Shown in pieces: positions 1 to 64,000 of a stretch of DNA of 64,000 bases. How positions within the stretch are numbered: position 1 is the first letter of the stretch; every line of letters starts with the position of its first letter. This DNA comes from Pseudoscleropodium purum (Eukaryota > Streptophyta > Bryopsida > Hypnales > Brachytheciaceae), in NCBI GenBank assembly GCA_963969395.1, contig OZ017796.1:15378501-15442500 (forward strand). Direction: 5' to 3'. The notes beneath the pieces are model-generated. The model had not been told where the DNA came from. It searched no databases and worked only from the letters and a program-made list of their open reading frames with translations. A program made the translations under genes and the position numbers.

Positions 1-1224
1 GCTTCAGATTTCATTTCAGAAGCTCAGGCGCTTGGATGATTTAAGTCAGATTCAATTGTATGACCTCTTTGTAGTCCGCATTCGTCGACGACACGAAGTC
101 CTCGAATTTTGTTCCTGGACGAATGGGCCAGTCCGAAACGTACATGTCTCATTCCTCGAGCATGTGCAAGTGTCGAACCTTGCTGTGTGTCTATCTTTTC
201 GTGCTATGAGTTCGTTGTACTTCAGGTTTCAGTCCTTGCTTGCGTGTTAATGTCCGAGTTGCATGTTCTTTCACGGCGCCTTACTATCGTTTAAATCGTG
301 CAGGCGGGAGCAATGCATGCTCAACGGCCGTTGCACTTGGAGCTTGACGTTGAAGATTGGTAGAGGTGTTGATTCTGCTTCGTTCATTTGAGAGCTCAGT
401 CTCTTGAGTGAGGATTATTTTTCGATTGTTCTTGTTGTTCGTTGTTGTTTTAATTTTCTTTGCGTTCTTCAGAGACAGAACCATTGTGTCGGCCATTGCG
501 TGCACTGAATTGGGAGTCGATTTGGTGTCGGATTGGATATGCAGTTATGACCCTGTGCTCAAGTGTGGCGCAGTCGTCCGGAATCTAGCGTGTAAGGCCT
601 TTGCGAACTTGTCAAGGTAAGGGTTTTTTTCAATGATCAGTAGGGTTGATTTTTTGTGAGTCCAACGACTTTCGTTTTGAACAACGTAGTTAGAGTTATT
701 TTGTTTGGTTTCTGTTTTTATATTGATGTTTGATGTTTAATGTAGAGTTTCGTTTTTCGATGTTTGTACATATATCTGTGAGTGCATTTTTTTATTCGAT
801 TAGACATTCTTGAAGTGTCTGTCCTATATTTGTGCCATTGGTATGAACTGGAGCGAAATAGGTGTGCTGCCGATGGGACTGGAAGCTCAAAGCCATGCTT
901 TCCTTGCTTCTGGGTAGTAAGTGTAGAGTCGCTTCAATACATCATAGCACGCCTTTGTACTCTGTTCGGCATGCAGATCCTCTTCTGAAATACTTTGATT
1001 TCAGTGTACTCTAATTTCCGGGTATTCCGGGTATGTAATGAAGGCCACTAGGACCCCTGTGCGGGTCTCTCTAGAAGCGCAGGTTCTATTGAACCCTGCA
1101 GTGAATTCTGTGTTGTGAGCTTGTTGTGGAGTGTGCATGTGTCAAAATGCCAGCCTTTGTTATGGTTGGTGGAGTCTACAGTTCATGTTGATTCCAGCTG
1201 ATCGATTTTTGTGGGTGCGTTGGA
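1..1224 (+). repeat. Left arm of a near-identical inverted duplication
   Basis: Base i of this arm pairs with base 43866-i on the opposite strand. Wherever I compared the arms there was no indel, and only one substitution (near 1023) up to base 1219. Similarity drops sharply after about 1224, then continues as clearly diverged homology to about 1465, for example around the gtagcaact segment near 1430 and the ggaatcgcg near 1455. This arm also has roughly 60 extra bases around 1262-1320. The arm runs off the left edge of the window, so the duplication is longer than seen. It contains an exon-like segment (473-616) bounded by a consensus acceptor and donor. Beyond the boundary the reading frame found in the partner copy hits a stop at about 1290, so this copy looks decayed. 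Confidence 0.95.
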
Positions 1225-3017
1225 GTGGTAAAATGTGAAATGGCCAACAAGTTGGCGGTCTCTGAAGTCAGCTTGACTACCGGTACGCGTTGATGATTTA
1301 CAAATTTGCAATATTGAGATGTCAGACCTGGCCTGGAGTGGAAGGTAATTTCATGATCACATTTCGAAACTTGATGAGGGGTCATTGTACGTCGGAGGAA
1401 GGTGAGTTTGTGGTGTGCAGGATTTGGTAGCAACTTTCAAAATTGCGTAGCAGGAATCGCGTGGTTTTTCTACTCCGATTGCTTGCTGTTGAATGCTTCT
1501 ATTGCATGTTGGTATGTTGGTATGAAGGGTGAGAAAGACATTAGGGCTCTGTTCGGAATCATTCTGTTAGAGACCATGCAGGGCTCCAGACAGCTTGGAG
1601 CCCTGGATGGTTTACGACTCAACAATTTTACAACCCAAGAGGCTCCTAACCCAAATCTTCGAAAGGGATACGTGTAGGGGCGATCAGGGAGGCTATCAGT
1701 GCCTTCACTTTCAACAAGCCACTCGTGTCGGGATCCAAACAGTGAAAGGCCTTCGTGTCGATGAAATGATTAAGAAAAACAGAGGATTATGCCAACAACG
1801 GATTACTCTAAATTCGGTGGAAAATTGCAAAATGCGGTATAGATCGATGATACACGAATCGAATCCAAAAGGCAGATGAAGGTCGAGAGGCTTTGCACAA
1901 CGTTTCCAGACAAGTTCCTTAATACTTCAAGTCCCCCTTCCTCCTCTCTAATCCAACCCAAACTCGCAAACCACTTAGCAACAAAAGGGCAGTCGTCACG
2001 AGTCAAGCTCGGGAAACGCACCTGCAAGAAGAAGAAAAAGAAGAACCACGATCGCCGGCGTACAAGAAGCAGATCAAGAATAGATGCAACCCCTGTAGCA
2101 CCGCGATCCACCACCACGAACGAATTCATAAAAGATCCAGTTCCCGTTTGAACTTAAACCACTAAGGGGCCACGAAACTCCCCACCCACGACCTGCAGAA
2201 CTAACTAAAGCAGCAGAAGGGGAATGGATTCATGGAGTTAGTGCGAGAGCTCCTGACTCCGCCCCGTCTGCCTGCATTCTTGCCTGCCAGTCTCTCCAAC
2301 TCCCCAGAAAGTAACTGTAGCAATTTCTCCTGGAAACCAAATTGGCGATGGTCTCACGCGCATTGAAAGCGAGTGAAGCGCATTTCGTCAAAGTTGCAGA
2401 AAAAAATTGACTGGGAAATAGTGAATCCGGAAGTCCGACATAACTGCGACTCGTTTGCTCACTCGGTGTGCCAAGAACGAACAGGAACTCATCCGACGGC
2501 CGCAAGGACCCTAATAAGTTTATTGCAATGATTTAAGATACAACGGCGACCCGATCTAAGCTTACGGCTTCCAATAACTGCCCGATCAATCGCAAGCCGA
2601 CTGCGCTTCTTTTCCCGCAAAACTCATCACAGCTCGGTTGTGGACCCCGCTTTGCGGCAACTGATAGGCTGTAGTCCCGACCGATGGTCTGTCGCGAGTC
2701 TATTCGGCGACTGAAGGTTTCTTGTCCCCCTCGAAGGACGGATGTACCATCCGAAAGTCAATGACCACTCGACTGACGGGCTCTTCTTCCTACCAACGGT
2801 CGAGTGCACCGTCCGAACCTCGGTCGGTTTTCTTATTGGCTACTGATGGTTTCTGATGCCGTCCAGCACGACGAGCTGACGTGGTGGACCCAGGTGGGCT
2901 TCCCTCGTCAGCCCTCACGTCAGCCCTTCCATGTGCGCACTGCGCGTGAACATAGCATTGAGGCTATAGCCCGATAGCCCTAATTTGCGTTGCTTGAGCC
3001 TATAGCCCTAATTTGCG
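1225..3017. other. Non-coding stretch with balanced base composition
   Basis: No recognisable gene. Up to about 1465 it is diverged homology to the right copy (42400-42641, reverse). A short perfect hairpin (agggctcca, six bases, tggagccct) lies near 1580-1606. Bases 1870-2970 are less AT-rich than the DNA that follows and hold only short unassignable ORFs. The phrase gccctaatttgcg occurs twice, near 2977 and 3007. Confidence 0.5.
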
Positions 3018-3236
3018 ATGGCTCACCTTGTAGTGAGAACCGCTCTCTTCAGGTGCGTGATCTCTTTGTTTATTTGCTTGTTTCTTTCTTTGTTGTTTCT
3101 TGCTTCATTTCATTTGCTAACTTTTGTTTGTTGTTTTAGGTGCGGCCATAAGTTGTCTACCTTTGCGGCTATTGAAGGAGCTGCAGTGCCAATAGTTCCA
3201 TTCTCCAACATCATCAATGGCTACTTGACCATGGAG
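3018..3236 (+). pseudogene. Possible two-exon gene fragment, unrecognised
   Basis: An ATG at 3018 opens a 35-base segment ending in a donor (cag/gtgcgt, exon 3018-3052). A pyrimidine-rich intron ending in ttttag leads to a second segment (3140-3236) that stays in frame across the junction and ends at another donor (gag/gttagt). The joined reading begins MAHLVVRTALFR and continues with C-G-H-K. No domain is recognised. Downstream, 3540-3755 reads as charged coding-like sequence with several stops, so this may be the start of a decayed gene. The call rests only on splice-site appearance and frame. Confidence 0.25.
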
Positions 3237-5899
3237 GTTAGTTCCATGTCATTTGTTTTTAGAAGCTTTTACAGAATGCATACAAGACTACAACTATTCA
3301 AGAGAAAAAAAGAGACTACAGAGGTTGGATTAGGATTTTTGATTAGATTGTGAAGGGAATCGTGATTGGATTAGAATTTCTGATTAGATTGTGAAGGGAA
3401 TTGTGTACAAAATATTTTGGTTTTTGATGTTTCGGTTTTGTTGTACAAATATACCACAGAGACTGGTTCAAAGTTGTTTCTAGACTATTTCTCTTTACAA
3501 TGGGTTCCGTGGTTGTGAACCAGTGGCTGTTTGAGAAGTAGCTTCAGGGCGTTGAGGGGAAGCTCAAGGGGCAGATCTAGACCCTAGGCGGGAAAGTTGA
3601 AGGCTTAAAGTCAAGGGTAGTAGTGCATGAACTCTTGATCCTTGATATTAGGTAGGATGTGGATGCGGTAAAGAGAAATGGCCAGGCTAACTATGTGAGG
3701 ATGGAAGCTTTATTTTTTGAGATCAAGGGGGACATCAAGAAAGGACATTAATGTTAATAGTTTCATGTATTAGTTTTCAACTAGTGAAACTATATTTCCA
3801 TTTGTTTTGTATTGTGAGTTGACTATGAAAGTTGTTTGTTGATTTCTCCATTTGTTTTATTGTTTTGTGTTTTTATTGAAAAATTATTAGACCAAAATAT
3901 GTGTGAAAAGTAGTGTAATCAAAAAATTATCAAATTCATCCATCTAAATATGACCAAACCTACTTGGGACTCTTAGAACGTGTGCTTCTTGGTTGACAAT
4001 ATATAAGGCATGGTAGAAGAAGTAGCAAGTTTGTTCTTTCTTTCTTGCACGTTTTTTTGGCAATGTTGTGATTCTTTCTTGTTCTATTTTGTTTGATGTT
4101 TCTAGGTTTTTAGGGAGATTGGAAATTTGAATTGTAGTGAATCGTTGTGATTTGGTTTGGGCGGGAAATCTCAAATACGAGTTTAGAAATTAGTGCATTT
4201 TCTTTGAATTGAGGTTCTAGATTTACAGATAATTTTAAACATGGAAGTTGTTCTCACAATGGTAGGTTACTATTGCCAAAATTTACATTAACTGTTCAAG
4301 ACAATTGCACGACTGATTGAATTGTAAGTAACGAGAATCATCATAGTCATGTTGCGGGTGTTGTTGGATTTTGCTGTTCAGTTTCATTTTCGTATGAAGT
4401 TGAATTGTTTCCTATATTGTTTAGAGCATGTACATGTTCATCCATGTTTCTTTCTTCTTTGAGATATTAATTGGTATTTGTGTATATTTGTCACTCTTTT
4501 AGTCTAGTTTCAACTTTTAGGTATGTATGATTAAGTGCTATATATGTGTAGGATGCTATCTGCAAGTCATCGGACCATGGTTTCATGATTACAATGGAAG
4601 AGTAAGGGTACCTATAAGCGTGGGTATAATTTGAAAAGGAAGTAAGAAAATCTCTACTATTTCTGCATTATAAGTTTGTAACTTTCAAAATTTTCCTTTT
4701 TCTTTTCTCAAAGCAAACACTTTGAGTAAAGTTATGTGTATTTCATTTTTTCAATTTTTTATGCGTTCTTAGCTTCAGATATGATTGAAAACCTTGGCAT
4801 TTGCAATTCTCCAAGATTATTTTTATTTCTTTTATAGTTTTTTTATGACTCCAATGATGTCTTTTTCATACGCATTGTAGATGAGTATTTCTTTGATTCA
4901 TTAGTGGTCTTGACCAACAAGATGACAAAATGAAATCGTAGGTGCAAATAGATGGTATCTATTTATCAATGAGTTATGGCAGCTATTCCAAGAGTACATT
5001 TATTAGGCAGAAATAAGACCAAAATTTGGAGTCAGTTTAGGGCTTTTGATTGATTTGCTCAACACTTTCACTTCCTCTTCTAGCATCGCTACTCTTAAGC
5101 TATGCTATCCGGGTCTTGACATGTAGATGATACTCAAGTAAAATATTAGTTAAATTTGTTCAAATTGTTTGTTTCTTGGATATGACGCTACATATTGAAT
5201 TTCTGTTCAACCATTACTACAATGCATACTTGTAATAATTGTATGTTTGCAATGTTAAGAATACAATGTATAGGTCATACTATTTACTAAAGTGGTTGGA
5301 TTCTATAAGCTAGTAGACACAAATGATTCTTGTATGTATATAAAAAATCATACACGTATCCTAGACATCATCCCTTTGGACTACGTCATTGAAGACGATG
5401 CAAGCATTCCAACCTCTTTTGTAGTGAAGGTATCTTTTCACGTAGCCATGTGGTGACAAAGCTCTTTGCAACTGAACAATTTAATGGTTAGTTCAAATCA
5501 CATATGAGGAGCTCTTATTAAAAGGAGCAGACGTTGATTTGGCTAGTTCATACTTTCTAAGTGTGATTTATTATCGTATGCTTTGCGGGCTATAATGATT
5601 GATTGTAGTCAATGTGATAGGCAAATGTAGCAACTTCATATTCACCTCTAATTTTTGTTTCAAGCATTGCACATTATTGCTTGCAGTTTGTAGTATTATA
5701 AGAGGCACTAGATGATTTAAAGTGGCTGAGTTTTAGTTTTGAAATTTTAGTCTCTCAAGTACCTTCTATGGTTACCTTTAGGGGTGAGGGTCATGGAGAT
5801 TTACAAATATGTGGTGGGGATACTCTTTCAATAAACAACATTAAACTTAGTTGGGCTTCCTATTTTTTTTAGAAGTGTAACGAGTATTGAATTTGATAT
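3237..5899. other. AT-rich non-coding DNA with decayed coding debris
   Basis: No intact gene. About 3540-3755 (+) reads as a charged, lysine- and glutamate-rich segment with two internal stops and is probably debris of an old gene or element. The remainder is AT-rich with no recognisable motif, and leads into the gypsy integrase relic. Confidence 0.4.
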
Positions 5900-8044
5900 G
5901 CCTCTTTTGGTGCTATTGTTTAAGCTCTAGTTTTAGTTTAAGCGTAGGAAAATGATACTAGACTTGAAAACAATTGAGGTTATTTGCTTTGAAGGTAGTA
6001 TACTGGTTTTGAAATTGGGTCTTCATTTTTTCTTGAAAAGTAGTAGGAATTCCAATGATGCTAGGTTGGTTGGTTGGTTGAAGTGAAAGAATTTCTCAAT
6101 CGATATGGTGTTGAAACTGACAATGGCCAATAATCTTGAAGCCAATGGCAAAATTGAAAGATGACATCCTCCAATCATCCATGCTTTGGTCAAAGCATGT
6201 AGAGGAAAGCCTAAAATGTGGCCAAGACTACCTCCATTTGCTCTATGGATCGATAGAACCACACATAGCACTATAACTGGTTACATGCCTATCGAGCTTA
6301 TACATGGTTAAAAGCCAATGATGCCTAGGGAAGGGAATGTTTCCACATGGATGTTTCTTTCATGGGAAGATGAGATTAGTAGAGCATGTTAGAGCTTTGT
6401 ATTCAACAACTTGAGAGATTGTTGGAGGATCTTCAAATGGCATTAGAAAAATTGAAAATTGAAAGACTAAGTAATAAAGAGCTATTAAGGGAGAATAATA
6501 ACTGATTAGGAAATTATCTTATTAGTATAATAAGTTCGTTCTAAGGGAGATGGTCAAGTAGGAAATTCATGCTAATAGGTTCCATCTTTAAAAGAAGTAA
6601 CACAACTTCAAATTAACACAATCATTTATTTTTCTTGACTCGACCAAGGCATTCAATTAAATTCCAAATTGTACTTACATTCCCAACTTAGAACTCATCA
6701 ATCACACTACAATAACATTACACATCCCAATTGGAATTTGACACTTCACACTTATAATCACTTAATTTTATAAAGCTTCCAACTTGACCCCAACTTATTC
6801 ATTTACAAAATCAATCAATTTCATAAACATAGGCATTCATATACAACACACAAGAACCAATTCAACTAAAATTATTTTTTTATTATATTGCCAAATTGGT
6901 GACTAATTCACCATTTACAATTTTACAAACTTTCAACAATTAAATCATCCTCATCTCATTTCACATTTTTCACCATCAATTTGGTCACACACCAATCTCT
7001 CATTTAATTATTGTTTTAACATTCATCTCCATCACCCCATTTAACATCACAATTTCTCCATACACAAACACACCAAGCAACCTTATACAATTAATCTCAT
7101 AGACTCCCCAAAACAAAGAAAAATACATAGCCATCTTTGGGTTGGGAATCTCACTTGTCTCTTGCATAGTAGGTGAAGAAAAACTAGAGAAAAACCAACC
7201 TAAATAGGAATCCAAAGTGGGCGGTTACCAAATCAAGAGAGATGACTAACCACCTAATCACTACCAACTTGGAATACACAACAGCGCTTAAATTCCAAGT
7301 TGGACTTAAAACATCATAACTACACTTCCACCAACTTAGACATAACTAATAGACCAATTATTCAATTAGGACTCCGAACTAGCTAATTAAACATTAAATC
7401 ATAGAATCCCAAATTGGTCAAACATTGATTATTTCTAACCGATCACAAATATCCATACACATTCACACACACTAACTTATCCATTTTCAACCACTTCAAT
7501 TTAGGATGCAACAATAAAATGACCAAATTGATCACTTCATACTCCAAACGACTATCAAAAAGTAGTAATTAACACCAAAAATCTTCACCAAAAATCAAAA
7601 TTCAAATCCTAATCAGTTATCTATAAGAGTGATTTGATAAAACATACCAGCTAAGGGTAAAAAAATCGAGGAAGGTGACTGGGTATTTGTATTTGATAGT
7701 ACCTTAGAACACCAACACATCATGGTGCAAAAATTTTCCAAAAGATGGTTTAGGCCTTATGTGGTGCTCAAAATGCATAATAATGACATTTATTCTCTTC
7801 GAAAATTAGATGGAACTCATCAATGAGTATCTATAGCTGGAAAGAGAGTCAAGGCCTTCAAAAAAAAGATGGAAGATTTCACAATGAGGTCCTTAATGAT
7901 TTTGAAGTTCCAAATCTTGAAATAGATGAGGATGAAACCAAAGAAGTCAATGAAATATTAAGAGATGTAGTAAACAATGACTAAGATGGTAAAGAAGATT
8001 AAACTTGGCACACATTAGAGGATGTGCAAGTTTAGAGGGGGTGA
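5900..8044 (+). mobile_element. Decayed Ty3/gypsy relic: integrase core and C-terminal part of pol
   Basis: Around 6105-6300 (+) the sequence reads as the second half of a Ty3/gypsy integrase core, including the catalytic aspartate context E-T-D-N-G and a TGYMPIELIHG-like segment, broken by stops and frame changes. The same reading resumes at about 7655-7870 (W-V-F-V-F-D, then F-S-K-R-W-F), the usual pol C-terminal region. Between the two halves lies an inserted element (6501-7617). Past the pol end a purine-rich tract (agaggggg near 8035) precedes the long LTR-like repeat, as expected for a 3' LTR junction. It is inactive. Confidence 0.7.
6501..7617. mobile_element. TA-flanked inverted-repeat element inside the gypsy relic
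   Basis: The left end reads actgattagg and the right end cctaatcagt, which are exact inverted repeats. A TA dinucleotide flanks each side (6499-6500 and 7618-7619), as expected for a Tc1/mariner-type target duplication. The element separates two halves of one decayed integrase reading, which independently supports an insertion of about 1.1 kb. The interior is AT-rich and has no coding region. The terminal match beyond the first 10-13 bases is weak. It could be a non-autonomous mariner-like element or an unclassified fold-back element. Confidence 0.55.
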
Positions 8045-8045
8045 A

Positions 8046-10150
8046 TGTTGTGATGTAAATATGTATAATACATAAAATGTGTACTAATTTTATATTTTAG
8101 AGAGATTCTAGAATCTAGAGGATATGCTTCAAGGTGATGCTTCCAATGACTTCAAAATGACGCTTGTTGCCAATGAAGTTATCAAAAGAGCGAAAGCCTT
8201 GGATATATTTCACCAATTCAAAGTATTTTCTTTAGTTTTATAGAATCTGTGTTTGGATTTGAAGTTCAACTCCAAAATGTAGAATTGGAGGGTTTTTATG
8301 GAGTTGCAAGATTCAGAGTCTCAACCAGAGGTTGAATTGGAGCTTTCTCTGTCACAATTGTTAGTTCAACTATCTTAATTAGAGGTTTCTACATCATTGC
8401 CAATCCATTTGTAGAATGAAGATAGACCTTTTCGTTTGCTTAGGAAATCTCGTGTGGAGATACGTTGGTATAGTAATCTCCAAAAAGACACTTCTGCTTT
8501 GGTGATTCTACTTTAAGTTGGATGTGTTGAACTAGACACTCAAAAAGTGGCATTTAAAGGGAGTTTTGAGGGTTTGAATGACAACCAATATTATTGTATG
8601 GTTAGGCTAATTAAGGGAAGTTGTGGCCATTAACATTGATTAGAAAGTCTAGTTAATCTTTTGACAAAGGTTGAACATATATATTACATCGCAAACACCG
8701 TCATGCGTATTTTCAAATTCTTGAAGATGGAATAGGAGTCTTTTTTTACTTTAGTTTTTACCTTCAATTGATTTAGTGAAAGTTATATTGCTAATTGAAG
8801 CTCTTTATATTCTATTCAAATGTTAAGAATTGAAAGTTAGGGACTTAGAAGATGTTTGTCTATTGAATTTTGACTTTTGAGGTTCATTAGCCTTGAAAGG
8901 TAAATAGGAACTTACCTTATGGTATTTTCTTTGGGCCAATGGATATTTGGAGGCCCATGTGATGTCTACATGGTCTGAATCTACTTACCTTAGGGGTCTA
9001 AAGGCTTGGTAGGCATCTATTTCTTCCCCTTTAGTCGGGTTTTGGAGAGACAAGTGGTGGTTGTTTTAGAAGTTGAGAAGTATAGGGTTTGAAAGAACAA
9101 TAGTTTGAACGGTTATATCTTTGTATGTATAAGAGCTTTTGGATTGAAAATTTGAAGGTTTGTACATCTTTTCATTGTCGTTTCACAAAAAAATATTGTG
9201 CAATTTAAAAGTGAGAAAAAAGATATAAGCATTTGAAAAGAATAGAGTCTGCTACCACACATTAAAGAGGAGTAGAGATTTGGGCAACCACCAAAGTTTG
9301 TGTTTTTCTTTATTCTCTTTGAAAGTTTGAAGTATTAGAGATATCTTTTTTTTTTATCTTTCCTAAAATTCATCTTTTAAAGAAATTGAAGTTATGTAGA
9401 GTAAGTTAAGGATTCTTGAATAAACAAGAGTCTACTGCCTCTATTGCTTAGAACCCGTAACTTTGAAAAGCTATACGTTTTGCTAAGGGGTTGAATTGCA
9501 AGCGAAAATTTTATTGAAGGTAGAAGAACCTTTTAGTTTTTTAGAAAGATATCATTTTCTTAGTTTGAAAAAAAATTGCAAAAGTTATAGATAGTGAAGT
9601 GAAGAAAGGTTTATTGCCTTCTTATTTTAAAAAGAATGGAATTAGTTTTGTAGTTTTTTTTGTAGTTTTGAAGTTTTGAAGACACCAAGATTTGAAGACA
9701 AAAAGATTGAAGATTCACGTGTTGTGGCTTGTAGTTTGTTATTCCTAGCCTGATTTGAAGGCTCGTTGTCTTTTTTTTTGTTATTTTTAGTTGGTTTTGG
9801 AGGCTTGTTGTTTTCATTTTTGCCTTATAAACACTGTTGTAGGTTATGTGTGTATCCAATAATAGTCCCATTTTGTGTTTATAGTGACAAAGTAAAATTG
9901 ATTATCCATATGGTCAAATTTTTATGTTGTTTTCATTGATAAAATATGATTGTTGGTCATCTTAGGTTTGAGGTTTAGGAGCCAATTTTCAAATAGTCAG
10001 CTCATGGTTTGGCCATCTCATTTTACCCATCCGAGGTTGTGGGTTCTTATCACTTGTCCTTACCCTGATTTTTATAAAGCTACTATAGGATAGGCCAATA
10101 GGGAGGAGTTTGAAGATTGAAGAATGAAGACCAAAGACTAAAGATTGAAG
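8046..10150 (+). repeat. Long LTR-like repeat, copy 1 (3' LTR of the gypsy relic)
   Basis: It starts with tgttgtgatgtaaatatgta directly after a polypurine tract at the end of a gypsy pol relic, so it is most simply a 3' LTR. Diverged homologues occur at 20583-21128 plus 30887-32100 (+), about 37570-39500 (-) and 54220-55417 (-). Copy 4 shares the start motif as tgtcgtgatataaatatgta. Copies 1 and 3 also share a distal segment that includes gttgtggg (near 10035 in copy 1). The right boundary is approximate. The 5' quarter holds the decayed ORF described separately. Confidence 0.6.
8290..8730 (+). pseudogene. Decayed ORF inside the LTR-like repeat, copy 1
   Basis: Reading frame from about 8308: E-S-Q-P-E-V-E-L-E-L-S-L-S-Q-L-L, then after stops D-R-P-F-R-L-L-R, R-W-Y-S-N-L-Q-K-D, A-L-V-I-L-L, and F-K-G-S-F-E-G-L-N-D-N-Q-Y-Y, ending near R-I-F-K-F-L-K. 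There are several in-frame stops. The same pattern of residues recurs in the three other repeat copies, so this was once a protein. No known domain is recognised. It lies inside what appears to be an LTR, which is an unusual place for a conserved ORF. An extra ORF between pol and a shorter LTR is the alternative. Confidence 0.5.
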
Positions 10151-10421
10151 GGTAGAAGATTCAATTGAACTCCATAGCAAACTATTTCCAATCATAGCCA
10201 GAATCCTTGTGATTTTCCAAAGCAAACCGTAAGTTGAGTTTTTCTATATCTTAAAAATAAAATCCAAAATACTAGTATAGGGATTTTTAGTGGAAAAAGG
10301 TCAAAAAGGCTATTGTTATAGGTATATAGGGTCACTTTTAAAGTAGGTTTGGTTTACAAACACATTTTCTTGTTTATTCACTCTTATTCCCATATAAGCA
10401 ATTTGCACTATCCATTATCAA
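10151..10421. other. AT-rich flank of the intact retrotransposon
   Basis: No gene is seen. The TSD base-run tgcca (10422-10426) follows directly. The sequence interrupted here resumes at 15787. Confidence 0.5.
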
Positions 10422-10426
10422 TGCCA

Positions 10427-10682
10427 TGTCAAGGACACGTTTGAGGCAACAAGATTATTAAATATAATGTATTAAATTGATTCATAGAAGGAAAGTATAG
10501 TTTGACATGTGATAGAAACAAGATTACTAGGACATCAAGAATTGTGTTGACAAGACTAAAGACTAAATAATTCCTTCTTCCTTTCTATAGGTCCCAATTC
10601 GGTTATAACTCTATAACTATAAGATAGAAGAGGTTTAGTATTAAGTATGTCTAAATTAAGCTAATGTCATCCATCCATGACA
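10427..10682 (-). repeat. 3' LTR of the gypsy element
   Basis: 256 bp, with TG...CA-type termini (tgtcaagg / catgaca). It differs from the other LTR at five sites (g/a, c/t three times, a/g). The target duplication tgcca precedes it. Confidence 0.95.
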
Positions 10683-10697
10683 TCACCTCCCCCTTTA
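10683..10697 (-). other. Polypurine tract of the gypsy element
   Basis: On the minus strand aaagggggaggtga directly abuts the LTR start tgtcatgg. This is the plus-strand primer site, and it fixes the element's orientation. Confidence 0.85.
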
Positions 10698-10739
10698 GCG
10701 ACGAGTTCCACAAGGAGTATTTTTTGGCTTGTGAGGATA

Positions 10740-10892
10740 CTTTTGGTGAAATATGGCAATTTTGTTAGGTGCATTAACAAGATTTGTTGCCGGTTACCAT
10801 GTTTGTTCAGAAATATCATAGCCTTTCCAATGTACTAAGTACTCCAATTGCTTCCTCTTGCGTCGGGAGTCTAATACTTCATCAACTTCATA
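10740..10892 (-). pseudogene. Chromodomain segment at the end of pol, interrupted by stops
   Basis: Downstream of the stop at 10893-10895 the same frame continues into a chromodomain-like reading with Y-L-V-H-W-K-G-Y, a hallmark of chromoviruses, followed by S-E-Q-T-W and, after another stop, a F-H-Q-K-Y-P segment. Chromodomains at the integrase C-terminus direct insertion toward marked chromatin. Here it is separated from the integrase by nonsense codons, so it would not be made as part of the polyprotein. Confidence 0.7.
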
Positions 10893-13800
10893 TTACAACT
10901 CATTATTAAGTTCAATGGGTGGAGGTGGAGGCAAAGTTCTTCCTGGAATTGTAGATGAATAATAACATTCCAATAAAGAGACATGAAAGACAAGATGGAT
11001 TTTCATAGAAGCTAGAAGAGCAAGACGGAAAGCTACAGGATTTATTTGAGAGATTATTTGAAAAGGTCCTAATTTTTTATACTCAAGTTTTGTTGACGGC
11101 CGCGTAGTTTGAATATTTTGGCGCAACAACCAAACTAGATCTCCTATCTTAAAATATGGTTGTAGTTTTCGTCGGATATCTGCATATTCTTTCTATCGCT
11201 TTTGTGCTTGACAAAGTTGAATTATAAGCTCTTCATGAATCAATGACATACGTTGAACAAGATTTTCAGCAGCCGGATTTCCAATTATCTTAACTTGAAA
11301 AGGATCTGCACAAGGATGATGTCCGTAATTTGAAAAGAAAGGAGTCTGCTTAGTAGAAGAGTGTAAAGTATTATTATATGCAAATTCGGCCAAAGGCAAA
11401 AGATCAATCCAATTGTCTTGTTGATAATTGATTATACAACAAAGATACTGCTCCAAAATTTGATTAACTCTTTCTGTTTGACCATTGGATTTTGGGTGAT
11501 AACCTGAAGAGAGGTTAATCTTTACACCCAAAATTTTAAATAATCCTTTCCAAAACTTGGAAATAAATTGGGAGCCCTGATTAGAGACTATATCTTCAGG
11601 TTGACCATGATATCGATAAATTTGGTCAATGAACATTTTAGCTGTTCCTTCTCCAGTAATTGTTTTGTTACAAGTAATGAAATGCGCCATCTTGGTTAAT
11701 CGATCTACGACCACCAAAATAGAATCAAAATTTTTGGAAACTGGAAGGTCAGTGATAAAATCGAGAGACAATGATAGCCATGGGCCATTTGGAATTGGTA
11801 AGGGTTGTAAAAGTCCGTAGGGTTGATGATGTGTTCCTTTGGCTCGAGAACAAGTATCACAAGATCGAATATATTCTTTTACAAATTTCCATAATTGTGG
11901 CCACCAATAGTCTTTAGAAACCAATTCAATGGTTTTATTAACTCCAAAGTGTCCTGCAGCTAGAAGATCATGACGTACTTGAAGGATTTTAAGTCTAGCT
12001 AAACCTGGAGGTGCATAGAGTAAGCCTCGAAAAAATAATAACTTATCCTTAAACTCGAAATCTTCTCTTTTACCTTCTTTTATTTGTTTTTGAACATTTC
12101 TTACAAGTGGATCTTGTTTAAGAGTCTTTTGAATTTCCTCAACAATTGACAAATCATTTGGAGGACTACTTCCCAAAGAATTAAGTGCTAAATGCTCTAG
12201 TTTTAAAATGATACTCTTTTGTTGGTCATAAATTGCCTCACCTTCTTTTGGTACAAAGTAAGCACGACGTGACAAAGCATCTGTTTTTCCTTGTTGACTA
12301 CCTGGTCTATATGTTATTATAAAATCAAAACGTGACAATGTCATACTCCATCTAGCTTGGTGTCTATTCAAAATCTTTGCACTCATAAAATATTCTAGGT
12401 TTTTGTGATCTGTATAAACTATAACTTGTTGTTGAGCTCCTTCTAAAAAATGTCGCCAATTTTCAAATGAAGCCACAATTGCCAATAGTTCCTTATCATG
12501 AATCTCATAATTGATTTCAGCAGTTGTAAATTTTCTCGAGTAAAATGCAATAGGATGAAGGTAATTGTCATTTCCATATTGAGATAAAACAACTCCAAAG
12601 GCATAATTTGATGTGTCTGTCTCTAAGAAAAACGGCTTTGATAAATCCGCATGGATTAATATTTGGGCGGAGGTAAAAGTAGCTTTCAAGCTATTAAAAG
12701 CCTTATTAGAGTCATCAGTCCACTTAAATTTATCTTTATGTGTAAGGCTTATTAAATGAGCGGCAAGTTTAGAATAAGATTTAATAAATATTTAATAAAA
12801 ATTAGCAAAGCCTAAAAAACATTGTACATCACGAACTGTAGATGGAGTTATCCAATCAACTATAGTTTGTACTTTCTTTGGGTCCATAGATACACCATTA
12901 TTAGATACTATATATCCAAGAAACTCAACTTGTGATTGATGAAATTCACATTTTTCCAACTTGGCATACAATCCCATATCATGAAGTTTATTTAATACCA
13001 TGCAAACATGTTTTTCATGGTCTTCTTTATTTTTTGAATAAATTAAAATATCATCAATATAAATAACAACAAAATCATCTAGAAATTCTCTGAAAACATC
13101 ATTCATCATATGTTGAAATACTGCAGGTGCATTGGTTAACCCGAAAGGCATGATAGTGTACTCAAAATGGCCATACCTAGTTCGAAAGGCCGTCTTCCAT
13201 TCGTCGCCTTCTTTAATGCAAACCAAATTATACGCTCCTCTTAAATCAATTTTTGTATAGATTTTAGCTTGTTGTAATTGATCAAGAAGATTTGGTATCA
13301 AAGGTAAAGGATAACGATTTTTTATTGTTAGCTTATTAAGGCCACGATAATCCACACACATACGTAATGTACCATCTTTTTTCTTTACAAATAGTATAGG
13401 TGCCCCAGCTGGTGACTTTGAATGGCGAATAAAATTTTTCTTAAGGTTTTCGTCAATATATTTGCGTAATTCATCAAGTTCACTTTTTGATAAATTGTAA
13501 ATTGGCCCAAAAGGAGGTTGAGCTCCATTTTGCAAATCAATAGCACAATCATAAGGTCTATGATCTAGTAACATGTCAGCTTTTTTCTTTTCAAAGACGT
13601 TAGTAAAGTCTTTATATTGGATAGGGAGCTCACCGTTTGATTTGCAATCTTCTTTGATGGGAGTAGTATAAATTGCAAAAGATGTCCCTACTTTAGCGAC
13701 TCGTAAAAAAGCTCGAGCTCCCACTACAAGAGGTTTAATGTTTCTTTTTGAGAATTTACTATTATTTTTTCTACCTTTGATTTCTTTCCCTATGTTAATT

Positions 13801-14512
13801 GTATTTTGTTGTTTACCTTGACTACAATATATAAATGTGGAATGTTCAATAGTATCATGATCATGTTCAAGTACAAGTGTCCTTCCTTTCCAATCTATTG
13901 TTGGATTATAAAATTCCAACCAATTTTGGCCTAGGATTATGAAATTGTTTAGTGACTTAATTAAGTTAAAGGATACCTTGCACATAAAACTATTGATTGA
14001 GAAATTTAATGGCTTTGTCTCATGGATAACTATACTTGATTCAATGGTTCTACCATCTACAACCTCTACTCAGGGTTGACAGGACGGTCGGACGTCCGGA
14101 CGCGGACGCTGTGTCCGCAACGTCTGCTGACATTCGCGGACGCCGTCCGCCTGTCCCCCTGTCCGCCCCAATACCCGTCCGCCCCGTCCGTCCGCCTTCC
14201 GATGGCGGGAGGGACGCTGCGTCTGCTGGCGTCCGTGAAGACGGACGTCTGAGTTACGGACGCCTTTTTCGGGCGGACGTAGAGATTTGTCAACCTTGCC
14301 TCTACTTGTGCTGGTGTATTTCTAATCTTAGTCGAAAACCCATATTTTTGTACAAAATTGAAATCAATTAAAGAAGTAGTTGCTCCAGAATCTACAAGAG
14401 CATTTACTTCAATCTCCTTGTCATTTTCTAAAACTTTTATAGGCAATAAAAAACATGGTACAGGATTGGAGGTTACAAAGGGACCTTGTTGTGTAACATC
14501 AAGAGTGTTCAA
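10893..14512 (-). pseudogene. Gypsy pol: protease, reverse transcriptase, RNase H, integrase (broken)
   Basis: The order on the minus strand is: aspartic protease with V-D-S-G-A-T (near 14385-14400); the MITE at 14071-14298; reverse transcriptase with Y-I-D-D (about 13050-13070); RNase H with E-T-D-T-S and Y-T-D-H-K; then integrase with an H-H-C-C zinc finger (G-H-F-G ... C-D-T-C) and a D..D35E core. Deleting the MITE with one target copy (236 bp) leaves protease and RT in one frame. In-frame stops lie at 12792-12794, 11193-11195 and 10893-10895. The second core aspartate is asparagine (S-N-Q-G-S-Q-F where S-D-x-G-S is usual). The protease frame differs from that of gag, so a frameshift, programmed or accidental, separates them. 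Confidence 0.93.
14071..14298. mobile_element. 228-bp hAT MITE inserted in gypsy pol
   Basis: The left end is cagggttgac and the right end gtcaaccttg (one mismatch). A perfect 8-bp target duplication cctctact flanks it (14063-14070, 14299-14306). The whole element is GC-rich, with at least 15 GTCCG/CGGAC pentamers, unlike the AT-rich host element. Its left about 100 bp and right about 110 bp align with the two ends of the 9750-bp hAT element at 21129-30878, for example the shared ccgtccgccttccga and ggcggacgtagagatt stretches. It is therefore an internal-deletion derivative, with no coding region, that would need transposase in trans. Confidence 0.95.
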
Positions 14513-14523
14513 TTGTAATGTCC

Positions 14524-15477
14524 CTACTGAGATTGAACTTCTACGTTTTTTGAGTCTGCTATCATGTTGAACTTAGCTCCTCGAATGCGTTGTCTAGTTG
14601 ATTTCTTAAAACAATTTGTAGCCTTATGTCCAAGCTCCCCACAATATAAACATAAACCTTCTTTCCACCTGCGATCTTTTTCTTCTTGTGTTAATGGCTT
14701 GAACCTTATAACATCTACTTGCATAGGGTCATCTAATGATATATTATCATTTATAGTTCTTGAAGGTGTTGGTGCCATGGGTACGGTCGGTTGTAAATTA
14801 AGCGTGTTATTCCTCTTTTCTTGTCTGCGTAAAAATAATCGATTATCACATCGAACTGCTTGAGTTATAGCTTCCGATAAAGTAATAGCATCAGGTAAGG
14901 TTAACAATAAATCCTTAACCTCTTCTTTTAACCCCCATTGAAATTGTCGAATCAATGCCATCTCTGACTCCCAATCCACATCACAAGACAATTGTCTAAA
15001 TTCTGAAGCGTAGATTGATGTTGATCATGATCCTTGACGTAAATTTCTGATTTTAGAGTCTGCAATCTTTCTCTTGTCAACCTCTCTAAAACATGCTGTG
15101 AATTCTTCCATGAAACCCTCAAAATCATTTAGCAATGGAGAATATTTTTCCAACAATTGAGAAAATCTTGCCAAAGCAGTTCTACTAAGAAGCGTACCTA
15201 CCAAACCGACTTGTGAAGATGAATTTGGATAGCGCAAAGGTTGCATAAGAATAAATAACCTAATTTGATTGACAAATCCGTGAAACCTCGAACGATCTCC
15301 ATTAAATTTCTCAGGTAAACTTAACTTTGGCTCTTTAAAGTTTGACCTAAATGATGTATTCATTGAAGGTGTTTGAGCTTGCTCTAATTGTTTGATAGCA
15401 TCACGGAGTTTTTCATTTTCTATTCTTAATCTTCGTAATACCTCTTCAATTTCTAAGATCTCAGATCCTTCCGACAT
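14524..15477 (-). pseudogene. Gypsy gag with CCHC zinc knuckle (one in-frame stop)
   Basis: The ATG at 15477 (reading MSEGSEILEIEEV) lies 48 bases after the 5' LTR. An N-terminal coiled-coil-like region (L-R-R-L-R-I-E-N-E-K-L-R) is followed by the typical retrotransposon gag region, then a CX2CX4HX4C nucleic-acid-binding knuckle (C-L-Y-C-G-E-L-G-H-K-A-T-N-C) near 14615-14660. A TGA at 15025-15027 interrupts the frame; a CGA-to-TGA change would explain it. The frame ends at 14524-14526, and protease continues in another frame. An annotation starting at TTG 15504 is also possible but unnecessary. Confidence 0.88.
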
Positions 15478-15509
15478 TGTGAATTTGAAGAAAAAAAATA
15501 ACAATTTTA

Positions 15510-15523
15510 TTTAGTCTTGTCAA
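15510..15523 (-). other. Primer-binding site complementary to the element's own LTR
   Basis: Two bases inside the 5' LTR, where a tRNA-complementary primer site is expected, the minus strand reads ttgacaagactaaa. It does not resemble the usual plant initiator-tRNA site (tggtatcaga). It is a perfect 14-nt complement of tttagtcttgtcaa in the LTR itself (minus strand, 15659 down to 15646). See the findings for the self-priming interpretation. Confidence 0.6.
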
Positions 15524-15525
15524 AC

Positions 15526-15781
15526 TATCAAGGACACGTTTGAGGCAACAAGATTATTAAATATAATGTATTAAATTGATTCATAGAAGGAAAGTATAGT
15601 TTGACATGTGATAGAAACAAGATTACTAGGACATCAAGAATTGTGTTGACAAGACTAAAGACTAAATAATTCCTTCTTTCTTTCTATAGGTTCCAATTTG
15701 GTTATAACTCTATAACTATAAGATAGAAGAGGTTTAGTATTAAGTATGTCTAAATTAAGCTAATGTCATCCATCCGTGACA
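15526..15781 (-). repeat. 5' LTR of the gypsy element
   Basis: 256 bp and about 98 percent identical to the 3' LTR. It contains a TATA-like tatagaaa on the minus strand (15688-15681) and, 29 bases on, the segment complementary to the primer site. The target duplication tgcca follows at 15782-15786. Confidence 0.95.
15684..15688 (-). promoter_or_regulatory. Candidate TATA box of the LTR promoter
   Basis: Minus-strand cctatagaaag. The distance to the start of the LTR segment complementary to the primer site (15659) is 29 bases, a normal TATA-to-start spacing. Position and motif are the only evidence. Confidence 0.45.
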
Positions 15782-15786
15782 TGCCA

Positions 15787-18700
15787 TGGACTCCATGTTG
15801 TAGTTTCATTCCTACCTAAAACCTATTTAGGGTGGGCAAATATCTTTAGCAATTTGTCATGGTTTAGCAATTTGTCATACATGATCTAGACTTAGGACTA
15901 TTTGCTTATATAATATTTTATATATTATTCCATTTTATGTCATATTTATTACTGAACATACTCATTCACAATTGCTCATAAACCATCAAACTTAGCATTC
16001 AAATGATATTGTTAAAGCAATTAAACATTCTTGATGAGTAGCCTTTGATTCTTTGGTTTACAACTATTTCCCATATCGAGCAACTCCACTACTACTTGCT
16101 ACATGAATCTTCTTCACCACAATCTGCCATAATCTGAAACTGTAAGTTGATACAACTTCTCATATACATATGATTAGCTAATTGTAAATTGCTTCCATCC
16201 AAACAACTATATTTTACCCATCTTCTATTGGCTTGAATCTATTATATTTCAATCACACTAGTAGCCCTCAATTCATACGCATGTTTATAGTATTAATAAT
16301 TCTAAATACTTATTAGTTCTACTGCAGTTTGCCTAACTTACTAATATCAAAATTTCACACATACACACCAAAGTACCCAATATTCATGCTCATTTCAATT
16401 CACTCAAATTCCAAAGTGAATGTCACATTTGACAAATTGCAGTTGGTTTTCAATCAATGGATTCTATTTTCTAACAAATCGACAATTCACAACGGAACAA
16501 AAATGGAAATTTTCTATACTTACACCGATTTAAGGATGCGAGCATAGAGCCTTGACTGATGCAATTCGCTAAATTAACTTCATGATTTGATTAAGTCAAA
16601 TTTCATTTACAGATTTTCAAACACATAGAATTCAAAGCATCTACACAGATCCTGGATATCCCAACACTAGCTAATTGATCGTTTCAATACTGAACACCAA
16701 CTTACAGTCAACTAGCTGCTTAATTGACAAGGAAAACAATGCAAATTGCTTGGTTCGCAACTCCAAACACTTGCGGACAGTTCATTGAGATTTCCAGAAA
16801 TTGCACAGACAAGTTGCCACAATTTACTACATTATAAATCTCACACACAGCTAATGTCAAATTGCTAAGTCATTCTTTTGTCTACAGTGACAAAATGAAT
16901 GATCTCTCAACTTGTCAATTAGCTATTACCAAATTCAAAACATGCTAGGCAATCTAACCATTTACATATGCATAAATTCATAAAAGAAAATTGGCCAATT
17001 AAAATTACAAACAACACAAACACTTCAACAATTAATTCACAACTTTTCTTCTCAACAAATTGCCTGGATCCCTCGTCCATCAGCCAACTCCACTTCCCCA
17101 CTCACGACCCCATCTGGTTCTCTCACAATTGTCGTTTAGCTAGTTGCTTTGCTAGATCCACTCACTCTCTGGTCAATTTACTACGCTCTCCTAGAATTCT
17201 CTCAAACTAGTTGTGTACAATAATTATTTAATAATTTCTTAAATAGGGATCTAAAGATCCATAAGGTGCTCTAATCTACTTCAAACTTGCCATCTCATAC
17301 ATAGCAATTTGCAATTCACAACTCCACATCACAATCTCAATCACACATCCACACTTCACAACAACAATTTTACAAATTCAAAAATAGTAATTTCTATTGA
17401 AGGAATTCATTATTTACAATCAAATTGCTATGAGCCATATACAAAGAGATTTGACAATGATATGAATTGGGAAGAGAAAGAAATTCTACCCACGCTAAAT
17501 AGCCTTAGAGAAACCGATTAGCAACTTGCCGTAAATTGATTCTAAAAGGCACAAAGCTAAGTTGTTACTCTTCCTATCATGCTAATTTGCCCCATTTCAT
17601 ATCTACATAGTGTTCTTTTTACATTTACATCAAGTTCTTAGCCAATTAGTACTACAAAATAGAAGTGGTTTCTAAAACTAGTGTAAAAAACATCCAAAAT
17701 TGAGAACAAGACAATTTGCTCAAAATTTTTTAAGATTACACGAACTCTCTATACAACAATGTCCTAAGTCCCAACTCTTCAAATTGTGGTTCAAGGCCAA
17801 GTCTGAACTTTATCAAGTTGTAAAAGGTGAATACAAAATGTCAAATGTAGGCTTGGGATCTCATTGTGTAAAGACCAAAGTCCTCAGCTTATCTCATGTG
17901 GGATATAAAATAAGAATAAAGTGCTCCTAAAATTAGTCAAAATGTAAAAAATCCATTTAAAGGCACTTTTAGCATAAAAAATCTACATTGTACAAATTTG
18001 CACAAAATTTTAGTCCATGAGGATACTTCATATGGATGTCCATTTACAATAGATGCAATTTTGTATCTAGGTCCTATTTCTTTGATGCCCAAACTTTCAA
18101 AAATTGTTGCCATGTAGGTGTTTTGGATACATATGTATGGAACTCATGGCACATGACGGAGATCCCCAAGTTCCAATTTTCAACTCTATTGATCAATCAA
18201 AATTTAGAAATTTAGTGGAACTTGGGACTTGAGATGGAGTATGAAGCAACTCTTAATAAAAATTGAACAAGTATTAAACATGCATGCATTGTACTTGTAT
18301 ATTATAATAAATGTAGTGCTTAAGTATTATTATTAAATAATTCCTTTATAATGTTGAAAAGATTCAAAATAATAAATGAGAAGTTATAAATAAAATTAGT
18401 TCTGCACAAAAATATTTTATTTTGAAACTCTAAAGTTTTACATATTTAATCTTATTTGAATACATTAAGATACCATTATTGAGGTTTAAACCAATCCATA
18501 CTTCTCATTAAGCTAATATATATGTAGTAGAAAAGCAACATTTCAAAAAATCTAGGCAATCCTGTGAGTACAATTATACAACCCCTAAAGCAAACCAATT
18601 TTCTATTCAACGGAGACTTAAAAACTTAGGTAGGATTGCATGAAGTCAATTTTGAATGGATATGTAGATAGGTTAATTTTTCACTTAAAACTTTGAGAGG

Positions 18701-20582
18701 TGTAGTTTCCAATTAGGATGTGTTAAGTCATATTTTTAGTCTACAAGTGGTTAATTGAGATGTGAATTGGGTGTTTTTAGAATGAAAAGTAGTTGGATGG
18801 TTATTGAAGTTGGCTATGTCATGTGAATTAGATTCAAGGAGTTGCATTGTCCAATTTGAAAATGGGAGCTTGAATGGGAACTGAAGCAATGCAATTTGAT
18901 GGGTACTTAGTTCCTTCCAAGTTGGTTTTCATTTACCCACTACAAGAATTGTAAGTGCAAGTCCAATCCAAATTGATTGTTTTGATTATAGTCTCTTTTG
19001 AGATAATTAATATAAAGCTAAATTGCCTAATTGTATATATATATTAGCCCTTTTAGGGAGAGCCTACAACATAATTGTACCATTTCAAAATAAATTTCTA
19101 CTATTCACAAGGTAAATGTAATTTTTTTTTGCTATAAATTTTTCATTTCTAATAAAAATGTAGATGAAGTTTCCAGATTTGGATGAAAAAATGAATGAAT
19201 ATAATTTAAAGGTAATTATTTGGTCTAAAAGATGGATGAATGTAGGAATACAATGCTTCACCAAATTTTAAGTGATCATCATCTTAGCACTTTCTGAGAA
19301 AGTAAAAAAAAAGGGTCAGAATTGTAGATTGGATTTTTATTATGGATTTAACTATAATAAAATTCCTATAGTTTTAGTTCATCCTTAGGGAGGTTTGGAA
19401 ACCAATGGTGATTCTTATGAGATTATAAATTTAGTTCCACTCAAAGTCATGCACAATTGAAGGAAACCATGGGATATTCCCAATTATGCAAACACAATAA
19501 ATAGATCATCTTTATTATAATTATAGCCAGAATTGAGAACTTATGAGTTTGCTTGGAGGTCCTATAGCTTTATTTTCATTCTCCATTGCTCCATTACTTC
19601 TCATCAACCGCTTTGGTACCAGCTTCTATTGTTTTAACTTCCATTGTTGGCACAACAACTATTGCTTTAACTTTACAAATTCCTCTAGCTTTTCTTCAAT
19701 TGTATTCTTCCTCTCTTCTTCTTTCACAATTGTGTCCTTACTTTTGCACTCCATTTTGATATTATATAATTGACAACAATATTTATACTTCCTTTTTAAG
19801 TTAAACTGTTCTTTATCCATTGCAATATCACTCATACTACAAGTTTCATTGATTTCTATTTCTAAGATTAGTCTCTATTAAAACTCATCTCAATGGAATA
19901 ATAAATTAGTTCCTAACTCACAATAGAATTTGCACTCTAATATACTCCCATACATCATATGGCTCATTCCATCAGATCACAGTCTATTGATTCATTACAA
20001 GCTCAACATTCTCATACAATAGAAAATAACAATTTCATTACACACGATTGATACACAATTAAAATCACCCATAGCCAACTCTCAATCATTTACCACAATG
20101 GATATTTTTTCCAAATTAATTCTATAAATCTATCACACAGTCCAAACCATAATACACAATTGATTTATTTCAATAATTGGAAAATCTCATAGACTATAGA
20201 CCACCATCACATTCCACATCATCACACAATAGATTTAAAATTACACAAAACTCTAATACACACACAAATTTCAATTCATTCAGCACACCATATAAAATTT
20301 CCATTCCACTTCAATATTATTCCACCATAGATTTTACAATTGATTTGCTCCATCTCATCAATTCACTCTATAATATTTATCAATCTAGTACAACGACTCC
20401 ACAAACATCTAAATTGTAGAACATCTACACTTACACTCGATCTCTTCACAATAGCAAATGTGAAAATTAAACTAGACTACTAGCTCGTTATCGTACATGA
20501 GCTTTGAACTCTTTCTACGAACTCTGAGAAAAAAACTTCACACGATAGATTTCACCTAATTTAGCCGATAACTACTTAATCG
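15787..20582. other. AT-rich non-coding filler between elements
   Basis: About 4.8 kb with no recognisable gene. It is rich in short phrases such as aatttgcaa and caattcacaa. All ORFs are short and of biased composition. It is probably very old element debris; I could not place element boundaries. Confidence 0.5.
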
Positions 20583-20839
20583 TTGTCATGTTGTAAATTT
20601 GTACATGTCATAAATTTGTACTAATTTATTACTATGATAAGATTTTATTATTTGAAACAAAAAAATTTCTTGATGATGCTTTGAGTGACTTCAAGATGAT
20701 GCTTGTAACTAATGAAGCTAATAAAAAAGATTTAGTCCTAGAAAAGCTTTATCAGTTTGAACTTTGAAGTAGTCTTCTCGATTCTAGAGTTTATATTTTG
20801 GTGTAAAATTTGATTCTTCAATGTCAAACTAAAGGGGTT

Positions 20840-21128
20840 TTCTAAGTCTCCAGATGAAGAACCTCAATCGGATCCCAAATTTGAATTTTCCTTATCTCAA
20901 TTGCTAGATCAGCCTCTTTTGCCATCAATTCTTAGATCGTTTTATGAGCACCCGTAAAATGAGGCCAGTCCTTCTCAACTACTCAAACAACCATGCTTAG
21001 AGTTGCGGTGGTATGGAAATCTCTAGCGAGACGCTCGAGTGTTAATGATTTTGCTACAAATCTAATGTGTTGAGTCCGGTAGTCGAGAAGTGACGTTTGA
21101 AGGAAGTTTTGAAAGACTAAATAAGGAC
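20840..21128 (+). pseudogene. Decayed LTR ORF, copy 2 (5' part), cut by the hAT element
   Basis: The frame reads E-E-P-Q-S-D-P-K-F-E-F-S-L-S-Q-L-L, then L-R-W-Y-G-N-L and V-T-F-E-G-S-F-E-R-L-N-K-D, breaking exactly at the hAT target site. It resumes at 30887 with Q-Y-Y-C-M-V-R. There are several stops. At one site (near 21055) this copy has CAA where copies 1 and 3 have a stop, which points to C-to-T decay in those copies. Confidence 0.5.
21121..21128. repeat. 8-bp target duplication of the hAT element, left copy
   Basis: ataaggac, repeated exactly at 30879-30886. Its second base is T and seventh is A, matching the hAT preference. Confidence 0.95.
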
Positions 21129-21310
21129 CAGGGTTGACACAACGTCCGGACGCGGACACTGTGTCCGTAGCGTCTGCTGACATTTGCGGTCCCCGCGGAC
21201 GCAGCGTCCGCCGGGAATGCCCCGTCCGCCTGTCACCCCGTCCGCCCCGTGCGCCCCGTCTGCTTTGACGGCCCTATTTCCCCCGACCGCCCTACCCAAA
21301 CTGCCCCGCG
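21129..21310. repeat. Left terminal and subterminal region of the hAT element
   Basis: It starts with cagggttgac and continues as a GC-rich array of GTCCG/CGGAC repeats to about 21305, where composition falls to AT-rich. It aligns with the left end of the MITE at 14071, including the shared tccggacgcggac and cgtctgctgacatt. Confidence 0.9.
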
Positions 21311-21649
21311 GTCACTCCTTTAATTTTTAAACAATTTAAAAGATTATAAAGTTTGACCATGAGTCCATGATAGTCTTGAAACTATGAAAAAATTCCAATT
21401 CATTTTCAGAAGGCAAACTAAAAAAATTTGTGACTTCAAATATATATATATACTATTTAAAAAATCGAGATCAACACAAATACAAACATAATCAATATGG
21501 GCAAAATGTATTCAATTTAATGTAGAAAACCATACATTGTGCACATTTGGCTAATTGCACATATAATTTTTTTCATTCCAACTCTATATTTCTAAACTAA
21601 TTTTTAATGCCTATATAACCTATTCAACTACTACTTCTGCACTACCAAT
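21311..21649. other. AT-rich 3' flank of the kinase-like gene inside the hAT
   Basis: No gene is seen. It is the region between the GC-rich left terminus and the kinase stop codon, and presumably holds the kinase gene's 3' UTR and poly(A) signals. Confidence 0.4.
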
Positions 21650-23142
21650 CTAATATAAATGGCGGAAATGTTCATCTGGCATCGGCCAACGATATGTATT
21701 AGAAAATCGTGTAATCACATGGGCCAAACTAGTATTTTCATCGTCAGTCTTCGAAGAAATGCGCTTCAAGTAAGCATAAAACACTTTTGCAAAGTCATGA
21801 AAGGCAAATTGTGTCGCACTAGGTGTTTTTCGTAGCACGTTGAAATACGCCTCTGACATGTTGTTTCCATTCATCCGCCGAGCAATTTTTCGAATGGCAT
21901 ACTCTTCCGACTTACGTGAATACATCGGAATGACTTCCACATCTGCACCTGCTTTATGTAAATATGCAATACGTGGATCCACCCACCATCTCCTCTGCAA
22001 AGTTTGTTTCATCTCATTTGCTGATGTAAATGTGTACAAAGACTTCATTGGCTGAGAAGCTAAGGTGGTCATGCCCCAATCGCAAACTCCAATGTACACA
22101 CATGACTCATCCTCTGGAAAATGCAACAAGATGTTGTCCGGAGAAAGATCATTGTGCAAATGTCCAGCAACATGCACTGCATACATTATATGCATAAACG
22201 CCCATGTCAACTCCGTGCGCTTCTTCCGATATCGTCCTAAATGGTGAGCTTTTACAACCTCCTCTTCGGTTGGATTCGTATACATCAAACGGATTTGAAT
22301 GTTGTCTGGAAAGTCCTTATCCATATTCAACATTTGTCGAAGAGTTCCACCATTCCACCATTCCACCAATATGCATAACCTTCACACGTCGTTCCGTGCA
22401 CCGCAGCAAACCGTATCACACCCGCGTGTGGAATTCGAACAGCCATTGATTCGTTTTGATGTTCTAACTTTGCAAGATCGGGTCGAGTTTGGTGGTGAAT
22501 GGATTTCTTTGCCACAAACTCCCAATGAGGAAGTATTCTTGGACATCCTTCAATATGAACCTTTCGAATCGTTGCATATCCACCTCTCATCGTTCTATCA
22601 TCAACAGCAATCACGCGTGTTGTATTTGGAAGTGCTATGAGGTGCCGTTTGATCCTTTCCGCTTCAGCAACTCCATCATTGCTTTTCCACCAACCAATTG
22701 AACCAACTCGATTGTGCGTTTTGGCGAATGGAGTACATCGCCCCCTAAATAAGTCCTCTTTCAGAATCACTTCTTCAAACTGGGCGTCATTGGGTCGATA
22801 TTCCTTGCCATATTTAACCAAAATGACTTTGGAATTCCACAAACCCTTGTTCTCCAAACATTTGGTGAAGTACGTTTTATGCATTTCGTCATGCCACTTC
22901 GCCACATTCAATGCATCCAACAACATCTGTGTCATGTCTACCTTGAATTTAGACACGCACTCCTCTTGATATCTGATGTACTTATTGTCTAAAGACAATG
23001 TTGTTTCCGATTCATAAAATTGAACGATGCGCTCAATTATGAATTTTTTACATTCCTCCGAAGGACTTTGGCGAGCTACCTCCAAGTTTGATGGTCCCTC
23101 TCCATGTTTAAGCTTCGTAACCTTCTTCTTCCCCTTCGTCAT
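21650..23142 (-). pseudogene. Kinase-like gene carried by the hAT transposon (frameshifted)
   Basis: ATG at 23142 (MTKGKKKVTKLKHGEG). An N-terminal region of about 180 residues has no recognised domain. It is followed by a protein-kinase fold: a degenerate glycine loop (R-G-G-Y-A-T-I-R-K-V), a VAIK-like lysine (F-V-A-K-K), a catalytic loop H-N-D-L-S-P-D-N-I-L-L (HxDxxxxN) and a D-W-G in place of DFG. The HxD arginine is asparagine, so it is a non-RD kinase. Catalytic Lys, Asp, Asn and Asp are all kept. Three tandem copies of an 8-bp unit (22345-22368) shift the frame; two copies would give one frame of 494 codons. With three, one part ends shortly after 22327 and the rest is out of frame. It is divergent to the transposase and within the same TIRs. 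The family is not identified. Confidence 0.8.
22345..22368 (-). repeat. Triple 8-bp repeat that breaks the kinase frame
   Basis: Three exact tandem copies of tggtggaa (minus strand). With two copies the frame reads Y-W-W-N-G-G-T-L-R; with three the upstream frame runs on to an early stop. This looks like replication slippage. Confidence 0.85.
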
Positions 23143-23332
23143 CGTGACAAATGAAATTGATATAGATCAAATTTTTTAATTTGAAATTGAATTCACGCGC
23201 AAGTGTCCAAAAAATTGGCAACAAGGAGGCCCCAATAAACCACTCTTGCCTTGCCTCGGAAAGGAGCCAATGGAGGATGAACCACCAAGCTCTCCGCTCC
23301 ACCTTGCATTCACAAGGGGCAAAGCAACAGTG

Positions 23333-23720
23333 ACAATGCGGACGGCCCATCCGCCCTATCGGACGGCCCTAAACCGTCCGCCCAATCGGATGGGCCGGGG
23401 GTGGCGGACGGATCGGCCGTCCGCCTCCCCGAAACCCTAGAGCCCTGTCCGCCCGATCGGACGGCCACGGGCGGACAAATCTGGCGTCCGCCCGATCGGA
23501 CGGTCCGGGGGGGCGGACGCATCGCCGAAATGAGGCGGACGAGACGGACAGGGCGGACGGCGGACAGGTATCGGGGCGGACGGGGTCTGGGTGGACGGGG
23601 GTCTGGGCGGACAGGGCGGACGGCGGATAGGTAACCGGGCGGATGGGGTCTGGGCGGACGGGGGTCTGGGCGGATGGGGCGAACGGGTACGAGGGCGAAC
23701 GGGGCGATTTGACCCTAAAG
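23333..23720. promoter_or_regulatory. GC-rich pentamer block upstream of the kinase-like gene
   Basis: Almost entirely GTCCG/CGGAC and CGG-rich repeats, with units such as gggcggacgggg and ggtctgggcgga repeated in tandem near 23575-23690. It begins about 190 bp upstream of the kinase start. Its right edge contains two ccctaaa motifs (23711-23733) and a TATA-like gataaatag on the plus strand. It is probably the kinase promoter with transposase-binding sites. A second, rightward promoter is possible. Confidence 0.55.
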
Positions 23721-26504
23721 CGACCCTAAACCCATATTTTGCACGATAAATAGAGGTCTTCATGGCACTGTATAGTTCAACTAACTTTTCATTCATTCAA
23801 TGTAAAATTTGAAATTAAAAAAGGTAGCCTTCCTTTATGACCAAATTTATGAATTCTTGGTAAATGATATTTTTGTACAAAGATATGAGCTAAAATGTGC
23901 AAAAATTCACGAAAGGATTGCGACGTTTAATATATGTACCCAAATATTCACGTTGCATTGTGTATAAAGCAATTGTAAGAAGGTAGTTGAATAAAAATTC
24001 TACTATTAAATTGAATTAGTTGACGTCTAATCACTTAGTAAACCACTAAATGTCCAAGTCCTTGCAAGTGTGTTTTGGCTATCGAAAAAGAGCATGGACT
24101 TATAGTTATCCCCAATGAAGCAAATTGTTCTTTTTTCAAAATCTAATGGTATAGATGTTTAGCCCCTAAAGTTCTTTTCACTAAAAACACTTCAAAACTG
24201 CCAGTAGTAGTGCAAATACCAAGTCTTGGAAGAAAAATACTTTTGGGCATATAAAACCGTAGGATCTTGTAGTAAATTAGTTGGAAAAGATGTGGAAAAA
24301 TTTTTAGACAAATCCACCATTTGGATTGAAAGATATTAGATATTGAGTGTTTCATTTAAGGGGGCTACTCAATTATGTCTATTAATGAACAATTGGTAGG
24401 CTAACAAACCTAACTTAACATGTATTTTAATATTTGTTGCAATTGTTTTAGGAATATTATAACATAATACCATTATAATATTCTTATAAATGATATAGTA
24501 CTAAATCATTTCAAAATCAACAACATTTGAACACAATCTGTCAATCTTGTCTTCCATACTCCTTTAATGATATATATATATATAAATATATATACATATA
24601 TAAAATATATTAGATAAATCAACATGAACAAATCAATGATTACATATTTCATAGATCTATTCTTCATCAATCAAATAAGAGTGCATGTTCAAATATAGAC
24701 AAAGATGGTTTCTCCATTTATTCCCAAAAATTAAATAAACAAATAGAGAAAGATATGAAGTGAATGTTACTTGGAAAATTGAAGTGAAAGAAATTGAAGT
24801 ACTCAATTGCATTTTATTAAATTCGAAAATTGCATGTGGATAGCATGAATTAATCTTCATAGATGCTAAACTCATACGAGTTGCATTTCAACATTTATGA
24901 TTTATGCAATTGATTGAATTGAAAGCTCTTGTAATTACATTTTCAAATTTTCGATTCAATCATTCAAATTTACGAGAGTGATTTATGATAGATTTATAAC
25001 TTTAAATGTGAAAGCATTCAATGCCTTTATGCGTTTGTTCATCAATATATTACTTTTAGATAAATAATATATATTTTTTATAATATATGCATAAACCATT
25101 ACATTAAAAAAAAACAAAAACTAAGAGCGAAACCAAATAGGCTGGTCAAATGAAGAGAACAAGAGAACAAGAGCCCTACGAGAAAGCAAAGGAAAAAAAA
25201 AATATCAAAAGGATTCAAAGGAAGGAGCAAGATGCATTCTTGCAAGACCGTAGAATACATAATGATTTCAAAATCCAAACACAAATATATTTTCTATTTC
25301 AATGAGAGTCAAAAATAAACTCCCCTGCTCTCAAAGATTGTGCAATGTACACGTTATACAAAATGAACATATAACAGAAAGAGTAGAAAACATCGTTTAT
25401 CATGATTGAAAACTGAAATGATTTTTTCTTTCTATGTAGAATATTTTATGAAATGTAACAATGTAGTTAATTATCATAGTAATTGGTAGAAATCTTTGTG
25501 CAATACATAGAAACATTTCATTCATGTGGAGTTTTTTCATTTATTTAGGATAAAAATTGAAGTATTATACTCTACAAAGTATAAACCGAAAACAATATCA
25601 TATACCTAAGTTCAAAAGTTTGCAATTGTTTCGTGAATTCATTTTGAAAACTCAAACAAAGAAATATTTTATAATCAATATTTTGTTCATTTGAATCATT
25701 TCAAAATTCGAATTCCGAATTCAATTCCTATTTATAATAGAAATTATGTTTGTCAATTTTTTAGATCTTTAAATAATGAACCCTCTTTTTTAAAATTAAT
25801 ATTTAAAAACATCTGAAATAAGAATATTGGAATTACCCTTCAAAATAAATATAGCACATGTATAAGTGTATAATGTATTCTACTCAACCAACTCAAGTAA
25901 CGAATTTTTCTATGTTTTTAAGGAAAAATATAGCCATATATGATTTAAAAGTTAAAACATTGATTCTTTTTCTTTGTTTTCAAATCTAATCAAAATTTCT
26001 TTAAAAAATATGAAAGACTTGATGTTCATTTGAAGATCATGATGCACTTCTAATTAGAAAACACAATCTTTTATTAAATATCATGAGGTTGAAATCCATT
26101 AAACTGTTATTCTAATTATGTATTGGGGCCTTTTTTTAAAATTTCATTTGCTTATGATGAAAAAGGAATTGATTATTTCTGCAAAACATTTGATTTCCTA
26201 ATGAACTTTAAAAAAATCCCCACTATCTTCAGATCTTCTCAAAACCTATTTAGAAGGATAATATGAGTAAATAATCCAAACATATTCAACTTAACCACAT
26301 TCCCCTCATTCGTAAAACAATTTAGGGGAGAAAAGAAAAGGTTTAGGGTAATTAGGGTATAGGGTTTAGGGTTTACATTTTTTTTTAAAATGATAAATCA
26401 ATTACATTGATCCTCATTTAGCAGTGATTATTAGGTGTTGTTTTTTTTTGAAATGTTATCGCTCTTTTTGAGTAATATTGGCCTCTTAGGATGCTCCAAT
26501 GGAC
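23721..26504. other. AT-rich internal spacer of the hAT element
   Basis: About 2.8 kb with no credible coding region on either strand. It includes a TA-rich microsatellite (about 24570-24610) and a telomere-like tract ttagggtatagggtttaggg near 26350. It may have arisen from older nested insertions, but no boundaries could be set. Confidence 0.5.
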
Positions 26505-26745
26505 AGCTGGGCGGACGCCGTCGACAGTCAGTGTTTAAGTGGGGCGGTCGGCGTGTCCAAAGCGCGGACAACGTCGGAAGGCGGACAGTGCGGACAGTCC
26601 CGTCCGACCGCCCCGTCCGTCGCGTCCGATCGCCCGTCCGACCCGTTTGGCCTGTCCACCCGACCGCCTCGTCCGCCCCGTCCGACCGGTCCGTCCACCC
26701 TGTCCGCCCGTCCGCTTCAGCCCCGTCCGGGCCGTTGCTTGTTTT
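26505..26745. promoter_or_regulatory. GC-rich pentamer block upstream of the transposase
   Basis: GTCCG/CGGAC repeats at high density, ending just before an aaaccctaaaa motif and a TATA box. Same style as the terminal blocks and the block at 23333-23720. It probably combines the transposase promoter with transposase-binding sites. Confidence 0.6.
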
Positions 26746-26790
26746 TGAACAGAAACCCTAAAAATGAACCTTTAATTTTCTGGAGGGGAC

Positions 26791-26797
26791 TATAAAT
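26791..26797 (+). promoter_or_regulatory. TATA box of the hAT transposase
   Basis: tataaat preceded by a GC-rich block and followed, about 250 bases on, by the first ATG (27045). A possible 5' UTR intron runs from a donor near 26890 (ttg/gtaatg) to an acceptor at 27043 (ttgtcag). Confidence 0.55.
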
Positions 26798-27044
26798 GTT
26801 AGAAGAGAAGCTTTGGTATTCACTCTTGAAAAATCGAACGCTAAGATTTTCAAGGGCTATGAGCTTCAATTTATTGAGTCTCTTGCTTGGTAATGCATAG
26901 TTCGGTGGACGGGCGGGCTTTGATTTTCAAAGCTTTGTGTGACTAATTTCATTGATATTGTATACATTGTCATGTTGTGGGTTTCAAATTTAAAACATTT
27001 TATTGATTTATTTTGAAATTGAGGTAAAACATACACTTGTCAGT

Positions 27045-29330
27045 ATGGTGGCCAAACCGACGGGGGATTTTTCTCCTTGGTATAGTGTGCAAGAGGGTGG
27101 TAAAGTAAAATGTAGGCTTTGCAAAGCGAGCATGTCAAGAAAGCTCAGCCGTATGTTCAACCACTTAGGCTATTCTGGGCCTGGAGGTGTACGTGATAAA
27201 GAGGTGAGCCTTTGTCCACGATTATCAATGGCAGTTCGAGATTTATTTCGGCATTGCGAAGGAGTTTTTCCAAAACGCGTTGTAATGGACAATGTGGATG
27301 GCAACCCTGGCCCTTCAGATGTTCAAGAGTTTTCGGCCGGAAAGGCTGTGTCGCATTCTGACCACGAAGATTCTTGTCTAGCGTTCAAAGAATTGGTATC
27401 AATGGTATGTGCCACAACTGAAATGACTTTGAATACGGAAGCTTCTGGTGAACGTGAAACCCCGAGGGCATCAAGTTCTAGGCCTCAGAGGCAAGGTAGT
27501 TTAGTGAATGGGTTTGAAGAAGGTCATAGACGCAAATTACATTCAGTGTGGGCAAATTTTTTTTATTCGGCGAACATACCATTTTCCGTGGCTCGAAATC
27601 CAGCTTTTAAAGAAGCAGTGAAGAAAACGGCTGCGTTTGGTAGGCCATACATTCCTCCCTCATACCACGACCTTTGGTACAAATTGTTGAATGAGGCGAA
27701 GACTAACATTCAGACACAATTGAATGCACGGACCGAAGATAGCATTCGAAAATTTGGAGCAACATTGTCCATCGATGGATGAAGCTCAGTGACTAATCGA
27801 CCTCTCATCAATGCCATGCTTGTATCATCCACAGGTGAAGAATTTCTTGGATCTGTGGATACAAGTGGTTGTGAAAAAAATGCGGAGTACTTGGCAGCTG
27901 TGTTGGAAAAGTTCATTGAACAAGTGGGGTCCAAGAACGTCGTGTTAATAACTACGGATAATGCTCCCGTGAATCCATCCGCATGGGATGTAATATCTGC
28001 AAAATATCCTCATATTTTTTACCAAGGGTGCGTGGTATATGCATTGAATTTGTTGTTGAAGGATTGGGCTGCACAGAAATGGATTGCTTCCAAATTGGAT
28101 AAAGGAGTTCTTGTAGCTAAATTTATTAGAAAGAGACATATGCCGCTAGCTCTATTGCAAAAATATTCGCCAAATTTTGGTCTCTTGATGCCTGGGGATA
28201 CAAGATTCGCGTCTAAATTTATCATGATGGAGCGTTTGACAAAATTGAGAGGAGCATTGAAACAAACGGTGGTAGATCCGCAATGGGTTGAGTATGTACA
28301 TACTCTCAAGAAGAAACGTAGAGCCAAAATCTAACCAAAAGACTTGGCCTTAGCGGTGAAGAAAATTGTTTTTGATGACCATTTTTGGAATCGGTCCATC
28401 AATTATGTGGAGATGGTTGAACCAATCATATGTGCACTCCGCAATTTGGATTCAAAATCACCATGCATGGGGAAGGTGTTGCATATCATGAGGAAGTTAG
28501 AGAAGCACGTGAACGGATTACAAAGTCCACCATTTTGTTTGCTAGAAGAACTTGCAATTCCATTGGTACAGTCTTTTTATGCCCGAAGAAGAATGGTGGA
28601 CAACGATCTCCAATCAGCCGCAGCTCTTTTGAATCCATACCTTCTTCATGACAAAGAGTTAGCGGATGACGCAGATGCAATGTCAAGATGTAAGAAAGTT
28701 TTGGAGAGAATATGTAAACCGGATGAATATGCAGCAGTGGTGAAGGAATTTGTAGCTTTTCGACACAAGGAACCTTCATTTCACAATATGTTGAATCCGG
28801 GAGATCAAATGTTGTCCGCACATACTTGGTGGGATTTTGAAGGTGCATGTGGCAAGGTTATAGCTCCATTAGCGAAGAGGATATTGGCTCAACCGGTGTC
28901 ATCATCTTCATATGAACGAAATTGGAGCAAATATTCTTTTGTTCACAACAAATCTCGAAATAAATTGAAGTCGGAGAGAGCAGCGGATTTGGTGTACGTG
29001 TATACCAATTCCAAAGTATTAAACGCATCGAAGGAAAAAGATGAAAAAAAATGGTATAATGATAATGTGGATCCGATGGAATTAGAGGATTCAAATAGGC
29101 CGACGTTAGAAGACGATGATGACGAGGATTTGGAAAGGGCCCTTTCAGCTGGAGATGGCGGAGATGACTTCAATCGTGCGACAGCATGGGGAGATGAAGA
29201 CGTTATGCAAGACTTTTCCAATTTGGTGAATGATACGCATGATTATCATCTAAACCGCAAGGATGTCGTTCCCGACAATGCAAACGATGCATATACCTTT
29301 TGTGAAGACGAAGACAATGTAGGGGTATAG
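27045..29330 (+). pseudogene. hAT transposase (BED finger, DUF659, hAT-C) with in-frame stops
   Basis: ATG at 27045 (MVAKPTGDFSPWYSV); the TTG at 27003 is unlikely. An N-terminal BED-like zinc finger (C-R-L-C ... N-H-L-G-Y) is followed by a DUF659 transposase core with the first catalytic aspartate in L-S-I-D-G and a second in T-T-D-N-A-P. The C-terminal hAT dimerisation region is clear: W-W-D-F-E-G, S-S-S-Y-E-R-N-W-S and N-K-L near 28830-28965. Three stops, all in one unbroken frame: TGA 27780-27782 (a tryptophan is expected, D-G-W), TAA 28332-28334 and TAG 29328-29330. No frameshift. Each fits a single transition. After hAT-C comes an acidic tail (D-D-D-D-E-D). The domains are consistent with DNA cut-and-paste in the nucleus. 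Confidence 0.9.
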
Positions 29331-30401
29331 GCGAATCTACCTTCTTTAACTGCATATTGCAATGGAATGGGATTCTTGAATAGCGAAAACATTCTATTGG
29401 AAAAGGCAAACGCTATTGCCAAAGAGGTGAAAATCAATGAGAATGCTATTGGTGATGATGAGAGAAATGAAGAAGTTTTAATTTCTCAATCTCCATCTGT
29501 GGCATTAAATGTAGTGCAAGGAAACGACAAAAGAGAAGATGCGGTCATGGAGGTGGACGTTCCAAAAGATGTGAGCAACAATAGTGGTGATGAGGGGGAA
29601 CCAAATATTGCGGTACAAAAAAATAATGATTCACTTGGGATGACAGTCACAAATTCGGCAATTGTGAAGAGTGATAAAGGAAAGGAGCCAATGAAGTCAA
29701 TTTTTGAAGTACCGAGATCTAGTGCTCTTCCACCAATACCATTGAAGTCTGTTAGCACACGATTGAATGATTCTCAGAGCTTTGGATATGGAAAACACCT
29801 AATGAACATTTCCAAAGAAATTTCTACAGGCGGTAATTTACAGAAAGTAGCGTCATCACCTACAAGCCTAAGTGATACGGATAGTGATCGGATGCCATTG
29901 GCATCTTTGCGTGCTCGCATTTTAGGAAAAGGAATGGCGCAAGAACCCATCAAATCAACAAACGGCACTCTATTACTTCAAAAGAAAGCCAAAGTGGAGA
30001 TAACCGTTCATGGACATGTCAACCCTACATCGAGATTGATGGTTCAAGAATCGAGTAACGTGAAAGCGAAAAGAGAAATGCAACCTTTTACTATCTCTCC
30101 AGTGAAGAATAGGACCCCTCTTGATGAAAATGTTGCTACTTTGTCAAATAGAAAGAAAAGAAAGGTTCCTATTCCAAAAGCCTTTAATCGTTCTGTCAAA
30201 GTAAAAAAAGAAAAATTAAATTTGAAAGAAGGGAGTAAACCTACTTCGAGAGAAGACTCGAAGGAGACAACGATACTTAATTCCAACAATGAAGATGACT
30301 CCGACAATGAAGATGACTCCGATAATGAAGATTTTGAACGGAGAGCTGCAGGAGAGAGTAGTGGGGCTGAGGTTAGAGGAGATGTGGATTGGCGTCCATA
30401 G
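29331..30401 (+). pseudogene. Low-complexity nuclear-type extension or separate ORF after the transposase
   Basis: After the TAG at 29328-29330 the transposase frame stays open to a TAG at 30399-30401; an ATG is present at 29367. The 344 residues from there are rich in Ser, Lys, Glu, Asp and Asn, with a basic stretch that looks like a nuclear localisation signal (R-K-K-R-K-V-P-I-P-K) and an acidic, nearly repeated tail (N-E-D-D-S-D twice). It has no catalytic motif. Either it is a C-terminal extension of the transposase cut off by a CAG-to-TAG change, or a second cistron or exon. Confidence 0.6.
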
Positions 30402-30749
30402 GAATTGTGGAGATGTGAATTTAGATGTTTGATTGTTTAGTTGCTTATGATATATGGAGCTCATGTTGACAAATGACAATGGTTTCTTCAATCATTTTAT
30501 TATAAAATTGTTTGTTTATTGATGATATACATCTCGCTGGATTTTAAAGTGATTTTGTTTCTAAATCAAAATGAAATTCAACAAAAAAAATTAAAAATAT
30601 ATTTCATATTTTAGCTTTTACATAAATAGTGATATACAACTCTATTGAATCGCAATTGCAATATAAGAAAAATTAAAATCAAAATGACTTCATTCTCAAT
30701 CTCTCATTGGTGAAAACAATCAAAACCCTAAACCCAAAACAGGTTTTCT
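30402..30749. other. AT-rich 3' flank of the transposase
   Basis: No gene is seen. The aaaccctaaaccc motif at 30722-30736 sits just before the GC-rich right terminus. Confidence 0.5.
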
Positions 30750-30878
30750 AAGCCGCCCCGTCCGCCCGGCCCCGCGCGTCCGCCTTCCGACGGCAGGAGG
30801 GACGCTGCGTCTGCTAGCGTCCGTGCGTCCGTAAAACGGACACTATTTTGGGGCGGACGTAGAGATTCGTCAACCCTG
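30750..30878. repeat. Right terminal and subterminal region of the hAT element
   Basis: GC-rich GTCCG/CGGAC array ending ggcggacgtagagattcg then tcaaccctg. It matches the right end of the MITE at 14298, including gggacgctgcgtctgct. The target duplication ataaggac follows at 30879-30886. Confidence 0.93.
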
Positions 30879-30886
30879 ATAAGGAC

Positions 30887-32100
30887 CAATATTACTGTAT
30901 GGTTAGGTCCAGTAAAAGAAGTTGCAGTCATCAATGATGGTTAAAAGGCCATTAATCCCTTAACTAAAGTTGATCTTGTAGATTATGTTGCCACTACTAT
31001 TGAACGTATCCTCAAATTTTTACAAATGGAATGATTTTTTTCTTGATACTATAGGTTTTTACCTCTAATAAACATTTGTTTAAATATTAAATTTTGATTT
31101 GTGTGTAGATGTACTTTTAAAAATCGTTTGGTGTGTTTAAAAGAGAAAGGAGTAGATTCAAATTGCCTTTTCATGGATTAAAGAGACATCCGTACATTAA
31201 ATACTCTTTCATTGACTAAAATGACGTTTTAACTTAAATAAAAGGATAGATAGGATTTTAAAGAGGTCAAATAGAAAGGCCAATTAGAGAAAAGAGGTCC
31301 ATATGGCTTAAGTATGGACTGATGACCTGATGTGGTCTCGAAATGAGAGAGGGTTCGGGGTTTTCCTCGAGGGAAATAGATAATTTTTTGGGAGAGTATC
31401 GAGACTTTGAAAAGAGAGAACTTTTGATGTTTATGAGATTTTGCAATAAAATTCAGAAAGTTGATTTCTCAAGTTTTTGTAATTTCAGAGAGCCAAATTT
31501 TTCTTGATTTAGATTTGTGAGTGAAAAGTTATGAGCATGAAAGTGAGAGAGGGTCTACTACCACCCAAATGAAAAAGGACAATGATTTGAGTGAACACTA
31601 TGATTTGTAGAATTGACTTCTATTTTTGAAATTTGAAAACATGAGAGAAATCTTTTATATCTTTTTATGAATTTAGATTTTAAGACATTTGAATTATTTT
31701 AGTGAAAGTTATGAGAGTTTGAGTGAAAGAAAGTCTGTAGCCTTTTCAATTAGAAAATTTGGGTGACGTTTGCAAGTGGATGCATTTAGTGCATCATTTC
31801 TCCTTTCAAAATTTTACTTAAGTGTTATTTGGAGAAGAAGATCCAGTATAGATTTCTTGGATTTTGTCTTGGTACCTTTCCAATTAGTAAACTTTATCCT
31901 ATTTTGTATTTGTGATGAGGCGCTTTTAATTTTTAGCTATATTGTGGTGGTGAGGTCGGATTATTAACCAACAAGACCATTGAATGTGCAGCAAGTGGAT
32001 GGTGCTAGTTTTTCTTTGTGGTGAGGTTAGAGTGATGATTAGTAGACCATAAGGTTTGGTGGTGACGCAAGTACAGGTGCAAGTTGCCCTTATTCTATAG
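30887..32100 (+). repeat. Long LTR-like repeat, copy 2, part right of the hAT insertion
   Basis: It continues copy 2 after the hAT: Q-Y-Y-C-M-V-R of the decayed ORF, then sequence alignable with copy 1 (for example gagagagggtctacta near 31545, compared with agagtctgctacc near 9245). The right edge is approximate. Confidence 0.55.
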
Positions 32101-33479
32101 ATAGTTGTAGATACTCAAGTAGTTATTAAAACTACTTGAAAGTGTTTGCATTTAAGGCTTTGGGTTGGCAATAAATACCAACGAGGCTTTTAAGCCTAAT
32201 CAACATTGGACACTACTAGATGCCTTGAATCTTGGGTACAAATAAGTTCGATAGTTGAAGTCAATCTGTATTTTGAACACTAGATTGGACCAAGAGAGAT
32301 ATATTTTTCTTCCACATCTTTTAATTCCAAGTCATTTTCAGTTGCAGCCATATACCTTGCATATTCTCAAAGCAGAACGCTTTCACTCTGACACCATCAC
32401 TATAAATCACACTACATTCATCTACTTCTACAACTCCATAGATGAAAATCCATAGTGAATCTTTACTAACCAGTAAAATCTATTGTTTAACAACTCTAAA
32501 ACTATAGCACAAGAGAAAATCAAAAGATTAACAAAATTTTAAAACTATTGTATATTTTCTCCAAAATTCCTATACTATATGAATATATCATAATTTTTGT
32601 ATATTGAATGATATGAGTGATTGTGTGTGTATTATGTGCATTATATTGGAATGGAAGGAGAAACTATTTGTAAATGTGTATATTCAGCTAATAGTACATT
32701 CTCACCTAACATTAGGTAGGATGGGATTTAAAACATAAAACTAAATTGCAACTTGATAGAGTCTATAGAAGTAAATCCCGTCAAATGCGAGACATCCCAC
32801 CTAAAGTAGCTTTGTAATTTTGTAGCCTAAACACTTGTTGTTCATATGTATCCCTCTCCATCACTAAAATTTTATGTCTATCCTAATGACAGATATTACG
32901 TGACAATGGTTCATTTCACATGATTGGAGGTTTTACAACATTTTATGCATGAGCCATGTGCTATTGAACAAAAAGGTGCTATGGGTTTTCCTATCAATAC
33001 CACTTGTAGGCTTGGATTGATAGAGTCTCAACAATGTCATTGCCTTGGAGAAGCCATGGACCTCATATCTATGGTTTGGTTCCTTGGCATATGTTTGGCA
33101 ACTCAAAGGCACAAGGAACTTGGCCTTGAAGGCCATCTAGGGGCAATGCTTCAAGCTAGGGGGCAGAGAGTATTGTACCTCTAGTAGTGGAGAAGAAAGC
33201 TACTTCACATGCCAAAGCATGGCATGACAGTCAAAATGCTTGGAGCCAAGTACTAGAAAAAAGAAGAATCCAAAATAGTATTGAATGGCTTGTAGAAGAT
33301 GATTTATGAGGATATGTATTGGTAGCATTAGCTCAAGACTTGGGAATGGAAGATGCCAAAGAAAAGTTCAAGAGGAACAAAAAGTATTTCTTACAAAAAA
33401 AACACCATATCTTGTTACATCACCTAATTCTATAAATGGTATTGATGTTGGTACTAGTAGAGGTGATTTGTTGGAATTG
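32101..33479. other. Decayed leader and gag region of an old gypsy element
   Basis: No intact gene. It lies between the LTR-like repeat and a recognisable pol relic on the same strand, so it is probably the untranslated leader and eroded gag. The short reading at 32924-33184 has no recognisable domain. Confidence 0.4.
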
Positions 33480-36291
33480 TAGAGGGTGATGATGCATCAA
33501 TTGTCTTAAATAAAGACAATGGAGGTGCAAGCACCATCGAAGGGGTCCCTAAAAGAAGAAATAATCTTGACAATTAACAAAGATTGGGAGATGGATATAG
33601 GCATGGAACTCACTAGTGTAGAGGCACTAAAGGTGCGACCATTTATGTGCTTGTACAAGGCTTGCTTTGCTTTTAAACTCACTGATTTGGAAGTTTACAA
33701 AGGTAAGACTTAGAGGATGATCATCTAGTGTTTAGACACTTGTATTTGCTCAACCTTTTAGAAAGAGACAGGGTGAAATTGAGGTGCAAAGAACTTTTGG
33801 ACACTAGATTAGTTGAGCTTTCAGATGGAAAGTATGCATGTTGCTCAGAGATGCTAGCAAAGAAAGATGTTCTTGGAAATTGAACAAAAAAACGAATGTG
33901 CAAAGATTACCATCTTGTTAACAAGAAAACAAAGTTTGATGGATATCATGTGCCAACACATAAAGTCAGAGTTATTTGATGTAGTTGGAAGGGCAAGAGT
34001 TTTTAGTACCTTGGACTTGAAGTCAAGGTACCATTAACTACCATTGAGACTAGAAGATAGAGTAAAGACAGAATTTTGGGGAGTAGATGATGATGGAAGA
34101 GATATGCTTTTCTATTAGAAGTTCTTACCTTTTGGCTCAAAGAATGCTTTGGTAGAGTTCCAACGTGCTATGGATCAAGTCTTGAAGGAGTTGCCATTTG
34201 CTTGGTATTATGTAGATGATGTCATTATCTTTAGTGATACATCAAAGGAGCATGTTCAACACTTGCAATAAATTTTTAAGAGGCTCCAAACTTGGGGGCT
34301 TTGTCTACATCATGGAAAGTACAAATTCTTCCATGATTAGTTGCCTTGCTTGAAGCATATGATTACATCAAGAGGTTTGGGAATACAAGAAGCAAAGGTG
34401 GAAGCTTTGAAAAGGATTCCAATTCTTAGGGATGTATGAAGATTGAGAACCTTTATGGGACTAGCAAACTACTATCAATGATTTGTTCGTGGATTTAGTC
34501 TCTTGGCCAAAACTTTGACTCGATTTAGTCAAGTTGATCAAGAATGGATGTAGGATCCTCATCAAAAAAAGGCATTTGAAGCTTTGAAAAGAACACTTGG
34601 TTCACCAGCAGTATTGAGGAGGCCTAATGCTTGATGGTCTTTTCAACTCTACACAGATTGGAGTATGTTGGGGATTAGAACTAAGTTGACTCGAGAAGAT
34701 GATGATGGCAAGGAATATGTCATTGCATATGCTTCATGAAGCAACAATGATGCAAAATCCAAGTATTCATCTTACAAGGGGGAATGCTAAACAATAGTAT
34801 GGATAGTTGTTAATTTCTATCCATATCTTTATTGCCAAAGCTTTACACTTGTAACTAGTCATCAACCTTTAAATGGTTGATGAAGTTTGATAAATTCACA
34901 AGGAAGCTATCTAAATGGACTTTATTGCTAAAAAAGTACAATTCTGAGGTAGTTCATAAGGTGGGGTTGCAAAATTTCGATGTTGATGGCTTAAGCTGCA
35001 ATCCAAGTCCCTTAGAGGAGGATTTGATTGGTGCCCGATGGCATGGCACACATGATTAAGAGGCAGTGCTAGGGCGGCATACTTCATCTTATTTGGCATA
35101 GATGGAAGGAAGATCTAGCCAAGAATTAAAAGAGACTCCATTGGATGTTGTTGATGAGGACTTGAATGAAAGAAGGTCTAAAATTACTATTGATGTGTGG
35201 AACAACCAAGGGATTCTACATATTCTTCAACATGGAAAGTTTTTGCCTAATATTACATTTCAAGATAGAGATCAGATAGCCCATCAATTGGTTAGATTTC
35301 ATAAGGAGGGTGGCTTTATATTTTATAGGTGTTCGGATGGAATACAGAGGGTTGTTTCTAGGTCCCATCAATGTCTTCAATTGATACGTCAAGTTCATAA
35401 AGAGTTGGGTCATTTTAGAGTGCACCATATATATTTCATGTTGCGTGGTTTATATTGGTGGATGGGTATGAGACAAGAGGTAGAAACCTATGTGGGGAGG
35501 TGTGAAGTCTACGATTGGGTTAGATCAAGCTTTAACACTCTAACTCTTCAATTGTGGCCTTTAGCAATCATAGGTTTAGGCTATAAGTGGAGTCTTGACT
35601 TTGTTGGACCATTGACAACTACATTACAAGGTGCAAAATATGTACTTGTGATGGTAGAGAATTTTAACAAGTAGATTGAGTTGGTAGCACTACCACAAAA
35701 TTCCTTAGAGTTAGCAACAACGGCATTCCTTGATCATGTGTTGGCTAGATTTGGAGCTCTAGTTGAGGTGCTAATAGACCAAAAAAAAGAGGGTCTTAGG
35801 TCATTTGAAGAGCTTTGCACTAAAGTTTTAATTGATCACCTTACAACATTAAGGAATTACCTAGAGGCTGATGGATTAGCAGAGAAGGTGGTTTAGACAA
35901 TCAAATGTGGTTTATGCAAGTATGAGTTGTTGTTGGCTAGCAATCATTGAGATTGGAATATGAAATTGCCATGGATAGCAATGGGCTATTGCTTCAATCA
36001 ACAAGCATCTCTTGCATCTTATAGCCCTTATCAATTATTGTATGGCAAAGAACCATGCTACTGTCAGCATTGAGAGAGAAATTGAATCATGTAGTAGACT
36101 TAGATGACCCAAGCATTTGGGCACAAGTGCTACAAGATCAAGCTGAATATTTTCAAAAGGCCATGCCAATGGCTATAGAAAACTTAGCAATAGCGCAACA
36201 CAGAGATACACTCAAGTATGTGCACATTAGAAGTAGGGCTTATAGGTCTCAACTTCGACGATTCAAGGTTAGAGATTACGTATATTTGTAA
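33480..36291 (+). mobile_element. Decayed Ty3/gypsy pol relic
   Basis: From about 33520 the readings follow pol order: an aspartic-protease to RT linker (I-N-K-D-W-E-M), RT with T-L-D-L-K-S and Y-V-D-D (34209-34220), L-P-F-G near 34125, RNase H with Q-L-Y-T-D-W near 34640, then an integrase zinc finger and core (H-K-E-L-G-H-F, W-S-L-D-F-V-G-P near 35590) and a C-terminal part to about 36290. Tens of stops and several frame changes make it an old relic. It is probably internal to the element whose 5' LTR is copy 2. It is a different lineage from the intact element at 10.4-15.8 kb. Confidence 0.8.
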
Positions 36292-37569
36292 TATGAGGCA
36301 CCAACAACCTTGGATGTTTGGATAGGGTGGACCATTTTGATCAACTCTTAAACTTTTAATCTCTATCTAAACTTTTCATTGCCTAGGAAGGCAAAGAGAT
36401 GACCCAAACTATTAAGATTTACGATCTCCATCAAGCAATTAGCTTGGTATGACACCAATGATCCAAGTGCATTGATTTGAAGGATAGGTATCAAGTGAAA
36501 GAATAGGGGCGTAACCAAAAGCTCACCAAATAATGAAGATGAAACTTTATATTGCTTGTTTGGCAAATTTTGTTTAAAGAGAATAGGTACAAATTCTCTA
36601 AGGCCTTTGAACAATGGAGTTGAGTTCCAAACTATAATAGACTAATAAAGAACCTTCTCCAACCTTCCAAACTACAATTCTTTTTTCAACAACACTATTT
36701 AAGGACTAATTGCTTGCATTGGTGACGTGGTGTAGGGTAGTTGCAAGAAAGGGTGGTTCTATTTTCCATCATATTTTGAATTGTGGAGTTTAGTTTGGCC
36801 ATAACATTTGGAGAATGAAGTTGATGTATTTGAATTTTTTTATTGAAGATGACCAATTTGTTTATAAAGATAATTCTTATTTTTCAAAAATTTCCAAAAT
36901 ATTTTTTATAATTAGATTTCAATTTAGCTAATTTGTCACACATTGCAGTTTAGGGTTTTTTAATACTCTGGAATATCCATAATTAATGATGTAGAGCTTA
37001 AATTTTAGTGGGATATTTCTACACTAAAAAGGCATGTGCCTACCAAAAAAAACTTTAAAAGACATTATTTTATGGTGTCCACATATATGTGAACAAGAGT
37101 CCCTTGCACGCATACTTCTGAATAGCGAAGATGGTTTATTGGTTTTGGCTTCATTTTTTTAATAAAATTTGATTACCATCAAATCTTCAAAAATGACCAA
37201 TTTTTAGATTTGTTTTTATTATGATTTTTTATTTTTTATTAATTTATACCTCATTGTATCCATTTTCTATAACAATTTGGTTTTTTTTCAAACAATAATA
37301 TTTCAGAATTTATAAGTATTTATAGTACTCAAAACGATACTCTTAGTCATCAATTTTTTTGATTAATAATTGAGATTGTTCCATTTCATAGTTTTCACGA
37401 TATTACGCTATAGAAAATCTGTTTTTAGCAAAATGTTATTGTGTTAAAAGTGTTTGTCTCGAGAAATCACAAAGATTTTAACTACGTCCAGAAATGACTT
37501 GAAAATGAAGGAAGTCATAAGATGATAAAAAACAGAAGTGAACTCATCACTTGCAGATTCATCCTACTT
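36292..37569. other. AT-rich non-coding DNA
   Basis: Nothing recognisable. It lies between the pol relic and a reverse-oriented LTR-like repeat. Confidence 0.5.
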
Positions 37570-39500
37570 TAAACTTCAACGTCAAATTTTCTAAACCATT
37601 GTTGAACTGCTATCCGTTGACCTATTCTGTATTAGTTAGCTCTAAATGGATGTAAGGTTTAATGTATGTGATAAAATCCCACAACTTCGGACTAGTGAAA
37701 TGAGACGGCTAAACCACGAGCTAAACCATCCAAAAGATTAGTTCCTAAACTTTCAAACTCCCAATGAATTGCTTTAAGAATTAAACTTAATCGTAAAAAC
37801 AAACAAGTCTTGACTATGTGGGTCATTAACCTCACTTCGTCATCCAATCTTGACCATATGGGCAATTAACTCCACTTCGTCACTTACGACAAAAAAATAA
37901 GGCTAACATTAGTGTAATCCAAGCCACCTACAACAACAAATTTTACAAAGTCACAAGCTACACATACATACAAGTCTTCAAAACTTCTTCCAATCTTTAA
38001 CTTCAATCTCTAATTCTCAAGCTGAACTTTAGATGAGTGAAGCCATTACTTTACAACTTCAAATGAGGTGAAAGATAGCTTTTTGGAAAATTAACACAAA
38101 CTTCTACTTTTCTTACAAATTTCAAGTATTTTTAAAACTCTGTTCAATTTCTATAGCCATTCAAAGTTTTGGCCTTGAGAAAAGAAAGGCAGTAGACCCT
38201 TTTTTACTTCCACACTCACAACTCACTCATACAAACTTTAAATATAATGAGTAATATCTTTATGAAAATTTAACACAATTTCCTATACTCCCTTTAAATC
38301 TCATTGCAAACCAAAAACTTGTTCGTCTTTTATGGCCAATAGAAATCTCTATCTTTTAATTTTAAAGGCAATAAACCTCCTTCCACTTAACCAAACATAG
38401 CTTTTGATTTACAATTCTAAATCAAGCAAAAAAGATCAATTTAAAAACTACACACCATGATACACAACTCTTGCAAATTTCATTTCAAACTTCTTTAATT
38501 TCATAACACAATGGGCCTTCAAACATTTGAGTCCTTAAACTCACAACAGAAGAAAAAATGAAGAGTATTTATCTTTTTCTTCACCTTATCTCTACTTTAA
38601 CCATATAAACAAGTGGAGTCAGCCCCTAACTCACTTCCAAAGCTACAACATCAATAATTGAGCACTTATTTAACCCACAACTATCTCTTTATCTTTATCT
38701 TTGAAGAAAATTCACTTCAGATTCACCTAGAAGGCAAACTATTTGAATATTTCTTTTATATTATTTTACAAATACAAAATTATTGTAAAAAATCACTTCA
38801 ACTATGAAATGAAGAACTAAAAATTCAACATATATTTAATAGAGGTTAAAAATTAGAGCTTCGATCAAAATATCACTATATCTGCAAGAATTTGAAGATG
38901 CGTTTAACAACAGCAAATACATAATCAATACGATTCACCTTAGTTAAAGGATTGACTGGCCCTTCTAACCATTGTTGATGACTACTATTTCTTTCAAGAA
39001 GCCTCATCATGTAATAATATTGCTTATCGTTTAAATTTTCAAAACATTCTTTAAATTTCACTTCACGGCTACTAGACTCAATACATCCAACCTATAACAA
39101 AATCACCAATGCATGAGCATCACATTGAAGATAACTATGCCATCGTTTCTCTATACGAGTTTGTTTCTATAGTTGAGATGGCCCAACTTCATCTTCTGAT
39201 CACCCATGTAGCAATAAAAGACTTAGTGACAGTTGTAGCTAATCTGGCAGTTGTGATAAAAAAAATTCAAACTGACGCTCCGGTTGAGATTCTTCATTTT
39301 GAGATTCAAAACCCCCCCTCCAATTCGAGAAAGTAATTTAAATAAAAAAACAAAGAGGAAGAATATTAAATGAGATAATGCTTTTAAGTGAATCCTTCTC
39401 TATATAATTGTTTATAACGACAGAGAGAAGGTGTTACATTGAAGTCACCTCAAATGACATCATCTTTTTTATAATGTTACAAACATTTAAACCTATCTAA
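37570..39500 (-). repeat. Long LTR-like repeat, copy 3 (reverse)
   Basis: The reverse complement aligns with copy 1 at both ends: the ORF region (38876-39330) and the distal segment near 37690 (gttgtgggattttatcaca versus gttgtgggttcttatcact). It probably belongs to a separate insertion, since its orientation is opposite to the pol relic upstream. Boundaries are approximate. Confidence 0.55.
38876..39330 (-). pseudogene. Decayed LTR ORF, copy 3 (best preserved 3' half)
   Basis: The frame reads E-E-S-Q-P-E-R-Q-F-E-F-F-L-S-Q-L, then H-A-L-V-I-L-L, a stop, V-G-C-I-E-S-S-S-R-E-V, and an open run of 61 residues from 39061 (M-K-F-K-E-C-F-E-N-L-N-D-K-Q-Y-Y-Y-M) to F-K-F-L-Q-I and a stop at 38876. 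The match to copies 1, 2 and 4 is at the amino-acid level. It has no known domain. Confidence 0.5.
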
Positions 39501-40860
39501 AAAATATGTATATACATATTCTACATAATGTCTGCATTTGCAACACGACAAAGCTTCAAAAAAATGGACACCCTTTCTTGCAACTACCTTGCACATAGCA
39601 TACAATAAAAACTCAAAATTCAAATTGCAAACAATGCATCTCCCCATTCTCGCACTTCTCCCAGTATATGTTTCAAAAAAATGTTCCTACTTTTAGTGAA
39701 GCTCATTCATCCTATTCTTCATGCCTTCTTTGCTACCACTAAATTTGTTTTTAATGAACAAAAAACCATTGTAATCATCCATTTATAGATATTCAAGTCA
39801 TTTTTGGATTTCCATTTGGTCACATAAACCTTATAATTTGAGCAATGACTATATAGATGAAGAAGGTCATTCTTCTCCTTCTTGGACTTTAGAGACAACA
39901 ATTTGATGCTTTAACTTATTCAATTTTGATACATGCAAATTGATACAATTGGCAAAATACATTTCATTATTCTACAATCTCATAAGAATGTTTTTTGGAC
40001 TATTGGAGTAAAGAATTTATTACAACTACAATCACTTTCAAAAAAGCATGAATAAATAGTCTTCTTAGAGGTGAAAATCAAAAGCTATTTGTTTATGCTT
40101 TGACTTCCTATAATGTAAAAGTTTCTTTTTATGAAATATTGACTTGAATGCATGCAAATTATTCTTTAATTTTCCATTCTTTTCCTAAAAATAAATTGTG
40201 GTTCTCATAATTCTAATCATATACTTAAGGAACTACAATGGGTCATCCTATCTTAGTATTGTGAAGACACAATGACATTATTGAGAATCATTTATTATAT
40301 TAAAAAATGTCAATTAAAAGAAAAATTCGTCCACGTGGAATTTAAGTATTTTGAAGTTGGAATTGGCATGCTTAATTTAGACTGCAAGAAAGCAATGTCA
40401 TTGTCCATTATGAATGACACAAAATACCAAAGGTATTTAACAAATTGCAATATTCTTTGAATGATAAAATCGGCAGGTTGTAAGAAATTGTACCCTAGTG
40501 TAAAGTACGTGACAACATTCTTGAACTAGTTGGCAGACCATCTTTCCGGAAGAATCACGAGTAAGCTTCAAGAATGTTACGATCATACTTAAAAAGTCGC
40601 AGAGACATGACATGAGAACAGTGATTAGGCACAGTGAGTTACCCTAAACCCCAGAAAAGGCTTGCTCTATCAGAACTGCTATCACTCACAAGTGATTGGA
40701 AACCCGACTATTCGTCAAAATCCTCAGCTACAAAAATTCTTCAAAGCAAGCAGCAAGCAGCACCTTAGAACCGTAGGACATGATCACCTCCCCTCAGCTA
40801 GCAGCCGATACATGATCTAACTTATACAGGAGCTGGGCACTCAAACAGTCCTTAAATCCT
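39501..40860. other. AT-rich intergenic DNA, turning GC-richer near 40500
   Basis: No gene is seen. The last 350 bases lie downstream of the Rossmann-protein gene and probably hold its 3' UTR. Confidence 0.5.
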
Positions 40861-41712
40861 TCATTGGTGCGCTTCCCCAAAGCGGAGGATGCTCCACACA
40901 TCCATGACTCCTGGCGGAATGGCATTGTCGGTGGCGGATCGGACGGCAACCTTGGCCACAGTGGCAACCTTGACCGGCGGCACCAGCAGTTTCCCCAGCA
41001 CGGGAACCTGGGAAATGGCCTTGTGTTTGAGCAGAATTTCCAGAGGGGAGCCAATGGCATTGAGAGGGAGCTTCACCTTGCCCACTTGCCGCACGCCGTG
41101 GATGAACCCGGGACGCAGAATGACACCGCTGTAGGGGAACTTGGCCAGAAGCTCGTCCTCCGCCGCCCGCTTGCCCGCGTAGTAGCCTCGCAGGAAGAAC
41201 GACGGCAGGCCGAAGTCGTGCGCGGAGATGAAGACGAAGCGGTCTACGCCGGCTTGGGAGGCTGCGCGGATCGCTTGGACATTCGCCGCGCCGTTAATTC
41301 GCTGCATTTGCTCGTTGGAGCCGAATCCGCCCACGCAGGAGATCACGGCGGAGATGTCGTCTAAGGTGTGCCGCCACTGCGAAGGATGGAAGAGATCGCC
41401 TTTCACCCACTCCACCTCAGAAGTCCAAGGCTCCGGGACCCCACTAGGACGACCCGAGCGGCTCAAGCTCGCCACGGGAATACTACGAGCCAGGGCTTCC
41501 TTGCAGATGTGCGTGCCTACGTAGCCGTTCCCGCCGAGAACCAAAACCTTCTTCCGCTCCACAGACTTCGATTCCAGGGGCTCCGCGACTTCCACGGGCT
41601 CCGGGTACTGTACACCGGCTGCAGTGGAGACAGAGTAATTTGCTCGCGGAATGGCCTCGTGGCGGAGATGTCGCAAATGTTGGAGCGCTTGCTTCCCACC
41701 CCGAATCGCCAT
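40861..41712 (-). CDS. NAD(P)-binding Rossmann-fold protein, probably mitochondrial
   Basis: A single uninterrupted frame of 283 residues from ATG 41712 (MAIRGGKQALQHL) to TGA 40861-40863. A longer start at 41757 would need TTG, so ATG is preferred. The first about 30 residues are basic and lack acidic residues except one Glu, as in a mitochondrial presequence. Then V-L-V-L-G-G-N-G-Y-V-G (residues 56-66) forms the dinucleotide-binding turn, I-S-C-V-G-G-F-G-S follows, and Y-Y-A-G-K (the YxxxK of extended short-chain dehydrogenases) is present. It strongly resembles the plant family of Arabidopsis At5g15910 and At5g10730, for which I know no defined substrate. It is GC-rich and intronless in the coding region. 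A 5' UTR intron cannot be excluded. Confidence 0.88.
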   Translation of the reverse strand: MAIRGGKQALQHLRHLRHEAIPRANYSVSTAAGVQYPEPVEVAEPLESKSVERKKVLVLGGNGYVGTHICKEALARSIPVASLSRSGRPSGVPEPWTSEVEWVKGDLFHPSQWRHTLDDISAVISCVGGFGSNEQMQRINGAANVQAIRAASQAGVDRFVFISAHDFGLPSFFLRGYYAGKRAAEDELLAKFPYSGVILRPGFIHGVRQVGKVKLPLNAIGSPLEILLKHKAISQVPVLGKLLVPPVKVATVAKVAVRSATDNAIPPGVMDVWSILRFGEAHQ

Positions 41713-42356
41713 TGAGGGCAATCTCTTTAGACCTGCCGCACTTCTCTCAAGATTCAAGATTTAAAAGAATTCTCCCATGCGCAGAGATTAAATTACTCGC
41801 TTACCACCAAAGATTCACCAACCTGCCTTTCTCGCGTTAAACCCTAATTCTTGCCATACCAATTTTCCATCAGATCCCAAATTTTCCGCAAACGAAAAAC
41901 CCTGGACGCTACGCGAAAACGACCTCGCCTCTAATAGATTGATTCGCAAATCTGCCCTAATAACTTTCTCACTCCTGGGTCGTAAACATTCAAGGGTAGC
42001 ACTAGCAATTCCCAACCCGACCCGCCCTCAATGACCGCAGGCAGGCAGCTCCAAGTGAATACCGTGCCTCAGTTCAGTCTCCCAAGGCGTGGCGCATCCT
42101 CGACCAGTGCAATAAAGAAGCACACCTCGACCTCACTGTAAGTTCGTAGGCTCCTCATCATCTTCCTCCACCGTGTTCAACGGTGCCCGGGCAGCTGAGT
42201 TACTGCCTTTACCTTGCCTTGAGCACCAAGTCAAGAATAGGGTTTAGAATTTGCCAACTAAGCCTCCAAAACCTCCAGTCTGAGTGAGCCCAGGAGATCC
42301 AAGGACAACAACTCCAAGGAGTATTTGGTAACCGAATCTAGAGAATATGCATCTCT
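41713..42356. other. Upstream region of the Rossmann-protein gene
   Basis: No coding region is assigned. It includes the probable 5' UTR and promoter. It also holds a short ATG-led plus-strand frame of about 30 codons (from 42030), too short to assign. Confidence 0.4.
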
Positions 42357-42668
42357 TTAGTACAATCGTAAAGATTTTGACCCACACAAATGATAACTCC
42401 CTGTAAATGTCTGCAAGTCATGCGTGACGGGGCTGTACGGAAGCATGCAATTCGAATTGTCAGATATCGCGATTCCAGCTCGGCAATTTCGCAAGTTGCT
42501 ACCATTCGGACAGATCACAAATTCACCTTGCTTCCAATCACTAAACCCCTCGTCGAGTTTTAATAAGTGATTCTGGCATTCCCATCCACTGCAGGTCAGA
42601 TCTGACACCGCCAGTTTCACGATGTTGTACCAGAAATATTTTCCAGCGCACCCACAAAAATCGATCAG
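42357..42668 (-). CDS. Unrecognised Cys-rich exon of a possible gene
   Basis: On the minus strand an acceptor (gattccag) ends at 42669 and is followed by an open frame to TAA 42357-42359. It reads L-I-D-F-C-G-C-A-G-K-Y-F-W-Y and continues with C-S-G-W-E-C-Q-N-H, F-V-I-C-P-N-G-S-N and N-C-R-A-G. Seven cysteines in about 100 residues suggest an extracellular or metal-binding fold, but I recognise no family. Upstream lies another exon-like block (43250-43393) with consensus splice sites; the phases of the two do not join directly, so the gene model is unresolved. The diverged left copy has a stop early in this frame, so only this copy could be coding. Confidence 0.3.
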   Translation of the reverse strand: MIDFCGCAGKYFWYNIVKLAVSDLTCSGWECQNHLLKLDEGFSDWKQGEFVICPNGSNLRNCRAGIAISDNSNCMLPYSPVTHDLQTFTGSYHLCGSKSLRLY

Positions 42669-43865
42669 CTGGAATCAACATGAACTGTAGACTCCACCAA
42701 CCATAACAAAGGCTGGCATTTTGACACATGCACACTCCACAACAAGCTCACAACACAGAATTCACTGCAGGGTTCAATAGAACCTGCGCTTCTAGAGAGA
42801 CCCGCACAGGGGTCCTAGTGGCCTTCATTACATACCCGGAATAACCGGAAATTAGAGTACACTGAAATCAAAGTATTTCAGAAGAGGATCTGCATGCCGA
42901 ACAGAGTACAAAGGCGTGCTATGATGTATTGAAGCGACTCTACACTTACTACCCAGAAGCAAGGAAAGCATGGCTTTGAGCTTCCAGTCCCATCGGCAGC
43001 ACACCTATTTCGCTCCAGTTCATACCAATGGCACAAATATAGGACAGACACTTCAAGAATGTCTAATCGAATAAAAAAATGCACTCACAGATATATGTAC
43101 AAACATCGAAAAACGAAACTCTACATTAAACATCAAACATCAATATAAAAACAGAAACCAAACAAAATAACTCTAACTACGTTGTTCAAAACGAAAGTCG
43201 TTGGACTCACAAAAAATCAACCCTACTGATCATTGAAAAAAACCCTTACCTTGACAAGTTCGCAAAGGCCTTACACGCTAGATTCCGGACGACTGCGCCA
43301 CACTTGAGCACAGGGTCATAACTGCATATCCAATCCGACACCAAATCGACTCCCAATTCAGTGCACGCAATGGCCGACACAATGGTTCTGTCTCTGAAGA
43401 ACGCAAAGAAAATTAAAACAACAACGAACAACAAGAACAATCGAAAAATAATCCTCACTCAAGAGACTGAGCTCTCAAATGAACGAAGCAGAATCAACAC
43501 CTCTACCAATCTTCAACGTCAAGCTCCAAGTGCAACGGCCGTTGAGCATGCATTGCTCCCGCCTGCACGATTTAAACGATAGTAAGGCGCCGTGAAAGAA
43601 CATGCAACTCGGACATTAACACGCAAGCAAGGACTGAAACCTGAAGTACAACGAACTCATAGCACGAAAAGATAGACACACAGCAAGGTTCGACACTTGC
43701 ACATGCTCGAGGAATGAGACATGTACGTTTCGGACTGGCCCATTCGTCCAGGAACAAAATTCGAGGACTTCGTGTCGTCGACGAATGCGGACTACAAAGA
43801 GGTCATACAATTGAATCTGACTTAAATCATCCAAGCGCCTGAGCTTCTGAAATGAAATCTGAAGC
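42642..43865 (-). repeat. Right arm of the inverted duplication
   Basis: Reverse complement of bases 1-1224, with one substitution seen in the first 1219 bases. Here the arm continues leftward into the Cys-rich exon, and rightward (past 43865) toward the Bruno-like gene. The partner of that part lies outside the window. Confidence 0.95.
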
Positions 43866-45380
43866 AATGCATCGTCCACTTAGAAAAAACTTGCAAACAG
43901 ACAGGATACTCACGAAGAGGCCCCAGACATTGAGGCAGAAATAACTGCGAAGAAAAAGACGAGCAGGACGAAGAGGCTCAAGCCAACATCGTATCCTCCT
44001 GTGCATCAGACATGCCATCTTCTCGTCAATGCACGGCTCCACGCTCCTCAAACTCAGTCCCCAAAAGGACTTCCTCTTTCGTCCTGGAAATCCTGGAAAA
44101 TCAGACACAGAACAGGACATTTTTAATAGGCAACTTACATTCCTCAAAAATAAAATGGACGAAAAAACATGAAAAAGTACCAACCTCGTCTCCCCAAGTC
44201 AAACAAATGCACAAACGGGGTCTTAATATAACAAAACGAAATTAAACAGCTCGTGCGGGTGGATGATGCACACATCCCACTGCAGGTACAATGCATTCAG
44301 TACCTGGAAACTAATGGCAACATCCGAACGGCCACGCAAAAACGAGTCTCCACAACACACGGAAAAAACCGAACGATACGGGGACACCATGATTACAGCG
44401 GAACAAACCCTGTAACACTGGGGCTGAGAAAAAACACACGCACATCAAGGACCACTGCCCATTCCCACAGGCTACAACAACACACATGTTCACGCAACAT
44501 CACATAAGGTGAACCGGTAGGATACACAAGAAACTCCAAACTTGTAATCAACAAAAACAATAAACAGGAAACGGGGACGAAGATGCAGGCTACTTACACC
44601 AACGATTAACACCAGAACTCGCTGGTGGCAGCGGATGCTACGAACAAGTTCCCTCTTACACGGAGTACTGTGACAGTAAGAAACAGAACTACACAGGGAT
44701 GAAGGCAACCCATCGTCGGACGCTCGAAAACACCACGGAAGAGCTATAAAATCCACACGAGGCACAACGTGCGGGTAACAGTAACAGCCAACTAAAAAGT
44801 CTTAACGATAAGGTGATCCGGAGAAAAAAACACACTGAGAATAGTCACAAGTACACGTATGCACTCAATCCCTCTCACATGCATATACGCATGACGAGAA
44901 CGTCAAGAAGAAAGCGAGAATAAAAGATCACAGCAACAGGGACTACAGGACAAGGCCAAAAGATGACATCTCCACGAAACGATGCTGAACAACACCGCAC
45001 CACAACGACGAACTGCAGGCCTAGACGAACATGGACGCAAAAAAACCCGGAACACAACGACGACAAAAACTGCCGCTTGGAACGTTTGCACACAACACAG
45101 GAGAGAGACGTGAACAACTGAAAAGGAGATACTCCACATTCAACTTCCTAAATTCGCCATAAATGGTACATGTCACCGGGGCGCCAGCGACCACCAGAGA
45201 ACAATGAAGCAAACAAGCTTGCTAGACTAGGAAAAAGCGATTTTCCCCACCTGCAGTGTGATTGGTGTTGGCGCCCGACCAGCGGATCAATTACAGGGCC
45301 AGTCCAATTACTTCCCCGCACGGACACTCTAATGGGCGTCTCTACTCTTGATCACAGGAAAACCCTGGTCACAACGGGTT
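43866..45380. other. Region downstream of the Bruno-like gene
   Basis: No recognisable coding region. On the minus strand there are exon-like segments with plausible splice signals, for example an acceptor tttttcttcgcag near 43950 and a donor ttc/gtgagt near 43912. They could be non-coding exons of the unresolved gene or 3' UTR of the Bruno-like gene. Confidence 0.4.
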
Positions 45381-48300
45381 TCAGTAGGGTTTACTTTGCT
45401 TCGTATCCCGCTTCAGCTGAACCTTCAACCTTTTCCCACTCAACTGGAATCCGTTCATTACGTTGATAGCGGCTTGGGCTGCTTCAGGACTGTCATAACT
45501 TACGAAACCTGCACCATCCGCCAAAGCCACATCACTCCTCCTCTGAAACAGAATCCAGTTGTGGAACACACGAACACGAAGGGAAAACATAGAGGAACGA
45601 CACGGACGGAGCAATACAATACAATGGCACAAAATGTTGAAACTTCTTTAAGAACTGAGATCATTAGAGAAATATTAACCCCTCACGAAGGCCTCGGGGG
45701 CTGTGAAAACGAAAACTAGATGTGCAATGAAATATGCGTTCCACGATGTTCTATTAAGATGGAATAAAGATGTAAAGAATCGGAACTCAAAAACACTCAT
45801 ACTTGAAAAGTAATTATAAAACTTTGTCAAATTAATGCTGGCGTATGTAGTTCTACAAACTCACTTGAAGTACAATCGTCATCGGTAGCATATGAGGATT
45901 ATATTAGCAAGGATTCTATCTTTCAACGATTAATTAGAAAAGGGAAACAATCTCAAGAACAAAACACCGTTATTCTCTCTTGAGAGTGAGACGCGGAGAG
46001 TAACAACACGAAGAGGACAATATTGAACGCTTCACATACATGTCTTCAGAAATAAAGGTCGAAGCAAACAACCTTAATTTGGAATATAACTACACAGAGA
46101 TATCGTAGTCCGGAATGCAGTAAACAACTAACGATTGAAAAATATACATGTTATACCATCCAAAATTGCCACGCAGAGTGACCAGAAAATGGTTGGTTAG
46201 GCCCGCATTCAAATCATGAGATCGAAGACCGGCGACCCATCTACAGAAACACCGGAGGTGGAAGTTCATCTTTAGTGCTACTGTCAGCAGGTTTAAAACG
46301 CGGATAACAAAAAACGGCATTGATTACCAGTTTGACCACAGAAAAAAGGAACTTACTGTGGACACTGGGGAGGGTTCAGCATCCCCACTGCCCCAGAATA
46401 TTATGATTCTCGAGGAAAGAAAGTCAGAATGTATGCTTAAAAGATAATCGGAAAAACATATGCGAAGTCTACGAAGGAGGAAAAACAACGCATCAGACAA
46501 ATCAAGGGATGCAAATTACGCTCAGAAAATTATGAGACAACAACTGCAAAATTAACATACCAAAGCACTTGCTGGCTCCAGTTGTCTTGTCGACAAACAC
46601 CTTCGCACTAATAACATTTCCAAAAGATGAAAAGGCTGTAGATAGTTCCTGATCACCAAATTCAGGGGGGATGTGATAAATAAAAAGATTCGCGCCGGCT
46701 GGACCTGCAATACACAAGAAACACCAACCTCGTTGCTTTCAAACCTCAACAACATTCAGGCAATCAGAGCATCCACTGGAAACCAACAAATCAGCTGGTC
46801 TATCTCTCTTGGCCAATATGGGCCAACTCATTCGAGCACTAAGTTTCAAAAACTGCATTTCATAAACTGCTCTACAATCTGATTCCACTCCCAACATCAC
46901 ATCGTACTCTAAAATGACACTCGGCAATATCCTGCACACTTGACATCCCAATTTCATTCACTGCACCAGACTGCTCACACATTCAAACCAAGTCTCAGTC
47001 ACCACTTTGGGAACCCAGGAAGGCACTCGAAAGAAGCAGCAAGAAGCGGTTGGAGAAGCAATACAGTCCAGAAAAAATAACGTTGCTACGGACTAACTAC
47101 CCCGAGTAAAACGAAGAAAAGCTATGACGAAAGAAAAATACGATACCTTCTGTCTGAGGACCCACACTAGTCCGAACAGCAGCAGCTGCCGCTTGCGCCG
47201 TGTTCATTCCAATCAGAGAAGGAGACAGTGGAGACGGATAAGACTGCCCTTGATGCCCCATCATCTGGCCTTGATAAGGAACCGAGTAAGGCTGCGCTCC
47301 GAACCCATAAGGCGCTGGTTGCATGGGTGCATAAGCGGTGAGATCAGGTTGAGTTCCTGGAATAGCACTCGGTAAGCCCACCATGCCAGACTGCGGCGGG
47401 TACGGCAGAGCGTAGTTACCCATGGGCTGCAACAAAACTGGCCCCATCAGTATTGGGCTACGCAAATCAAAACATGCATAACAAAAACACAGAAACACTA
47501 CTAGGAAGGAGAAAAACGTTCCACGCGAACGCCACACTCTAGAAATGATCAAGTTCAAAGCAATACAGATACTTCACGTACAGTCTGGCAAACATCACGT
47601 AGAAACCAAAAAGTGTCGCAGAGAACTGGAGGCGAAGGTCACCTGGTAAGGGTAGCCATTATAAGGAGGTGGACCCGTTACATAGCCCATGGGGACAGCG
47701 CCAAATAGGGAGGGCTGCTGACCGGGAATAGGGGGAGAAACAACTTGAGCTTTCTGCACTTTACGTGCCTGCCTTTCTTTCTCGGTGTCAGCCCACTTCA
47801 CCACCAGCGCAGAGAGCGAGCCCTAAAACACGAACATGAACTTCGTGATGTCAGGTGCTGCCTGAAGCATTGATCTTGAGCGACGGAAACACTCAGAGAT
47901 TCTCGAGGGTGAGGTACTCAGTGCTCAAACTCCCAGTCTACCATTGCCCTGTCACGAGTCCAAAACCAACAGAAGCACGAACCAGGTCTACACCAAAAAA
48001 AAAAAAAAAAATTTACCTCCATTTTGTGAACACCATTCATAGCCTCAATAGCAGCAATAGCTTGTTCCTTCGTCTCATATTTAAGGAAGGCGCACCCTGC
48101 AGGCACAACTTCAAATCCCAGCATCAAGATACAGCAAGGAAAGATGATTGCAGAGGAATATGCAAATGGCTACTGTCAGAAAATCCTCCCACCGTTGTTT
48201 ATGAAAGAATGTAGAGTGTCTCTCATGTGAATGCATGTATCTTTGCAAACTAATTGTACCCTAAACTTCTCAGAACATTCAAGAAGGTCGTCTAAGATCA

Positions 48301-50053
48301 GTTCACACTTGCAACGTGCCACACCAGATTGAAACAGTAGAACTTCATGCTGAATTTATAGAATCTAAACATCAACAGTAACAATCAACTTGCAAGACAG
48401 GAATGACGCAGGACATCTGAGAGAACAGAAGAAGACAACAACGGCGCTTGGCAATAAAAGAGCCAACCCCGATTTCTCCGCAATACTTGAAATACAAAAC
48501 GCCAGAGGCCTCATTTCTGGTAGCAAGGTGGAAACCATAATTGCGGGTGACCAGAGTAAGGAGTTGAAGTTCACCTTTGCTAGTGGGCTGGGAGCCTTTG
48601 ATGACAGACAGTTCCTTCACAACCCCGTATGGCGAAAAAACAGACATCACGTCGGCTTTAGATGCCCCCTTTGGCAGCATGCCAATAAAAAGCTTGTGCT
48701 CTGACCAGAGGAAACCGCGAAAAGGTTAGAGAGCACAACGAAGATAGTCTGATTCTGACTTACATTCCTTGCGGATTAATTCAGCTTCCACCGGTACCAG
48801 AAAGCAAAAAGACGTAATTCGGGAATAGATCTTTTCGAAATTGAATTCTTAAATGTAATAAAAAAAACTAACTGCATAACTTCACTAAGCCGAGTCCACA
48901 AAAGCTTTACGTCAGCAACATCAAGCATATGACTCCCCAGTAATACACATCAAGCTTCAATGACTGGCAACATACAGAATAAATGTTGGGATAGAGAAAA
49001 CAGGCACACCTAATCGTTCCATCTCGCCATCTGCGTATTTCACTTGCAAGGCGCTGGCAACCTGTCCACACACAAATACCAAGATATGTCCTCAGGATCA
49101 TGTAAACCACGAAATGGTGCAGAAAACACTCAGAATACACTGGAACCATCAACAATGCGACTATTGAGCTGCGTTGTGACTCCCAGCGCCGGCCGAATGC
49201 CTAGTACAACAGTTTCGAGCAACATCCGTAGACATCGAATGACTAAAGAGACAACTACGAGCATTGGATGCTTCATCCTTACATCAAAGGTACACTCACA
49301 CAAACGAATTATAGAGCTCAAAGAGACTCGCAAACAAGCCATCAAGAAAGTAGCTTAACTGGTTGAAGAGTACGCTTATTGTGGAAGATCTCAATAGCTT
49401 TATCAGCCTCTTGCCTTGTAGTGTAAGTCAGGAAACAGCATCCTAGAAGAACAACTCACATATTCACTAAGCGCACATGCTTCGAAAATTTTTCACATAG
49501 ATAAAGCACCACAATTGAGGAACGCACGTTTCATTCAACTTCGGAGGTACAAAGAACTGCTGTCCTATCCTGGCATGCCAAAAGAATTCCACTCGTGCCA
49601 CAAAAATCCTTAGTTGGAACGGGTAAATGTCTACACCGAAACACCGGTACCCCAGATTGAGCTTTATGTTGATGCTAAATACTTGTCCTAAGCATGGAAA
49701 TGATGAAACTGAGATAAGGTTGAGAAACGATCAAAAAGGCTCCTAAAAAGGAACTTCAACACCAGACGCTTCTAATCGGAACTTGATCCAACCATTTTCC
49801 AAGACATCACTACCCTGATCTCAACCGATTACAATCTCGTCTGAATACGGTATCCAGAAAATAATCACAAAGTGCACATACCACGGGATTGCTTAGTGAG
49901 CTTATCCTTGATGATGTTAATCTCGTACACAGTTCCTGCTTCGGAGAAAACTTCCACTAGCTGCTGTTCAGACATCTGCTTGGGCAGCTGACCGACGAAC
50001 AGTTTAACAGAATCCAGGGTCCGGTTGACTCCATTTTCCATCACACCCTCCAT
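45381..50053 (-). CDS. BRN: Bruno-like/CELF RNA-binding protein with three RRMs
   Basis: Nine exons: 49882-50053, 49360-49442, 49010-49061, 48575-48700, 48017-48096, 47643-47822, 47147-47426, 46561-46704, 45381-45508. All introns are GT-AG; the total of 1245 bases gives 414 residues. RRM1 (about 16-101) has V-K-L-F-V-G and S-R-G-C-C-F-L. RRM2 (about 104-186) has H-K-L-F-I-G and G-C-A-F-L-K-Y. A Pro/Tyr/Gly/Met/Ala-rich linker (about 190-325) is followed by RRM3 (329-407) with A-N-L-F-I-Y and G-F-V-S-Y. The spacing of two RRMs, divergent linker and third RRM is that of CELF/Bruno proteins. The plant members BRN1 and BRN2 bind U-rich 3' UTR elements and control transcript decay and flowering (SOC1) in Arabidopsis. 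It looks intact. Whether it is BRN1 or BRN2 is not resolved. Confidence 0.93.
47995..48011 (-). other. T17 tract beside the donor of the RRM2 exon
   Basis: On the coding strand exon 5 (48017-48096) ends at gag/gtaaa, followed at once by 17 T residues. This is a U-rich run of the kind CELF proteins bind. Confidence 0.9.
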
Positions 50054-51460
50054 GACTGCGAAAAATTAACAGAAGACTAAATTACGCAAAGTCATGAACT
50101 TCCAGAGCACTGACAGTGAGATTCCAAAACTTGGTCTCAAATCTCTTGATTTCCAATACAGTGAACAAAGGTACTGCTCCAATCTATCACAAACAAAATT
50201 GTCACTCCAGGTACTGCATATCCTGAGTCAAAGTCAAAAACATCAGCAAGACACTTTTGCAGAAGATAGATGCCGTGTCCTCGTGTAAGCAATCCGAAAG
50301 AAAAATACTTTTCAACTCTTGAATTTCCTGGAGTAGGAGATTCATATATTCGTCGAGGCGAAACCGGAAAGTGAACAATCCAGAAACACAAACACAAAAT
50401 CCAACTCCGCATTCACATCCGCCGGATTCCACCAAAATCAAAAGAAAACACGCTCAAACAAGCACACAGCTGAACTCAGAAATATTCCACCAACTCGCTT
50501 TTCCTCTTTACCTCACAAAAATATGCAACTGGAGCAAAATGCCACAGGAAATCTCAGCACACTCCTCTCGAATCTCCTCTCCTCTCAGATTAACAAGGCG
50601 ACAGAAAGAACTCAGAAATGACCTGCCATCAACAACAAACATCAAACAATCCAAAACCAAAATTCCAACGATTCCAACGAGTAAGATTCACGTAAGGTCC
50701 GGGACAAGAAGAAGAGAGGCAGATGAGTTAGGTTAAAGAATGGAATCGAGGACAAGGAACAGCACGCAACCGACCTGCAGGGGAGAGGAGGGAGCACGTG
50801 ATGCCAAGCTGAAAGCGGGATTCGCACCAGGGATTAGCGCGCGGAGGGATGGCGCGGCTCTGTCACTGGTGGTCGGCGAAGGAGCAAGGAAGAGGAAAAG
50901 GAGGTCAAAAGCGAAAACAGAAAAACAGGAAAAGGATCCCGACTGTCTACAGTCGCAGCTGCAATGGATGAGGATCCATTGATACGGCACAAAACATTCT
51001 AGGGAAGAGACAACGCCGAAGCCGGTACGTCCGAGAAGGAGTAAGCTTAATTGAACTGTACTGTGCTTACTGTGAGTGAGCACGGCAAGCCATGTCCTCG
51101 GACAGCGAGTTTACGCTAGGGCTAGGCTGACTTCGTCTCTCTCTGCACCACTGTCTGCAGTTAAAGACGAAGTTCTCCTAGGGGGAACGCAAGTGGGAGC
51201 GCGGATCTTCGATGTTCTACATCGATGACCTCCACAGGTATCGGATTTGGGAGCGGGGTTCTCAGTTCTTCAGTTGGGCCTCCGTGGCGGGGTCAGTTTG
51301 TTGAGCTGGCATCCCAGTAAGTTAGTACGGCAGAATGTGCCCACTAGCTGCCCACTGCCCAGTTTGCAGCACCACCTGCAGGTCCTGCTGCTGGGGTCCC
51401 GTGATCCAGTAAAGGTGGCGGACCCATTTCCAATCACTAGAGCAACTACGGGATGACGAC
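50054..51460. other. Upstream region of the Bruno-like gene
   Basis: Probable 5' UTR and promoter of the minus-strand Bruno-like gene. Composition is GC-rich between about 50740 and 51450. No separate gene is recognised. Confidence 0.45.
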
Positions 51461-53412
51461 CACCACTTAACCCCTAAATGTCCAAGGCATGTTTCGAGCT
51501 TCTTGGAATTTGCTATAAATTAAACAAAATGCTAATATTTTGATGTTTTGTATTAATTTTTTTGAATTGTAACCGTACAAATTCAAACTAGACATGTTAG
51601 AGATCTCATAGGAAAAGAAAACATAACAATATTACTTATGGAGAGAAAGATTATGATGTTTGACCATAAGGGTGTTAAAACTGCAAAAGTGATGTGAAGT
51701 CTTTCAATCCTCTTTTTACAAGTCAAATCTAAAAAGTTGATGACCAAAAGAATATGAAGTTAAAGGGCCTAACATGTAAAACCCCAATCAATTAATGGCT
51801 TTTTAGAATCTACTCTATAATTTTTTTAAATGAATTTTGAATGTGATTTTTTTTTCCAAGATCTAGTATATTTGAGTCTCATTTCCAAGAGCTCTCAACA
51901 CTATAGGAAGTCAAGATTGCAATGGTTACCCTTGTACAAAATCTTGAATAGAAAAATCATGATCATTTATTTTTAAGATTGGATATTTGATACTAAAACT
52001 AGACTTCAAAAAGAAATTTAAAAAAATATGAACTACTAAAAATAACATTTTTCTTAGGTTTTATTTAGCTTCAAAGTTTTGCAAACACCAAATTTGGGTG
52101 CCTTGGGCATTTAGGGTTTAAGGAATTTAGCATAGTTGCTTGATGGGTGTATTCAAGGAGATATTTTTTCCACGTAGAGAAATTGATTTAAGAAGGATTC
52201 AAAAAAAAGTTACATTTTTTTGGTCAAAATTGAAATAACCTTAAACTTGTTTCCTGAAGATTCTATAAAACACTATTCTTGTTACATAAGCCGTTGTAAT
52301 TTTGACTATAAGTTGGTTACAAAATTGATGTAAGTGATAATCATGTACATGCCGTGATCATTCAATGCTTTCAGTATACACTTCTTGGACATTTCTACAA
52401 CTCTTGCAAGTCTTGCAATACATGAGTTGTAATGTAAATAGAGCTATGATTGGAAACTAAGCAACCTACACTATGGAAATGGGGGTGGTCAAAAAGGAAT
52501 TGCCTACTCTAAGGGAGGCAATTCTTGACCACTTAAGTAGTTTCTGGTATCTACAAAGTGGGTTTCTTCACATGGTAAGTTTCCTCATCAATAGAAATAG
52601 GCAACAAAAGGTTTGCATAATTTTTTAGATTTCTTTCTGCAACATGAAATTACTCAGAATTTTTTAATAGGAGATGGACTTTCTTTCATACTAGTGATGT
52701 AGACTTTCTTCTTTCCAACCAAAGGCTAATTACAATATTAAAAGTTTTGTTAGCCAATCATAATTTGCCACAATTGCATTGGGAATTGCACCACAATTAA
52801 TTGCTTCTCATTCTTCTACACGGAAAAATGGGTTTGTTAGTCAAGAATAGGTTGCCTCCCATATATGTATTTGGAGTGCAAATTTCTTAAGTGGGGAAGT
52901 TTTTTTTGTGTATAAAAATGGAGTTTGGAAGGATTCTATAATTTTTCAGAATTTTATTTCTCAAAACATAATTTTATAGATTTTTTAGTTGAAGATTCCA
53001 TTTGACTTATACTAGTCATATTGGTCTTCTTATTTCCAACCACGAGCTAATTGCAAAATCAACCAAGGACTAGTTGTAATATTGAGAGCCTTGCAACCAA
53101 TCATAATACACCATAACTACCAAGGGAACTATGCCTAAAATAATTAGAGCTCATCTCCACCTAATTGGAAAGAGAGAAGCCTATATAACCAAAATAGGGG
53201 GGAAGTAGATTACTATAATGGTTTGCAAAATTTGGTAAACAAGCTTATTACCATAAAAACTAGCAATTTGAATATCTTAGAGTCAACTCTAAAAGGGGCA
53301 CATATTTTTCAAAGGTGTGCACTTGTTTCATGAACCAAACCCAAGTAAAATTGTAATATCATACTACTAAAATCATAACTCCCTCTATAATATCACAAAT
53401 GTTACCATTAAT
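51461..53412. other. AT-rich non-coding DNA
   Basis: No gene and no clear element ends. It is probably old repeat debris. Confidence 0.5.
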
Positions 53413-54219
53413 ACTAGGGGCTTGTGCTTGCTATGCTATGCATTCATTATATTACATATTGGTAAGATTTTGATATATTTGAATAGAATACATGATAATG
53501 ATTTCAATAAGTCTTTAAAATAATTATTTAAAATATTTTATAAAAATATTTTCAATCATGCACACATAAAAATCGTATTTTCACACAATGTGATATTACA
53601 GAAATAGAGTAGCAGTTTGCAATCATTTTTGTAATATTACTTTTTACAAAGGGTGATATTAATGTAGTTGTTGCAATTAAGGTGATATTAAAGAGGATCC
53701 ATAGGATGATATTATAGAGGTAGCAAATCCATTGCTTCTCTTGGCTTTATATTTCTTTGTATTTCTATGATTTTGTGCTTTTGTGAGCTTTGAGCTTTCA
53801 TGATTTCAATTTTCTATTGCTACTACCAAATTATTTTGAGAAATTTATTCAATTGAAGCGATTTTGGATTCCTCAACAATTAAGTTGTTTACAAAGTTTT
53901 TGAGATTTATAAGTTTTTTTTTTTGATTCTTCAATTTGGGTTGCCATTTTTTGTAACAATGGAGTCAAATTTCTAATGCATTCTAATGCATGTGTATCTT
54001 TTATAGTATTCACCATTGCATATGTTTCATTCATCATTCAATAAATTTCTATTGTACATTTCAGTATATACTTATTTATAAAAAAAAAATATACAAAGAT
54101 TTTAGTCATTTTTATTTGAAGATTTATTGAAATTTTTGTTCTACATTCTATCTAATACATAAAAATTCTTATAAAATTCTAATGATGAATGTGTTGCATA
54201 GCAAGCGCCAACCGCTAGT
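53413..54219. mobile_element. Fold-back MITE with long imperfect inverted repeats
   Basis: The left end reads actaggggcttgtgcttgctatgc. The right end, reverse complemented, reads actagcggttggcgcttgctatgc. The similarity continues inward about 90 bp (cattcattatattac versus cattcatcattagaa, then atttcaataa in both). It is AT-rich inside with no coding region. Several ggtgatatta-like phrases lie between 53591 and 53712. The target duplication is unclear, so the class is not assigned. It lies within or at the edge of the LTR-like repeat copy 4. Confidence 0.6.
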
Positions 54220-55417
54220 TTTTATTAAAATTATAATTTTTGTAAATTTCTAAAGTGGTCTATCTTGAAATTACAAAATTGTTTGTGGAATGAAATCATG
54301 ATCATTCTATAAACCACTCATAATCACTTTCCCACATATCCAATGGTACTTAAGTATTAACCATAAAATTAAAGGAAATAGATGATCATTGGCCTTTCAA
54401 ACCCTACACTCCTATTATTCAAAATAAAACACACACTTCTCTCACCAAAAACCAACTAGAAGAGAAGGAGAAGATGCCTCTAATACATAACCTCTAATTC
54501 CTTAAGGTAGGTAGAATTAGCCCATGTAAACATCACATGGACCTTCAAACATCCATTGCTTCAAGGAAAACACTTAAAGGAAAGTTCGTATTCACCTTTT
54601 AAGGCCAAATAACCTCAAAGGTCAAAACTAGCTAGTAAACTACTTCTATTTCTTTGACTTCCAACTCTTAACATACAAATAGAATACAAACAACTTGAAT
54701 TAGCTATAAAACTTCATCCAAAATCAAATGGAGATAAAAACTAAAATTGAAGAAAAACGTTACTCCATTTGCAAGAATTTGAAGATGTGGTTGACATTGT
54801 TTGAAACAAAATTTACACGTTTGGCCTTCATTAAAAGATTCATTGGTCCTTTTAGCCATCACTAGTAGCCAGTTGTTCCTTAATTGATCCAACTATATAA
54901 TAATATTGATCATCATTGAAGCCTTCAAAACTCCCTTCAAATGTCATTTTTTACATGCTTGGTTCAACTCACTTAACTTGAAGTAAAATCATTAAAGCAC
55001 AAGCACATTTTTAAGATTACTATGCCAATACTATTCTATATGAGATTTCAAGGATGAGTAGGTCTAACCTCGTCTTGCAAATGGATTGGCTATGGTGTAG
55101 AAATTGCCAATTGAGGTGGTTGATTTGACAATTGTGACAAGGAATTTTCCAATTCAACTTCTAGTTGAGATTCTAAATCTTACAATTCCATAAACATCCT
55201 ATAGATCGACATTTTAAAGTCAAATTCCAAATCTAAGTACAAATTCTATAAAATTGAAAAAAATACTAGTAAAACTTTTCAAAGGTTTTCATCTTTTTAA
55301 GAACTTCATTGGTAATAAGCGTCACCTTGAAGCTTGTCCTCTAGATTATAGAATCTTTTTCAAAATACAAAATAAATATTCATTTTATACGGTGTACATA
55401 TTTATATCACGACAATA
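54220..55417 (-). repeat. Long LTR-like repeat, copy 4 (reverse)
   Basis: It starts at 55417 with tgtcgtgatataaatatgta and aligns with copy 1 through the ORF and beyond; for example ccatgtgatgtttacatgg near 54530 matches ccatgtgatgtctacatgg near 8960. The MITE lies at its far end. Confidence 0.65.
54760..55190 (-). pseudogene. Decayed LTR ORF, copy 4
   Basis: The frame reads E-S-Q-L-E-V-E-L-E-N-S-L-S-Q-L-S, and further on T-F-E-G-S-F-E-G-F-N-D-D-Q-Y-Y-Y. There are several stops and frame changes. The residues match those of copies 1-3. Confidence 0.45.
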
Positions 55418-57939
55418 TTCAATGGACATTTAGGCCTTTAGGAATTAAAAGCAAATATCCTACAATTCATACAATCAAAGTTTTTAAAATTGCTTCTATA
55501 CATTTTCTAATGTAAGATCCTACAACTAGATATGCCAAAAAATTGATTTTCACAATTTTTTGCTATTTGCGATAGAAATGGAAATTTTAAGTTTTTAACA
55601 AAGAAAAGGTTGTGGTCTTTTAAGAGGTTAAATTCTTCACATATTAACTCTCTATAAACAAATCAACTTTGCACTTGTTCAAACTTCTTAAATTTTCTAT
55701 ATTAAACCAAACATTTCAAAATTTTGATGTTTTCTTCATGAAGTAATTTATATTTGATTTTTCAATAATTAAAAACACTAGAATGAATTTCATATGATTT
55801 TTAAAAATAATTTATTTGAAAAAGTTGTAGGAATTAGTCAATAAAAATGCTTGAAATAGCATGGAATTTTAAATAAAATTAAAGATAATAGTAATAAATA
55901 TTGTAGTCTAATTGATGTACTTTGAGTTCACATCCTTGAATTCAAGAGTGGTGTGTTTCAAGTTTTTAAAATTCTACCTTTAATGTGTTACAAAAATTAT
56001 TCTTTTAATTATTTTTGAAAAAAAAAAATGGAATAAAAAGAAGATAGTTAGAGATATACTATCTTCGTTAAACTTAATAGCATTTAAAATTAAAAACTAT
56101 GTGAAAATTTAGGTTTGATTTTCAAAATGCTCCTTAGCTTTGCAATGTCCTTGAAGGATTAATATGAACAAAGCTATTGTGTTTGTAGTATTCTTTTGAC
56201 ACTACTAAAGAAAATCATTAACAATGTTTATAATTTGTAGGAAAAAAATTTTGCAATAATATATGAACACATAAAGAAATTATTTTTAAAGAAAACTTAA
56301 CACCATTTGTTGAAGGCCTTCAAAATTTGAGGATAGGCCTACATGATCTCAAAGTAAGGTAACTACACCTAATTTCGATTTTTTTCTAAAAGCTCACAAT
56401 CTACATTCTTGCTAACAATTGGTTACCCTATACCCTATTTTCAACATTTTGAAAATTTTTAGTTCATTCATATGGTGTCCAAAACATGTTTTTTAAGAAA
56501 ATCTAAAATCCGCTTTTAACTACCAATAAGAGTCTACTAAAAGTTTTTCAAAATAATAATGGGGATCATGGTGAATTGCTTATTTATGAGATTTTAGATG
56601 TACTTACCTTTGAGACTTTCTACTCTTTTAGAAATTAAAAATCTTCAATAGTGATATAGTGTTATTATTGAAAAATTTGCTTTCAATAATAACAATTTAA
56701 TTTGCAATGATACTTGAAGACATACATAAATCAACACACAACAAAGTTTGATAACCTTTCTTGAAGTAGTTTTTGGATTTGAAGATGACCCAACATAATC
56801 ACAAAATAAAGGCCTCTTATTTTTGCAAAAATAATCCTTAGTAGTGATATTTTTGAGAAATTCTACAACAATGAGAATAATTAGAGATCCATTCAAAATG
56901 ACCTTAAACTACTTCAAGTGATGGTGATGGTGAAGGAATCCATGAGGTTCCCGATTCATAGACTTTTCATGTTGATACACAAGGAGAGGGTTTGTCCCTC
57001 CATTTATTCCGAATAGAGATTAGGTCTATTAATTGCCATATATATGTCAAGTCTATCCTAGCTACAATCCTTAGAGGTTGTGTGTTTTAAAATAATAATA
57101 ATAATAATAATAATAATAATTGGAGATCAAAACACTACTCACACATTAATCAATCATTCCAAGGTAGTGATGACTGTCCACCCATTTCATTGTAATGACA
57201 ATATTGTTAGTAGAACACATTTACATAATTATTAGTATATCCTAGGTTGTTGTCATACTCAAAATCAAATAAAAGATAATTATTAAAAACACATGTAACT
57301 CACCATAACATCAGAAGGGCTAGTCAACCTTTAAGATGGATTTTAGATGCCCCAAATCATTTTCCTTTATTTTTCACTCAAGGAAAAATTGATGTAGAAT
57401 CTAATACAAGTGGCTTCAAATTATTTGAAGCATTGATGAATTGCTTATGAATTTTCAAAGAATTCTAGAATAGATACCTATTTTTGATCCTAGGCCTTGT
57501 CAAACCCACACACGTACAATCTAACAAAAGATAAGGCTAGACCAAAATCAAGACCAAACACAAGGAATGAGGCATTCAATAAATAATACACAAGGTTCTT
57601 AAATGTGACCTTTACTATACATTATGAGAAAGCAATTGAGCAATCAATTCCCATTTAAGAAAAAATCAAATGTATACACTTCAACTTTGAAACAAACCCT
57701 CCCCAACTCTTCTTTCATCCATTATAGAAGTATGAACAAATCTCATTAATGCTTTGACATTATGAGCATTCCTACTCACATCCAATGACTTACTTTTGGA
57801 GACACCTATGGGATGGTTTGATGAGGGTCTGCATTAGAGCCATGTACTATAGAAGCCTTGGCACTACTCAAACAGGAGTCCTCTACAATCTAGAGAACAT
57901 GCTTCTAGAATATTCGAACCAACATCACTAAAAAGCCCG
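55418..57939. other. AT-rich non-coding DNA
   Basis: No gene is seen. It contains an (AAT)n microsatellite at 57091-57120. Confidence 0.5.
57091..57120. repeat. (AAT)10 microsatellite
   Basis: Ten perfect AAT units, 30 bases. Confidence 0.95.
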
Positions 57940-58539
57940 CTAGTGTGTTCTCGTTCCTTAGTGAGTGAACTTCGCCTATTTGCTACTACGTACTACATTT
58001 CTTTTCGTCCTTCCGGTGCAACAATTTCCAAGATGTTTCGATTCTTTTTTCAAATTTGTTTTGTATTGAACCCCAGAAAACCAAGCAGCAAAGAGCCTTT
58101 TACACTGGAAGAGAAGAGATATATAAAAACCGGTGACCTTGGCAAAGAGTACACAGAACCCTCACATATTTTCTGACGGATCAAAAGAGCTTCACGAAAG
58201 CCAACCTACCAAAAGGGTATTCAATAACACGAACGTCACCTCTCATCGTAGGTTTCCGAACAGGACTAACATGTCAAAACAAGGCATGTCTAGCAGCACA
58301 CAAGGCGCTATTCATCATCTAATCGACATCCAGTGAAAAAGCATTCCACTGTTCCTCGAACAGGACCGTGACATTTTATCCCCAACACATCTCAATACAG
58401 CTCCAACCCACTATTACTCTATTTTTCTTTCGTTGAACTAGAAAGTCTCGGATTGAACTGACGAACATCGACAAACAATTTCAGAGGATAGAAGTAGGAG
58501 CTCAAAAGTCTGGAATTTATGACTATCTGAATTCCCGGT
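57940..58539. other. Downstream flank of the profilin gene
   Basis: Probable profilin 3' UTR and end of transcription. A plus-strand frame at 57943-58176 has no recognisable domain and is probably chance. Confidence 0.45.
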
Positions 58540-59876
58540 TTAAAGCCCCTGTTCAAACAGGTAATCGCCAAGCCTCTCCACAGCAATGTTGCATTCGCCG
58601 GGCGTGCAGGGCTCCTCGTAAATACCGATGATAAATGCGCTATTGGTCTTCCTCACGCAAGTGCCTCCTGGACCCTATCAAAACGAAAGTAACATACCAC
58701 GTCAAATGAAAGTTAGCAAGAAACAAGATGCTAACCTCGTCGATCCACCAGAATTGAACATGATCATTTGGTCTTTCATTAACTTCGGATATTTCACGCA
58801 GAGAATATCCACGCAGCCAATTAAATGCTTTTCTATTCCTCTCTAGACAAAGTCCAGAGTGATAATCCGGGCGTAGCATACCTTTTTTCCACGAACAACT
58901 ATGCCTGGGTCTCCTTGCACGACCAAGTATTTCTGTCCTCCCAGAAACAACCCGTTCTGGGGCAGCACACTGTTCTCTTCAAAACCATTGTTGAGTTTCT
59001 CGATCTCCTGCGCGCTTATCTGCAGGTACAACTCACTGAAATTAGATATGTGCGGGAAAACCTAATGAGATACAGAGAAGACCCACAAACTGACAACGCT
59101 CTTGGTAAGAAAAGGCAATGCGCGCAATGACAAAAATCACAAAATACAGAATGCATCATTGCAGAGAAATCCACGAGCTAATACATCACCCGTACTCACA
59201 ATCAGAGTAATTAAGCGTTAACACTTACAGTGAGTAACCGGAAACAAATAGATATCCAGGTTTAGTAATTTGCGTTCAGTGGAAAATTACAAAACGAATA
59301 GATGGTTTGCTGCTCGAATCTAGAAAAATAATGATGGCCACGCTACACTTCTTGACAGAAGGAACCAAATAAACTGCCTTAATTAGGTGACAAATATGGT
59401 TGTATCAGTTTTAGTTGCTCGGAAGTGCAAAGCGAGTGTAAGATAAAGGACGATGCTTTCCGTTTCAGCTCCCATTGGTTATAGTCGTACATAATAAATG
59501 CAATCGGATAATAAGTATAGAACAGCAACCAAAATACTTCCACCTTCGCAAGTAACACTATGATGAAGGTGTTTTGAAATTCCAAAAACCAGTGAACTAA
59601 AAGAACGGTGACGCTCGGATCGGCAGTCAACTTCATATCCTCTTCTTGATCGAGGCTCATAAACCCTCTAACAAGCATTTAACAAATCCACGCTTCAAGA
59701 TCTCGGCCGATTCAGAAGAAGATACAAAGTTCTCAGAAAAGTGTCCGTACCTCAGGGAACCCAGCGCTTTGAGCCCAAACATTTCCGTCAAGGCCAATAA
59801 TGGCAGCAGCTGACAGTTGATGACCTGGCGAAATCTCATACATCAAGTGGTCATCAACATACGACTGCCAAGACAT
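58540..59876 (-). CDS. PRF: Profilin
   Basis: Three exons, GT-AG introns, all in phase 0: 59751-59876 (42 codons), 58882-59019 (46 codons), 58540-58674 (44 codons plus TAA), giving 132 residues, the usual profilin length. The N-terminus [12 protein letters not shown] is diagnostic, with W3 of the poly-proline site. [14 protein letters not shown] and V-V-R-G-K-K-G-P-G-G form the actin and phosphoinositide surface, and the end E-R-L-G-D-Y-L is the C-terminal helix. Profilin binds G-actin in the cytoplasm and feeds formin-driven actin assembly, which drives tip growth in plants. The middle part differs from flowering-plant profilins ([12 protein letters not shown]). Three cysteines in exon 3 are unusual but not disruptive. 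It looks intact. Confidence 0.96.
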
Positions 59877-60850
59877 GGCTGCTGCTCTCCTTCACCCCCC
59901 GCTGAACACGTCCAAGCTTCTGTTCGCAACAACTGTACCCAATAAAATTCGTAAGAACATTTCCCCAAAACATCCACAAACCACTTCAACACCGCCCAAA
60001 TCCAAAACCGCGAAAAAAATCGACAGAGACGTAAACAAAACGATAGGTAACAAACAAATAGAATCCACCACAGCATTCCAAACCTCTTCATTCCAAGCAA
60101 TAACCACGTCCATCCCAGCTCCATGCTCATCGAGCCAAATCGAGCTCAGAACATCAACACCCAAATAACGCTCGATCCCACATCTGACTCACCCCCGCAA
60201 CAGACTCCAACAACAAAACCCCGAAAAACATACAAACCAACCAACCAACCAACCAACAATCAAACAGATCTCACCGAAAACAATTTTCCAAATAACAGAA
60301 ATCAGACACGGAGACCACACAATCGTGCCAAACCTACCGGCACGCACCTCGGCACCCAACAAGCGCCCCCACGACGGAAATCGACACAACGAGCAGCACA
60401 CAAGTCGAGGCAAACCTGAAATGACGAAAAAGGAAAGGCGAGAGAGGGAAGAGAAGCAGCGCGAGCAGGGCACGGCAAGAGACTCACCAGATGATGAGAT
60501 GCGATGTGTGAAGATCGGCGACGGAGAGCAGAGCGGGGCCTGTGGGGTATGAAATATGAAGAGGCCGAGAACAGAGCAATTAGGGTTGGCAACGAGAGAG
60601 GGGAGGGGTGACAGGTGAGGAGGAGGACGGGAAGGGAGGCTCGGAGCGCTGTTGATGGATCGATCCGTCTAGAAGATGGTGATGGTGGCGATGGATCGTC
60701 GGATCTGACCGGAGGCCCCGGTGACCAAGTGGCGCCCATGTGCACCTCCGTTCCCCGGGTGGGCGCGTTCCCCAAACCGGGTGGGTCTGCCCACGCCGTG
60801 TTGCTTACATTTCAAGCCATCTGCAGTCGTCAACACGGTGGCGTTAAAAA
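59877..60850. other. Promoter and 5' UTR region of the profilin gene
   Basis: GC-richer than its surroundings, with CT-rich runs on the minus strand near 60590. A CAAC/CCAA-type microsatellite lies at 60235-60257. No separate gene is recognised. Confidence 0.45.
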
Positions 60851-63800
60851 TATTCCTTTGGGCGTTGTCGCCATCAACATTGATTTTCCTTTTGAATGGA
60901 CCCCAAGATCCTCATATTACTTGAGGGTGCGAAATTATTGTCACCTTCAAGATTGTATACGGAGTGCTAAACTAGGTTGGACGGCAAATTTCTTTTTAAA
61001 TAGATGTCAAAAGTTTAATTATAAAAGATGATGTGGACATTTTGTGTCAAATGAATGACAAAGAATTTTTCAGTACAATACAATACAATTATTCATCCTT
61101 CAAATTTTGTGTGAAAAGGGAGGTCTTTTAGAGTAGTTTGACATCCAATTAGTGCTTTTGGATTATTTTTTGTAATAACAATTATACACATGGTTTCCAA
61201 ATGGATGATTTCTACAGTCATCAATCCATCCTTTAAAGGTTAAGGAAATTATTATTCATTTATTTGAATTGCTTTTAAAAAAAACTATAGTTTTGAATAA
61301 TAAAATAATTCTATTTATAGCATTTATCTAACTTGTTTTCTCAACCATTACTATATATTTGGCATAAAGTGTTAATCCTCACAACCAAGTACGATATTAG
61401 AGTTGCTCCAAAATTTTAAGTTTGTAAAAAGTGGAAGAATTCAATAATATTGAATATTACCCCCACAAAATCAGTAGAAAACATATTGAGAGAAATCAAT
61501 TTTGGGTGACGTTTGCATTTTCTATGATATGAAAATGTCAAATTCAATTCAAATTTGCATTGACGATTTCAAGTCACAAAAAATACAAATGTTGTCCATA
61601 ATTTTTTTTTCTTTCGATGTTGTCACTCATTCAAGCACTATAATTTACATTTTATAGTGGAAGGCATTGTATGATGTAAATGACTATGCCTAGCATGATA
61701 CTTTCTTTGTTATTTATCAATGGTTCATGAAGCAATTAATAGTGGCCTCATGTCTTCCTAGATGTGAAGCCCCAAACCTTCACATTCTACAAGGTTTGAA
61801 GGACAAGACCTCTCATTGTATAATGCAACATTCACTAATTTAAAATAGTATGACTTTGCTAAATTTGTATCACACACACTAGTTAGACAATTTATTTGCA
61901 CAATGGTTTATCATATTAGTGTCAATGATACTAATTTACCAAAGTATAAGGTAAGACATTTCTTTGAAGGCCTTTAATTTCCCAAAATAAAGTGTTTCAA
62001 ATTTGAGGATTGAATTCAAAGGTGGAGGGTCCCTTATTTTGGGAAAGGCTCAAGAAGAGGCTTTTTACCCCATATAAGTTCATCTTGGAAAACATGCTTG
62101 CTCATGGGCATTGTTCTAAAAGTAAGTAATTAAATATAGAGTCACCAAAATTTTAAGTTGTTAAAGGGCAACAAGTTTTATTATATATATAATGAAACAT
62201 TATTGTATTTTTCTAATCTTGAAAAAAACTAATTTGAAGTGGCACTTATTGTCAATGACACTATCTAGATAAAACAATGTACTCAAGTTTATTTTATGAA
62301 TGCGGCATGAATTAAAGTAACATTATTTTTGAAAGTACCCAAATTTTTAAGGCTCATTAATGTGGTATTTGGTAGTATTTTAGATTGAATGAATATAATG
62401 TGGTCTTTACTTTATTCATATTATTTCAAATAATATCATTGACATCTTGCTTTGATTCATATGTATGCCTTTGTTCCATTTTCATCCATATTTCATCTCA
62501 TTTAACTCTTTATAAATGTGAAATCTAAAAACAAATTATCTTACAAATGTTAAAAAACTAAAACAAGAAACTATAAATATGTGATTGGATGAAAAAATCA
62601 AGTTCATATGTATAAAGAAATAAATTACCAAAATCTTATTACATTTATTTTTTATTTATAATTAATAGATTTATAAGTAGTTTTAACTGTAATTGATTCC
62701 AAAATTATATATTCCAAAATGTAATAATTGTAAAAAACAACATGAAATAATGAATGAATTATATAGCTATTTTTTTGTTTGAGAGTCATCTTAAAATCTC
62801 AACAAGAAGACTAATTTTGTTGGTAGCATTGTAGATTGCACTATCTAGTGTATGAAAGTTCACAAAGCACCCATTTAAGGGTAAGAAATTAATTTGGAGA
62901 ATTTAAACTTCTTTAAATATTTTTTAGAAAATTCCTTGAAAGATAAATGAAATTGGCATTGAACCCAAGTTGTTACATTTTTTTTAGAGCTTTGTGAAAT
63001 TAGTTACAAATTTTTTAAGTTAAAATGCACTAATCACTAATAGCATCCATTTCTTGAAATATACATTATTTTTATAGTCAATGCTAGTATAATAGAAAAA
63101 CAAAATATACTAAGAGTGTACATTTTAAGAGGAAGACACTTTTAGAGCCCACATGCTTTATAGACCTCCTATACTATAATGTACAAGGCTTCGAGAAATT
63201 TTCTCATCAACAAATTAAGATTTTGTGTCATTTTCAATCCTTTTTTAGCCCTTAATCCTTAAAGGACCATGCTGTGGTTTTTTGGCAACATAGTGATTTT
63301 AGGCAACTCACTACAAATGGAGTTTTTATTTTTTGGCTTTGAAATTTTCACACAACATGAAGATCAAATTTTTCTTGAAAGTCCAACAATATTCATAACT
63401 TTTGACTACTTGTTGGTTAAAAAGTTATTGTATGATATGTAGTTTGTTTCTCAACTCAAGCAAAGAAAAAAAAATCAATTTTTTAGAAATAAAAATTTGA
63501 AATTGTTCTTTTAGATTTATATATATGTGGAAAGTTTTGAATCAATCTATTTTGATTAATGAAATGAAGGTTATGAAGAGTTTTTGTTTGCGGGTAGTTA
63601 TAGAATCTTTATTCTAAAATAAACTTTGAAGTCCTTTATTTAACTCAATCTTCAATATTTTCGAAAAAAAATGAAATTATAGGTTATAGATTACAACATT
63701 ACAACCATTGGGATGGCATTTTTCAATTCTATAATTATATTTTTATCAATTTAGTATTTTGATTCATTTTCTACTTCTTTCTAATGACTATTTTTTTCCT

Positions 63801-64000
63801 ATATGTTATACAATTCCAGAATCAATTTGAAATTTTTTAAGCATGTAGACAACTTGGCTTGAAGAATGAATCAAAAGAAGCACCATCATTTAGGACATTT
63901 TTTACACGGTTAGAAATAGGATTTCTTTTTTTTGAAACAAAAAAGGATTTTTGTCAGATGCTAATGTTGTACAACATTAGAGGATTTTTGGGCCCTTCAG
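60851..64000. other. AT-rich non-coding DNA to the right edge
   Basis: No coding region and no element ends were recognised. The composition falls abruptly from GC-rich to AT-rich near 60850. Confidence 0.5.

Follow-up and report, generated by a model that had tools for sequence, protein, structure and literature searches.

Can a cut-and-paste transposon own a protein kinase? The question is raised by a 9,750-bp element at positions 21129..30878 of a 64,000-nucleotide stretch of the genome of the moss Pseudoscleropodium purum (contig OZ017796.1; hereafter the window). The element belongs to the hAT superfamily and, besides a transposase gene, it holds a divergently oriented gene for a protein-kinase-like product. 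To our knowledge, other hAT elements normally encode transposase alone. A first-pass annotation of the sequence took the kinase to be a resident gene of the element and not a chance insertion. Here, we examine that proposal, and what the kinase might do, by comparing the window element with its relatives.

Results

Ends and insertion site of the element

The element is delimited by perfect 10-bp terminal inverted repeats (TIRs), namely CAGGGTTGAC at 21129..21138 and GTCAACCCTG at 30869..30878, the left repeat being in plus and the right one in minus orientation. Identical 8-bp target site duplications (TSDs) of sequence ATAAGGAC abut the element on the left (21121..21128) and on the right (30879..30886). 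The flanking DNA belongs to a dispersed repeat, of which two further copies lie in the window at 39315-38764 and 54995-54731 (both minus strand). They are about 67-72% alike and align across both sides of the insertion site, with the element absent. A third copy, near 8.5 kb, is also continuous across the site as judged by eye. Together with the many further copies described below, the perfect TIRs, exact TSD and related empty sites bear out the annotated boundaries, which had been called firm. Short TIRs beginning CAGGG are a hAT motif; both CAGGGTTGAC and the TIR of a second family, CAGGGTTGTCAAA, begin in this way, and the exact 8-bp TSD of the window copy is a further hAT feature. The window also contains, at 14071..14298, a 228-bp non-autonomous relative that consists of the two ends only and has an exact 8-bp TSD, CCTCTACT, on each side.

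Both genes of the window copy are broken

The kinase gene (21650..23142) is a single frame in most copies. In the window it is split over two minus-strand open reading frames, 23142-22327 and 22369-21650. The break is caused by three head-to-tail copies of an 8-bp unit at 22345..22368. The extra 8 bp is absent from 18 of 20 aligned kinase sequences (19 copies and the window); the window and copy L011 have one private extra 8 bp each, 22 alignment columns apart. The window kinase scores 23.1 bits against the Pfam Pkinase model, for which the curated cut-off is 31.7. The catalytic Lys, a Glu, the Asp of HND, an Asn and the Asp of DWG are invariant in 25 of 25 aligned kinases. Likewise, the catalytic K, the D and N of HxDxxxxN and the D of DxG are retained in all 20 genome copies. 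These are the catalytic residues within the Lys, HxDxxxxN and D-W-G positions that the annotation had named.

The transposase gene (27045..30401, plus strand) encodes a DUF659/hAT protein with a long C-terminal tail. Its frame contains stops at 27780, 28332 and 29328, and all three had escaped the earlier reading of the sequence. Pfam detects DUF659 (E = 2.3e-22) and the hAT dimerisation domain (Dimer_Tnp_hAT, PF05699; E = 7e-9, 35.8 bits against a cut-off of 21.4). The DUF659 and hAT-C parts of the annotated BED/DUF659/hAT-C architecture therefore stand; the zf-BED match falls short of its cut-off (E = 0.013, 15.9 bits against 20.6). Both genes are present inside the element, as had been described, but neither protein is encoded intact. 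Because of the extra 8-bp unit in one gene and the three in-frame stops in the other, both are dead in this copy.

The kinase accompanies the transposase in most copies

We searched the genome (313 Mb in 52 contigs) for relatives of the element. Counting the window itself, the left end gave at least 40 matches, of which the 39 others are at 92-97%. For the kinase there were at least 86 full-length matches at 93-96%, 33 of those listed being without a stop. The transposase gave at least 41 matches including the window, the others at 91-93%, and 8 of those listed are without a stop. By coordinates, at least one genome copy has kinase and transposase frames that are both stop-free.

The 20 best left-end matches after the window were each fetched as a 10-kb stretch. 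These copies are at different sites and, where the right end was found, have TSDs of their own. The kinase is complete end to end in 19 of them, and kinase and transposase sequences are both present in 18. Among those 18, the transposase is one full match in 14, lies in two pieces in L010 and is partial in three; L013 and L027 have no transposase inside the 10-kb stretch. Six of these copies are covered over the whole element length by a single match. For 10 copies the right end could be located, always with an 8-bp TSD (6 exact, 4 with one mismatch); for the other 10 it was not found inside the 10-kb stretch.

Linkage was also measured from each gene in turn. Of 40 non-window transposases, 15 are accompanied by a listed kinase in the orientation expected and 2 more by a listed left end alone, 17 in all. 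The distance between kinase and transposase, by coordinates, is 5.2-5.8 kb and once 8.7 kb. A 350-bp probe of the expected position, made for 20 of the 23 remaining transposases, hit the kinase in 16 cases and missed it in 4. Pooling these tests, 33 of 37 transposases have at the predicted position either the kinase (31) or a listed left end (2). Conversely, 120-bp probes for 20 kinases spread over the 86 listed found transposase for 16, other element DNA for 2 and nothing for 2; one of the kinases with no match does have a listed transposase 8.7 kb away. No near-identical host kinase was found outside elements among the matches listed.

Thus, the kinase is neither confined to this copy nor missing from the other full-length members; most of the copies tested have it together with the transposase. 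The window element, although neither of its genes is alive, belongs to a two-gene hAT transposon that has been amplified to high copy number. Gene capture by hAT elements is known, and on that ground the window copy might have picked up a host kinase in a one-off event. The 86 or more full-length kinase matches, the linkage tests and the second family described below refute this idea. Pack-type elements and other cases of gene capture similarly have a foreign gene between TIRs. They differ in that a piece of a host gene is captured in one or few copies, whereas here a gene with an intact frame is common to most copies and to two distant families.

A second, distant family has the same gene pair

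Using a distant kinase, P0054, as a query identified a second kinase family in the same genome. From 81 scored rows, 57 were kept (31-40% to P0054); those set aside were window-family members and one weak fragment. The query P0032, run on the same genome, gave among the matches listed only the window family again. The second-family copy that we read is 16,110 bp long. Its 13-bp TIRs, CAGGGTTGTCAAA, are perfect, and its TSD, GATTGGTT, is exact. Its kinase (524 residues, no stop) is divergent to a DUF659/hAT transposase (1,170 residues, one stop). The kinase scores 39.9 bits against Pfam Pkinase, above the cut-off of 31.7. Identity to the window proteins is 25-26% for the kinase and 35% for the transposase.

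A 760-residue frame with a RING-like finger lies between these two genes. The finger scores 23.7 bits against zf-RING_2 (cut-off 27.3) and matches the RINGs of RNF24 and Arkadia with E values of 0.0022-0.0095. A 283-residue frame, also located between the two genes, is 57% identical to the N-terminal part of the RING-like frame. Another copy of the family, L037, shows 98% identity across the region in which the RING-like frame lies. Within the window element, no match to this gene was found.

A 463-residue segment of the second-family transposase gave 94 genome matches, of which 39 (window-family members and three small fragments) were left out. Thirty of the 94 are young (95-100%), and 28 of these 30 have a divergent second-family kinase 9.9-16.1 kb away. 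Random placement predicts 0.08 such pairs, with a maximum of 2 in 1000 trials. For the older relatives (38-60%, n = 25), a listed kinase is near 3. Starting from the second-family kinases, a listed transposase was found for 25 of the 29 best and for 31 of 57 overall. A third linked pair is suggested by kinase P0036 and transposase P0066, each of which derives from a 27,639-base contig.

Since so distant a family has the same divergent pair, the linkage of kinase and transposase is old. In both distant families most copies pair the kinase with the transposase, which makes it a resident gene; we place the probability of this reading at about 0.9. The first-pass proposal is, in this respect, supported, and the case for it is stronger than the annotation had put it. 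The kinase-bearing lineage is an old variant within the hAT superfamily.

GC-rich blocks at the ends and upstream of the genes

Counted on both strands, CGGACG is present 34 times in the ends and gene-upstream blocks of the window element (two of each), and is absent from the other 8.8 kb. GTCCG/CGGAC motifs mark the GC-rich left end (21129..21318; 8 motifs), the right end (30749..30878; 6 motifs), a block upstream of the kinase (23329..23718; 20 copies) and a block upstream of the transposase (26499..26738; 14 copies). In the one second-family copy that was read, the terminal motif marks the ends and is scarce near the genes. Hence, the annotated placement of each gene beside a block of terminal pentamers is correct for the window family and does not carry over to that copy, which lends no support to motif-bearing promoter blocks as a general trait of both families. 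Because each window-family gene has CGGACG, the motif of the ends, in the block before it, these blocks may in that family be further binding sites of the transposase, through which it would control both promoters.

Inner blocks that resemble the ends could, alternatively, be the old inner ends of two unrelated, adjacent elements now moved together by their outer ends. We consider such a macrotransposon very improbable: neither CAGGGTTGAC nor its complement occurs internally in the window element, the full length is covered by one match in 6 of 20 copies, and the second family has the same layout.

Selection on the kinase and mutation of the copies

Variants among the copies were compared with the neutral expectation for N/S under the same mutation spectrum, using 1000 simulations; the test ignores the relatedness of the copies. 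For the kinase (20 sequences), variants seen once have an N/S of 1.03 relative to neutral. For shared variants the value is 0.66, and 14 of 1000 simulations were as low. The corresponding values for the transposase (15 sequences) are 1.17 for singletons and 0.88 for shared variants (190 of 1000 simulations). Thus, the selection test called for in the first-pass annotation reveals purifying selection on the kinase in shared variants; for the transposase the signal in the 15-sequence sample is weak and does not establish constraint. Shared stops are below expectation in both genes (3 against 5.6 expected for the kinase; 2 against 6.5 expected for the transposase).

Purifying selection alone does not tell for whom the gene is kept. 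Passenger genes are common in transposons, and the kinase might be useful to the host, or be a mere old passenger with no role in the life of the element. Against this, the many near-identical copies decay neutrally once inserted, as singletons show, yet variants common to several copies are under constraint; moreover, two families whose kinases are 25-26% alike have both kept the gene linked to the transposase. Selection at the level of the element is therefore the simpler account, and we regard a passenger or a host-serving gene as improbable.

Of the variant letters, 74% (kinase) and 77% (transposase) are changes of C to T or G to A, which suggests cytosine methylation of the copies. The median pairwise divergence of the kinase is 3.4%; amplification is therefore recent.

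Relatives and predicted fold of the kinase

A sequence search of the database gave 56 relatives of the kinase, and a profile search, in which the best 7995 candidates were scored, gave 97. The named sources are Ceratodon purpureus, with two clusters (that of P0037 has 126 members), and a Bacilli metagenome-assembled genome (MAG), where the 2.9-kb contig is perhaps contamination. No relatives were found in viral contigs. In genome contigs the sole match covers 41 residues, at 43%, and comes from a contig of a bacterial MAG. In a tree, the window kinase groups with P0001 and P0002. The structural model of P0001 predicts a protein-kinase fold over residues 172-489, preceded by a helical N-terminal part. 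The best Foldseek matches (FGFR2, ULK1, PINK1 and others) were rejected as a group assignment, being remote fold matches at 11-16% identity among the 50 shown. A host ancestor was not found among the relatives recovered. By its modelled fold and catalytic residues, the gene product would be a member of the protein kinase superfamily, forming a family of its own, and phosphotransfer is predicted.

The transposases have a long C-terminal tail

The closest database relatives of the window transposase are P0057-P0077 (n = 21), 19 of which are 908-1123 residues long. Nineteen relatives align on through the C-terminal tail beyond the third stop of the window copy, whose own tail ends at 30401. Most of the transposase relatives terminate near a conserved SSGAEVKGDSDY-like motif. 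Within the clade, 19 transposases have tails that measure 226-439 residues, compared with 0-22 in four ordinary relatives; in this measurement, 8 of 32 proteins were without the motif used for measuring. The tail of P0066 is 18 residues and perhaps cut short. In the model of P0057 the tail is predicted to be disordered and, because of the tail, the mean pLDDT is low (49.6). All 11 PDB matches of this model at E <= 0.001 in Foldseek are Hermes. Ser and Thr together are only slightly commoner in the tails (0.11-0.20) than in the core (0.09-0.15).

Discussion

What would a transposon do with a kinase? The targets put forward in the first-pass annotation, namely the transposase, host silencing and replication timing, are conjectural. 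Given a resident kinase and a tail predicted to be disordered, the transposase is the first candidate substrate. The kinase would phosphorylate it, chiefly in the tail, and so set the timing or strength of transposition. Tentatively, we favour such regulation over other roles, while rating it at rather less than an even chance. The gene makes the timing of movement, or the evasion of silencing, by a cut-and-paste element open to direct experiment, for which there is a single enzyme and an evident candidate substrate. Maintained as it is in a very successful hAT lineage, the kinase would count as a signalling enzyme that a transposon encodes.

The main alternative is that the kinase acts on host proteins of silencing, chromatin or the cell cycle, allowing escape from repression or well-timed movement. 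The plant cut-and-paste transposon VANDAL21, a Mutator-like element, is helped by an accessory protein, VANC21, that is described as a suppressor of silencing (PMC8616336) and would do by another chemistry what is proposed here for the kinase. That example, and the additional RING-like gene of the second family, which would fit a host target, make this alternative nearly as likely as action on the transposase. Roughly three quarters of variant letters are C to T or G to A, as if the copies were methylated, and this points the same way. On the other side, nothing in our data ties the kinase to a host pathway, whereas the tailed transposase is its one constant partner. VANDAL21 resembles the elements described here in being a plant cut-and-paste element with an accessory protein; it differs in superfamily and in that VANC21 is described as an anti-silencing factor, whereas the accessory protein here is a predicted kinase.

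More speculatively, and in our view doubtfully, this old moss lineage could have its own signalling kit. The kinase and, in one branch, the putative RING-finger protein would phosphorylate and turn over either the transposase, via its tail, or host silencing factors. If so, a eukaryotic DNA transposon would be run by its own phosphorylation-ubiquitylation circuit.

With other members of the hAT superfamily (Hermes, Ac and plant DUF659/hAT-C elements) the elements described here share 8-bp TSDs, CAGGG TIRs, DUF659, hAT-C and a Hermes-like core. They differ in the divergent kinase gene, the long transposase tail with its predicted disorder, their lengths of 9.7 and 16.1 kb and, in one family, the RING-like gene. 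Our search of the open-access literature listed no kinase-bearing hAT element, although one may have been described before. In Coccidioides, transposable elements are associated with protein-kinase genes, and selection for the association has been proposed (PMC5872316). As described there, the association is an enrichment of gene-ontology terms among loci within or close to elements of several types, rather than a kinase resident in a hAT element. In mosses, for example Ceratodon purpureus, protein-kinase gene models that occur in many copies may have their explanation in a resident transposon kinase.

A short, MITE-like relative of the two-gene hAT transposon is also present in the window. 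This sequence, 228 bp in length (14071-14298), has the ends CAGGGTTGAC and CAAGGTTGAC and is flanked on both sides by the target site duplication CCTCTACT. It is situated between two direct repeats of 255 bp (10429-10683 and 15528-15782) that are 98% identical. Also enclosed by the repeat pair are two minus strand reading frames (13985-12792 and 12689-11193) which, judged by eye, look like parts of a Ty3/gypsy retrotransposon polyprotein. Separately, the window contains an inverted repeat with 1,224-bp arms (1-1224 and 42642-43865). The arms are 99.8% identical and spaced 41.4 kb apart.

Kinases of the window family also occur as close pairs in the host genome. Among the kinase matches listed, at least 12 pairs are separated by 30 kb or less. 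The partners are in opposite orientation in 10 of these 12 and, in several pairs, have equal scores and stops. These close and mostly opposed pairs would be either large palindromes or an assembly artefact.

The distant, second family of kinase-bearing hAT transposons in this genome includes a 16.1 kb element encoding a kinase, a RING-like protein and a transposase (G000 C44:12302641-12318750; L035:6206-10000, L036 and L039). A fragment of a window-family kinase frame lies nearby (L035:2-814).

One database member of the window kinase's family, P0002, is 72% identical to the window kinase. The source record is a 2.9-kb contig from a Bacilli MAG. This contig is probably plant DNA that was binned among bacteria.
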